This document shows, piece after piece, positions 1 to 64,000 of a stretch of 64,000 nucleotides of DNA. Below the pieces are notes generated by a model. That model made no database searches. It was not told where the DNA came from and saw nothing but the letters and a program-made list of their open reading frames with translations. Each line of letters begins with the position of its first letter. Position 1 is the first letter of the stretch. The stretch lies in NCBI RefSeq assembly GCF_038396675.1, contig NC_088933.1, forward strand, positions 34,521,001 to 34,585,000. The letters are read 5' to 3'. The position numbers and the translations under genes are program-made. The stretch is from Hydra vulgaris (taxonomy: Eukaryota > Cnidaria > Hydrozoa > Anthoathecata > Hydridae).

Positions 1-1570
1 AGATTATGTAAACTCCAAACTTTAACATGTTTGGGTTTGTCAAATAAGAACGTTTTAAAAAAATTGCGGTTCTTGAAACCTGGCAAAAAAAGTGCCTAAA
101 AAAATTCGCAGCCTTAATCCCTAAGGTGAGGGTTATAAATTTATAAAATATTTAACTTGGTTGTATAAGTTGAGCATGTTAGCAAGGTATTGTTTTTTGC
201 AGCCGAAAAATTATAATATTTGTTTTTGCAGATTATCATAATTTAGTCTTTCCTTTTAAAGAATATAAATCAACAGTTCATTTGAAAAATCTTTACACCA
301 AAACCTGCATTATTTTCAACACACCCAATCATCTCATCTTAAGGCACCAGATTCCAAAAATGAGCTTTTTTTAATGGAACTCAAAAAAAACTCAAAGTAA
401 CCAAAAAAATAATCACAAAATTAAAAAAAAAATTGTATCTTTTAGGACTATATAAAAAGTAATTATCTCAACCATAAAAAAAAAATAATAATAAATCTTT
501 CCCATTATCTAAAAAAGATTGCGATTCTACTTTTTGATATATTTTCGTTCTTGACCAAATAAAGCCTCGTGTTGAAGAGCCGCATTTCATTTTGAGCGTC
601 TCGAAGCGTATCAAGTAACTCTACTAAGTACTACCGTAAATTAAATAGCTTGACGATAGCTTATGCATTATTATGTATTAACCCATAGAATAAGCAGTAG
701 ATAAGAATGAAATATTGAGGATATAATAAACTTTTGATGATCTTGTTTCGTTCTGACGTAATTACAAAATATTGAATAAAAAAAAATTATAACGGGATTG
801 GTAAATTTTTTTAAAAATAAAACTATGAAAGAATATTAACTATACAAGCAAGAAATTAAAATAAATAACGCCGCTGAAATTGCATGACGAAAGAAAAATT
901 AGCTGTCTACCCGTGATAGAGGTTATACCACCTTAGAAACCTGCTCATCTTGTGCAAACTTTCCCTACTAGTGACACGTATTAAAAAAATGTTAATTTAT
1001 CTATTCATCTACTATGACACCTAAATCTTTTAAAATAAGCCCATAAAATACTGTTTATAATATTAAGTTTTACTTTATCAGTGCCTCAAATGATTTTTAT
1101 AACTATATCGTCAACAGTGTCTTGGCTATTGGGCCCGATTGATATTGTAAGATGCTTTACTAAAATTAAAACTTTTGGCAACATACTATTAGCTGTTAGC
1201 GCATTTGACTTTATCGCTCCGATACTATAGGTGGAAATAGACTAATAACAAAAGAGGAACTTGTTAGGAGTTGGCGTAGACTTGCTATACTCAAGGTGTT
1301 GACTTAAAAATCTGCTATAAAAGCATGAGTTTTTGTTATGGGGTGTGTGGGTGGTGTTACATGTAACCATTTTAAACTATTTTCAACTTATAATCAATTT
1401 TTTTCAGTTATATTGTTGCTAAGTTTGAGCTTGCCACATTTCAGTCGGCAGATTTTTAGTTTTGAGGGCATTTTTCTATTTTTTAGAAAACAGTTGGCAG
1501 TTTGAAAGGATTCGCACTTTACGAAAAAATTTTATGATAGCTTTTAAAAAATCATAGTTATACTATAATA
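1..1570. other. Intergenic, no gene seen
   Basis: A+T-rich sequence without a convincing open frame, terminal repeat or RNA gene on either strand. Confidence 0.5.
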
Positions 1571-1574
1571 ACGT

Positions 1575-1885
1575 AGAGTCTTGAGTTCCGTGCTTATGTT
1601 GTGATCTGTCTAATATTTCTAGTATATTTGTAACACTTGGCTTTTTCCTCACAAAACCATGTTGATGTTTTGAGGTTAAATTGTATTGATCGCGTCATTG
1701 TGTCTTTTCATCAGTCTATTCATGATTTTAAATATTATGGTTATTAAAGACACTAATCTATATTTGCAATTGATTTTTTGTTTACCTTTTTTTTATATAT
1801 ATCTATTAGTTACAAATTTGCTTCTTTCCAAACGTTTAGCATAAAGTCTAGTATAAATAATGATTTTTTCAGCAATTTTAAATGG
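1575..1885 (-). pseudogene. Non-LTR retrotransposon reverse transcriptase relic
   Basis: Read on the minus strand, scattered frames give pieces typical of a LINE reverse transcriptase N-terminal half: a stretch reading MLNVWKEAN followed by an IYKK-like segment, then a piece resembling the 'RPISL...K' motif, then QHGFV and a run like VTNILEILDR. Several stops and frame changes separate them, so this is an old fragment without the catalytic motif. The order of motifs matches CR1/Rex-like non-LTR elements. The identification is by motif recognition only and no termini can be seen. Confidence 0.5.
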
Positions 1886-3506
1886 TTCATGTCTTTGTTT
1901 CAAGTAGGGCATGGTATTTAATTTCTAGTTACTGAAAGTGTTATTATTTACCGTGTGATTACGCTTTGAGAGTGAAACAAGTTTTGATATATAACTTTTT
2001 TAGTTAATCTTATTTTCAGCTTTTATGCTGCTTTAGACTAGTTTAACAGATAACAACCAGCTGAACAGATAAGCTAACAACCAGCTGGTGAACAGTGTAG
2101 ACTAAAGTTTGAATTGTTTTGTTAAAATACTTTATGTTAAAACGTTTTTGTATTTTGTATCACATTTGGAGAGTTTTTGGAGACATATAACGAGAGTTAG
2201 CTTCGTTCCGTTTTCAAATTGTTTCAAAGGTGCCGTGTCTGAAGTGTTTACAAATCTTGTACATTGAGCTAACAAACAAGGTTGTTCAAAAAGTAAATTA
2301 AAGTTTAAAGTTTTTGTGTTTACATTATCCGTTTAATTTATGATTTAAATTTTAAATTTAATTTAAATAACTTAAATAAGTGGCTGTGCTACTCTAATCA
2401 ACTTTTTTAAAATTAAGTTTTAGATGATGTGATCTTATGAATAAAACAATTTGGTTGTATGTATCATGATTAGTTTCCGGTTTACCCTAAAATTTGATGT
2501 CGTTTATAGTGCACATTTTTTTGTGATTTTTATTTTATCTAATATATTTTAATTGCCGTATAAAATGCTATATTTTAATAACATTTATAGTTTATAATAT
2601 AAAATGGGCAGGACTTCAAGAAGGTTGTATCTTATCACGAAGCCTTTTACAATATAAAGATATATTGTCCTTTACAATATGAGTACCTATTATTTTTAAA
2701 ATTTCAATATATACCTTAAGTATATAGCCAGTATATAAGAGTATATAGAATAGGTGGTTTCAATAGCAAAAACTCAAATCTTACAATAAACCTTATTAAG
2801 TTGTATTTTTTTGCTTCTGATGTTCTAATAACCTAAAACTAAATCTTTAGTTTTATTCTAAAACTAAATTTATAGATTAAGTTTAAATACCGTAAAACTA
2901 AATCTATAAATTTGATAAAGTTTTGGTGTACTTTCTGAACCTAATAACTTAAAAACAAAATAAAAATATTCTTTTAAATTTGACCCAAATAGTTCTTGTT
3001 AATAGGTTAAAAACATCTACCAAAATCATTAAAATATTTTTTACTTGTTTTTAATAAACGACCATTTGTTGTAATAGTAGTTTTAAGGTTATAAATGAAG
3101 GGATTTCTTTAAGACTTTAGGTCATAACTTCTCAAAACATATTAATTCAACCTCAATTTAGGTAAATGACATTATTATATATTAATTTATTATGCAGTAC
3201 AAACTTCAATGCTATCATACAACTATTTTTTTAAATATACTGTTTGAATTTTATGCAACATTTAAAAAAGAAAAACGTAAAACAAAACAAAAAAATTCAG
3301 GGTATGTTTTGTAGCTTCTGAGTAATTTACAGAAATTGAAAAAGATATACGATATTATATAGAAAAGCTGTAACAAGTTAGGGTTTAAATCTTTAAAAGG
3401 TTTTTTTTAAGAGGGAAGTAACGTTGCTATGATGTTGCTAAGAACGAACTTTTTTCAAAATAAATGTAAACATGAAAATAATCAATTTTTAATTGAAATA
3501 TTTTAA
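1886..3506. other. Intergenic, no gene seen
   Basis: A+T-rich, with a short near-duplicate containing AACAACCAGCTG around 2045-2095. No coding signal on either strand. Confidence 0.5.
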
Positions 3507-3555
3507 AATTTAGGGTAAGATCATGTTACCTAATTTAGGGTAAGATCATGTACCT
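3507..3555. repeat. 25-bp tandem duplication
   Basis: Two adjacent copies of a unit beginning AATTTAGGGTAAGATCATG, the second one base shorter near its end. They directly abut the palindrome at 3553-3627. Confidence 0.85.
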
Positions 3556-3627
3556 TCTTCATGGCGGACTTTTAAAGTTTAAATCAAGTATATTGATTTA
3601 AACTTTAAAAGTCCGCCATGAAGAAGG
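3553..3627. repeat. Perfect 35-bp-arm palindrome, 5-bp spacer
   Basis: The left arm 3553-3587 and right arm 3593-3627 are exact reverse complements, separated by GTATA. No transposase or target duplication is visible. It resembles the other near-spacerless inverted duplications in this window. Confidence 0.95.
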
Positions 3628-3795
3628 GAAAATTAAATTTAACTCCATAATAAATTGGCAACAAAGATAGACACATAAATTTGAATTAAAATTTATTTAA
3701 TATTAGATTGTTTTCAACAAATTTATCTAGTGTTACTTAAATGAAACACTTAAATTGCAATATTGATTAATAGTTTTTAATCAGATTGACAAATA

Positions 3796-5383
3796 CAGTG
3801 GCGAGCAAAATAGTAGGTATCTTTCAAACAAATAAAATAAAAATTTGAATTTTTATTAGAACTTTTATTTTATTACATAAATAAACAGAAATTAATAAAA
3901 ATTAAGTTATTAAATATATATAATATATTTTAATTAAAAAAAAAAAAATTCCACTCCGAGCAAAATAATAGGTGTAAAATAAAAAATGAAGATGGAAGTC
4001 AATAGGGTTGCAATTTATTAATATTTTGTTGCATACCCTTTATTTTTAATACTTCCGTGCATCTTGACGGCATTGAATCCACTAGTTTTCTGCAAACTTC
4101 TACAGGAATGCTGTACCAAGCCTCCTGGAGCATCATCCACAATTCATTTCTATTTTTTGGATTTTGTCCAGAAATTTTAAGTTTTAACTGCCTCCATAAA
4201 TTTTCAATAGGATTTAGATCCGGTGACTGAGGTGGCCATTCTAAAACTTTTACATTATTGGTCGTAAACCACTCTTTCGCAGCTTTGGATGTATGTTTTG
4301 GGTCGCAGTCCTGTTGGAAATGCCAAATTATCGGCATATTTTCTTCGGCAAATGGCAACATGACATTATTTAGTATGTCTACGTATGTATATTGGGTCAT
4401 AATATCTTTGATCCAAAATTATGGCCCCACACCGTACCAGGAAAAGCAACCCCACACCATTATATTTCCTCCGCCGTGTTTCACTGTTTTCGCAGTGAAG
4501 CGAGGTGAAAGTTCTTGCTTTGATGGTCTTACATTTTTCTTACTTTTTTCCATCAGAATTAAATAAATTAATCTTAGTTTCATCACTCCACAAAATATTA
4601 CGCCATTTTTTGGTCATATCTGGTCCCCGCCAAGCAATATGATTTTTTGCAAAAATTTTTCTTTTCATAATGTTCTTTCTACCAAGTAATGGTAGTTTCC
4701 TCGGAGTCCGAACTGGCAACTTACTTTCTAAAAGCCTTTTTGTAACTGTCCAAACACTAATATTTTCATTAATTTCATTTAAAATTTTTGTTGCTGGCTT
4801 GAATGGGTCTTTTATTGAAATAATTGTAATGTGATCATCAGTACCCTAACACGTTTTGCGTGGTCTTCCTCTATTCTCACGTGATTTTTCTGGTTTCAAG
4901 GCATTTGTAACTTTATTTTGAAATCCCATAGTAACTGAAATTTCTTTGTAAGTTTTTCCTTGTTTTCTTAAATTTCTAATAAGTTTTCTTTCTATCGCTG
5001 TGCAATGTTTTCCTCGTCCCATTTTATATCTAATTCTAATTCAATACAAATATGATATGTTATTATTTTATATAAGTTGCATAAACATTGACCTTTATAT
5101 CAACAACAAATAAAAATATTAATATGTTTTTAATCCTACAGCAAACAGGTTAAAATAAACACACACCTATTATTTTGCTCCACCAAATTTGTAGGTTAAA
5201 TATATAAATAGGGTATTCCGCTCATAAATTTGTAAGAAATTGGAAATATACTGCTCTTTGTTATAACAAAATAAGCGTAGTTTGTGTAGCAATCAGTTCC
5301 TAGATGTCACTTTATAAAATATACTGTAAAATGTCAATTTAAGTGAAATTTATTATTCACACCTATTATTTTGCTCGCCACTG
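3796..5383 (-). mobile_element. Tc1-like element with doubled (IR/DR) terminal repeats
   Basis: A 1,588-bp DNA transposon. The ends start CAGTGGCGAGCAAAATAGTA and, on the other strand, CAGTGGCGAGCAAAATAATA, and are flanked by TA at 3794-3795 and 5384-5385, the Tc1/mariner target duplication. A second, diverged copy of the same motif lies inside each end: left at about 3951-3975 (CCGAGCAAAATAATAGGTG) and right at about 5163-5184 (inverted). Each end therefore carries an outer and an inner direct repeat, the IR/DR layout known from Sleeping-Beauty-type Tc1 elements. The internal gene is on the minus strand and broken. Confidence 0.93.
3999..5022 (-). pseudogene. Tc1-type transposase, DD34E, broken
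   Basis: Encodes a cut-and-paste transposase of about 340 codons from an ATG at 5022 (MGRGKHCTAIERK) to the stop at 3999. In order there are a helix-turn-helix start, a GRPRKT linker, WSDETK (first Asp), [21 protein letters not shown] (second Asp) and SPDLNPIENLW (Glu); 34 residues separate the last two acidic residues. It is dead: an in-frame TAG at 4846-4848, a frame change near 4535-4550 and a stop near 4410 interrupt it. Only the last 133 codons remain open. All three catalytic codons survive, so the damage is probably recent. Confidence 0.9.
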
Positions 5384-5726
5384 TAAGTCCACGCGTAAAT
5401 GAATAGTCCCGAAATAAGCACGAGAAAGAAAAAAAATCTGTACAAATCAATAATCTATCATATTATCAAGCAAATTCATTACGCACTTACGGACCTAAAT
5501 ACAAGCAAACTATATGGCTCTAGGTATTAGAAATGATATTCACAGCAAGCATTACTCAGAACTTTAGAGTTTTCAAATAAATTGGGATGACCCAAGGCAT
5601 AAGGATCTAGGTACACGAACTTCCCCTAATTATCAATTATCTAGCATTAAAGAGCAACTAACTACGAACAAGAAACAGTTGTTTTTGAATTTTTTTTTAT
5701 GTACTATTTTCTTTAAGAAACCACGT

Positions 5727-5728
<2 letters not shown>

Positions 5729-5788
<60 letters not shown>

Positions 5789-5819
5789 TATATGTATATG
5801 TATTTGTGTATATATATGT
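5729..5819. repeat. (AT)n microsatellite
   Basis: An almost pure TA run followed by a decayed tail with TACATATA and GTATATG variants, about 250 bp upstream of the GPCR exon. Confidence 0.95.
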
Positions 5820-6067
5820 TATGTGTGAAAGTTTACAGTACTTAAGACATTTGCGACTTCCTGTAATTTAAATTTTGGTATAAATGAAGTTTTATTAATT
5901 TGATTATTAAGGTGGTTCCTAAAGAAAATAGTGCACAAAATGCTTTATATTATATGTTAATAAAATCTAGAGCATTTTTGTTTGAAAGATAATCTTTTTT
6001 ATAGGTTGTTTGAAAAAGAAATAATTTAAACTAAGATGAAATCCTTAATTCTTTTTTTTTTTTTCAG

Positions 6068-7146
6068 GTATAATATCAAATTGTATCGTTTCTTACCTTA
6101 TTATTCGCAATCGTTACCTCAGAACTATTGTCAATTTACTAATTTTGAACCTAGCAATTTCAGACATAATTGCATGTTTAAGCATGTACCCTTTTATTTA
6201 CTTTAACATGTCTGAGACTAGCATACGAGGTACTGCAGCAAATGTGTTATGTGGGTTTACTGAAGGTTTGTATGGTTTCTTCGCTGCAGCCACTGTTTCA
6301 TTAATAACTTTAAGTGTGCTTTCTATAAGCAGATATTTGGGTATAAACCACCCAATGAAGGTAACTTGGAAACTCGGATATAAACATATGAAATGGGTAT
6401 TTGGATTATCTTGGGCATTGAGTCTGGTACTTCTTATACCAAACGTTTTATCATTTAAATACAATGAAGATCTAAAGCTATGCATAAGAAATTGGGCTAG
6501 TGGTGTTAACCCACTGACTTACTTTATTTTTACAGGACTTTTAGGCGTGTTTCTTCCTTTATCTTCTCTCTCCTTTACATACTTCACCAGTTTGTATACT
6601 CTATGGTTCAAAGGTCGATTAAGTAAAAATAGAAAGAAAAAAAACTCAGTTGCATCAGAAAGCAGTATTATACTAAAAAGACGAGCCCTTAAACTGCTAG
6701 GTGTTCTTGTGCTAATTTATTTAATTTGCTGGTCACCTTTTGCTACATACTGGCTTCTATCCGTAGTTATTGGAGAGTATTCGGTAGGTAATTTTGATGA
6801 TGAAAGAAAAAGCATCCGCATTACAAGACTAACATTATTTTTTGCTGTATCCAATACTGTACTTAATCCAATAGTCTACGCGTATACAAGCAGACAACTG
6901 AGATCTGCTTTTAAATTACTAATTGGAATGCGCGGTCGTGCTATATCAAATTCGACAAGAAGAAATACTTTAAGTCAACCATCTCCTAACTATTTAATAC
7001 CCCCTCAATTTAACATGCATGAAATTTCGTCTGAATGCTCGTCTGCCGTATTTTATAATCCACTGGCAGTTCACGAACTTCCATTTGATAATAATAATAT
7101 TGTGCGTGCTTCGCCAAAATTAGTTGCAAAAATATCACAGCTATAA
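6068..7146 (+). CDS. Class A (rhodopsin-like) G-protein-coupled receptor, 3' exon
   Basis: Seven-helix receptor expected to sit in the plasma membrane and signal through G proteins. A polypyrimidine tract and CAG end at 6067; the frame is open from there without a Met, so this is a terminal exon and the N terminus plus the first half of helix 1 must lie upstream. Seen in order: SNCIV (Asn1.50), first loop RNRYLRT, helix 2 NLAISD (Asp at 6163), a Cys before helix 3, SRY at 6328-6336 where most relatives have DRY/ERY, Trp in helix 4, a loop-2 Cys, CWSPF in helix 6 (6728), NPIVY in helix 7 (6865), and a Ser-rich tail ending at TAA. The helix-7 position that carries the retinal-binding Lys in opsins is Val, so it is not a functional opsin. 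An AATAAA lies at 7259-7264. The ligand is unknown. Confidence 0.88.
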
Positions 7147-8048
7147 AACTCGTTGTAAGTGTTTGCTGTAAGTGGTTGCTGCTAAGTCACATTTATAAAA
7201 CTGTTAACAAGAAGTTATGTTTTACAAAAAAAGACTTATGAACAATACGTTCAATAATAATAAAATTAAATATTGATTAAAAGTAAAAACTATCTACTAT
7301 ATTCAGTCAATTGGCTCAGTTTTTACTGAAACCATTTCATCCGATCCAAAAAATAAAAATAATTAATTTCACCATCAGATAGTTTTAAATCGAAATCTGT
7401 TAAAACTTCATATATTTAAATCACTTTGATTGCATTTATTAACAACTCCAAATGTGTTTGAATTGTTTCATTAACAATTCCTAATATATTCGAACTGTAT
7501 TACAGTTTCCTTTTTTACTTGAAGAATTATGTCTGCACAGTATAAAAAAGTTACCGATAAATATGTAAAAACTATATATTTTGTAAAGGTCAGTTGTAAA
7601 TTATATTTATTTGTGAATTTTAATTGAAATTTTTTTGTTTGTAAAAACATTAACTTAATTTTTTATACATTTAACGTTAAAAAACTATTTTGTTTTAGAC
7701 AGCAGTTTAAGACATATTAATTATATTCGTGACTACTTCTTGAAAATTAAAAAATATTCATTTTTTATCAAAAATGCTTAAACCCTTAAATAAACAGAAA
7801 ATCTGTCATATCAATCAAAATAAAGCGACAGGTAACTGTTAATAATAAATATTTACTTTTAGCTTTTTTTTACAGTATTGATATTTTTTGACAGATAAAA
7901 TTTAAATGGCATTTAATCTTTTTTTTTAAAGTAAAACAGTAAAACTATAAAAAGATAATTGATTTTTGATTTTTTTTTTTTTTTTTAATATCATTTTACT
8001 TAAAAACATCTAAGCATTTGCTAAATTACTTTTAAAACCGTTACAGCA
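7147..8048. other. GPCR 3' region and intergenic DNA
   Basis: Contains the probable polyadenylation signal at 7259-7264 for the receptor gene. The rest is A+T-rich with T homopolymers and no further gene. Confidence 0.5.
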
Positions 8049-8315
8049 AGGGCTTGTCCATAAATTACGTACACTTTTTATTTTAACCTCCCCTCCCCTT
8101 TCCTCCTCTACACTTCGTTATACGCCTTTTTGAGTACCCTCCACCTCCCTAAAAGTACCTACGTTTTTAACCTACCTACCTAACATTTTATGATATTTTT
8201 TTAAATTTAGTATCTCTATACTTTTATAATTGACCTCTTACCCCCTATCTCATAAACGCCATTTCCAGACTCCCTTTTCCCCTATCCGAGCGTACGTACT
8301 TTATGGACGATCCCT
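8049..8315. mobile_element. MITE with GTCCATAAA...TACGTAC terminal inverted repeats
   Basis: A 267-bp non-coding element. The left end AGGGCTTGTCCATAAATTAC matches the reverse complement of the right end, AGGGATCGTCCATAAAGTAC, over about 26 bp. The interior is C-rich on the plus strand with no frame. Similar 'GTCCATAAA' MITEs are common in animal genomes; I cannot see a clear target duplication and so do not assign a superfamily. Confidence 0.75.
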
Positions 8316-8406
8316 AATGCACTCAGTAATATAGTCAGGGCTTGATAAAAGGTAACACGGTCGTATTGGACCCCGCGCTGAAAAGAGCCCCGCGGAGACC
8401 TTTAAA

Positions 8407-8700
8407 ATGCTAATTAAAAAATATATTCTTTTATCAAAATGCTCCAAAAAACCATTTAAAATGTTTCAACTTTTATCTGAGAATAACAGAGCTACGGTAT
8501 TTTCAAACCTATTTATTGTCCTCCACGTATATTTAATATATCCAGTGAGCGTTACTTCTGGAGAAAGATTATTTTCTAGATTAAAACTTTTAAAAAGTTA
8601 TCCAAGATCAACAATAAATCAGCATAGGTTAAACAGTTTAAAGATGCCGATTGAAATTCAAGTAGCATACCAGGATTTGCAAACTACTTTACAAGATTAG
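8407..8700 (+). pseudogene. hAT transposase C-terminal dimerisation domain (ZMYM1-like), fragment
   Basis: A 97-residue open frame carrying the hAT C-terminal dimerisation motif: a YLIYPVSVTSGERLFSRLKL core followed by RSTINQHRLNSL. In full-length relatives this is the last 80-100 residues of a 600-800 residue protein with a DUF4371-type core. The N-terminal two-thirds are absent, so this is a truncated copy. The upstream G+C-rich stretch at 8340-8400 may belong to the same relic. Confidence 0.8.
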
Positions 8701-11150
8701 TCTGAGAAAAACTTAGAAACATGTAAAACATCACTATTGTGTATGTAGATTTATATTTATTAAAATTTAGTCAAATTTTAACTTAAACTTATACAATTTT
8801 TGTGACAAAAATATTGAAAAAATTTTTTTATTTGATAGAATAAAGTGACATTATTAAGTATACACATCTAATAATAAAAGCTATTTTACCCTCAGATATA
8901 AGTATTCTTCACCCACTACCTTTTTTTAGATTTTAATTTGAGGGCTCGGCAAACTTATCTTGTTTTGAAATACTTCATGAAGCTAATAAACCCATAAGTC
9001 AACTTGTTAAACAGATATTTGAACTTAGAATTATTGAAAGCATTCAATTAGTTCATCTCATGAAGTACTTGTCAAATTCGAATATCTTAAATTCAAAGTT
9101 GATCAATTTGGATCAATTTGATCAAATCAAAAGTTGACCAATTTGGAAACAAGATTAAAAAATAATGATTACTAATCTTGCTACCAGGTATGGACAGGCT
9201 TAAAAGGGCCCGGGGCGTCAGATATAGATGGGGCCTTCATGGTAGGAAAATATTTAGCAAAAAAAATTAAACCTTTAATTAAATAATTTTTTTAGTATAA
9301 GGGTATGGGACATTTCTAATAATGTGTATGCAAATTTCTATATCTTTGACCATGTTCTATCCATCAATTTGTTCAGCACGTTTAAAAAAATAAATCCATG
9401 TGCAAAGTTGCAAAAATACAGTATTTCTAAATTGCAGCGTCGCAGCACTATATTTTCTGCACATTATTGCCATTCTAAAACGGTTTTTTCCAATAACTTT
9501 ATCAGTATTCGGAAAAAAACAGCTTATTTTCAAGTTTTTTAATTATTTAGATAGAAATTAATAGTCAAAATATAAGAATAAGATATGCATTTGCAGTATT
9601 ATATTATAACAAGTAATTAGTAGAAGGTTTTGATGATTTTAGGACACTTTTAAAAATATTACAGCTTTCATACTGTGTGACAAAAAGTTAAAATTTTTGC
9701 TGAAAAAAGTAATTTAGCTTTATATTCTTTAAAAAAAGGAAACCTGAGCTAGTTCAAATAAAATTTTAGTTGATTTTTTACCTGAAAAATAAAGCTACTC
9801 AATGTCAAAAACTACCCAACAAGAGGGGGTAGAATCAGACATTGTTGGGGTAGAAAACATAGTAAAAATGCAAGAAATGTTACTTTAAATTCTTTTTTAT
9901 TTATTAGAAGTAATTATTTACAATAACAAAATCATTGACAGTAACAGATTTTATAAAGATCTCAAAATCATTAAACAGTTTTCTTGTATACCATACTCAA
10001 ACAGCTAAAATGAAAATCTTAGTCAATCAAATAAAATGATAAAAAAACAAAGAATGTGAATTAAAACAGGTATAGATAAACATCAAAGTTTTTTTGTTGT
10101 TAAACTGAAAGAATAAATTTTATAACGTTCAACCAAGTTTAAATGTGGAAAAATCAAATTTAAATGTCATACCAGAACCTCTTGACATCGTTCCTTCATT
10201 GTTTGACAGGAATTTTGTAAAGACTTCTGCAATAAGCACCGATCACTTATTTTGTATATCGGAAAATTAAAATAATATAAAATCCTACTTTTTTCTTCAA
10301 CAAATTAACAACCAAAATACATGCATTTACTTCTTTAATTCTGCAAACGAAAGCTAACATCATCAAACAAGTGATGGACATTGGACTAAAGAAAAATCTT
10401 GGAGGTGCTTTTGATATAGTCTAATCATCTCAGGAGATGTATTTTGTACAGAGGGCTGTAAATTTTCAATAAAAACTTGTCACAGCTCATTGGTTTTGCT
10501 TTTATTTAAATTAAGTGACTCACTATTCAGCATACCAGCTTCAAAAGAAGTATTTACTACAGAATGATCATTAACATTTGAAATTTTTAAATCTACTTAG
10601 CTTTGTTAACTCTTGTCATTTCTACTAACTGGGGCGGATTTATTTGTCTATTGTAATTCTTTCTAAATTTTTTATGCAATTTAAATTTTTAAATTTTAAA
10701 TAGGTGCTAGATAGAAAACATATAGATCAATTTATTATATGTTTCTACTCAATGTAATGTATACAAGTTGTATACAAGTATTGCTTTACATATTTTTAAG
10801 TAATCTGCATTGTAATCTACATTGTATACAATGTTGTTTATAGTTGTGTACAATACATTGTATACAATTGTTTACAAAAAGACACTGACATATGTACAAG
10901 TTTGTGTAAATGTGAAATTTTAGTCATTATAAAAATATAGCAATCTGTAATGTGTTAATTTGAAACTTTGCAGAACTTGCCTAATGGTTCATTTTATTGC
11001 TTCATTTAATTTAACTTCCATATATACAATTTAAGGCCGTTTTCTCTTTAATTTTTTAAAACTCTAAATTAATGAATAACGCACAAAGACAATTAAATTA
11101 ATGTTGAAGTAAGAAATTTAATCTTGCAATTAACAAAAGGAAAAAGTGTA
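8701..11150. other. Long stretch without a recognisable gene
   Basis: A+T-rich, with a small open frame at 9324-9542 that has no recognisable motif and no codon signal. A G+C-rich island around 9195-9240 (AAAGGGCCCGGGGCG) looks like the end of a decayed DNA transposon but has no partner here. Confidence 0.45.
10755..10875. repeat. Cluster of TGTATACAA palindromes
   Basis: Five or so copies of TTGTATACAA-like words in about 120 bp, several being self-complementary. It may be simple-sequence drift; no gene is near. Confidence 0.6.
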
Positions 11151-11172
11151 AAAGAAGTATTGGAGCTCAAAA

Positions 11173-11404
11173 CTGGCATAAGTGCGAAGCAGTTACAAAA
11201 ACTGGCATAAGTGTGAAGCAGCTACAAAAACTGGCATAAGTGCGAAGCAGCTACAAAAACTGGCATAAGTGTGAAGCAGCTACAAAAACTGGCATAAATG
11301 TGAAGCAGCTACAAAAACTGGCATAAGTGTGAAGCAGTTACAAAAACCGGCATAAGTGCGAAGCAGTTACAAAAACTGGCATAAGTGTGAAATGGCATAA
11401 GTGT
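11173..11404. repeat. 29-bp minisatellite, about 8 copies
   Basis: Copies start at 11173, 11202, 11231, 11260, 11289, 11318, 11347 and 11376, an exact 29-bp period, then a truncated copy. The unit contains CTGGCATAAGTGTGAAGCAG with C/T alternation at the GTGTG/GTGCG and CAGCTA/CAGTTA sites. A 29-bp period cannot keep one reading frame, so it is not a protein repeat. Confidence 0.97.
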
Positions 11405-11405
11405 A

Positions 11406-12034
<629 letters not shown>

Positions 12035-12069
12035 ATAAAAAGTCATTATTAGTCATTATTATAAAAAGA

Positions 12070-12412
12070 ATTCCGATTTCAAGTAACAACAGGCTGACCC
12101 AAAACTCCTCTAATAAAAATGTATTCAAATCCTCTCAAAGAATATTTGAAGATGCCCTTAAAAAAAGTGGTTTTGAAAATTTTGAACTAAAGTTTGACCC
12201 TAAAAAAAAAGAATTCAAAAAAGTGAAATAGAACTAGAAATGTAATTTGGTTCAACCCTCCATATAGCAAAAACGTTTTCACTAACATTAGAAAAGTGTT
12301 TTTAAATTGGTTGATAAGCATTTCCCGCCCTCTAATAAATTGCATAAATTTTTTAATTCAAATATAATTAAAGTTAGCTACATTGTACAAAAAATATGGA
12401 AAGAATTATAAA
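12070..12412 (+). pseudogene. Penelope-like retroelement relic (region before the endonuclease)
   Basis: Two frames joined by a shift near 12228 read like the segment that follows the reverse transcriptase in Penelope-like elements: ISSNNRLTQNSS, then a FEDALKKSGF helix, then [29 protein letters not shown] and IKVSYI. These 'WFNPPYS' and 'KHFP...HKIFN' blocks normally precede a GIY-YIG endonuclease. Neither the endonuclease nor the RT catalytic part is recognisable next to it, so it is a fragment. Confidence 0.6.
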
Positions 12413-12879
12413 AGTCACAATAACGCTTTGTTAAACAAAGTTCGTTAAATTTATTCAAGCTTATGAAAAAAAAATTTTAAGTTGAGAAATGTTTTTAGTT
12501 AAAGCTACCCTGAACAGTTATTCATAAATCTGTGTATTCAAACATTATTTTATTTATATGTCATACTTATGTAGTTTGGTACTTCGGTCTGGTTTGTGCG
12601 TAATAAGTAAGTCAATTGTTCTTCTTGACTTTTCTTCTCTATTACTTTTCTCAGTATAAAAAGTTACCATTTGCGTAAGAAAGTTCATACTTAGACATTG
12701 TTGGAACAACATATCACTTTGATGCTCATTGTGCACGTGGACAAGTGTTGCTGATACTGAATTTGAATTTGTCGTAAGTTATCAAGGATGAGCACTCTAG
12801 TTTTGAAATGCTTTGCTTTGCAGTGTTGATTGTTTTTATTATTTTTTCAAGCATTACTTTGTCGTTGGCCTGTTTATCC

Positions 12880-12906
12880 ATATATATATATATATATATA
12901 TACATA

Positions 12907-12952
<46 letters not shown>

Positions 12953-12989
12953 ACTATTTTATAAACATCAATAAATATAAATATATATA

Positions 12990-13050
<61 letters not shown>

Positions 13051-13055
13051 GTATA

Positions 13056-13120
<65 letters not shown>
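12880..13120. repeat. (AT)n-rich microsatellite, imperfect
   Basis: TA repeats with TACATA and GTATAT interruptions over about 240 bp. Open frames rich in Ile-Tyr across it are artefacts of the dinucleotide. Confidence 0.95.
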
Positions 13121-13123
<3 letters not shown>

Positions 13124-13177
13124 TAGAAAATCACTTAACAAAATTTTTTTTTTTTTTTTTTAAGTGATTTTCTACTA
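13121..13177. repeat. 17-bp inverted repeat around a T tract
   Basis: TAGTAGAAAATCACTTA at 13121-13137 is exactly complementary to 13161-13177, with an A/T-only loop. It abuts the (AT)n tract. Confidence 0.9.
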
Positions 13178-13254
13178 ATATATAATTGCTCTGTTCTCTT
13201 AAGAACATTGAGCACTCTATTGTGTAGAATACTTCTTAAAGTTGTTAATATATA

Positions 13255-14977
13255 CACTACCGTGCAAAAGTCTCCGCTCATGTGTAATATTTGCAATGAA
13301 CAGTAAATGCAATACATTTTAGGATGATTTTAAATATATAAAAAGAATAAAATGTTAACATAAAAAGTTGATGAGGCCAAATCATAATTTTGCATACTTT
13401 TTCCTTTTCTTTTTGTTTCAAATAATTTTGTTTACCTTTGTTTTGTTGAGTTCTGCTGCTAAAAACATGGAAGAAGTTTTTCTATATTAATAACCTTTTT
13501 CACGTAAAATACATATAAAGTTCTTCAGTATTCTTTATTAAATTTAAAACTGCACAAAAGTTTTGATCAAAATATTTTTTGTAAGCTAAGGTTTGACAGT
13601 AGCATGATACTTTCCGGTATGGTAAGGATGTTTTCAGTAATTTTAATTGGTTGCTTTTAATAGACTTATGTTTATATTTATACTTGAAAATGGCATTAGT
13701 GTGCGCATTTAATGTCTTGAATTTAATAAAGAATTTGAGAAATGGTGAAAGTAAAGAAAGAATATTGTGAAGAACTTCGTGGCAAAATATGTATTTTACG
13801 TGAAGAAGGTTATTCATATAGAAAAATTGCTTCCAGGTTAAAAATATCCGAATCAGGTGTGAGATATGCTCTACAACGATTGCATGATATTGGTTCCAAC
13901 AGTGACAGATCACGTTCTGGAAGACAAAGAGTTACATCACGGCAAGAAGATACGTTTATTGTTGTGTCCAGCAAAAGAAATAGAAAAATTCCAGCCACAA
14001 TTTTAACAGCAGAACTCAACAAAACAAGGGTAAAGCCAGTATCAACTGATACTGTAAAAAGAAGACTAAGATCAGTCAACTTAATTGGACGCGTTGCTGC
14101 ACGTAAACCTTTGTTGAGGGCAGTAAATAAGAAGAAAAGATTGGAATGGGCAAAAATGCATAAAAATTGGGGATTAGAAGATTGGAAGAAAGTTCTATGG
14201 ACAGACGAGAGTAGGTTCGAACTTTTTGGTACCCGACGTCGCGTGCATGTTAGGCGTTTACCTAATGAAAGAGTGCTTCCTCAATGTATACAAAGTACTG
14301 TAAAACATGGAGGTGGTAATATTATGCTTTGGGGATGTTTTGGCAATGGGTTAACTGGAGATTTAGTTAAAATCACATCTACCATGGATAAACACATGTA
14401 CCATAATATTTTGGTTAAGCACGCGATTCCATCTGGTATTCGTATAATTGGGAAAGGATTCATCATGCAGCAGGACAACGATCCAAAACATGCATCTGGA
14501 TTATGCAAAAATTATTTGAAACTAAAAGAAAGGGGAAAAGTTTGCAAAATTATGACTTGGCCTCCTCAATCACCAGATCTATCATCCATCGAAAAGTTGT
14601 GGGATGAACTGGATCGGAAGATCAGAGAAGCAGGTGAAACATCTTTTATTAATCAGCAAATGCTATGGGAACGTTTGCAAAAAGCTTGGAATGAGATAAC
14701 AGCGGAAACCATGAATAAATTATTAGCCCGAATGCCAAGATTATGTGCTGCTGTTATACGCTCCAAGGGGTCTCATATTGATGAAAATAAAATTTAACAT
14801 TTACAACTTTGTATATTAACATTTTATTGATTTTATATATTTAAAATCATCCTAAAATGTATTGTATTTACTGTCTAATTCATTGTTTAATAAACAATTA
14901 AAAATAAACGCAATTTTCTTGCAAACTTTTGTTACTTTATTGAAATATTACAAATGAGCGGAGACTTTTGCACGGTA

Positions 14978-14980
<3 letters not shown>
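13255..14980 (+). mobile_element. Tc1-like transposon, DD38E type, apparently complete
   Basis: A 1,726-bp element. The ends read CACTACCGTGCAAAAGTCTC and its exact complement at 14961-14980, flanked by TA on both sides. A second inverted block (containing CATTTTAGGATGATTTTAAA) lies inside each end, about 13310-13345 and 14832-14865, so the terminal repeats are long and composite. The single gene inside is uninterrupted. It sits at the edge of an (AT)n tract, which offers TA targets. Confidence 0.95.
13742..14797 (+). CDS. Tc1-family transposase, DD38E, uninterrupted (351 aa)
   Basis: Cuts out and reinserts the element at TA sites and binds the terminal repeats through an N-terminal paired helix-turn-helix (first HTH about residues 10-50, second about 70-125, with a GRQR linker at 60-63). 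The DDE core has WTDES with Asp155, [11 protein letters not shown] at 188-198, QQDNDPKH with Asp245 and SSIEKLW with Glu284. There are 38 residues between the second Asp and Glu, four more than in ordinary Tc1 (34), and the usual NPIE is SSIE. Length, start and stop fit the family. No stop or shift is present, so the copy could be functional, though activity is not shown. It resembles the DD38E group named Intruder as I recall it. Confidence 0.93.
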   Translation: MVKVKKEYCEELRGKICILREEGYSYRKIASRLKISESGVRYALQRLHDIGSNSDRSRSGRQRVTSRQEDTFIVVSSKRNRKIPATILTAELNKTRVKPVSTDTVKRRLRSVNLIGRVAARKPLLRAVNKKKRLEWAKMHKNWGLEDWKKVLWTDESRFELFGTRRRVHVRRLPNERVLPQCIQSTVKHGGGNIMLWGCFGNGLTGDLVKITSTMDKHMYHNILVKHAIPSGIRIIGKGFIMQQDNDPKHASGLCKNYLKLKERGKVCKIMTWPPQSPDLSSIEKLWDELDRKIREAGETSFINQQMLWERLQKAWNEITAETMNKLLARMPRLCAAVIRSKGSHIDENKI

Positions 14981-15043
<63 letters not shown>

Positions 15044-15071
15044 ATACATATATATATATATATATATATAT

Positions 15072-15120
<49 letters not shown>

Positions 15121-15157
15121 TATAAAATAATTATATATATATATATATTTTTATACG

Positions 15158-15196
<39 letters not shown>
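14981..15196. repeat. (AT)n-rich microsatellite
   Basis: Directly continues from the right TA of the DD38E element, with TCTATACATA and CTTTATA interruptions. Confidence 0.95.
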
Positions 15197-15502
15197 CTTT
15201 TATTATAATATATACCTTTTATTATAATACACATCTTTTATTATAGATATATATTTTAGAAGTTCTTTAAATGTTTTTTGTTCTTTGAAAAATAGATATC
15301 AGTTTATGAGGCATCGTTTTCGATGTATAAAAAAATGCGAAATATCAATCTAATAGTAGTATATTAGTATATCTTAAAACTGTTTATAAATATAACTTGG
15401 ATCTAATGAGATGTTTTTATTGGGGTCTAGTCTTCTGCTATATTTTATATTGTGTAATTGGTTTCACATAATAGTATATTTTCTATTCTTTGTCTTGTTC
15501 AG

Positions 15503-15633
15503 ACTAATTCAGAACAATGATCTATTTTGCATAGATTTATTAACAGATTCAGAAACAGAAGAGGCAGTTGCTTTAAGTCAATTTTTTGAACGCAATACAA
15601 CAAAACAGTTTCCTATATTAAAGATTTTAGATT
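15503..15633 (+). other. Candidate internal exon of an unknown gene
   Basis: A 131-bp stretch has a good polypyrimidine tract and TTCAG before 15503 and a consensus donor, GTGAGT, right after 15633. One frame across it is open and reads like real protein, including TDSETEEAVALSQFF. I do not recognise the product, and no partner exons could be joined with confidence. Chance splice-like signals in T-rich DNA are the alternative. Confidence 0.35.
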
Positions 15634-15639
15634 GTGAGT

Positions 15640-16639
15640 AGTTTTATCTAAACAAATAAAGGTATTTTTAATAACTGGTTTCTATTTAGTCCTAAGAAAA
15701 TTGTTATAGATACAACGTAGATTAGAAATTAAATTTATTAGGATATAAGAATACATATAATATAAAAATGTCAATGTTGTTTTTCTAAAATCTGTAGTAT
15801 ATTATTTGTTCTGTATGTAGATCTAGGTTTAGTATAGTGTGAATAGTTATCAAAATCTCTTTGATAGCGAAACTACACGAGGAAGGATCAACTATTGCTC
15901 TTGAGCGCAGCACTATGAAAAACAAAAGGAATTTATTAGTAATAACAGGTTAATGCAAATTAGCATATTATTTTTTAAGTTGCTGACTTCGTAAAGATGG
16001 ATAAAATTTGCAACAATGACCATAATTTAAATTTCAATTCAATATGTTAAACTCTTAAACTTTTACAGTCGTGACTATTTTATTTAGATTTCCAGTCTGT
16101 CTCTTGCACCGGCGCTTGATTCTACATAAGATGTTATTGCTAACATAAAAAATTTTCAAAAATATTGATGCAACTACTAAGAGTAAACTTCAAAAATTCC
16201 TATTTTTTGAGATGTGCATAGTTTTTTATAGAGTCGCAACATCTAATTCTCAAAGAGCTGGCTGAAGTAAAAACAGTTTTAAAGGAGGTTGTAACATTAA
16301 GGTTTCGTGCAACCGGGGTAAAACTGATGGATGTTGGAAGCTGTGGACCATGTAACTGCACTTGATAATAAGTTAAGTAACAAAAAAGAATACAATAAAT
16401 TGGTATGATTTGTATTAGAGGTGGATCCAGACCTTCAAGTAAGGAGGCGCAATTTTGGATTTTTTCAGCAGCCCTATAAATCAATCACTTTTTAGATAAT
16501 TTTTGTTTGAATATCATAATTGTTTTGGTGTTATAAGCAAATTTTTTAATTTTTTCAGTACTTCTGCAAAATGAAATTTAATTATAAAGGACATGCTATT
16601 TTCACAGTTGATTTCACTCTTCAAAAAGCAACGGGTTGA
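15640..16639. other. Intergenic, possible transposon scraps
   Basis: No gene. Around 16420 the words GGTGGATCCAGACC and AAGGAGGCGCAATTTTGG resemble decayed hAT termini, which also recur near 20085 and 20155. Confidence 0.4.
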
Positions 16640-17015
16640 GACAAATGACGCTTTTGTTGACGTCTAGTGTTGAGGTTTCATAAACCATTGGTACACTGGA
16701 AAATATACCTAAACAACATGATGGCCATAAAATCGATATTATTATCAATTAAAGACAGTGATTTTATTACGTCTTTAGCCTGTGCCGAACATGTGTTTTC
16801 TCTAACAAATGAGCTCAGCTCAGTAAAAAAAGATTTACATAAAGTAATATAATGCAATAAAAATCTGTTAATTGTTTTAAAACAACAAAGAGAAAACTTT
16901 AAAAAAAGTAATATAAGTAAGTAACTATAATAAAACTGCTACAAAATGTCCAAGAAAATTTTTAGAGTAGCAGAAAAAACAGCAATTTAAAAAAATTGTA
17001 GTTTTACTGTTAATA

Positions 17016-18257
17016 TACCAGGTCTATAAGCATGAAGTGAGCGTCGAGTTACAAATGTATCGATAGAGAACATTTGTCGTAAACGGACCTTAATTTTTTT
17101 AATTTTGTTGCTATGACATCTGTCAAACATGTTTAGAAAACATCAAGTCATTGTATAAACAACATCATATTTTTTAATCGTGTTAAAAATGTCGAATTTT
17201 GTACAAGAAAAGTGCTGCAGAACCGCATCGAATGCTTGTCGAAGCTTATGGCGATCATGCTCTATTGGAAGCAACATGCAAAAGATGGTTTCAACGGTTC
17301 AGAGATAATGATTTTGATGTGCGAAATAAAGAACGTGGAAAACCACCAAAAAAGTTTGAAGACACAGAATTGCAAGCAATACTGGATGAAGATGACATTT
17401 TAAGTCAAAAACAAATGGCAGAAATGTTAAATGTTTCACAACCAGCAATTTCTGACCGTTTAAAAGCTATGGGAAAGGTCCAAAAGTGCGGGAAATGGGT
17501 GCCACATGAGTTTAATGACAGGCAGATGGAAAAGCGAAAAACCACTTGTGAAATGTTGCTGTTACGATACGAAAGGAAGTCAGTATTGCATCGAATTGTG
17601 ACTGGTGATGAAAATGGATTTATTTTAAGAATCCCAAACGCAAAAGATTATAGGTAAATCCAGGAGAAGCATCAACATTGACTGCAGAGCCTGATCGGTT
17701 CGGAAAAAAGACAATGCTCTGTGTTTGGTGGACCAGAACGGAGTGGTGTATTATGAACTTCTAAAACCTGGCAAAACTGTTGATAGGCAACGCTACCAAC
17801 AACAAATGATCAGTTTGAACTATGCATTAATTGAAAAACGACTAGAATGGGCCAGAAGACACGAAAACGTAATTTTGTTTCATGATAATGCTCCGAGTCA
17901 TACAGCAAAAGCGGTCAAGGAAACGATAATATCACTTGGCTGGGAAGAATTACCTCACCCGCCGTATTCACCAGACTTGGCTCCTTCCAACTTCCATTTT
18001 CTTTCATTGATAGGACACGCATTGAATGAGCAACACTTCAATTCCTACGAAGAAGTCGAAAAACTGGTCTCCGAATGGTTTGCCTCAAAAAACGATCAGT
18101 TTTATTGGCGTGGTATCCACAAATTGCCAGAAAGGTGGTCAAAATGTTTAGAAAGCAATGGCAAATACTTTGAAGAAACTATTTTTTTACTTTTCCATTA
18201 GAAAATAGTGTTTTATTTTGAAAAAAAAACACTCATTTCATACTTATAGATCTGGTA
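17016..18257 (+). mobile_element. Mariner (DD34D) element
   Basis: About 1.24 kb. The left end TACCAGGTCTATAAGCATGA pairs with the right end, whose complement is TACCAGATCTATAAGTATGA, over about 28 bp. TA flanks both sides (TATA on both sides makes the exact edge ambiguous by 2 bp). The CCAGGT start resembles Mos1-type mariners. Confidence 0.93.
17199..18201 (+). pseudogene. Mariner transposase, frameshifted and missing its third Asp
   Basis: The N-terminal half (to 17657) has the SETMAR-like HTH region, with CKRWFQRFRDNDFDVRNKER and a second HTH near QKQMAEMLNVSQPAISDRLK, then TGDEN with the first Asp. The frame then breaks between about 17640 and 17725. The second half has the second Asp in FHDNAPSHTA and SPDLAPSNFHF, where mariners have PSD; the expected third catalytic Asp is Asn. 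The family length is about 345 residues, and this copy sums to about that. It is inactive twice over. Confidence 0.92.
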
Positions 18258-18499
18258 TACCTGCAAAAGTAACGGAAGAATATTTAGGGCAATCAATTTT
18301 TTTCTCGATGTGCTAATGTTGGGCATAAAAATTTGCAATATTTTTAAATCTATTATTTGGTGTAAAAAAGTATTTTTATACCGAATCATAAAGGTATTGT
18401 TAAAATTGTGACATTCTTGGGTCTAGTCTCTAAAACTTACCTGTACCTGAATTTATATCGAATCTTAAACTATGGCAGCGCAAATGTATAAGAATAAAA

Positions 18500-18534
18500 G
18501 ATGAGGGAGGAAACATTGTGTTTCCTCCCTCATC
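18500..18534. repeat. Perfect hairpin, 16-bp arms, 3-bp loop
   Basis: GATGAGGGAGGAAACA, loop TTG, then its exact complement. It lies within the hAT relic and interrupts its frame. Confidence 0.95.
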
Positions 18535-18866
18535 AATTTGTGTTACCAGGTGCAATATCCAATCATTCACAAGTTGTTTCAAATTATTAAGTCATGCCCT
18601 GTTAATGCTGCCAGTGCTAAACGTAGCTTCTCATCACTGCAAAAAATTAAAAACTGGCTAAGGACACAAATGACAGAAAACAAACAAGTCTGATTGACCT
18701 TACTTTATGTGTACTAAAAAATTCCAGTAAATGTTAAAAATGTAATTGACTGTTTTGTCGGCAATTTGTGAATTAGAACTTGTAATTAAAGTTGTTAAAA
18801 CAATCAATAAATTTTAAATACGTGTTTAGTTAGGCTTTAAATACGTGTTTAGTTAGGCTTTAAATA

Positions 18867-19833
18867 CAGTAGCGTGCATACATACAAGTAACCGGACAAC
18901 AGCATAATTTGAAATAACTTTTGAATGAAAGGTCCAATTTCTTTCAAATTTTCACTGAAATGTCAAAAAATTTATTACAAATTTAAAAACAAATAAATTT
19001 TTACTAAATCTAAGCAATTTAATCTTAAAAGTTCATTTAATTAAGATATTTGTGTGCAAAATTTTTTGGACAAAAAAAAACTTGAAAAAGATTTTTTTTT
19101 TTATTCATTTTTTAAATTGAAAATGCTTGATTTTAAAGTATTGCTTTACTACTTTGTCGGGAAGCCTTTAGCATTAATTACTGCTCAACAGTGACAAGGC
19201 CTTGAGTCCACAAGCTTCATAATCACAATAATTTTGATTTTTCCCTTTTTTTCATAGTATTCAATAAGTCACGTTTACTTGTTAGTTTTCGACCTGAAAT
19301 TTGTCGATCAATGAGCTTACAAAGACATTCAATAGAATTAAGGTCAGGACTTTGCTAAAGCTATTCGATTAATCGAATTTCATTGGTTTTGAAAAAGCTT
19401 TTCACAAGGGTTGAAGCGTGCTTTGGGTCATTGTCCTTCTAAAACATCCTTCCTCGAGGCATTTTGTCTTAAGCATATGGTAGCATAACAATCTTAACTA
19501 TATATTTGTACTTATTTTTGTCCATTATGCCATCAATCAAATGGATAGGACCAATACAATCTCTATTCAAGTTAGCCCAGTTCATAACGTTTCGACTTCT
19601 GTGCTTTACTGTTGGTAGCTGGTACTTAGGATCGTTTTTATGGCCTTTTGGTCGACGGACATATCTAATATCATCAGATCCAAATAGCATAAACTTAAAT
19701 TTAGTAAAAATTCATTTGTTTTTGATTTGTAATCAATTTTTGACATTTTAGTGAAAATTTGAAAGAAATTGGACTTTTCATTTAAAAGTTATCTTAAGTT
19801 ATGCTCTTGTCCGGTAACTTTTGTACGCTACTG
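18867..19833 (-). mobile_element. Internally deleted Tc1-like element
   Basis: A 967-bp element. Its left end is CAGTAGCGTGCATACATACA; the right end, complemented, is CAGTAGCGTACAAAAGTTAC. TA flanks at 18865-18866 and 19834-19835. Inverted similarity continues inward to about 130 bp (CCAATTTCTTTCAAATTTTC blocks). The transposase lacks its N-terminal half. Confidence 0.92.
19080..19690 (-). pseudogene. Tc1 transposase, N-terminal half deleted
   Basis: Begins in the middle of the family at FGSDDIRYVRRPKGHKND and continues with PTVKHRSRNVMNW, where relatives have KHGGGNVMVW. After a frame change come KDNDPKHAS (second Asp) and SPDLNSIECL (Glu) with stops between them. The first 150 or so codons, including both HTH domains and the first Asp, are gone, and the right terminal repeat directly abuts the remaining coding part. 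It is non-autonomous. Confidence 0.85.
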
Positions 19834-19895
19834 TAGGTGTTTAATTAGGTTTTAAATGCGTGTTTAGTTAGACTTTAAACACGTGTTTACTTAAA

Positions 19896-20773
19896 TAACT
19901 AAACTCTCTAATCTTTTTCAAACATTTGTTTCATAAATTTAAATTACTTTAAGATACAGTAATATTTTGGTTAATATTGCACGCTTGTTTTGTAAAGGGA
20001 TGCATTCACCAAGTATTAATTACAAAAAAAAAGTTTTTTTAAATCATGTTAGGGCAACCAAAAACCCCTCCTCTTTCGAATCCGCCCTTGTCATGGACGG
20101 ACCCAAACCATCTAGTAAGGAGGGAAGTAATTTTTAATTTTTTTGTTTTGGTGGATCCAAATTGTTAAGTAAGGGCCTGGGGGTTTGGGGAAAGACAATT
20201 TTAAATGACAAAACTTCGCATTTGCAAGTTTTATTTAAATTTTATTTCATTTTTAAAAACCCTATTTAAATTAATTTTTTCTTTTTCAAACAATATGCTG
20301 AGTTAAATTAACTTATCCAAATGTTTTATGCTCACTATCAAAAATCCCAACTTATATACTTCCTTTATTTAATATCAACTCTTAAATCAATCAAGAAAAG
20401 TTTAAAATAGTTAAATTTTTTGAATAAGGTTTGAGATACTTATCATTTGAGCTTTTAACTTAGGACAATTATTATTGGAGCTGATAATCGTCTATTTATT
20501 TTTAAACGACGCTTGGGATATTTAACATTGGAGCTGATAAGCGTGGATTTATTTATTGTCTGAGTTTTTTATGCAAAACTCAAAAATTTTGCAATCTGTC
20601 AATCAAACTTTCGGTCAAGGGGGTATAAATTTTTTATCAAATCTAAATTTTATCTAAAACTAATAATACAACTGACGATAAACCTTGTTTAAAATCACAA
20701 ATAAAAATCTCAAAGTGGATTACTCTATTGTCAGTATCAGTGTACAAGGTAATTAAAACAGAATGCATTTTAA
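19896..20773. other. Intergenic with transposon-end scraps
   Basis: No gene. Two blocks near 20085-20180 (GAATCCGCCC, GACGGACCCAAA, GGTGGATCCAAA) resemble worn hAT ends. The last bases are the 3' flank of the acetyltransferase gene. Confidence 0.4.
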
Positions 20774-20791
20774 TTTATTTTTGTGTAAATG

Positions 20792-21298
20792 TCAACTTTT
20801 TACAAAGTTTTGTAAACTTTCGCCTTTTAAAACCCACATCTGCCAATCGGATTCAACTTTAGCTCCACATTTTTCATAAAATTTTTTAGCATTTTTATTC
20901 CAATCCAAAACATTCCAATGTATTCTAACACAGTTTTCTTGTATAGCTTGCTTTGCAACTTCTTTTAACAGCATAGTACCAATACCATTACCTCTAAACT
21001 CAGGTTTTACATATATATCATCTATTCTAAGAATACGACCATTCCACGAAGAGTAACTTCGAAAAAATAGTACAAAACCTACAAGCATTTTTTCTTCTTC
21101 GTTTTCCTTTTTATTTGCTTCTGCAACAAAAATTTGAAACCATTTTTCCCCACTTCCGAAACCGTCCCGAATTAAAATGTTGCTCGTATTAGTAATTTCA
21201 GATGAACCAAAGTTTTGAAATATGGCTAATTCTTTGATCATGTCAATTACTCCATTGCAATCAGTAACAACCGCATGTCGAATTTGTATTGATTTCAT
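20792..21298 (-). CDS. GNAT N-acetyltransferase, diamine (spermidine/spermine or thialysine) type
   Basis: Transfers acetyl from acetyl-CoA to a small amine, probably a polyamine or thialysine, in the cytosol. 168 residues and intronless, close to the roughly 171 of SSAT1/2. Seen: an N-terminal IRHA strand, the central WNGRILRIDDIYVKPEFRG with the acetyl-CoA loop RGNGIG at 102-107, and near the C terminus WNVLDWNKNAKKFYEKCGA with Tyr141 where SSAT has its general-acid Tyr. The start is the first ATG in frame; a minus-strand AATAAA lies at 20774-20779, 13 bases past the stop. Lack of introns could mean an ancestral single-exon gene or a retrocopy. The substrate is inferred. Confidence 0.88.
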   Translation of the reverse strand: MKSIQIRHAVVTDCNGVIDMIKELAIFQNFGSSEITNTSNILIRDGFGSGEKWFQIFVAEANKKENEEEKMLVGFVLFFRSYSSWNGRILRIDDIYVKPEFRGNGIGTMLLKEVAKQAIQENCVRIHWNVLDWNKNAKKFYEKCGAKVESDWQMWVLKGESLQNFVKS

Positions 21299-23250
21299 AT
21301 TCCAAAATATATATTTACATTAATTTATTTTTCAAACCCAACAATCGTAGTTATTCATTTAAAAAACTTTTTAAAAGTTTTTGTTTATTTAATGAAAACT
21401 AAATTATGTTTGTTTACCGAAAAAAGTTTTTTATTTTATTTGTTTTATTTTTTATTTGTTTATTTTAGGTAATTTAAGGAATGTTTTTCTAAAAATGGAT
21501 TTATTAAAAAAACATTAGGACTCCTATTCTTTAGGTTTTGTTGTAGAAAGAAATTACTGTCTGACTTATAATCATTAAACTTATATAAACATTATAAACA
21601 TTTAAAACATACGGTCTACACGAATTCTTATAAAATTTCGGTAAAAGCGTTACTAATTTTTATAAAACTCCTATTGACAATGAAAAAAAAATATGCAGGA
21701 AATAAAAAAATATTTAGAAAAAAATGCCTAAATTATTAAAAAAATTAGTGAAATGATAAAACTATTTAATTGAGACATGCTAAAATTATTTAAAAAATTA
21801 TGAAATACTGCAATTATTAAAAAATCAGTTGTTGGAACAGATAAAAAAGTTGACAAAAAATTTGATGAAAAGTTCTTATTGTTGTTAACTTAATATTGCA
21901 CATGCAGTGCAACGTCTATCCGCTTTCTCTATGCTATCTTTCTCTTTCTAGGCTAACTTAATTGTTTATAAATTTTACTTTTATATACTTTTATCTTCCT
22001 AAAATTCAATTATTAGTAGTCCGTCGAAAAGAGTATTATGTTTTTTCGTAAATTGAACTTGTCGTCGCGGTCCTTGGTATGTGGTCTCTATATGAAAATT
22101 AGCCGGAGGAGGATAAAATAGCAGTTTGAAAAGTCTTGCTTTCTTTAAATAAATGACCTTTATAAACTAAAATAAAAAATAGCATAACGCTCTGTCAGCC
22201 CTATGTAAAAAATTTTAAAAAGGGCTGATTATACCTTACGAACAGTATGGTGGCAAGAGGGCCAAATGCCTATTTCCCTCCCCCCCCCCCTCCGCCTCCT
22301 CAAAAAAAACAAAAATCTGTCATAAAAGAAGCCAAAATATTAAAAAACCTTTTAATGCTTGGTCAATTACTAAAAAAGTTCTTAAATTTTGAAAATGACT
22401 ACTGGCCCAGCGAGCTGCCGAGCCTGTCTAGCCTTCCTATTTACGAACTACGCATAAAGGTTAATTTACTCAAATGTAATTTGGGTAAAGTTGCTGTTTT
22501 TAGAATTCTAAATTTTCAGTTATAAGCCTTTAAAAATTGCGCCATTGAAGCAAACATAGATCAAACACTATATTATTTTATTAGAAAAACACACATCAAA
22601 GTTTATTGCAGTGTTTCGTAAATTTGACCTCTAGGTTGGTGGCATTTCTTTAAAGTAATGTTTTAACTTTCATAATCAACCTTTTGCACACTTCATTTGT
22701 GTAATCAACAATCGATGTCTTATGGACAATCATTCCAACTATCACAGATTATTTCCTAACACTTAAGACATTTACCAGTTAATGCTAATTTTAACTTCGT
22801 TATATAGTAAACATTTTACAAGAGAATCATGGCTTGGCCCAATGATCTACAAAAAAATCGCACGCCTATCTTATTGATTCTTTTTTTTCTGTGTCAAAAA
22901 CACTTCAAGCAATAAACAATAACACTTTCTGTGTCAATAACACTTCAAGCTCTTGAATTTTAATTTCAAAATAGGCCCAAGTGTATAAAAATAAGTTAAG
23001 GGTCTTGGTAAGACTTGTAACCTTTGTGTCTTGATAAGACGTGTATCCTTTATATAATAAATCCAGCTTAAGTTTTAAAATAACTTTTTGTAAAATGTTG
23101 CAAATAGAGAAAAAGTTGCCTTTCTCAAATATTTTTAAAGATATAACATAAAATGAAAATATGCTTGAAATGCAAAGGCTACAATAATGTTGTTTGTCTA
23201 TGCTCTTTCCATTACTAAATGTAAGCACCACAAATTTTCTGAAAGTTTAT
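21299..23250. other. Intergenic, no confident gene
   Basis: A+T-rich. A C12 homopolymer at about 22267 makes a proline-rich frame (22247-22525) that I do not believe is coding. A minus-strand frame at 22905-23231 has no recognisable motif. Confidence 0.45.
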
Positions 23251-23254
23251 ATAA

Positions 23255-23495
23255 GACCGAATCAAGCATATTTCATGAGCGAGTGTTGAGGATGTCTTTT
23301 GTAATGCGGATCTGCAAATCGAAGGCTCACCAACCATTTTGAGTCACCTTCTACAATCATTTCTGTACAACTTATTGGATACCTTTTATTTTTAGCCACC
23401 ATCTTACTAATGAATTTTTCACGTTTCAATGGGGTAAAGTAAACATCACTTTTACTATTACCTTTTGAACTTTCACTACTAGAGTAATTTGTAAA
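23255..23495 (-). other. Unrecognised, possibly coding remnant
   Basis: One minus-strand frame is open for about 80 codons and has a protein-like composition, including LKREKFISKMVAKNKRYP and EGDSKWLVSLRFADPHYKR. I cannot name the family. Given its surroundings, a transposon origin is most likely. Confidence 0.3.
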
Positions 23496-23649
23496 ACTGA
23501 AAAAAATAAGCTTTTTAGGAACATACTGTTTAAAAATTTTCTCGTTTTGAACATGATCTCCAGAGTTAAAGAGATTTTATTTTCTATTAATTTAATATAC
23601 CTAAAATTTTCATTTAGTTAATTTTTTTTAATTTATTCTTATTTATAAA

Positions 23650-24500
23650 TAAATCCTAGAAGTTTAAGGGGTAAGACATCAGATTTTGAGGGTTTTGTGA
23701 TACAAAAAGAAAATGTAATTTGTTTTTATTAACAGTAGAAAAAACGAATTTTAAATTGTTACCAGAAAATAAAATATTAGTATAATCTGCAAAAAGAATA
23801 ACATTTAGGATTTTGGATGATAAATGGATATCATTTCTAAATATGAGAAATAGTAGAGGACCAAGTCTTGAGCCTTGGAGGATTCCAAATATTCTAAAAA
23901 TTTCTAACTGTACACTAATTAAGTCATGCGTAACACATTGAAGCCATTTAAATTTGAATTCAAATTTCTTTATTTTGAAATTTATAACAAAGGATTTCAT
24001 GATCAACATTGTCGAATTCTTTTAATAAATCTACATAAACTCTCAGTGTATAGTTGCTGTCATCAAATCCTTTTAAAACACTGCTGGTTAAATCAATTAA
24101 TGCATACTCAGTGCAATAATTATTTCCAAGTCTAAATTGTTTATTATATAAATTATTACTTTTTTTTAAGGTAATTGTATATTCTATAGTACACTACAAG
24201 CTCAAGAAGCTTTGAAAAACAGGAAAATGTTGAGATCTTGAGTCTTGTTTAAATTTCTATTAAATCAATGCCGATTTTATAAATAGGAATTATTTTTACA
24301 AACTTTAATTGATCAGGAAAGATCCATTCTTTAACGAAAAATAAAATATAATGAAAAGCGATGATTCTATAATATCATAGATTGCTTTCACAACATTCAC
24401 ATAACAGCTATTTTTGAATGTAGTTTTTTTATGTTTAGTATTTTGAATAATAAGTAAAATAAATTATCTCATCTACTCATAATAAATTTTTTCTTATTTG
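23650..24500 (-). pseudogene. LINE reverse transcriptase relic
   Basis: In minus-strand order: YALIDLTSSVLKGF, YVDLLKEFDNVDHEILC (relatives: FxDLSKAFDTVDH), then ILQGSRLGPLLFLIF (relatives: PQGSxLGPLLF), then LFADYTNILFS where the catalytic FADD has become FADY. Stops and frame changes separate the blocks. The catalytic Asp loss and stops make it inactive. Confidence 0.85.
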
Positions 24501-24749
24501 TAATTTGTATTGATTTAATAATAAACTTAAATTTTGAAAAGCAGCAACAACAACGAGATTTATTTCCGTATCTCACTTTTACAATAGTATTAAAATAGAT
24601 TAAAGCACATAGAACATACATTAACAATAAACATGTAGAAATCATAATTTTCAGGCTATAAAATAAAAAAGGAAAAAATTACAAACAAAAAAGTACTGAT
24701 GATAACTGTAGTAATATCCAAAAGAAAATCAGGAGAAAGTATTATGTCT

Positions 24750-25185
24750 CAACACCAAAAAAACTGAACTAATATTTTTTTCATCTTCTAGAAAAAAACA
24801 CATCTTAACAACAATTCTAAAATTCAAATCAAAATTGTAATAAACGGTTTTATCCTAAAAATGTTAGCAAGTATCTTAGCATTTTGATTGACTTCAATTT
24901 CTCGTGGAATTATCATATTGATGAGCTACGCAAGAAACTCGAGCTAACGGCGTACTTTAAATACTTCGTCATTATGTCAATAAATTCATTCTAAAGAATA
25001 TTTCTAAAGAATATTACTGAGCATTATTTTTATTGCATCTTAGTTACTGTTGTCAAATTTGAGGTCAAAATGGCAACTATCACATCAAAAAATTGATGTC
25101 CTCTCAGCGTCAATTCATAAGAATCATAAACTTCCAACCTTTTAAGTCAGAAACATCAGAACCTTTCAGAAAACTAAAAAATCCA
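24750..25185 (+). pseudogene. LINE reverse transcriptase C-terminal relic
   Basis: The plus strand reads TELIFFSSSRKKH, then LGILID-like IDFNFSWNYHIDELRKKLEL, then RHYVNKF, then LSYCCQIWGQNGNYHIKKLM and QRQFIRIINFQPFKS. This is the conserved post-RT thumb of CR1/jockey-like LINEs. It faces away from the relic at 23650-24500, so the two come from different insertions. It ends where the Mutator-like element begins. Confidence 0.82.
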
Positions 25186-25195
25186 ACCTTTTGAG

Positions 25196-27199
25196 GGGGC
25201 TCACCCCTTTTGAAATTTTTGATTTTTCATGTTTCAAGTGTAAAAATTAACGAGGAATCTGATTCTGAATTAAAATTTTCAAAAAAAACACATAAGTATG
25301 TTTATTTCTTGATTATTTGATCATAGTCAAAAATAACCTTCTTAGCAACGTCCATAGCAACAATTTTATTTTCTCTTTTCCACTTATCTACAACACCTTT
25401 TTCTTAAAAGTTAATCTTATTTGATTAATCTGAGTCTGTGAAGTATTAACTTTTCAAAAAGAAAAGAAAATTTAAAGGAAATCAATACACAAGCAAAAAA
25501 CAATTCGTGTCCATGCAATCTGAACTATTAAATTATATTCCAAGTACTTCAGCATCATTAACAAATACAAGATCGTTTACTAAGCTGTCAAGCCGTGCTG
25601 TTTCTCAGCCTTTAAATGATGGTATTACTGGAAATAGAATTTTGGATATGTTTAATTTATCAAACTTAATTTCAGTTCTTGGTTGTCCTCAATGTAAATA
25701 AAGTTCATGTTTAAAGTTAAGTTAAAGTTTAAAACATTGATAAGCAAGTAAAATGACTGTAAAATATTTTTTCCAATGGAGCATTCATTTTGGACATCAA
25801 AAAAACTGCCATTTATGTCACGAGGGTTTGATATAAACTACAGAATAGTATACTCAATGCGTAGAAGTGGTCAAGGCTTTGCTGGTATTAATCGCTTTAA
25901 TGCACTTATGAATTTTCCACCACGATTTACATCAAATAACTATAACAAGATTGTTTTTAAGTTAAAAAAAAGTGATAACTTTATTGCCACTCAAACTATG
26001 GATGATGCAGCTCAAGAACTAAAAGAGTTATCCAAAAATCAACCACAGAATAATTTTTATGATATACCTGTGTCATTTGATGGCACCTGACAAAGACGAG
26101 GATTTTCATCGCTAAATGGAACAGTAAGTTGCATTTCAACTTACTGTTTCATTTTAACTTTAACATTGGAGCTTAAGCTGTTATTAATTTGTATGAAAGA
26201 CTAAATATTGTTCCAGGATTTTGTTCCAATCTTGGGTGTGATAAAATCAATACCAAAAGGATTAAAAATTCAATAAAACATAATAAAGTTAAAAATGTTC
26301 TCCGTCGTCGTCAAATTAGAGGACAAAAAAAAACAAAAAGGATGATAAAAAAAAGCAAAATGAAGCAAAAACCTATAAAACAGGATTATTTTGAAGTTAA
26401 TTTTAAAGATGTTGTTTTTAATTTTATTTAGTTTTTTTATTCTGGATATGCTGTTTTCTTATTTTTAGTTATATATCGTTTTTTTGATAAAAAATCTTTT
26501 TCATGTGATATAGTCTTTTTATATAAAATTATAGATAATGTAGATGTTGTATAAATTTCCATTATCAAAACACCTTTTCAATTGATTTTATTATGCTTAG
26601 AATTGAAAAGCTTTAAAATATAATATCTTACTATAACTCTTTTTACAAAATGTTTTACGTTTGGCTTATTTTCTCAGATTGCATTTTTTCCGAATTTAAT
26701 AGAATTTGAAAATGTGGTAACTTTGGTTCTATTATAGCTTTTGAGCTGATATTTTCACACAACACACATAATAGATTGTTTCATGCAACAAACCAAAAGT
26801 TTGATTTAAATATTTTATATTGTCTGTGATTAACTTGTCTAAAGTTCAATTTTATGCTGAAAATATAGAAAAATATTGCTAATTTTTTAAGAACTCAAAA
26901 AGTCATTCTTCCCGAAATAATATTTCACTTTTTTTTGGTTTATTGCATGCATCTAATGTGAATAAATATTGTTAGAAAGTTTCATTGAAAAATAGTGTTA
27001 ACCCAAGGGAATTAGCTTTCCAAATTTCAAGAATTTATGACTTTCGCCATTTTGAATTTGTAACCATGGCAACAGCTGACATTTTTTAAACATGAAAACA
27101 TATTTTTTTAAACACTATTATAATATCCTTTCCAATGAGTACCCTAAAAATCTTATGAGCTTGGAAGTTGTCGAAATATTTTTGAGGGGGGTGAGCCCC
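25196..27199 (+). mobile_element. Mutator-like (MULE) element, internally deleted
   Basis: About 2.0 kb bounded by inverted ends: GGGGCTCACCCC followed by TTTTGAAATTTTT on the left, and on the complement of the right GGGGCTCACCCC followed by CCTCAAAAATATTT. The 12-bp core is itself nearly palindromic. I could not define a clean 9-bp target duplication. Inside is a broken transposase gene. The right subterminal part (26440-27180) has no coding signal. Confidence 0.65.
25507..26431 (+). pseudogene. Mutator-like transposase with large internal deletion
   Basis: The N-terminal piece (25507-25701) ends with NRILDM...LGCPQCK, the Cys pair that starts a zinc region. A second piece has DINYRIVYSMRRSGQGFAGI, a SNNYNKI segment and IPVSFDGT followed by a stop where relatives read DGTWQRRGFSSLNG; QRRGFSSLNGT does follow the stop. 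The frame then jumps directly to the C-terminal basic segment (ERLNIVPGFCSNLGCDKIN, then a Lys/Arg-rich tail). The central several hundred residues with most catalytic positions are missing. The family is the Mutator-like transposase group I know from cnidarian and arthropod genomes. Confidence 0.75.
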
Positions 27200-27359
27200 T
27201 TTAAGCGCTTGAAAATATGCTATTCTTTTTTTTGTTTTTGATTCTCTTAATAAAAATTTACCCTCTTCTATAACAGACTTTTTTATAGAAAGTAAAAAAA
27301 TACATCATTATTATAATAATATGTATTATATTATTTAATATTATAATTATTATTATCAT

Positions 27360-27365
27360 TATTAT

Positions 27366-27422
<57 letters not shown>
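27360..27422. repeat. (AT)n microsatellite with flanking ATT repeats
   Basis: A pure AT run preceded by TTATTATTA-type triplets (27320-27370) and followed at 27490-27525 by another ATT cluster. Confidence 0.95.
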
Positions 27423-27425
<3 letters not shown>

Positions 27426-27769
27426 TAATTATTTTTACTTACTACAATCAATAGAATTATGATTTTCTTTTTTTTTTTTTAACTTTTTTTTTTTATTATT
27501 ATTATTATTTATTATTATAATATTATTGTATGAATTTTTTTTAAATTTGCACATTAAGTTTTTAAGTTTAATTTATGTTCTAGAAGAAGCTCACATAAAG
27601 CAACAGGTCAATGTTTTGCAATCTCTGCTAGCTGTTTTACTTTTTATAAAACCGGCTGAAAAACCGTAAAGACTTCTGGTTGGTGATAGGACCGTAAATA
27701 CTTTTTGTAGCACATGAATATTTGAAAAGAAAAGTTTTTTTTACTTTCACGAACGATACGCAACTTTCA

Positions 27770-28050
27770 TCTGGCTAAAATTGTTATGATATGGTTCCAA
27801 GAAAATACAGTTAATGTTCTTTTCCCATGGCCGGGTAATTTACCCAATTTAAACCTGATCGTAAACTGTGGGGTAAAACTAAAAGTAAACGTTCTAAACA
27901 GAACCCAACCTCACTATAAGATCTAATAAAATTCATAATAAAAGCTTGGTGTAGAGTTTTTAGCTGTGGAGTCAGGAATTTCTTGTTGCCTCGATCTTAC
28001 GAAGAATTGAGGTTGTTTAAAATTTTAATGCATGTTTCATATTACAACTT
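27770..28050 (+). pseudogene. Tc1-like transposase C-terminal relic
   Basis: Reads WFQENTVNVLFPWPGNLPNL followed by NPDRKLWGKTKSK, where relatives have WPGNSPDLNPIENLWGKLK, then QNPTSL, a stop, and IIKAWCRV. The catalytic Glu of NPIE is lost. The N-terminal two-thirds and the termini are not recognisable. Confidence 0.75.
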
Positions 28051-28549
28051 TTTTCTATTTTTATGCCCACTTGTTGTTATCTTATAATTTATGGTATTAT
28101 AAATTGTTTTCTAATAATAACTGTACACGCTCTGCAGCACAAAAACGTTGTTTTACAATAAACATTGGGTGATAAAATTTTTTTACATATGATTGTATAT
28201 ATAAAATTGAAGTGGGTTTGGTAAAAATTAAAGCTGTACAATCAATCTAAAGGAAACTTTTGCGTATAAAAATAGATACCTGTAATAGCCATCCAATTAA
28301 TGCACAAAAGATGGACTTTAACAAATTTTCGTCAAATCACCAAACTTTGGTAATCAGACCTGAATATAACTCAAATGGTATTGTGAGAGACTACCTAGAA
28401 TAGAAAAAAAACTTTTAAAGTAATAAAAAAAAATAGCGTTGTCCTCCACCATAAAGTTTTAAACGGGTTTCAAATTGTAAGTAATGTAGCACCAAAATCT
28501 GTTTTTGGTTTATGTCTGAACAAAGTTTACTTTAATACGATCTGCCAAA

Positions 28550-28975
28550 TTTGGTTAAAATTGATATCAACCTTTATACTAATGAAAACAGAATGGTGAA
28601 AGTTATAAAAAAATTCAAATAGTTTAATAAGAATAAAATGAACAATATAACTTCCTGGTCATCTATTAGTCTCATAAAATTTAATTATGAAAAATGTAAA
28701 CTACTTACAAGTTGACCAAAATAAAGTAAGTAATGCGTATGTAAATAAGTTTACTCATGAAAAGCAAAAACTTTAGGTATGATAAAAATTTTAGATAAGA
28801 TAAAAGAACGTATAAATAGTTAGGCCTAAACGCAATAAAAGAACTTTATGCAATTCCCATACGCCCATATCTCAAATTTGCAGTTCAGCCTGGTCTTCCT
28901 TACCTTCAACGTAATATAAAGAACATTTAGAATATTAAAGCCAATCAACCTTTGTTATTGTTAGCAATGTAATGT
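28550..28975 (+). pseudogene. LINE reverse transcriptase C-terminal relic
   Basis: Fragments in the order expected after the catalytic motif: ISLIKFNYEKCKLLT, then LGMIKILDKIKERI, then LYAIPIRPYLKFAVQPGLPY and LQRNIKNI, with stops and shifts. The RPYLKFAVQ...PYL block is characteristic of non-LTR elements. No termini can be defined. Confidence 0.55.
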
Positions 28976-28979
28976 CTTC

Positions 28980-29815
28980 ATTTTTCTAGCATCTTCAATA
29001 AATCAACTGTATAAAACAAGGATGTGCAGAACAACGTCAGTGACGGATCCAGGGGATTGGGTATGCTTTCCCCTCTTCCCCTCCACCACCACCACCATCA
29101 GAATCTGCAAGTCCTAAAATATCACAGAAATAGAGGACCTTTTTTTTTTTTAGGAAACGCAAATGTGATACAAAACACAAAACTATTTTAACATCAGATT
29201 TAATCCCTTTTTCAAAATCGTATAGTTAGTGTAACAACTTAGTGTCAATTATAATGAATGCTGATTTGATAAATATTTTCAAATACAAACTGTGAAAATT
29301 TTAAGCTTGCAAAAGTTATTTTTTTATTAAAAACAGTGTTAGATTTTTCTATAAAAATGGATTTAGGTGTTTTAAGAGTTACTATAGATAGTTATATATT
29401 AAAAAATAAATATATATTTAAACCAATATATATCATATATGAATATATAAAAAAGTTGCTTTGTATTGTTATTTACTAAAAAAGATAGTTTTAATAATTC
29501 AAAAATAGCATTTTTTAAGTTTTTACCACAAATAGCAATTTTTTCCCCTGGTACCACCTTAGATAAACATTATTATTTTATGGATTGTGATGCTTTTTTA
29601 ATGCAGTTACATATTGCTCACATAGAAATACTTGGTTAAACTTTTGAATTATTTATGGTGTTTCTCGGATCCTAGAAAAGTTATTTTTAGAATACAAATA
29701 GTTAATTTAGTTTTTTATTTTATTTCTTATTTTTTCAACTTTTTTAATTTAAAGTAACATTTGATAAAAACCAGCGTATCAAGATAACTGTTTACATCTA
29801 GTTTCAGAATGGTTA
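28980..29815. other. Intergenic, transposon-end scraps
   Basis: A block at 29042-29100 (GACGGATCCAGGGGATTGGG then C-rich) looks like a hAT terminus of the GGGCGGATCCAGG type. No gene. Confidence 0.4.
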
Positions 29816-29822
29816 TCCTATA

Positions 29823-30130
29823 TTGAGAACATGGGGTTTTCGAAATGTGTTAAAAGTCTGTATTTTAAAAGACTGCCAAAAATTTGATGTATTCACAATT
29901 TTCAACGAATCAAAAAGACTTAGAATTCACTCAGGATACATTTTAAAAAACAAACTGGAAATTGTTTTTAAAGAAATGTTGGTCCATGAAACCACTGAAA
30001 AGAGAACTGCCAATCTTGAACTTTTGTTTTATGCAGTGGCTATCTCTTCAACAAGTATTTAGTCTGAGCGAGTTTTGCTGCTGGATTGTTGTTGATTGTT
30101 TGTGACAAAAATTTGATCCAGGATGAATGA
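29823..30130 (+). pseudogene. Possible hAT C-terminal relic
   Basis: A 79-residue frame ends in AVAISSTSI, and just past the stop come SERVLLLDCC and LFVTKI. Together they resemble the hAT block 'PxTSxxSERVFSxAGxxxTxK'. The pogo-like element at 30138 begins right after it, so the hAT tail may continue on the far side. Weak identification. Confidence 0.35.
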
Positions 30131-30137
30131 CAACCTA

Positions 30138-33049
30138 GGGGAGAGTGAGACACCATAAAACACTTTTGGTTTTTGTTTTGTAACTTCATTTTTAAACACG
30201 TTTTTTTTAAGCGATTAGTGCAATTTGTATACAAGTATTATACTTTCAAAATTAAATTCTTAAATTAACAAATTAAAAGAGGTCAAACTTGTAAAAATTT
30301 TTGGAGTAAAATTCGAATTTTGTATCAAGGTACCCCACCAGGGGTACCTTTATACAGTCTATGAGGCTCCATGAAACAGGGTGATAAAAAAATTATAAAA
30401 TGTATGAAAGCAACACAAAAAATTTATATAAAAAAAAGAAGCAACTTTTTCTTAAGTCTTGTTATAGTATTTTAAAATTAATAATAGGAATCATGTTCAT
30501 CACTTAATAAATCACTTTCTGAAACATTTTTTTTTTCTGATAAGATAAGATAAGATAAGTTATTTTTTATCTTACTTTTCTTTTCTTTTAATTCGAGTAC
30601 AGTTTTTGTTTGTGTATCTGTTGCTATTACACTGCTAGCGTTCTCACGAGATTTTCTTTTATTTTTTTCTTCAGCGGCCTTTGGAAATGCTTTAAACTGA
30701 GAAGGGTTTACAAAGTTAATAACATCAGAATCGTTGGCTTGATTTGTTCTTGGCTAGGAACTAATAAAAGGCTCTTGAAGCTTTTCTGATGAGAATAACA
30801 AATTATTAGTATTCAGAGTTTCTTCAGTATTTTCTTGATATGTACTTGGATTGTTTCTATCAGAAACAACACTTCATAAAAAATCTGCTTCTGAAAATAA
30901 ATTTTTGTCAAAAGAAAATACTCCACTTTTCCTAAATCTACTTTGAATGTTTGTTATAGTAAAACTTTTTTCATATGCGATGTTAACACAAGATGCAATT
31001 TCGTAAATAGTGATTTGCACTGCAGGATGCTTTAGAATCCAAGATTTTACAGCATCATTATAATAAACTTTGAATGGAGCAAATACAGAGACATCTAAGG
31101 GCTGCATTTTGTGACTACTATGTGGTGGTATAGTAAGAACAGTAACACCATTATTCTTTGCAAGATCAAGAACTTTTATAGATAAGTGTCACTCGTGATT
31201 ATCAAATGTAAGTAGAGATGAATTATCCTATGACGAGAATGTTTTTGATATAAAATGTTAAACTACTTCTACAAATAACTCTGTATTCATCCATTCAGTT
31301 GGATTTGCAAAACCAAAAAATCCAAATGGTGCATTATTATGCATATGTTGCTTAAACTTTTTTGTCGGAATATCATTGCAGGTGATATGGTAACACCTGA
31401 GGCACTTATGAAAAACAACTTGTCACCAAAGCTTCACGCTTTCCACTTGTCACTGAGTTAACTTGCTTGATGCCTTTTTTAGTAATAATTTTATTATATC
31501 TTTGTACAGTAGTGGTTGCTGTTTCATATAGATTCCAAATGCAAAATCCATCACCAAACTTTAATTCCCTTAAAAATAGTACCACTAAATTAGTAAAAAA
31601 ACTTTTGTCATTGTAATTATTGAAAGATGTCATTGTTGACAAAGAACATCCTTCTGGCATTCGAATGCTTAAAGAATTCCGCTTTAAAAACAAGTGCATC
31701 CATTCTACTCCAGCTTTCTCCTCTTTAACCCAGTTAATGGGAACTTTTAAATTATTTATTATAGCCATATCAAAAGCAATAGATCTTAAATTTACAACAG
31801 ACTGTCCATTTGAGAGTAGGTAAAAACATATTGCTTCAAAAGATTTTCTTGCTCTTTAGTAAATGCTCTTCTTGTAGAAAAATTAGGTTTCATAGCTATG
31901 ATTTCTCCTTCTTTTATTCCGTTTTTTCTTTTACCATATCTGTATACATAAAAACACACATTGAGAATTTGCTTTTAATTTCAAACTTATGCAAAGTTTC
32001 ATTTTCTAAGTACAACAAAGTAGTACTTATTGGTGCAGAATATATTATCATCACTTACTTGCAAAGGGTGCTGTGATTAAGATTCATTTTTTCTGTAGCA
32101 TTTCTCAATGAACACCCTCCTTTTAAAACAAATCAACAGCTACCTCCATTGAATTACTCGAGAAGGTTCCTTTACTAGTTTTTCTTACATAGCTCTTCAT
32201 TCTAATCTAAAAATATTAAAGCAATAACAAAGAGGCTTTACAATTAATAAAAATTCAGTTCATGTTCATATCATGATTTAATATCACACTGAGCTTTAGT
32301 TTACATAGATTTTATATAATAATTGTAATCAGTATAAAAATATAAATTAAATGAATGTTAATCCTTCAACAAAAAAGGGTTAATAAAGCAAACTTATGTC
32401 TATGTAAACTTTTGTAACTTATGTTTATAGGACAAAATTAATTTTAAAACTACTTAAGTACATCACCATACTACATGCATAAATACTAAATAATGTAAAA
32501 TTTATATTTTGCTATATAAACTTTGTTTAATGATCGACCAATATTTTACCAAGTTAGGTGAAACATTAAAGTATAGAATTCGATATTTCCCGCCGGGAAC
32601 TAATTAAAGTATGCTTGACTATAGAGTAGTTTATAAAACGATAGATTAGTTTAGTTTTATGGTGCCCCACTAAAACCGTTTCATGGTACCTCATACGTTC
32701 TGATAGAATAAGGTGGCTGGTTTTTGTTTTTCAAAAAATCATTTTATTAAATGTTTTTGCCGCACTGAAGAGCTCATGAAATAAAGTTTACAAAATAGAA
32801 GCACATTCCAAAGAATAGAATAAAACAACCTAAAACAGTTCAAAAGATTTATAAATTACTTTGCAACAAAAAACACAAATTTGAACCTCTCGCAATATTA
32901 TTGACATGTTCTGATTAAAATTAGAAGTTAAACAAAATATTTAGTAGTAACTAATTATCACTTAAAAGGATTTGTCACAATACTTTAGTATCGCTGTATT
33001 ATTGCTTTGTTTCATGGTGCCCCAGACCTCATGGTGCCCCACTCTTCCC
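30138..33049 (-). mobile_element. Pogo/Tigger-like DNA transposon, 2.9 kb
   Basis: Flanked by TA (30136-30137 and 33050-33051). The left end GGGGAGAGTGAGACACCATA pairs with the complement of the right end, GGGAAGAGTGGGGCACCATG. Extra copies of CATGGTGCCCCA-like words lie inside the right end (32660-32700 and 33012-33038), with a related GGTACCCCACCAGGGGTACC palindrome near 30329. The gene is on the minus strand and decayed. A (GATAA)n run lies at 30538-30558. Confidence 0.88.
30482..32200 (-). pseudogene. Pogo-like transposase (CENP-B/jerky type), broken
   Basis: The start ATG at 32200 gives MKSYVRKTSKGTFSSNSME, the usual pogo N terminus leading into an HTH; the HTH region is degraded. Then come VEWMHLFLKRNSLSIRMPEG, IWNLYETATTTVQ (relatives IWNLDETG: the first catalytic Asp is Tyr), VTSGKREALVT, LTFDNHE (second Asp retained), IPPHSSHKMQPLDVSVF (third Asp retained) and RFRKSGVFSF. 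A charged tail follows after the stop at 30874. Stops and frame changes occur around 31110-31400 and 31770-32190. Confidence 0.88.
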
Positions 33050-33051
33050 TA

Positions 33052-33984
33052 CTTGATTTTCATAAAGCACATTTTTTTTATCAAGACAATTATTAATAGA
33101 GATTTTAAATAGAAATCTTATAAAAATATTATTTTTAAGTAAAAAAAAATTTAACTTAAGTTTCTTTAAATTTTTTATTTTACAGAAGCTCCACGAAATG
33201 AAATGCTTCATTTTCCAAAATTAGTTTAAAAATGGTTGACGAATTAAATTATCATTTCTTAAGTTCTGTTTATTTTTATTTTCTAAGGTATATAAATTAT
33301 GGAAAGAAACTGGATTGGAGTTAGTTTAAAAATAAAATGTACAACGTTTTCTACTTAAATCCAATTAACAGAACGTCTTTTGGGGATTCATAAGACTTAA
33401 TGTTAGAGGTTCATAAGACTCGAACATCACAAAATTAATATCAAAGTTTATAAAAATTAGTTTTCGAATATTATTTCATAATAAAATTATAAAACAAAAT
33501 TGCCTATTTAATTTTTAAAAAAACTTTCAATTGACAACTTTGATAAAAAAATTATTAAAAAGCGAATGCATTTTTAGCAAAAAAATTTAATTAACTAAAC
33601 TACTTTCAGAGTTCCCTTATTTAAAGTTTTAATAATATGGACAATTTTGAAATTTTTATTTGCAGAATCGTTATATATATTATTATAAATTATTTTATAT
33701 TTAGAATAATTTAAAATAAAATATTTAAATAATGTAAAACAAAATATTTATTTGTTTAAATTAGAGAATTTAAACTTATTTTTGCAGTAAGTGGCAAATA
33801 AAACCATAAAAAAGAAATTTTGATGATTTAAGTGACAGTTATTTATATAAATATCATAAACGATAGATTTACTGAAATGAAAAAAATTCAAATCTTTCTA
33901 TGTTTATACAACTTCAAAACTTAATAAAACTGTGATGATTTAACTAAATCTGCTAAACTATTACAACAGAATTACCCAGACATT
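33052..33984. other. Intergenic, no gene seen
   Basis: Very A+T-rich; a minus-strand frame at 33029-33211 has no recognisable motif. Confidence 0.5.
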
Positions 33985-34195
33985 TGAAAATTTATTTCCA
34001 GCCAAATTAGTTAACGAAATCATTTTTATTAAAACGATATCACAGAAACAGCTACAATAAAAGATTTAATCAAAATAATATAGAGTTTTAAGGAGTGAGA
34101 TTTTACAGATGTAAATACTGCAATATTGCAATTGATAAAACTGCTTGTGCATTTGCTAGTGCAGAAAAATCCTTCTGCAAATTAAATAAATTTTA
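33985..34195 (+). pseudogene. hAT C-terminal dimerisation relic
   Basis: Broken frames read FPAKLVNEIIFIKT, then a decayed stretch, then TACAFASAEKSFCKLNKF, which matches the hAT block '(P)VxxASAERSFSKLK'. It stops where the AT-rich palindrome at 34194 begins. Confidence 0.55.
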
Positions 34196-34239
34196 ATAAA
34201 TTTATATACTCAATCCCGATTGAGTATATAAATTTATTA
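34194..34239. repeat. Perfect 22-bp-arm palindrome, 2-bp spacer
   Basis: TAATAAATTTATATACTCAA begins the left arm, which with TC and spacer CC is followed by the exact complement (34218-34239). It looks like a sudden inverted duplication at the end of the hAT relic. Confidence 0.95.
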
Positions 34240-34899
34240 AAAAAAATTTAATAAAACATGATGGTATTTTATTAATTGGATATAAGTAGCAAACGTTTTA
34301 CAATTTATTTTTAAATGTAATAGAAAAAAATTTTTTGGGGAAAAAGCCCCGTCACTTTTTTGCAGAAGGGGGGTGGGAACAAATTTATAGTTACAGGTCT
34401 GGTTTACACACAATTTCTGCTTTTTTTTTTTTTATCGTTCAGTGACGCGTTGTTGTATAATCCATAAGTGACCGAAGTTATAGTATTTTAAAATTTCACT
34501 TACTTTAAAGAAAAGGAGTACTTCATATTTGAAAATTATTTTTTATTTTTCAAATATTATTAATTTGGCTACTCTTAATAATTTAGCGCTAAACTTGATC
34601 ATTTTATTTTATACTTTGCTCATTTTAGTCTTCAAAAGTATGAAAAAAAAGTATGCATTATTCTAAAACTTTTGTTTTCAAAACTAAATATTTCAGTTTA
34701 AATAAACATTAATGATTTTTATGCACAAAGTGATATATTAATGACGAAGTGATTCTTATGCATGATGTTGACCAAACTTAGGCGATTATAGGGTAACAAG
34801 AAATAAAAATATAATTTGTTTTTTTTCTCCCTGTTTTCCCTTTGTTACATTTGTTGTAACTATGTTACATTTATTGTTTATATTTATACAATATATAAA

Positions 34900-37310
34900 A
34901 TGTAAAAATATATACATACAAAGGAATATATCAATAAAAATAAAAAATAAAAAAATGCGTAAACTTAACAAAGACCCTGATGTCTTGTCGCAGAGAACCG
35001 TTTGGATTTGAACTTTTAATGTTAAAATTTTTTAAATTTTTTGTATTTGGGTGTTTGTGGTGATTTAGGTGATTGTAGTAATCTAATGGTTGAGTTAAGT
35101 TTATTGATGTTTTTTTTTTTATGGTTGTCACACATTTTCTTCTTGCACATTGCACACTTATGTATACAGTCATTCTATTTTGTGGGTAAACATTTTCAAT
35201 ATCGCAAATTGAATCTCATGTAAATAAAAGTATTTGTCTGTTTGAACTGATTTGGTTTGTCGTAAAAGTTCTTTTTTGTCCTTCATTTCGTTTTTCGACT
35301 GAGCAATATGTACAGGTCACATATACTCACATATACATATCATACATACAAAGATACAGGTACACATCTACATATACATATGTACACGCGTTCAAATAGA
35401 CATATAGGTACGTACATACAAGCATATACAATACAATACAATATACATTGTACACGTAACTTTTTTTTTTTTTAAATGCTATATAATTATCCGTTCTATA
35501 ACTGAAATATAAGTTTAAAATTTTTATTATAATAATAAAAATTAAGCATGATATATGCTATTATGAGAAAGTAAGGAAATTTACAACGAAAAAAGTGTAG
35601 AACATTGAGTCTGAATAATTCATGAAAACTCATGGTATGGGTAGAAAAACTATTTTTTATTAATTAAAAATGTAAAAGTATATTATCAATAGATAAAATG
35701 ATTTTTTTAAGTTTTCTTTTTAATGCGTTAAAATTCCATTCATGAGAAAAGTCAAAATATTTCAAAACTATTTTATTCTAAAGAAAGGCTCCTTGAAAAT
35801 GAAACACAAGATTTACCAAAGGTAGGATGCGAAAATTGTCGTCGAATAAAGTTATCATTTCGTAGATGGTACTTGTTTTTTTCTTTTAGTGAGTGCAGGT
35901 TATGAAAGGAAGTAGGGGAAACGTTGATTTTACATGTATACATAAAACATAAACAATAACAAACGTTAAGCTGATATAAAGTTAAAAAATTCATTTCAAG
36001 TAAGAGAGGCCTGGCATTAGTAAAACGATCTTTAAAAATTATAAGACGCGCAATGTGTTTCTGTTGACGATGGTGAGGTTCTAGTATACTTTTATTGACA
36101 CTACCCTAAGCAATATAAGCGTAGTTGATATGGCAATGAATAAATGAATAATATAATTGCGTTAAAGTATGTTTATTTAAAAAACTTCTTGATTTGTATA
36201 ATTTTGCTATAATTCTAGCAATTTTGTTATTTAGATTATTAACCTGATTTTTCCATTTAAGATTTTCATCAATGTAAATGCCTAAAAATTTTGTAGTTTT
36301 TGTTCGCTTTATTTCAATATTATCAATAAAAATAAGAGGCGGAATACTTAGAATTAATTTTTTTTTGGAGTTGGGTAGAAAAGCATCTATTTGGTTTTTT
36401 CTATGTTAATTGATAGCTTGTTTGATTTAAACCAATTAGAAATTTTAATAAGCTTGGTGTTCATATTGCTAAATAATATTGTAAGGTCATTGCTTGTTAA
36501 AATAAGATTAGTATCATCGACAAACATAATTGTCATTAGGTTCGAGGTTTTGTTGAGATCATTGATATATATATTAGGAAAAGTAAAGGCCCCATTGAGC
36601 CTTGTGGCTTTCCCAAGTTATATCTAATAGATTTGATGATTATGATGAGTCTATTTGAATAAACTGTTTGCGATTAGTTAAATAGTTCTTTAGTAATAAT
36701 AAAGTGTTTCCAGTAATTCCATAATATTCTAGTTTATTATAAAGAATTTCATGATCTATAGTAACAAAAGCTTCGATTGATCTATGAAAATACCTAATGT
36801 ATATTGCGATGTTTCAAAGAACCTAAAGAGTATATTTTTAATTATTTTATATGAATCAATAACAATATTTCCGTTTACATCGTCTTGACCAATTGCTTTA
36901 TTAGCCTTAAGCATTTTGAAAGCAATCTCAAATTCATTAAAAGATACTTTAAATTTATTGAGAGAAGATATTTCAGAGGAAATCAAGTCTGTTTTAAGTA
37001 GATTGAATTACTCATTATAGAGATATTTTTGGCTAAATTCAGTATAAGTGATACAAAGAACTTATTTATTTAGTTTGCTACAACGTTAGGACTATACAAA
37101 AGCTCAGTATTTATTTTAGTTGCCTTTGGCAAAACATATATTTATATTTAACTGTTACAAGTGATTTCATTAACAAGCTCCCATTTTTGCTTAAAGTCGT
37201 TTTTGTATTTATCAAACAATTAGCTGTAATACTTTCTTTTAAAGTTTTTCTCTTCAATCCATAGAGCAAGATTCATAGCTGATGTACTATATTTTTTGAC
37301 AATCAAGATG
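34900..37310 (-). mobile_element. LINE (CR1/L2-like group), 5'-truncated
   Basis: Minus-strand element with a decayed reverse transcriptase (35770-37310), a roughly 800-bp 3' UTR containing a TACATA-rich simple stretch (35310-35450), and a 3' end near 34970-35000 that reads CGGTTCTCTGCGACAAGAC then GGGTCTTTG before an A-rich tail. That 3' end matches the LINE at 58060 and the SINEs. The 5' end is cut near 37310 by unrelated G+C-rich DNA. Confidence 0.8.
35770..37310 (-). pseudogene. LINE reverse transcriptase, multiply broken
   Basis: From the 5' side: NLALWIEEKNFKRKYYS and LFDKYKNDFKQKWELVNEI (the connector before RT), FNEFEIAFKMLKANKAIGQD, TLGIFID, HEILYNKLEYYGITGN, a degraded catalytic area, then the C-terminal part: LTQLYYSFIHCHINYAYIA, HRQQKHIARLI and NFLTLYQLNVCYCLCFMY, ending at 35773. 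The 'PQGS' and 'FADD' blocks are damaged by stops and shifts. The nearest relative in the window is the copy at 58918. Confidence 0.85.
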
Positions 37311-37782
37311 ACTAAAAGTACATCTAAGATAATACTAGATGCGTGTGTGTTTGTGTGTGTGTGAGTGCAGAGCCGTGCATAGAATTTGGGGTCCCCGAGC
37401 ATCTTTCACTTTGGTGGCCCAACCCCCTCCCACTCCCCCTGCCCCACCCGTTATTCACCAATTTGCCTTTTTGCTAATAATTTTTCAAATTTCTCTAGTA
37501 AAGCATTATGCCATAACTCAGGCGAGAACAATAATAGACGACAAAAATTGTCAAAACAGTTTTTTAACAATACTGTTAATTAAGTCTGATTCTTCCTCTG
37601 ATAACGAAAAAAATTAACGATATATGGATGAATTTAAAAGTTGGAATGTTGTTAAACTGAAATGATTTCTACGAGCAAGTAGTATTCCTTTTGTTGAAAA
37701 TTCTTCACGTTTATTATGTCAATAAACTTAAATTACCATAAAAAAAAACTGTACACGAAGACTCTGAAGAAATTTAATCCAG

Positions 37783-37977
37783 CTTTTTTTTTTTGTAGTT
37801 ATTTTAGGTGCTCCCAGAAGTCCTTTCGGTCTTATCACAGAGCACCGCGGGAGAGCATTTAACAAGAAGTTCACGCCTCCTTCCGTACCAATGTCGCTTA
37901 TTTGGCTCGAGCTGGCATCGAACCTCGGACCTCTGGGTTCTGATTCAGAACTCTAAACACTGCGCCACGGCTGCTCT
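37783..37977 (-). mobile_element. tRNA-derived SINE (copy 1)
   Basis: On the minus strand the element starts GCAGCCGTGGCGCAGTG with an A box (37957-37967) and a B box GGTTCGATGCC (37914-37924), the RNA polymerase III promoter of a tRNA. A tRNA-unrelated body follows, then the tail GCGGTGCTCTGTGATAAGAC and GGACTTCTGGGAGCACC, then an A-rich end. It matches the copy at 41397 through body and tail. It does not fold as a tRNA with a working anticodon arm, so it is a SINE. Confidence 0.92.
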
Positions 37978-38039
37978 GCTTTTATCAAATATTAAAATTA
38001 AAATCAAGTATTCATCTCCCCTATCCTTTTGAAATCAGA

Positions 38040-38300
38040 AACTGGGTGTTAGAAAAAGAATTAGTTATAAAATTAATACCAACCACGAACTATTCGGATA
38101 TTAAAACTTATGCTTTTCTTACTCACAGCTCAAAAGCCTTAAAAGAAGGACTTTCTGTTTATTCTTCCAATCATGCAACCTCAGTAGTTTTTAACAGTTT
38201 ATCAGATGCTGCAAAATTTTGTTAGCTAAAAGGAACTGTAGCCCTTCAAACAAAAAAAATAAATGTTGAAGAGTATAGAAATAAATAGTTTTTGTCATAA
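38040..38300 (+). other. Unrecognised, possibly coding remnant
   Basis: One frame reads like protein (ELVIKLIPTTNYSDIKTYAF, then HSSKALKEGLSVYSSNHATS, then SDAAKFC before a stop and LKGTVALQTKKINVEEY after it). I do not know the family; a mobile-element origin is likely from context. Confidence 0.3.
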
Positions 38301-38516
38301 TAATAAATAGTTTTTGTCTTTATTAGTATATATCCCATAAAAATATATTCCATATATCCATCATCCAGTATCAACACAAACGCGGAAGTGAACGGACGTG
38401 TATTTTCTTGCTGTTTGAAAAATAATTATATTATCATAAAAGACACAAACGATAAATTTGCAAGTTCTTGTTTATTTATAATTTAATATCATATATACGT
38501 TGTATTTTTATTAAAT

Positions 38517-39305
38517 ATGACTTTTATCAAAAAAGAAAACACCGAAGTCTCGATTATATTAGTTCGGGAAATATTTCAAGAAATGTTCCGTAAGCAACAA
38601 AAAGATATATTAGCGTTAAAAACTATTTAACAATCGAATCCATGGATTGCTAAAAGAAATTAGTAAATTAAAAGATACTTGTGAATATTTAAAAAAAGAA
38701 AACGAAAACCGAAATACCGATCTTAAAATAATTAACAATCAATTAATAAAATATGAAAAAACTCAAAAAGAAATCGAGGAAAGTCTAACGTTTTACCAAG
38801 ATTGCAACGACAAAAAAGTTAGAGCGTTAGAAGAAAAGAAAAAAAAAAAAAGGAGCCTGAATTCAAACTTAGGATCAAATACAAACATGGGAGAGGACGA
38901 AAAAAAAAAAATTAGATAACAAGAAGATCGCCAAAGGCGAAATAATCTTCGAATCGAAGGAGTCAAAGAAAATGAAAATGAAAGATACAGAAATAAAAAT
39001 AATAAACCTATTTGAAAACAATCTTAATGTAAAAGACGTAATCATAGAAAGAGCTCTTAGAACTGGTTCAATTTGCAATGTAAAGCCAAGAACAATTGTA
39101 ATCAAATTACTTAACTTTAAAGACAAAGTAAAAATTTTAAAAAATGCCAATAAACTAAAAGGATCCGGAATTTATAAACGAGGATTTTTCGCTGGAAACG
39201 TCTTCGATAAGAAAAAACCTTCTCGAGGACAGCAGAACGCATAGGAAAAACGGTAAATATTCTGTTGTTAACTATGATAAGCTAATTGTAAGAGAATTTA
39301 TTTAA
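38517..39305 (+). pseudogene. LINE ORF1 protein (coiled coil plus RRM-like), broken
   Basis: ATG at 38517 (MTFIKKENTEVSII); a stop after about 37 codons and a shift lead into a Lys/Glu-rich coiled coil (LLKEISKLKDTCEYLKKENE to about 38840). After another shift comes NNLRIEGVKE, then NVKDVIIERALRTGSICN and TIVIKLLNFKDKVKILKNAN, the conserved RRM-like/C-terminal region of L1-type ORF1 proteins that bind the element RNA. The end reads RKNGKYSVVNYDKL. Poly-A runs of 9-10 bases sit at two of the shifts. Confidence 0.85.
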
Positions 39306-40636
39306 AAAAATCATGTTAAATGATTTTCTAACATTTTATATATTAATTTTTGAATTTTAATATTTTAATAAAGACTTACTTTCGATTTTAAAATGGCTGA
39401 TGAAATTGATTTATCAAACATAATTTTTAATTCATTTGAATCTAAAAAGTCAATACTTTTAAATAAATATTCTGATCCCGATATTAATTTTTATAACAAT
39501 AACGAAATAATTAAAAATATTAACCCGTTATACTATAATCCAAATTCAAAAAAAAATTGATAACGGTATGGAGAAAAATTTGTTTTCAATACTTCATATT
39601 AATATAAGAAGTATTCAAAAAACTTTGAGTCGTTTAAACAGTTTTTATATAACATTGATATTAAATTTCAAATAATTTGTTTAAGTGAGACATGGTGTCA
39701 CGATAAAAACACTGAAAACAATTCTAATTTTCATTTACCTAATTATAAAGTGATTCATCAAATAAGAGCATCGAATAAGGAAGGTGGGGGCTTGTGTATA
39801 TACATAAAAAACTCAATATTATTCAAAGTTAAAACAGATTTAAGTTTAACCACAAATGATTACGAATCGTTATGCATTGAAGTCTTTAATAAAACCTCAA
39901 CAAACATTGTCGTCCATGCTTTATACCGACCGCCCTCAGGAAATATCAAGGTATTTGAAAATCACATCAAAAATATAATTAAAAACAAATCATCTATAAA
40001 TAAAACGGTTTATATTGTTGGTGATATCAATCTCAATATATTAGATTACGAAAAAAAAAAAGTTAAAATTTTCTTTAACATCATTTTTCAAAATAACTAT
40101 ATTCCACTAATCGATAAACCAACACGAATAACTAGGCAAAGTGCAACTTCTTTAGATCAAATTATTACAAATGAATTTATAAATACAAAAATAAGGACGG
40201 GAATATTTAAGTCTGAGATTTCTGATCACTTTCCGATTTTTATTTTATCCCAAAAAACCAGAAATGATGAGCAAAATGAAAAGAAAAAAATAATTAAAAC
40301 ACGTTTAGTAAACGAAGCTTCAATTAGTCATTTTCATAATCTTCTATCCTGTGTTAATTGGGATACCCTTCAACTTAATCTAAACACTAATAAAGCGTAT
40401 AATATATTTCTCACTGAATTTCGTAATTTTTATAACAAGGCATTTCCAGTAGTTACTAAAGTAATCAAAACTAAAACACTTCTAAACCCCTGGATAACGA
40501 GGGGTATTCTTAAATCTTCTAAAAAAAACAACGTTTATATAATAAGTTTCTTAAAAAAAGAACTCTTAAAAATGAAAACAGTTATAAAAATTTTAAACGG
40601 CTGTTTGAATCAATTTTAAAGCGCTCAAAAAAAATT

Positions 40637-40750
40637 ACTAATAATATTCCACGTTTTTTTGGAATCATTTTTGTGCTTTAATAATTGATCAGAATAGATC
40701 AATTATTAAAGCACAAAAATGATTCCAAAAAAACGTGGAATATTATTAGT
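40637..40750. repeat. Perfect 54-bp-arm palindrome inside LINE ORF2
   Basis: Left arm 40637-40690 and right arm 40697-40750 are exact complements with spacer AGAATA. The right arm is in register with LINE coding sequence (KHKNDSKKTWNIISEVIG), so it is the original; the left arm is an inverted copy that replaced or displaced coding sequence. Confidence 0.97.
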
Positions 40751-41396
40751 GAGGTAATCGGAAAAAAAAATTATACAGAAATTTACTTCCTGACAATCTT
40801 AAGATAAATAATATTCGCATTATAAATAAATCCTTAGTAGCTGAAGCTCTAAATCAGTTTTTTGAAAATATAGGGTCTACTTTATCATCAAATATAGAAA
40901 CTACTCAAGTAAGTTTTGATTCAAACTTAACCTCAACCAACACTAGATCTATGTGTAATTATAAACTTACAGAAAAATAATTATTAGACGCAGCCTCTTT
41001 ATTAAAGCCTTAAGTTTAGGATTTGATGATATAAGTAGTAATGTCATTATCAAATCAATTAAACAAATCACAATTCCACTATTGCACATTTTTAATTTAT
41101 CTTTACAGCAAGGTGTTTTTCCTGATAACCTAAAAATCGCAAAAGTCATTCCAATATTAAAAATAGGTGATCCTTCCGATGTTGCCAATTATAGACCAAT
41201 CTCAATACTTTCTTGTTTTTCTAAAATATTAGAGCGGGTTATGTATAATAGACTATATTCTTTATAATAAACAGTTTGGGTTTAAATCTGGTCATTCCAC
41301 AGAGCGTGAGTGATTGCATTCACTCATTTTGTTCATGATATATATAAATCATTTAATGAAGACAAGTATACCCTAGGGGTTTTCATTAATTTAAGT

Positions 41397-41598
41397 GCGG
41401 CCGTGGCGCAGTGGTTAGAGCGCTTGCTATATAAGCAGGAGATCCAGGTTCGAAACGAGCTCTGGACAAATTTTCGCGTCACGGTAAGGAAGGAGGCGAG
41501 AACTATCTGGTTAAATGTACTTCCGCGGTGCTCTGTGACAAGACCGTTAGGACTTCTTGGGGCACCTAAAATAAAAAAAAATTAAAAAAAAGTAAAAA
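41397..41598 (+). mobile_element. tRNA-derived SINE (copy 2), inserted in LINE RT
   Basis: Starts GCGGCCGTGGCGCAGTGG, A box 41404-41414, B box GGTTCGAAACG at 41447-41457, a tRNA-unrelated body, tail GCGGTGCTCTGTGACAAGAC and GGACTTCTTGGGGCACC, then an A-rich end with AGTAAA units. It splits FINLS from KAFDTV of the host LINE; a short AAGT occurs on both sides, consistent with a small target duplication. Confidence 0.93.
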
Positions 41599-42974
41599 AA
41601 GTAAAGCTTTTGATACAGTCAAGATTTAAATAAATTCTCTAACATCTTAAGCTCCATTTTGTTTGCTAATGATACCAACTTGTTTTATAAGTTTATTGTT
41701 TTAAACTGTAAATAAGGAACTTGAAAAATTAACCCAATGGTTTAAGTCAAACAAACTGTCTTTAAACATCAATAAAACTAAATACACTTTGTTCCATCGT
41801 CTTCATAAAAAAGCATATATTCCCCTAAAACTACCGGATCTGTTTATTGATAATAAACAAATAAAAAGAGAACCATCAATTAAGTTTTTAGGCGTGTTAT
41901 TAGATGAAAATGTAACCTGGAAAGACCATATAGGACTAATTGAAAATAAAATATAAAAAAATTTGGGTATATTGTACAAAGCCAAACAGTTTTTAAATCT
42001 ATGTTGTTTGAAAAACCTATACTTTTCTTTAATTCACTGCTACTTAAATTACGCAAACATTGCTTGGTGCAGCACTAACTCAACTAAAGTAAAAAAATTG
42101 CTGAGTAAACAAAAACATGCTATAAGGATAATCTCAAACGCAGATCGTTTCACTCACACTCGAACTATATTTAATGAACTCAATATTCTAAATGTATATA
42201 AATCAAACCTCTATCATGTTCTTATCTTTATGTTCAAACTTGATAAAAAAATATCCCTAATTTTATTTAATTCAATTTCTGAAAAAATAAGACACATATA
42301 CCCTGCCAGATTTTCAAAAAACAATTATATTCAATCCAAAATATATAATTCAGTTACTAAATTCTCAATTGCAAACCGCGGTCCTAAACTGAGGAATACT
42401 ATATTAAATAACAAACTGAAAACAAATTATTCTCTAAACCAATTCAAAACAAAAATTAAGCAATTGCTGATGGCAATTGAAAATGAATCAAATTTCTTCT
42501 AAAATTTTTAATTTTTCACTATATTTTACTATATTTATATATATTTTTTACTATATTATTTACGAACAATACTAACAATTAATTAACTTGTAATTAGATG
42601 TTATTGCAGTTTTTCAAACTTTAGATATTAATTTGTAATTATTGTAATTTTTTTTTTTATCTTTTGTTGTGTTTATTAATCTTATAGTTCCACGTAAAAC
42701 TGCTTGTTAACTCTTATTAAAACAACATCAAGAATTGAGATTAACTCAAATATAATTATTTGTAAATTAAACCAGCTAAAATTATATTTTTTAGTTTATA
42801 ATTTCTTACTTTACTAACCAATTCTTAAATTTAACTCTTTAAATTACTAAATATTTTGAAAGTCTTAAGGCTAAATATTGTAAAACATTTTATATTTTAT
42901 GTATTTTTTGCATTTTCTTTGAAAATGTTATTTTATAATGATGCATTTTTCGGGGCCTAATAATAAGACTAATT

Positions 42975-44520
42975 TTGTCTTCTTCTAGCCCCAGTCATGT
43001 AAATTTTTCTTTTATTAGTTACGATTGTAAAATTTTTTTAATAACTGGCAAATACATAACATTAAAGTATGAATCAAGGGTGTGTTTAAATAAAAACGGA
43101 AGTATATTAAATGCAGAATGCAATTGTGTAGCCGATTTTGGAGAAAGCAGAAAACATTTATATTAAATTTTGTTATTGATTGTGGAAGAGCATGTGCGAT
43201 TAGGAGAAAATGTAACTTGCACACCAGTAAAACAATAGCGGAGGACTAAAACACAGAATAGAAAATGACGTGAGCCAGATATAACAAAATATTTACATTA
43301 AAAAAGTCAAATCAAGCTTAGAAAATAATAATCTAAAACTCAGTCAATCTTTATACGATCCTCTTCCTTATTATTTAAAGCAGTCAGAGTTTACAAAGAA
43401 AGATTGAGAACCAGTTGCAGAAGCCACAGATGGAAAAAGTGCTGTAGTTTGACTCAAGCCAGATAAACAGTCAGAATACTTAATGAAAAATTACCTTCAA
43501 ATACAATTAAAAACAAAGCGCTACCACCTACCATAGAAGAATATATAGCTCAAGTAGAATGTTCTAATGAAAATATATCAATAGCATTTAAATGTTAAAA
43601 CTTTTTACGGATGTTTTAAATAACACTATCTCATGAAGAACTTATAAAAGAAGCTACGATATCTCAATCAAAAAGTTTTTTTTGGAAACCATATAGAGCT
43701 GGAACAATATTGTCATCTATTGCTCATGCAGTCATAGCAAAATTTGACAATGACTTGGAAGTGAAAAACAAAGAGGCAGCATTTAATTTATGCGCTCAAA
43801 TTTTAGGTTACAAAAATAATACTTAAAGTAATTCAATTCAATAGGGTAACATGTTTGAGCCCCATGTTCATAAAAAATATGTGAGGGAAATGAAAAACGG
43901 TCATAAAAACTTTATACGTTACCAAACCGGACAAATTTTATTTTTTATTATTTCAAATTTTATTGTAGTGTTAATCATAACCCCTTATTTTGCAGCATAC
44001 TCAGATGGTATAACAACTTTTACATGTTGTGGGTTTGGTTTGGTTGAAATTTAATGTCCATGGACATTCAGGCAAAAAAAAATATGTGAATATGCTCAAA
44101 GTGCTCAAAGTCTCTTAGAAAAAATATCTTATGCTAGCTCATACACACTGAAAAGTCATCAATATTGCACACAAATACAACACCAGTTATTTATAAGTGG
44201 CTACCCTCATGCTGATTACTATGTATGTTTAGCAATATTGTTACATATTTTTAGCAAGTGATCAAAACTATAAAAAAATTTATTCTGATCCCAGCTGTAA
44301 CAAAAATGAACAAAAACTTCAGATATTTTTTACAAAGAATGTTTTCCCTGAATTAATTACTAATAAACTTGAGAAAAATGAAATAGTTCCCACAATCTAA
44401 ATGATCTTATCAAAAAATGCGTTAATGATTCAGACAGTAAACAAGTTAATGAAAAATTAACAAATGACATCATAAACCTTGAGCAACAAAAAACATGGTA
44501 ATGTGCTAAAAATTTATTGA
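42975..44520 (+). pseudogene. SWIM zinc finger plus YqaJ-type exonuclease, broken
   Basis: An accessory nuclease of ISL2EU-like transposons, of the lambda-exonuclease/YqaJ fold. Seen: the SWIM-like ECNCVADFGESRKH, a decayed linker EEHVRLGENVTCTPVKQ, then FFWKPYRAGTILSSIAHA, FEPHVHKKYVREMKNG, and the catalytic region AYSDGITTFTCCGFGLVEI followed by CPWTFR, where relatives read SPDGxxxCxCCGxGLLEIKCPW; the IKCPW Lys has been replaced by a stop. HQYCTQIQHQLFISG follows. At least six stops or shifts break it. Confidence 0.82.
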
Positions 44521-45960
44521 AAAATTTTTTATTATGAGTATTCTGTGATGCTTTTGAAAAAAAAAAAAAAAAATAGAGAAAAACATTTTTTTAGTAGTAG
44601 CATATTTAATTTAAATCAGATTTAAATTCCTTTACAATTGAGAGTTGTAAACTACTTAAAACTCCACAAATAGCATATATGTAATCAATGAGATCTAGCA
44701 TTGTTAGTGGTGACTCATTTTTACATATTCTAAATTCTTTAAGTCGTCAAATTGATTGCTCAACATGGACCCGTGATCTAGCAATTTCTTTGGCTGAGAG
44801 GACTTTTGCTCGTGTAAAATGTTGCCCTTTTTTTAAGAGGTGTACAAACCAATACCACTTTTTTTTAAAAAGCAAATCTTGGAAATTAAAGTCTTTATCA
44901 GCCAAGCAAATAGATCCTTCAAAAAACATACTAATAACATTGCAGTCCTCTTTAATATGTCTATCTGAAGCTTGGCTACCATAAGCTTTAAAGATAACAG
45001 TAAAAGAACTAGTTTTTGTAGTAAAAACTAGTTTTCTTAATGTGTTACAATTTTTTTAAGTACTAAATATTTGACTTTGTGCCTACGCATTTAATGGTTT
45101 CTAAATATTTTGCTCAGTGCAGTCTATTACACCTTCAATACTGTATATATTTGCAGAAAAATGCCTTGCTTTATTTAACAAATTTGTTTGTTTTTTTTGT
45201 TCAAAGAAAAAGAGGTTTAAACTCTTTTTCAAAATATGTAATCCAGGTCGTTAATATACTTGAGAATTAGAAATTGAAAATCTAAATGCTAGATCTATAA
45301 TAGCCAAGTCTAATTGCAGGTTCATAAACATTAGCAGAATTTCATCCACACTTGTTATAGCGCGTTTTTTCCGCGGCTTTATTTCATTTTCGCTTCTAAA
45401 TTTAAAAGATTGTGAAAATTTTCCCTTGAAATAACATATGTTTTCATTGTTTTTCTTTTCTCCACTAACAAAATACATAAATATTTGTTTTGTGCACCCA
45501 GTATAGAACTTTATCAATCTGTCCAAATGGTATAAACTATTCCAACTAAACTCTGTTTGTGGTACCAAAGAAAACTTACTCAGCAATCGTAAACGATGTT
45601 TTAATGACAAAGGTTTTTTGTGTATCCATAGGCTGAGTGTTTTCATTTGATAAAGATATTTTTTATTTTTATTATAATTAATTTCATTTTGATCTTGGTC
45701 ATGATCATTTTGATAATGATTACCGCTAGGCTTAGCAACAAACTTTTTCTTCTTAAGCTGTGTTCTTTTTAATGAAGATTTTCAGTTTTTTAACTGTGAG
45801 GTAGGGATAAATATCAGTAGGTGGCCCACTTTAAAATGATTTGAACAAACTGGCGACTGAAGAGAAATTTTACAATAAATTCTAAAAAGTCTAATTTTTG
45901 AATTCCATTTAGGCAACATCTTAGTGTCCTTGCATCTCCAAAATTTTAGTTACAAAGTAC
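42996..45960. mobile_element. ISL2EU-type (PIF-related) two-gene DNA transposon, decayed
   Basis: Two convergent genes: a SWIM/YqaJ nuclease on the plus strand and a THAP/DDE transposase on the minus strand. This pairing is the hallmark of ISL2EU/IS4EU elements. The left boundary is placed where the upstream LINE 3' end stops; the right boundary is the start of the transposase frame. I could not identify terminal inverted repeats, so both ends are approximate. Confidence 0.7.
44590..45960 (-). pseudogene. ISL2EU/Harbinger-type transposase (THAP plus DDE_Tnp_4), broken
   Basis: From 45960 leftward: a worn THAP-like end (SPVCSNHFKVGHL), a basic linker, a 131-residue frame (45251-45646) with KPRKKRAITSVDEILLMFMN and LAIIDLAFRFSISNSQVY, which is the HTH of this family, then VIDCTEQNI (first Asp) before a stop, SYGSQASDRHIVKEDC-like frames, and CLADKDFNFQDLL (second Asp), AKVLSAKEIARSRVHVEQSI (Glu region) and LKEFRICK. 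Stops and shifts separate the middle parts. Convergent with the YqaJ gene, about 70 bp apart. Confidence 0.8.
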
Positions 45961-46202
45961 CATTAAAACTGTTAATATATATGATATGGTCAATAATAAT
46001 ACATTTAACTATGTTAACAATACAATATATTTTGGCCTTTGATAACGTATTTATTTGGATTTATCTTCTATCGTTTTTGTAGTTTTGAACAATGCTATAT
46101 CTAATTTTAACAATGCTATGTCTAATTTTAACGTTTAATTTACTTTGTTTTTCTTTATTTATTTCCTTTTACTTAAATGGTTGAAAATTATGTTTCGTTT
46201 GT

Positions 46203-46665
46203 TTGCGCCTCAGTTATCCCATAATGCTTTTGTTTGAAACTATTAACCTTTTAAAAAAGCAGGAAAAGATATTTAGCGACATCATAAGTGCAAATCTAAA
46301 AATAATAACAGATCGGCGCGACAAACTTGAAAACGAGTTCAATAAAAGCAAATCGAAGGTTATAATAATTGAAAAAGACATCAACAATATAAAGAAAAGT
46401 ATCAACTTTCAGGAAGTAAATTTCTTGAAAAAAATATCGGTAACTAACAGTCTGATGGCCAGGGAAATTAACAATTTAAAATATATACATACAGACTTTG
46501 AAAATTGTTCACGCCGTAATAACCTAAGGATTGGTGGCTTAACTGAACTGCCCATGAAATCTTAGAATGAATGTGAAAAGAAAGTTAAAGATCTATTTAG
46601 AAACAAACTGGGAATCTCTAAAAACATGATAGTTGAAAGAGCTCACCGCATTGGGAAGATATACA
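46203..46665 (+). pseudogene. LINE ORF1 fragment
   Basis: A coiled-coil frame (FETINLLKKQEKIFSDIISA to about 46480) runs into the RRM-like start RRNNLRIGGLTELP, a stop at 46563, and KVKDLFRNKLGISKNMIVER then AHRIGKI. It ends abruptly at about 46665, where a sequence starting CAGGCCCGTACGCATGA begins, so a later insertion or recombination removed the rest. Confidence 0.75.
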
Positions 46666-46879
46666 GGCCCGTACGCATGATTTTTCGTGGGAGGGTGCGA
46701 AATTTGAAAAAGTGGACCATTTTTACAACATATCAAATATATTGCTTCCAAAATAATACGCAAATATAAACTTTATAATGACACACAAGCTTAATAAGCA
46801 CCGACACTGAATTTGTGTAAAGTCAAATAATTTCTGTCAAAACAGATCGTAATTGTAGACGCCGAGGATATTTTTGTGA

Positions 46880-49353
46880 AAATATATCAACAATTTTCTC
46901 TTCGTCGATAACTTTACAATAGTGGATATGCATTAATGCAAGTGCAGAGAGTTTTTCTTGCTTCATACTTGCTCTCGAATATGTATGGAGCCTGTGCAAT
47001 GCACTAGCACTACGTTTGCATTCGCAGCTGGTCGCTGGGATTGAACAATAAATTTTTAGAAGAGTGAAAATGTTTGGGAATAACTCTTCGTCGCATTCTT
47101 TTAATGCTTGCGCTGCAGTTGAAGGACATTCTTCCGGAGGTTTGTTTTGGAACCAATGCTTCCATTAAAACAACTCTTGGGGAAACAAATCAGCAGATGG
47201 TAAGTCTTTTGCATAAAGTTCGACAACATTTTGAAGAGATGCTCCTCCCTCTTCACAGAGAGTAGATGGTACAAGCCCCAACAGTTTAGAGGAGAGGATG
47301 GAAAGATCAGAAAATTGACTCTCCAACTCTGAGCTTATTTAGTTAAGGAATGGAATGGCGAGATTTTGCCGATAATACTCCTCAGGATTAATCGCAGGAG
47401 CATTGTTGCACATTATTTGACGTCTAATAGTCCTTGGCTTTGTTGGTTCGGTGTTGACAGAACGTGCCATTCGTTTGGCTTGGGTGTAGACACGCGAAAA
47501 TTCTTCGTCCATGTTTCTTAAAATATCTTTATAAACAGACTTCACCTCACCAATTTCATGGTATGCTATGATGATATCCATAGTGCGGCCTTGTAATTTC
47601 ACAGTTATTCCTTCCAAATGTGACAGGAATTGGTACATAGTCAAGAAACTTATAATAAAGTCAAAGTACGTAAGACTTGTCAGCAGTGAATTGGCATTGT
47701 CTCTGAATGTTGTATCCCATGTAACATTTGTGAAATCTTCTCCGCATGCATCTTTGTTCGCACCATAAGCAATATATTCCAGAGCGATAATTACGTAGCA
47801 GTATGCTTGATAAAAATGTCTGTATGAGTCATGCCGTGAAGACCACCTTGTTTTACATAGGTCAATCAGACCTTTTCTGGGTTTAGAAATGTCTGGTAAT
47901 GCCTTCATGATGATTGATTGCAGAAGACTCTCGCGCTTTGGACTGGCAAGAAAAAACAGACAACAGTTCTTCAGTTTGGCATTGGTATTTCTTGTATTTG
48001 AAAGAGAACACGAATGGGCTATAACAAGATTAAGGCAATGTCCACTGCAGTGGACATATATCCTGCCTTTGGAGACTCATTCTTTATCTTTCTCTGAACA
48101 CCTACATTATCACTGGACATATTTGCAGCTCCATCGTATCCTTGACCACGAATGTTTTTTAAATCGAGATTGGCGTCTTGCAGAAATTGAATCATGGTGC
48201 TAGCAATGACTTCTCCGGTGATTCTTGGAACATGGAGAAAAGATAAAAATTCTTCACAAATGTCTTTGTTTTGATCAACAAATCTAATGCAAAATGCAAG
48301 CTCTTCTCGATTATGGCTAGTCACCTCATCTGCAAGAATACTATAGAACGTAGCAGCATTTATTTCTTTAACCAAGTCACTACGGATGATATCGTATCCA
48401 ATAGTTGTTATAATTTCGTTTTGAATACGCGGAGAGGTGTATTTCGCATTTCGATTACTGATACCATTATGGAAAAGACGCTGATGTAGGATTTCATCAT
48501 GTTTCGCAATAATTTAGAACGCAGCCAAAAAGTTACCCGGGTTGTATTTTATTGAATTATCAGATGCCGACAATGTTTCTTGATCACCTCTCAGAGCAAT
48601 CCACTGTCTTCCGCAGAAAAGGATTGCCTCAGCTATTGTATTTACGATGGGTCGATTCCTTTCTACGTTAATCTTTCTTTCTTCATCAAAACGAGTATCA
48701 AAGTTTTCAGTTGGTTTCTTGATTGAATTACAAAACGTCTCTGACAAAATCATTGCATCGCGGTGGCTTATTTTTGTTTGATGCTGTTTTGCCTTCTCGT
48801 CTAACTTATGAAACGCGGTAAATAGTTTATTTACGAATATTCCCAAATTCTGTCTTTTGGAGATAGGAATCATTACCGAACAATGGATGCAGTATGCGCC
48901 ATTTATTAATGGACTGTAGATCATCCATTTGCAATCTGTCAAGTATCTTGCCTTAAATTGACGCTGACATTTGTGAAGAAATTGTGACGGAAAAATATAT
49001 TCTAAAGGTGGCTTGAAGTGATTATTCAAGAGAAAGAACTTTCGACTATCATAGAGTGTCCTCATCGCCATACTCAATTCTTCATAATTCATTGTAGCAT
49101 TCAATAATTTACCAACATCATTGGTGAAAGCGAGAGGTTTAAAATCTGATTGTTTAGTAGTACGAGATATTTTAGCGGGAGGACTATCAATAGAATCATG
49201 TTGTTTAGAAATTGCGGTATTAGTATTTGGTGCATTTTCATTGAGAGATTGATTATGACTTTCAATTTGTTTATTTGTACACCATCCATCTAGAGATTGA
49301 CAAGTTTTAGCTGCTGATATTCGTTTTCTTTCTTTTTGCTCTTTGCGCCCCAT
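46880..49353 (-). pseudogene. hAT transposase (ZMYM1-like, DUF4371), long and little decayed
   Basis: ATG at 49353 (MGRKEQKERKRIS). A 280-codon first frame has a TTF-type zinc finger region (FKARYLTDCKWMIYSPLING then YCIHC) and the DUF4371 start. It ends at a TAA at 48514, where relatives continue. The next frames carry YSILADEVTSHNREELAFCI, DLKNIRGQGYDGAANMSS (the hAT core with catalytic Asp region), CKTRWSSRHDSYRHFY, and, near 46900-47030, CECKRSASALHRLHTYSRAS followed by LSALALMHIHY, the dimerisation domain. So every domain is present, with one stop and several shifts. Pfam names are from memory. Confidence 0.85.
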
Positions 49354-49359
49354 AGTATA

Positions 49360-49836
49360 TGAAGAGTGACTGAGTATGGTCAATTTCTTATAATAATAAC
49401 TATGTAAATTTTTAAAAAATGAAATTATAAATATATCATATACTAATAATAGCAATGTAAATATAAAAATGAAAATATATTATCAGATAAAAATTTTTGC
49501 AATACCAGTAATTTTAGAAAAAATGCGGATGTACAGGATATATAGATATATATCATACACAATCAGGGGCGTCGCCTTGGAGGAGGTAGGGGGGAGTCTT
49601 TCCCTCCCAGAATCTAGAAAAGAGAAAAGCTGGGAATTTCCTTGCCACGAGTTGGGACAGTTGGGAAATCGGTGATAAAATCAAAAAATATTTTCTAGTT
49701 AAATAAAATTAAAATGTTTGCGAAAATTCATCAAAGATCTAATTCTTTTTTGACTTGGACAAATAAACTTTACGTTTATTAAACGGCTTAAGGCTGTTTT
49801 CCACAAGACGAAATAAATTGCGAAGTCATAACGAAG
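49360..49836. other. Intergenic with a hAT-like end
   Basis: CAGGGGCGTCGCCTTGGAGG at 49564 looks like a hAT 5' terminus without a partner. At 49790-49836 GGCTGTTTTCCACAAGACG resembles the end of a small non-autonomous element into which the Transib element has inserted. Confidence 0.4.
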
Positions 49837-49870
49837 CGACCCACAGTGGGCCAGTAGGTGGACAAAATGG
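49837..49870 (+). repeat. Left Transib end: TSD, heptamer, spacer, nonamer-like block
   Basis: CGACC target copy, then CACAGTG (49842-49848), a 13-bp spacer starting GGCCAG, then ACAAAATGG (49862-49870). Read as GACAAAATG the spacer is 12 bp. Six of nine bases match the RSS nonamer ACAAAAACC. Confidence 0.85.
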
Positions 49871-50371
49871 GAAAAATTTTAGTTGTCTAATCTTGAAAAC
49901 CTATTTAATTTTATTATCTACATATATTAGGAGAAATCTATTGATAATTTATTTATATTAAATCCCTTAGTTACCAGGACTCTAAGCATTTGAATATTGA
50001 GATAAAATTAAAAAAAAAAAAATTATAAATAAGTAATTAACGGTGACATCAACGTTGTGTTATATTTCAATTACATCTACGTTTTTGAAACAAAAAATTA
50101 GTACATGTTATTCTAGAGTATTTAGAGATAAGAAAAACCAATGTGTGAAATAAATTTGTTATAGCATGTTATCTCAGTTATACTTTGAAAATCACAGATT
50201 AAAAAAAAAAATTTCTTAAGAAACTTATTTTTTGCCGCACAATAACTAATAATTACCACAATTTGCCATGTGTTGTCTTATATTTATTTGAGCTATATGA
50301 TGCTTCAATCGAGTTTTAATTGATTGCTCGTCCCCTTAAATCCCCGTTCAGATTTATGTATGTTTTAACTT

Positions 50372-50660
50372 GGTTGCTATGGTACTAAATTTTGCATAGC
50401 AACAACTCATTTTTACATTAACGTTGTTTTAACAGTATTTTACTTGCGCTAAATACACAATATTGGGGGTATGTATTAAAATGAGATTCAGAATTCTTAT
50501 GAGGTTAACTTTTTTTGGTTACTATGGATACCTTACTTTGCATAACATAGCAACAACATATTTTCGGTAGTTGTTAGTAATTTAATTACTAACACTGACA
50601 GTAATTTAATTACTTTTAATTTTAATTACTAACACTTGTAGTAACTTAATTACTAACAAG
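50372..50660 (+). repeat. Left subterminal repeats of the Transib element
   Basis: Two units about 145 bp apart, each opening with GGTTGCTATGG...GCATAGCAACAAC (itself an imperfect palindrome), followed by related A+T-rich sequence. They are inverted with respect to those at 52876-53150. A short TTAATTACTAACA-rich run ends the block. Confidence 0.75.
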
Positions 50661-50739
50661 TATTAGTAGTCCAGGCGGCATATATATTATAACATTTTAC
50701 TTTTAAATACAAAATACTTGTTACAATAATTATTTAGAT

Positions 50740-52730
50740 ATGGTTTTGTTAAACTTAGACATTCATAATTTTCTCCAAAAAAACAATCTTAGTATTTCAA
50801 AACAAAATATTACTGAAGATATATTAAAATTTATTCAGCCAAAATTTGCTGATTTTAAAGACGTTGATTTTAGACATGCTGTTCAACGATTTGTTTACTT
50901 GTATAAAAAAAAGTGGAAATCTGCAAACTATACTGTGAAAAATTTTGAAAAGAAGTTTGTGAACTGGCTTAATGAATATTTAATTGTCAGAAAAAAAGAC
51001 AATGAACCAACTGCAAGTAGACGTGGTCGAAAACCAGTTGCATTTGATAATAGTTCTAATAAAACTAAAAAACGGCGTGTATCTTGTTTAATTGAATCTC
51101 ATTCATCCAATGAATTATTTTTTGTTGCTAATAAAAAATTTAGAGATGAATCTGTTGTTATTGCTGCCAAGAATGTTTTAAATATATCAAATACAGATAA
51201 AGCAACTAAATATTCAGCAGACGAAGCACTGGCTTTAATAATTGATGCAAGTCTGACAAAAGCTTCCTATCAATTGATTAGAAGCGGAGCCTTGGAGAAA
51301 GAATATAACATCTACCCCGCTTACAATGATGTCAGAGATGCAAAATTGAAATGTTATCCTGCAAACATAACAGTGGAGGACTATTCAGCTTCAGTTCCTT
51401 TAAAAGATTTAATGACTCATACTTTGCAAAGAATCTGTACAGTTCAGGAACCTGTGCTAAGGCACTTGATATTGAACGACAAAGCAATAAAAACAATGAC
51501 ACTAACGTGTAAGGCTGGTTTTGATGGTGCTACTGGCCAAAGCATTTATAAACAAGTTTTATCAGAACCCGACATTAACAGAGATTTAAAGCGTGAAGAA
51601 TCATTGTTTATTACTTGTCTTGTCCCATTGGATTTGACTGGATTTAACAACAGCAACGAAAAGGTGCCTATTTGGAGAAATCAAAAGTCGTCCTCCACAG
51701 CCTATTGTAGACCCATAAGATTTGCATACAAAATGGAATCCAAGGAATCTGTGATTGAAGAAGATCAGTACATTAAAAGTGAGATAGAAAGCTTGGGTAT
51801 GATTTTGTTAGAGGTTTGCGGATCTTCTATTGAAGTGAATTGTATTATTGAACTTACAATGATTGATGGGAAGGTTCAAACAAAATTATCTGAAAAAAAT
51901 AACTCATACCAATGCTGTTCAGTGTGTGGTGTCTCTCCAAAAAATATGAATAGTCTTGATATCCTTAATATAGATTATACTAACAGAGAGTTCAAATATG
52001 GTCTTTCCAGTCTTCATGCATGGATTCGATTTTTTGAGATGTTTTGCACATTGCATATAAAAAAGAAACAAGAAAGTGGCAAGCAAGATCTAAAGAACAC
52101 AAAGAAAAGGCATCTGTAGCTAAACAAAAGATTCAGACTGATTTTATGAACAAAATGGGACTTGTTGTTGATTTCCCTATAAGTGGTGGTTCTGGAACAA
52201 GTAATGATGGCAATACCTCAAGGCGTGCTTTTGCAGCATATGAACAAACAGCTGAAATTCTGGGTATTGACCAAAACCTTATATTCAGATTTTACATTAT
52301 CTTGGTAACGCTCTCTTCAGGATATGAAATAGACTGCTTAAAGTTCAAGGATTATTGTTTTGACACTTTTAGACTATATGTGTCCCTTTATCCATGGTAT
52401 TACATGGCTCAATCAGTTCACAAAGTATTGATACATGGACATGACATAATTAAAAGCCTTACATTACCCATCGGACTTATGTCAGAGGAAGCTCAAGAGG
52501 CTAGAAATAAAGACTTTAAATCTTATCGCGAAAATTTTAGCCGAAAAACATCCAGAAAAGCAACAAATACTGATCTTATCAATAGACTCCTAGTTTCCAG
52601 TGATCCTGTTATTTCATCATTGCGTAAATCAACATCACACCAAACAAATCATAAAGCATTTCCTTCAGATGTTTTCAATTACTTAAACAATCTTCAAACG
52701 ATATTATTGTTTTATAATTTTTTGATGTAA
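50740..52730 (+). pseudogene. Transib/RAG1-like transposase, one apparent frameshift
   Basis: Cut-and-paste DDE transposase of the superfamily from which RAG1 is thought to derive. Two overlapping frames (459 codons from ATG 50740; 228 codons ending at 52730) join near 52041-52046, where adding one T to a TTTT run restores a single frame of about 663 codons. In order: an N-terminal basic region with RRGRKP (AT-hook-like), GFDGATGQSIYKQ with Asp262, SSTAYCRPIRF, TMIDGKV with Asp376, CSVC at 393-396, GLSSLHAWIRFFE, NDGNTSRRAF, YPWYYMAQSVHKVLIH with His126/His131 of the second frame, and SEEAQEARNK with Glu152. These line up with RAG1 D600, D708, C727/C730, H937/H942 and E962 by my alignment. 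The shift may be a real lesion or an assembly error. Confidence 0.88.
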
Positions 52731-52875
52731 TTTAAAATTGATAACGTTTTCTTGCACTATTTTTTGCTTTTATTATTCCTAAAACATTATTTACCTAAAT
52801 ACTCAATTTTTATTCAATATAGGTGGGTCAAAAATCCGATAAGATATTCAAATATCAATTTACCACTTTGTAATT

Positions 52876-53150
52876 AAGGAAAGTATCCGGCAACTAAGCA
52901 ATATAAGTATCCATAACAACTAAATTTAAAAAATTATCACTTTTGTAAGAAGTGTGATCTCATATTGGTACTCATGCCAAATTTAGTGAATATAGCACTA
53001 ATAAAATATCTGCAGATAACAAAAGTAGGTTGTTGCTAAGCAAAATAAAGGTATCCATAGCAACGAAATAAAAAAATATTACCTTCATAAAAAGCGCAGA
53101 CATCATATTAGTACTCATACTAATTTTAGTGAATATAGCTCAAATATTAA
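52876..53150 (-). repeat. Right subterminal repeats of the Transib element
   Basis: Two tandem units about 155 bp apart, each containing AAGCAA...AAGTATCCATA(A/G)CAAC and later TTTAGTGAATATAGC. They are inverted relative to the left set, so the element carries paired inverted subterminal repeats. Confidence 0.8.
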
Positions 53151-53159
53151 ATTAGTTAT

Positions 53160-53202
53160 GAATTTTGTCCAGTAAAAGTGCATTCTGGCCCACTGTGCGA
53201 CC
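53160..53202 (-). repeat. Right Transib end: nonamer-like block, longer spacer, heptamer, TSD
   Basis: On the minus strand: CACAGTG (53197-53191), a 22-bp spacer starting GGCCAG, then ACAAAATTC (53168-53160), seven of nine matching the RSS nonamer. With the alternative register GACAAAATT the spacer is 21. CGACC follows at 53198-53202. Confidence 0.85.
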
Positions 53203-53740
53203 TTTTGATTTCCACGTTGCTGTTTTTTTCGCGCTATTTTTTTTTTGTTATCAACAATAAAAATGGCAGTTGCAAGTTTATGCAATAAAAATAGCAGCTG
53301 CAAGTTTATGTTTGACTAAAAGCAGTTATTCATTTTTTTTCATACTTTCTACTTTGAAACGTGAATATTTATTTCCATGAATTCATTTTAACATTTCTGT
53401 CTTTGTATAAAAGATATGATCGCATTTAAAATAATGACATTCATTTTTTAATATAATAATTTTATATAAAGCTTTTTATCAAAAAGTATAAGAAAATAAA
53501 TGGTAAACTCTGATATGAACGATTTGCGCCTGCTATTACTTCCAATTATCAGTATACTAAAGTAGGATCAGAATTAGGTTTGTAGGAGTAATAGGCCTAA
53601 TAAGAATATATAATAGGATTATTAGTCTTATTCTATTATTATAAGACTCTTATATCTTATCACATTTGTTAAGAGTGATAACTTTTATAAACATTAAATC
53701 ACTTAAAAATTACGGTAAGTAATAGTATCTGCGTTTGTTT
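53203..53740. other. Intergenic, no gene seen
   Basis: A+T-rich, with a decayed repeat of AATAAAAATGGCAGTTGCAA/AATAAAAATAGCAGCTGCAA at about 53256-53308. Confidence 0.45.
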
Positions 53741-53755
53741 TCCAGCACTAAATAT

Positions 53756-56167
53756 CAATAGTAAAAGATATAAATTACAATGTTGCGTATGTAAAGCAGT
53801 ATTTAATAACGACTATAAAACCAGTTATGAAAGATCCGTTTATGGTGGTAGAAAGGTTCATATACAAACAGTGGGAGCCCCAGAGAATCCTTTTGTAGCC
53901 TCTTTAGCTTCAAAAAAATGAAAAATGGAACCTCAGAATGGTGATACTGATGTCGAAGTGGATGATGAAATACAAAGTAGTGAACATACAAAGTTAGACT
54001 TGATAATAATTGAAACATCAACTTCAACATGTGGTATATCCATAGAAGAAAAAACAACATCTTCTGATAAAAAATTTAAAGAGGACGCAACTTCAAAAAT
54101 TCAAGATAATGATGCAAAAGGGGACAACCCGGGTTATGTTGTAGTCCAGGAACAAGTAGAGAAATTTACAGAATTAAATTCTAAATCAGATTATTTAACC
54201 CAGTTTCATGACCGAGATGAAAAGGATGACACGAATATTATTAACTTGAATACTACTGAAGTAAGCAGTGAAACAACAAATTGGACTTCGCTTATGAGGA
54301 ATTTGGGTGTTTTAATAGATAATCTTAAAGATTGTAATAACATTTATAAAAAATATTGTAAACAAGAATTAGTAAAGGAAAAATTCGCTGCAATTGAAAT
54401 TGTGAATGCAGCAAGTTATGTGGTGGAAATACCAAAAAATGTTTTGAAAATGGGAAACGCTTTTATAAAAAAACTTGATATCAAAGCTCAAAATGTTATA
54501 ATTGACAAATCAGATTCATCAGCATTGATAAGCCATGACCCAGGTTTACGTCCACATACCATTACGGATAATCAAAAATTGTATTTAATCCAGTTAGGGC
54601 CACACCAACCAAAACTTGCTAGTTTCCCAAGTGACGGTAAAAGTACATTTAATCCCCAGTGGTACAAAGAGTTTGAACATTTAGAATACAGCACCCAGAA
54701 GGATGCCACATTTTGTTTTGTCTGCCGCCTTTTCCCCTAGGGTGTTGGAAAGAAGAGAAAAACTGAAGATGCTTGGATAAATTTTGGGGTGAGATCTTGG
54801 TCCAAAATGAAAAGCTATGGGAAAGACAAACTTGGAAAGCTTCAGACGCACTTTACCTCTCAAGCACATAAAGTTGCATTAAGTGAATATCGTCACTTTC
54901 TTATGAAAAAATGGCATATAGATCACCTAATTGATAAATCCAATAGACTTGCTCTATTAGAACTTAGAGCAAAAAATAGAGGTGCAGAATAGAAAAACTG
55001 TCGAAATTCTTATCAATACATGCAAGACTTTGGGAAGCCAAGGGCTAGCGTTTAGGGAGTCGGACAGTGCTAATCAGAGTCACTTTGTTGCTGTTGTAAA
55101 TCTTATCTCTCGCCACAATCCCACACTAAAAGCCTGGATTGAAGATAGAGCTCTTCGTCTATATAAAGTTACATGCACGAGTCCATCGTCTCAAAATGAA
55201 ATGATTAGTTTAATTGCAACTGAATTATAGAGTAAGATCATTGATGAAATTAATAGCTTTAATTTTTTTCCGTGATGGCCGACAATACTCCCGATATGTC
55301 ACATAAGGACATAATGAGTATAGTTGTGAGAACAGCCAGTGAAAACGGTGAGATTCAGGAAAGGCTTTTTAAATCCGTCGAATGCACTGATAAGCCTGGA
55401 AAAGGGATGGCTGAGCTAATTTTATCTTCTTTACATAAAGAAGGCATTGACACATCAAAGATGATTTTTCAGTCGTATGACTACGCGAGTTCAATGTCTG
55501 GACAATTTAAAGGAGTACAAAAGTATACAACAGAAGAAGTTGGCCATAATGTACCTTACATACCTTATCAAGACCACAGAACAAACACTTCTCTTGAACA
55601 TGCCTGCAATGTTAATACTTTAATACGAGAATTGTTTAATGTCCTCGAACAGTTGCATGTTTTCTTCACATCAAGCACAAAAAGATTTAGTTATTTAAAA
55701 GAAAAATTTAAGGCCATTGACAGTGCAATGCAGCTTGTAAACCTGTCTAGAACAAGATGGACCACACATGCAATACTGTCCCGAGAACTAAGACAATGGG
55801 ACTTCTGAAAAAAGTAACAACTTTTGCTTTCATTATTACTCTTTTCTACATGAAAAATATCATTGAGAAGATAAAAATATTAACAGAAATCTTAGAAAGT
55901 CCAAACTTCAATGTCATTGACAGTATTAATGTAATTGAAAGTACTGCCAAGAACATACAAAATATCAGTAAGGATACAGATGCTATGAATAACTTGATTG
56001 AAAGTGCAATAATATTTTCTTGGAAATTACACATTGATGCAGAAAATGATTACGAACAACACCATAGATTAATAGCAGTGGAGATGAAAGCTTTTTACCG
56101 GAAAGAATTCAAAGAGGTCATAGATTTCAAAGAGTTCAAAGAATTCAAAGAGGTCATAGACATCTAG
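53756..56167 (+). pseudogene. hAT transposase (ZMYM1-like, DUF4371), broken
   Basis: Begins with a C2H2-like piece (LQCCVCKAVFNNDYKTSYER, GGRKVHI, then NPF), an in-frame TGA at 53918, and a 271-codon acidic frame ending in a TTF finger (YKEFEHLEYSTQKDATFCF VCRLF) at a TAG (54738). After it come NFGVRSWSKMKSYGKDKLG, HFTSQAHKVALSEYRHFLMK, then RQ-type frames ISRHNPTLKAWIEDRALRLY, MADNTPDMSHKDIMSIVVR and CTDKPGKGMAELILSSLHKE, IFQSYDYASSMSGQFKGVQK and LSRTRWTTH. The dimerisation domain is not visible; the 3' end runs into short imperfect KEFKEV repeats. At least four stops or shifts. Confidence 0.82.
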
Positions 56168-56289
56168 TGAAAAATCATAAGTTTGAAAAAAGTTAAATGA
56201 AATCAAAACTACTTAGTTGGTTTAAATCCGTTTCAGAATTTTTATTATTTTATAACTATGAAATGAAAAGAGAATTTACCTTAAATTGC

Positions 56290-57000
56290 GTGTGAATAAT
56301 TTATTATAAGTAACTAGCATACTTTCCGTTTCTTCGAAGCTCCTTTGCCTCCGCTAATAACTTTCTTCTTATTTCCATTGTAGGTTCGCTAAAATCTTCA
56401 TTTATAAACACATTTTCATTCCAGAGTTTTGCCTTTACAAACTTTTCTAAAATCGCTTTCTTGTCTTTATAGCTTGAAAATTTTACAACATACGTTCTAT
56501 TTTTCCTTTTATCCCCCAACTCCTTTTATCCAACTCTATGAGCTCTCTTAATTTCAATCATTTAATCCTAATTTAGTTTTCAAAAGTTCTTTTATTTTAC
56601 CTTTAGTTTCATGGTTTCAATTTCGTTTTCTTCTATTCCATTAAATCTCAAATTATTTTGGCGACTAGCGTTATCATTTTCTAAATTTATTTTTGTATCG
56701 TTTAGTTGATCTGCTGATGATATTACTGCTTTCTTAGAAACATCTATTCCCGAAAGTAAACTTTCATATTTGTTATTAACAAATTCAACCCTTTTTTTCA
56801 GGTCACTTATTTTTGAAATTTTTATTTTCTTCTTGTATAACTGATATTTTACCTTCTAGTTTCTTGTCGCTAAATAACTTCATTATTGCGTGTTCGTGAA
56901 TATCCATAATTTCTTTTAATTCAGCAATTGTAATACTTTTATTATCCATTTTTAAGTTCAAAATAAGCACGTCCTATCATTAAAGTGTTCACGGAAGTAA
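56290..57000 (-). pseudogene. LINE ORF1 fragment
   Basis: Start near 56949 (MDNKSITIAELKEIMDIHEH) after a TTCCGTGAACACTTT-type 5' UTR, then a coiled-coil part with several shifts, and the C-terminal frame 56304-56519 (RTYVVKFSSYKDKKAILEKF, INEDFSEPTMEIRRKLLAEA, RRNGKYASYL), which is the conserved end of the ORF1 RRM/CTD region. Homologous to the ORF1 at 38517. No ORF2 follows it downstream. Confidence 0.8.
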
Positions 57001-58059
57001 AAAAAAAAAAAAAGTTTAAATACTATATTAATTTAAAGTACATTTTGAATAATTTTCGAAAAGATCTTTTTCTGTTCCAAGCAATGTAAAAAAGTTTTGA
57101 ATTTAATAAACTATGAAAATATAAATCTTTCCTATAATAGTCTGAAAACAGGTATCATCAATAAGGTATAACTTTTATTTTAAATTTATAACATATTAAT
57201 GTGGTAGTTAGAATTTTGGTAGGTAAATGATGGATATTACTGCACATTATATTAATAAGCAGAAAATTTTTGTTCTTAAAAAAGTTAAAAATATTCATAA
57301 TTTAAAATGGCAGCCTTGGTGCAATTTAAGGCCTTAAGTGAGGTACAAATTACGAGACTAGACTCACTTTGAGTTCATAGCGAAATTAGACAACAAAGGC
57401 TACTGTATTTTAATTTCTTGGAAGTTATTTTGAACTCAAATAAATAGTGCTTTCACATAAATATGATAAAAAAGACATATATATAATATGTTAAACGTAA
57501 TACTTTAAACATTGAACCCAAAAAATTAGAAAACTTTGGTATCATATCAACTTGAGGTAACTGTTCGTAGTCTAGTTTCATCTCACAAAAAAACAATTGA
57601 TTCTTAAGTTTAACATAACAAAGATAAAATTTTAGTCAAAAGATATTTTTTGGATTGTAAAATTAAATATCATATTCAGTTATTATCAGTTTATAAAAAA
57701 ACTTAGGATTTGCTTTTAAAAATTTGTTAACAGATGTTTTAATTTTTTAATGTAGTGGAACAACTGAAACTAAAAATTATAGGAAACGTAATTTAAAGTT
57801 CGTAACAATACTGACCAGTCTGACGGTATCCAATCTTGGTCAGACTAGCCAGAATTTAAAGGCCAGATTTCGCCTTGGCGGGTTAAATAATTTTTAACAA
57901 TGAAGTCATTGTTGAAACCGTTTGAGTTTTTTGTTTGAAAGCAATGTTTTTTTTGTTTTTTTTTGTTCCCTATTACAATATTTAATACATATTTACAAAA
58001 ATATCAATAAGAAAAATTACATGCAAAGAAATCGTTAAATAAAAAAAAATTAAGAATAA
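57001..58059. other. Intergenic, no gene seen
   Basis: Two similar words occur about 190 bp apart (ACGAGACTAGACTCAC near 57350 and GTAGTCTAGTTTCATCTCAC near 57570). No coding signal. Confidence 0.45.
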
Positions 58060-58260
58060 AGATAAAGAACGCGGATACTCAAAGAAGACCATACAGGTCT
58101 TGTCACCGAGAACCGCTGTTGAAGAACTTTGAACTTAATTTAGATTTTAGAAAAAATAAAAATAAATAAACACAAATTTTAAACTTTTCTTTAGTTATGG
58201 TCTTTATGGCTTGAATTAAAATACCAAATCTTCTGAACCGCATGACTCAAGCAAAAACAA

Positions 58261-58297
58261 TAATATCATAATATAAATTATTTATATTATGATATTA
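58261..58297. repeat. Perfect 17-bp-arm palindrome, 3-bp spacer
   Basis: TAATATCATAATATAAA, spacer TTA, exact complement; followed by a further partial copy. In the LINE 3' UTR. Confidence 0.9.
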
Positions 58298-58917
58298 TTA
58301 TATCATAATATAAATAATTATCGTAATACAAATTATTTACAAACATTATGAATTAAAATAAAAGTTAAAGTAAACAAGTAAATAATAAATGACTACTGTA
58401 CAAATAATGTCAGTGCAACTTTTAACAAAATTCAAATAATGGAGTATATAACTTTTTTCAGTTTTCTTTTGAACATATAATAATTTCCATTCATGTAAAA
58501 AATCAATTTTTTTAAATTATTTAGTTCCTTAAAAAAGCTCTACGAAAAGAAATGCAAAATTTACCAAAGTTTGTTTGAAACTTTGTTTGTTTAATAAAAT
58601 TATCATATCTTAAAGAATATTTATTTTTTTCTTTTAAAAAATATAAATCAAAAAAGGAAGCTGGAGATGAGTTGGTTTTACATTTAAATAAAGAACATTA
58701 CAAACTTTACTTGATATATATTAAAAATATTCATGTTAAATAAGAGTGGCCTTGAGTGAGTAAAAACGATTTTTGAAATTTATAAGACGTGCAATATGCT
58801 TCTGCTGACAATAAAGTGGCTTTAATTTACTTTTATTGGTACTAGCCCATGCAATATTAGCATAATTAATATGACAGTGTATAAAAGAGTAATATAGTTG
58901 AGTTAATGAATGTTTGT

Positions 58918-59935
58918 TTAAAACGCTTTTTGCTTTATATGAAACTCCAATGCTTTTTGCAATTTTGTTGTATAAATGTCCGATGTGATTCTTCCATGAT
59001 TTTCATGTACAATGATACCAAGAAAATTTGTGAAAATTACTCTTTTTATATGAATATAATCAATATGAAGAAGAGGCATATTACTTGGAAGTAAATGTTT
59101 TTGAAATTGCGTATGAAAGAAAATCCATTTAGTTTTATCAATGTTGAGTGAAAGTTTATTTGACTTAAACCAGTCAGATATTTTTGTTAGTTCAATGTTC
59201 ATATCATAAAAAAGTTTATTGATGCTATTATTAGACAGGAATAGGTTTTTATCATCAGCAAACATTATAGCTGTTAATTTTGAGACTTCATGGAGATTGT
59301 TAACATAAATCAGAAATAATAAGGGCCCTAGTATAGATCCCTGTGAAACTCCACAGGTTATATTTAGATAATCTATATTTTGATAATCTTGTGAAGAAGA
59401 TCCGTCGTCATAGACGGATTGTTTGCGATGTTTTAAATAGCTTTTTAGTAGTTTTAAAGCATTAACGGTGATACCATAATGTTCAAGTTTTTTAAAAAGT
59501 ATTTCATGATCAATTGTGTCGAAAGCCTTAAATAGGTCTATAAAGATGCCTAAAGTAAACTCTGACTTTTCGAATGAATCAGCTATACTACGAGTAAGAT
59601 GAATTATTGCATGTTCAGTAGAGTTATTCCTTTTAAAACCGTATTGATTTATGTAAAGTATATTATTAACAGCAAGATGACTAGATATTTGGTTGAACAA
59701 AATTCTTTCTAAAATTTTTGAAAAAACAGAGAGGATAGATAATGGTCGATTATTACTGACATTTGATGGTTTACCTTCTTTAAATATAGGCGTTATTTTG
59801 GCTATTTTCAATTGATCGGGGAAAATTCCTTGATTTAAAGAAAATTTAAAAACTTTAAAAAGAGCATGTTTTATGGTATCGTGTGAATCTATGACTATAT
59901 TACAATTAATATCATCAGGACAACTATTTTATTCG
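58918..59935 (-). pseudogene. LINE reverse transcriptase, 5'-truncated but open
   Basis: A 297-codon open frame plus an upstream piece to 59935. In order: LKIAKITPIFKEGKPSNVSN, RPLSILSVFSKILERILFNQ, QYGFKRNNSTEHAI, TLGIFIDLFKAFDTIDHEIL, CGVSQGSILGPLLFLIYVNN and IMFADDKNLFLS with the FADD catalytic pair intact, then DWFKSNKLSLNIDKTK. It lacks the endonuclease and ORF1, so it is a typical 5'-truncated insertion. The frame after 58918 breaks, with the C-terminal LTQLYYSFIHCHINYANIAW in another frame. The RT core here is the best preserved in the window. Confidence 0.88.
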
Positions 59936-59945
59936 TTTTAACCAT

Positions 59946-60302
59946 TTTTAAAATTTTTAGGCATGCTTGAAATTTTATAGACTGCACAGTGAATTGTTTC
60001 ATACAATCTAGCTGGACTAAAATATTTTGTTCATGAACTTCATTGTTTTAGTTGTGAAAGGTTGAAATAAATAATATTTTGCTATTTTATTGAATAATTA
60101 CCTTGGTTTTAATAACTTAGAAGTTTTTTTTGCGAAGGATAGGGGGAAAACCCCTCGCCTACAACCCCCCATTCCCCCTTATTGCAAAAACCACTGTTAT
60201 TATAAAAAAATTTAGTAAAAAAATATATTTATGAATCAAGGGTACATAATATTGTACAATAAACTTTATATTTAGTTATCAGAAAAATCGTCGTTTATAC
60301 CC
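59946..60302. other. Intergenic with G/C-rich transposon scrap
   Basis: GGGGGAAAACCCCTCGCC near 60142 and a C-rich patch at 60168 resemble a worn DNA-transposon end. A CACAGTG at 59984 has no visible partner. Confidence 0.4.
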
Positions 60303-62100
60303 ACCAAACACTCATCATATCACAACTATCAGAATACTTGTCGTTTATATCCATCAAATACTCATCACTTGAATCTTCAGATGACTCATCTTTTGATTCA
60401 TCGGACAAGTTACAATTTCCTATTCTTGGAGCTGGAACAATCAAATTCAAAACCTCTACTAACAAGTTTTTGCAGTCAGTTCTCTAAGTGAGTTGATAAC
60501 AGGGTCAGATGTTATTAAGAGCATATTTAGCAAATCCATATTTGTAGAAATACGTGACTTTTTCCTAGTTTGATGTTCTTGAAATCTCCTACAATCTTTA
60601 TTTCGTGCTTCTTGAGATTTTTCTGAGAGCTGGCCAATCGGAAAAATACACGACTTCATAACTTCCGTGCTATGCGTTAAAGTTGTATGCACTGACACAG
60701 ACATGTAATACCACAAATATAAATGCAAATATGAAGCCCTTGTTTCAGAACAAGGCTTTTCAAATTTAACGCAATCAATGCCATGGCCAGGAGATAGAGT
60801 TCTTATTAAAATACTAAATTTTTTAATTAATTCAACGTCTAATCCTGTAATCTCTCCGCTCTTTTCTGGATTTAAAAAAAACCTGCGAGCTGTGTAACCA
60901 TCGTGTGTACTGCTATAATGAGGTTTCAGTCAATCCACAATAAGTCCCATTTTTTTCAAAACTTTTGCCTAGTCTCTTCCGAACGTTTTCTGATACGACA
61001 TTTATTCTCATTGCCTCTAACTTGCCACTATTTAATGTCTAAACGGTAGCTAATGTCTTGCAAACATTCAAAAGTACGTATCCAAGCATGCAAGTTAGAC
61101 AGACCAAAATTGTAATTTTCTTTTTTATTAACCATACCTTTTAATTCACCATTCATCATTTTTGGAGTTGCATCACAAATATAACATTTTTGTGTAGACG
61201 CGTATCGGTAAAAGCATTGCATACTTTTCCGCCTGTCATTGTAAGTAACAGATTGTGTTTCACAATAAGTTTAAATTCACCAACAATACACAATGTTGGA
61301 AAAAGTTCAGATATTTCTTTTAAAACTTTGTCAGTTTCTATTACAGCAAGTTCCTTTTTCTTTTGAAAATATGAATTTAATGGGTTGCCAATAAAGTATT
61401 GACGATGGCTGAGGATTTTGCCAAATAATAGTATTAGAGTCTCAATCTCAACGAGACAAACGCAAACACAAACAGAAACTTATTATTAGCATCGGAGTTC
61501 TCAAATCTTTGTTTATAGGTATTGTGGCCACAACTTCCTTCACATCCCCATTTGCTTATTAATGTAAGCAACAAGCTAGAGGATGCATTTTTGGGAAATT
61601 GACTTAGCGTTTCAATTAAACGTTCAGTTGTTTTATTCAATATGGCTTGAAGTTTATTTTCACCTCGCGTTTCTTAGATAGAAATAAATTCTTCTGGAGG
61701 GTAACACAACTTTTTGGATTTACATAAATTATAGTAAGACGGAAACACTTCATGCCCTGCTTTCATTGACCACTTTCTTGTTTTTTTATAAGAGTGACTA
61801 GTACACTTGGAATCTACATAATAAGCTAGTGCCCCATCGCTACTCAACTGCCTGCTACCACAAATAACATAAGTAGATTTTCTTTGCTCTAAGGTTTCTG
61901 TACTTTTTCTAAAAGAAGTAGCTACGTTTCTTTGACCCGACAAATGATGTTCTATTTCAGCAGCTGTTGTTAATTCATTGGCACTCTGCGATTGCAATAA
62001 GACTTCAACTCTACGTCTTTTTGGTTTTTAAAGATGAGTTATCAAAGTTTTTTCTTTGGCTGACTTTCTTGAGGCCAACTTCCTTTAGATTATGTGGAAG
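60303..62100 (-). pseudogene. Second Transib/RAG1-like transposase, heavily decayed
   Basis: From 62030 leftward: ANELTTAAEIEHHLSGQRNV, YYVDSKCTSHSYKKTRKWS, CKSKKLCYPPEEF, then ISKWGCEGSCGHNTYKQRFE (first Asp changed to Glu), TMTGGKVCNAFTD (relatives TMIDGKV: second Asp changed to Gly), CYICDATPKMMN (zinc Cys pair kept), FGLSNLHAWIRTFECLQDIS, HDGYTARRFF, YYMSVSVHTTLTH (both zinc His kept), PIGQLSEKSQEARNK (Glu kept), and an acidic C-terminal tail (DESKDESSEDSSDEY). Many stops and shifts. It is diverged from the copy at 50740, so a different Transib family. No termini were found. Confidence 0.82.
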
Positions 62101-62376
62101 CACAGGACCGATGAAAATTTGTTTTAAATTCTAAATTATTGCCCAACCAACTTCTATTTTTATTTAAAAAATGATCCATATTTCTATTAGTCGCATTCCG
62201 CTTTGGCGCAAATTTAGCGGATCCTTGCCATTGTTAACTGGGTTTTTTTATTTCAAATTACTAATAACATCTTCTGTAGTATAATCTTTTAAAATAAAGT
62301 CACACAAAAGAGAATTTTGTTCTTCCTTTGTATGTTTTTGCCATTCTTTAAATAACTCCTATTTTGTAATAGAATA

Positions 62377-62837
62377 GGGGAGACCGGGGTTAGTTAGCCG
62401 CAGGGGTAAGTTGAAGAACTGCGTTTATCTTTAGAGCCTTTCATCAGAAAATGACAAAAACTACACAAACACTTCCTTATTGACCATTTCACCATTTACT
62501 GTAGTATTGTCAGGATTCGCGCACGCGCATGGGAAATATTGAGATTTATGCGTTTTTTGGACAAAAACGTAAAAATTTGCGCCAACTTACCCCGTTTTCC
62601 GGGCCCTCAAAAAAAATTTGCGCTAACTTACCCTGTGGTGGGGTAAGTTGGCGCAAATTTTTTTTTTTGAGGGCCCGGAAAGGCCCCAAGAATTTTTTTT
62701 TGTAAATGAATGCAAATTTTATAAGTTACCCTAATCAATACTCTTTAAGACTACACTTTAATAATTTTTAAAAAATGTACTGTTAGGGCTACCGAGTTCA
62801 TCGAATAAAAACCGAGCCAACTAGCCCCGGTCTCTTC
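62377..62837. mobile_element. Pogo-like MITE with internal palindrome
   Basis: 461 bp flanked by TA (62375-62376, 62838-62839). The left end GGGGAGACCGGGGTTAGTTA pairs with the complement of the right end, GAAGAGACCGGGGCTAGTTG. Near its middle, arms at about 62597-62633 and 62641-62680 (CCGGGCCCTC...AACTTACCC) form a long hairpin with a 7-bp loop. No coding. Confidence 0.82.
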
Positions 62838-63372
62838 TACACTTGGTCTGAAAAAAGTTTAATAAAAATGAGGCAGACGCGGGCAGCCAAATTTTTATAT
62901 TTAGACGCCTTATTGTTGTGTTATAATATATAAAAAAATCAACCTGGATATATTTGGATAAAATTAGTTACACGCTTTGAAAATTAAAAAACAAAAAAAA
63001 AATTGCAATTTTGTTTTTTTAAATCTACAGAATATCATTAAGCCAATTATTTTAAATAAGTTTTCGATAAAATACAAAGTACATACCTTCTAATGTAAAG
63101 TTCATCACAGCAGAGTTAATTATTATTCACAATAAATTTGTTATACGTTATTAGTTATACCAAAATTGCAGCTATTTTTTTTTTACAAAAATATGTTTAT
63201 CAATTATTATAGTGACACTTGAGCACTAATGGTTTAACACTTAAAAACGCGTGCACTAATTAATATTTTGAATTTTTCTCTAGGGAGTATTCAGTATTAT
63301 CATTGGAATATTTACTAATTAATTCCTTGAATTACGTTTGCCCTGCTAGATAGTATGAGTCGATTCTCTGCA
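62838..63372. other. Intergenic, no gene seen
   Basis: A+T-rich with T homopolymers only. Confidence 0.5.
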
Positions 63373-63606
63373 GGCCGGGTGAATAAAAATAAGAAACTGC
63401 TTTTACTTGGTCATTGGTCAGATTTACGTGAATAAAAACTTTAGAAATTTTTCTTAAATTTATACTGACGTAAAGCTGAGCACTTACTGAGTAAATTGCT
63501 TAACTTTACATGAATAAAAAATTGACCAAAACTGCTGAAGTTTTTATTCACGTAAAGCGGACCAATTACTGAGTAAAAGCAATTGCTCGTTTTTATTCAC
63601 CCGACC
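63373..63606. mobile_element. Short foldback MITE
   Basis: 234 bp. The left GGCCGGGTGAATAAAAATAA and the complement of the right, GGTCGGGTGAATAAAAACGA, match over roughly 70 bp including CTGCTTTTACT and TTTACGTGAATAAAAACTT. Almost the whole element folds back on itself. No clear target duplication and no coding. Confidence 0.78.
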
Positions 63607-64000
63607 TTAGGAGTGGAGGCGAAATTTCAGTTGTTTCAGGTTATGCGAGATGATTTTTTTCCATTTGAACAGCCTTAGATTCTGAATTGGTTCATAATGA
63701 CTTAAGAATTCATTAAATTTTATACAACACATTGACGTCGTAATGAAAAGTGTTGTCTTTTTCATTATTGCACAATTTGTTTCAAAAGTTTTTCAAAAAA
63801 AACATTTGTAACCCACACTTTCGAAACAATCCGCTAACGAAAAAAAAATTTTGAAACACATCATAATAAATATATTTAGATATATTCAACTAAATAAATC
63901 TGTTTAGTTAACTAAGTCATCACTTTTTAAAAGCTGGAATTAAAAAAGATTTGTTTGCCAATGCTTAAATATATGGTTAAAACAACATTTAGCACAATTT
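63607..64000. other. Intergenic, no gene seen
   Basis: A+T-rich to the window edge; nothing recognisable. Confidence 0.5.

Follow-up and report, generated by a model that had tools for sequence, protein, structure and literature searches.

According to PMC8355894, which follows Kapitonov and Jurka 2005, 12/23 (+/-1) ends occur in five Transib families, namely D. melanogaster Transib5 and A. gambiae Transib2, N1, N2 and N3. In PMC9435367, asymmetric ends are described for every Subgroup I Transib and for part of Subgroup II, with symmetric ones also found in Subgroup II. Both sources counter the initial annotation, which held that Transib ends are rarely clearly asymmetric. PMC9435367 also includes Hydra vulgaris Transib-7 and Transib-9, discusses ends and an NBD-equivalent, and describes AanRAGL of Aureococcus anophagefferens, where 13-bp and 10-bp end elements lie 4 and 13 bp apart. 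PMC8289069 gives CACAGTG as the consensus heptamer of V(D)J signals and states that the amphioxus transposon ProtoRAG needs its 27/31 asymmetry. The catalytic DDE residues of HzTransib are D126, D225, and E436 (PMC6941560).

The element described here lies in a 64-kb stretch of Hydra vulgaris DNA, called the window. It is a copy of a Transib family designated family A, and the window holds a second, decayed Transib (W2). The features are as follows:

49842..53197, + strand: whole Transib element (family A copy), 3,356 bp, with 13-bp inverted ends and 5-bp duplications
49837..49841, + strand: left target site duplication CGACC, from sequence reading
53198..53202, + strand: right target site duplication CGACC, from sequence reading
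49842..49854, + strand: left 13-bp end CACAGTGGGCCAG, heptamer at 49842-49848
53185..53197, - strand: right 13-bp end CACAGTGGGCCAG, heptamer at 53191-53197
49859..49868, + strand: left A-rich block TGGACAAAAT, short (12-type) spacer, heptamer to ACAAAA 13 bp
53162..53171, - strand: right A-rich block TGGACAAAAT, long (23-type) spacer, heptamer to ACAAAA 22 bp
50740..52119, + strand: N-terminal open frame of the transposase, 459 aa, matching HzTransib 6pqn_A (E 4.3e-38)
51022..51192, + strand: NBD-like segment, residues 95-151, GRKP at its start, within the N-terminal transposase frame
52044..52730, + strand: C-terminal frame of the transposase, matching HzTransib 6pqn_A (E 1.7e-58)
59985..60929, - strand: second, decayed Transib (W2), 3' end at 59985 with CACAGTG, 24 bp, and ACTAAAAT

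The left end of the element reads CGACC and then CACAGTGGGCCAGTAGGTGGACAAAATGGG, and the right end, reverse-complemented, is CACAGTGGGCCAGAATGCACTTTTACTGGACAAAATTC with CGACC adjoining. Both tips are CACAGTG, so the CAC heptamer start expected of a Transib is present, as is the typical 5-bp target duplication. The initial annotation had noted a common heptamer followed by shared letters, an A-rich block at unequal distances, and perfect CGACC duplications. Direct reading bore out the duplications, the shared letters extend to identical 13-bp ends, and the distance from heptamer to ACAAAAT differs by 9 bp between the sides (13 left, 22 right). The 10-mer TGGACAAAAT is common to both ends, occupying bp 18-27 of the left and bp 27-36 of the right one, and the ends can be recast as 13-bp and 10-bp elements with 4 bp (left) and 13 bp (right) between them. 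Within the window, these ends are the sole exact occurrences of the 13-mer, with three more matches at three mismatches, while GGACAAAAT occurs four times against 1.05 expected, two of the four being the ends of the element.

This end arithmetic is the same as in AanRAGL, which differs from family A in its letters and in carrying both RAG1L and RAG2L. ProtoRAG likewise combines a heptamer-like tip with another conserved element whose distance differs between the ends, but it carries two genes and its second element, GCCATCTTG, is not A-rich. Transib5 and the A. gambiae Transibs resemble family A in the heptamer, the A-rich nonamer-like block, and unequal spacers near 12 and 23; here, in contrast, the host is a cnidarian, the heptamer is exactly CACAGTG, and several families of one genome were measured. 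Hydra vulgaris Transib-7 and Transib-9 share host genus and superfamily with family A, which could be one of them. With V(D)J signals the element shares the identical consensus heptamer, the ACAAAA core, and a short and a long spacer, but its spacers do not equal 12 and 23 bp, the element having 13/22 and its sister families 13/24 and 12/22. Families B and C give 12/23 only if the block is taken to begin a base sooner, with GACAAAA. The V(D)J nonamer consensus is ACAAAAACC, and the nonamer-like ACAAAATGG and ACAAAATTC of the element agree with it in 6/9 and 7/9 letters, respectively. As Transibs of Hydra, Transibs with 12/23-like ends, and an NBD-like domain have already been described, family A is an unusually clean case of a known type.

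The Transib identity proposed by the initial annotation holds, on the evidence of the 5-bp duplication, HzTransib homology, and the DDE motifs. The N-terminal frame has the D codons 51523-51525 (GFDGA) and 51865-51867 (MIDGK), the C-terminal frame carries the E codon 52497-52499 (SEEAQEA), and the motifs GFDGA, MIDGK, and EEAQE sit at places aligned to HzTransib. The transposase of the window copy is frameshifted, its C-terminal part being out of frame with the N-terminal part, while open frames of at least 640 aa with all three DDE motifs exist in 9 of the 30 loci fetched from the genome. A Pfam search with the window transposase pieces named no transposase family, and PF12940 RAG1 matched 8 of 20 aligned relatives. 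Another classification would be a RAG-like transposon of the RAG1L-RAG2L (ProtoRAG) type. The match to HzTransib (E 2.9e-186) is far closer than that to RAG1L (E 2e-11), and among the open frames listed the two transposase pieces are the sole ones of at least 60 aa wholly inside the element, with no second gene; we regard this classification as very improbable. The closeness of the predicted protein to HzTransib, which PMC9435367 lists beside Subgroup II proteins, gives only a hint as to the subgroup, for which the alpha11-alpha12 region and the type of C-terminal tail are diagnostic. Relatives sought in viral contigs and in genome contigs outside the host genome were not found, as expected of an animal element. 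One Transib-like protein (P0010) is recorded under a metagenome assembly of a Rickettsiales bacterium, probably as a result of contamination with host DNA.

Copies of family A were searched in a 911.5-Mb assembly of 15 contigs, where 1,976 first-look candidates were obtained, 40 were scored, and the 30 best-scoring loci were fetched. An exact search recovered both ends in 27 of these 30, and the short/long arrangement was present in 27/27. The boundaries 49842/53197 recur in other copies, TGGACAAAAT is intact at bp 18 and bp 27 in 25 of the 27, and the remaining two (L007 and L008) have base changes in a block with the spacing unaltered. Identical 5-bp duplications flank 23 of the 27 copies and lean to CAnTG, tallied in contig orientation. 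Mean pairwise divergence is 0.94% (range 0.69-1.28%, 435 pairs), and family A is a recent burst. The copy comparison proposed by the initial annotation thus found block and spacing kept, but at about 0.9% divergence this agreement reflects recent descent and not constraint. Conservation of ends within the family was therefore rejected as evidence, and the diverged families of the same genome are the better test of end geometry.

For the genome-wide scan, the pattern was CACAGTG, 8-20 bp, and TGGACAAA, with the reversed pattern as control. The scan gave 823 forward and 845 reverse matches, 1,668 in total, against 4 and 3, or 7, for the control. The first 100 matches listed, all on contig C1, had spacers of 9 (4), 10 (46), 18 (1), 19 (44), and 20 bp (5), and none had a spacer of 8 or 11-17 bp. 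Among the matches listed, adjacent facing pairs within 6 kb were short/long in 32 of 33 cases, the other being a 316-bp palindrome. These counts are not independent, as most of the 100 come from the related A and A2, and the pattern is blind to the longer ends (21-bp gap) of families B and C.

In an AT-rich genome (window GC about 0.25-0.32), where short A-rich words are common, CACAGTG next to such a word might be misread as a signal. Against chance stand the excess of matches over the reversed pattern, the matching duplications, and the words shared between the two ends. The longest word common to bp 14-50 of both ends of family A has 10 letters and was reached by 13 of 5000 dinucleotide shuffles, while the shared words of B and C were reached by 5 and 1 of 5000, respectively; for family G, the common word was not above chance (2439/5000). 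Copy number and duplications refute chance for the ends of family A, and as a general account of the pattern we give it next to no weight. The ends of the element are real and RSS-like in architecture.

Unequal spacers were also found in other Transib families of the genome. Family B is represented by P0002, an annotated Hydra vulgaris protein that is 60% identical to family A copies and matches copies in the assembly at 96-99%, which marks the host as Hydra, probably H. vulgaris or a close relative of it. Its short end lies 13 bp from ACAAAACCT in 3/3 copies and its long end 24 bp in 2/3 where found, with the duplications CGCTG and CATAG. Family C (C9) has spacers of 13/24 and the duplication CGCCC, and J, which is close to it, has 13/24 spacers at L055, where the two duplication copies differ by one mismatch. 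In family G (P0007-like), the short end is 12 bp in 2/3 copies where found and the long ends are 22, 22, and 21 bp; the duplication is CATTT in one copy and has one mismatch in another. A2, close to family A, has 13/22 in 2/2 copies, with a matching duplication in one of the two. Single ends were short 13 for E and F, short 12 for I, long 22 for K, and, counted by eye, long 21 for M. The transposase remnant of W2 (60459-60929) is 49% identical to P0001 over 147 aa, and a heptamer scan of the window did not find its other end. In every case where transposase sequence was located, the short end was at the 5' side of the gene and the long end at the 3' side. As the diverged B, C, and G again show the heptamer, the A-rich block, and unequal spacers, these features are no accident of one copy.

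Equal spacers, which the initial annotation would have read as a sign against its proposal, were seen elsewhere in the genome, as was an odd spacer pair. The odd pair belongs to D, a decayed copy in which a single stretch holds eight stops; its short end is 13 bp with an altered block, ATAAAACCT, and its long end measures just 15 bp. Insertion H is symmetric: three of its five loci yielded both ends, each with a 23-bp spacer, and its duplication has one mismatch in two of these three and two mismatches in the third. L050 (G000 C1:26877590-26877905) is the 316-bp near-perfect palindrome and has two short-type (12/12) ends.

Such structures bear on the reading that this is an ordinary Transib whose A-rich block is a mere subterminal binding site, the ends being bound independently, the offset a lineage accident, and no pairing rule in force. 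That equal-spacer structures (23/23 and 12/12) exist, that symmetric as well as asymmetric ends occur among Subgroup II Transibs (PMC9435367), and that the spacer differences vary (9, 10, and 11 bp) all speak for it. However, the five H loci (L051, L052, L060, L061, and L062) have the same flank and hence represent one insertion, carried in a larger repeat. The palindrome is flanked by AGATC and GATCT, which are palindromic and not a 5-bp duplication, so that it may stem from inverted duplication and not from 12/12 transposition. The short-5'/long-3' layout, moreover, recurs in A, B, C, and G and in the single ends of E, F, I, J, K, M, and W2. The absence of a pairing rule thus stays a serious contender, at somewhat less than even chances.

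With good confidence, we favor as the best overall explanation a recently amplified cut-and-paste Hydra Transib with short/long ends, a putative NBD-like grip, and putative end pairing as in RAG. In HzTransib and RAG, DDE cleavage takes place at CAC and leaves hairpins on the flank. By analogy, a transposase dimer would cut the Hydra element at CAC, and the N-terminal GRP/NBD-like domain would grip the A-rich block. The unequal spacers, 9-11 bp or about one helical turn apart, may allow the complex to distinguish the two ends within the synapse, and it would then pair one short with one long end, as RAG does with 12- and 23-signals. For this element, an RSS-like function and a 12/23 pairing rule are inferences by analogy with these systems.

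Alignment of the solved HzTransib chains begins at residue 155 of the Hydra transposase, and the chains lack a counterpart of its preceding N-terminal part, which bears the GRP motif. A sequence profile search for the RAG1 NBD in the transposase N-terminus did not find it. The N-terminus was also folded alone as a predicted structure and searched with Foldseek, and the matches listed contained no RAG1 NBD, only two unrelated matches with E above 8. The broader proposal that cnidarian Transibs without RAG2 already obey a 12/23-like pairing rule, via an NBD reading the ACAAAA block, is speculative and in our view rather unlikely. If true, a 12/23-like rule would be a property of transposons that predates both RAG2 and the vertebrate immune system; where the 12/23 rule came from is an unsettled point in how adaptive immunity arose. 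Family A, with open copies, CACAGTG, and ACAAAA at two distances, and the sister spacers of 13/24, 12/22, and, in one insertion, 23/23 form a set of natural variants, a way to study end pairing and nonamer recognition without RAG2.

A motif like CCATAGCAAC / GTTGCTATGG is repeated at 50359-50565 and 52900-53072, in both subterminal parts of the element and in inverted orientation; these repeats may serve as additional binding sites or as regulatory boxes. Elsewhere in the window, 13739-14797 holds an open frame of 352 aa that by eye resembles a Tc1-type transposase, and a repeat at 62380-62840 with inverted GAGACCGGGGTTAGTTAGCC-like ends, also seen by eye, is possibly a small non-autonomous element.
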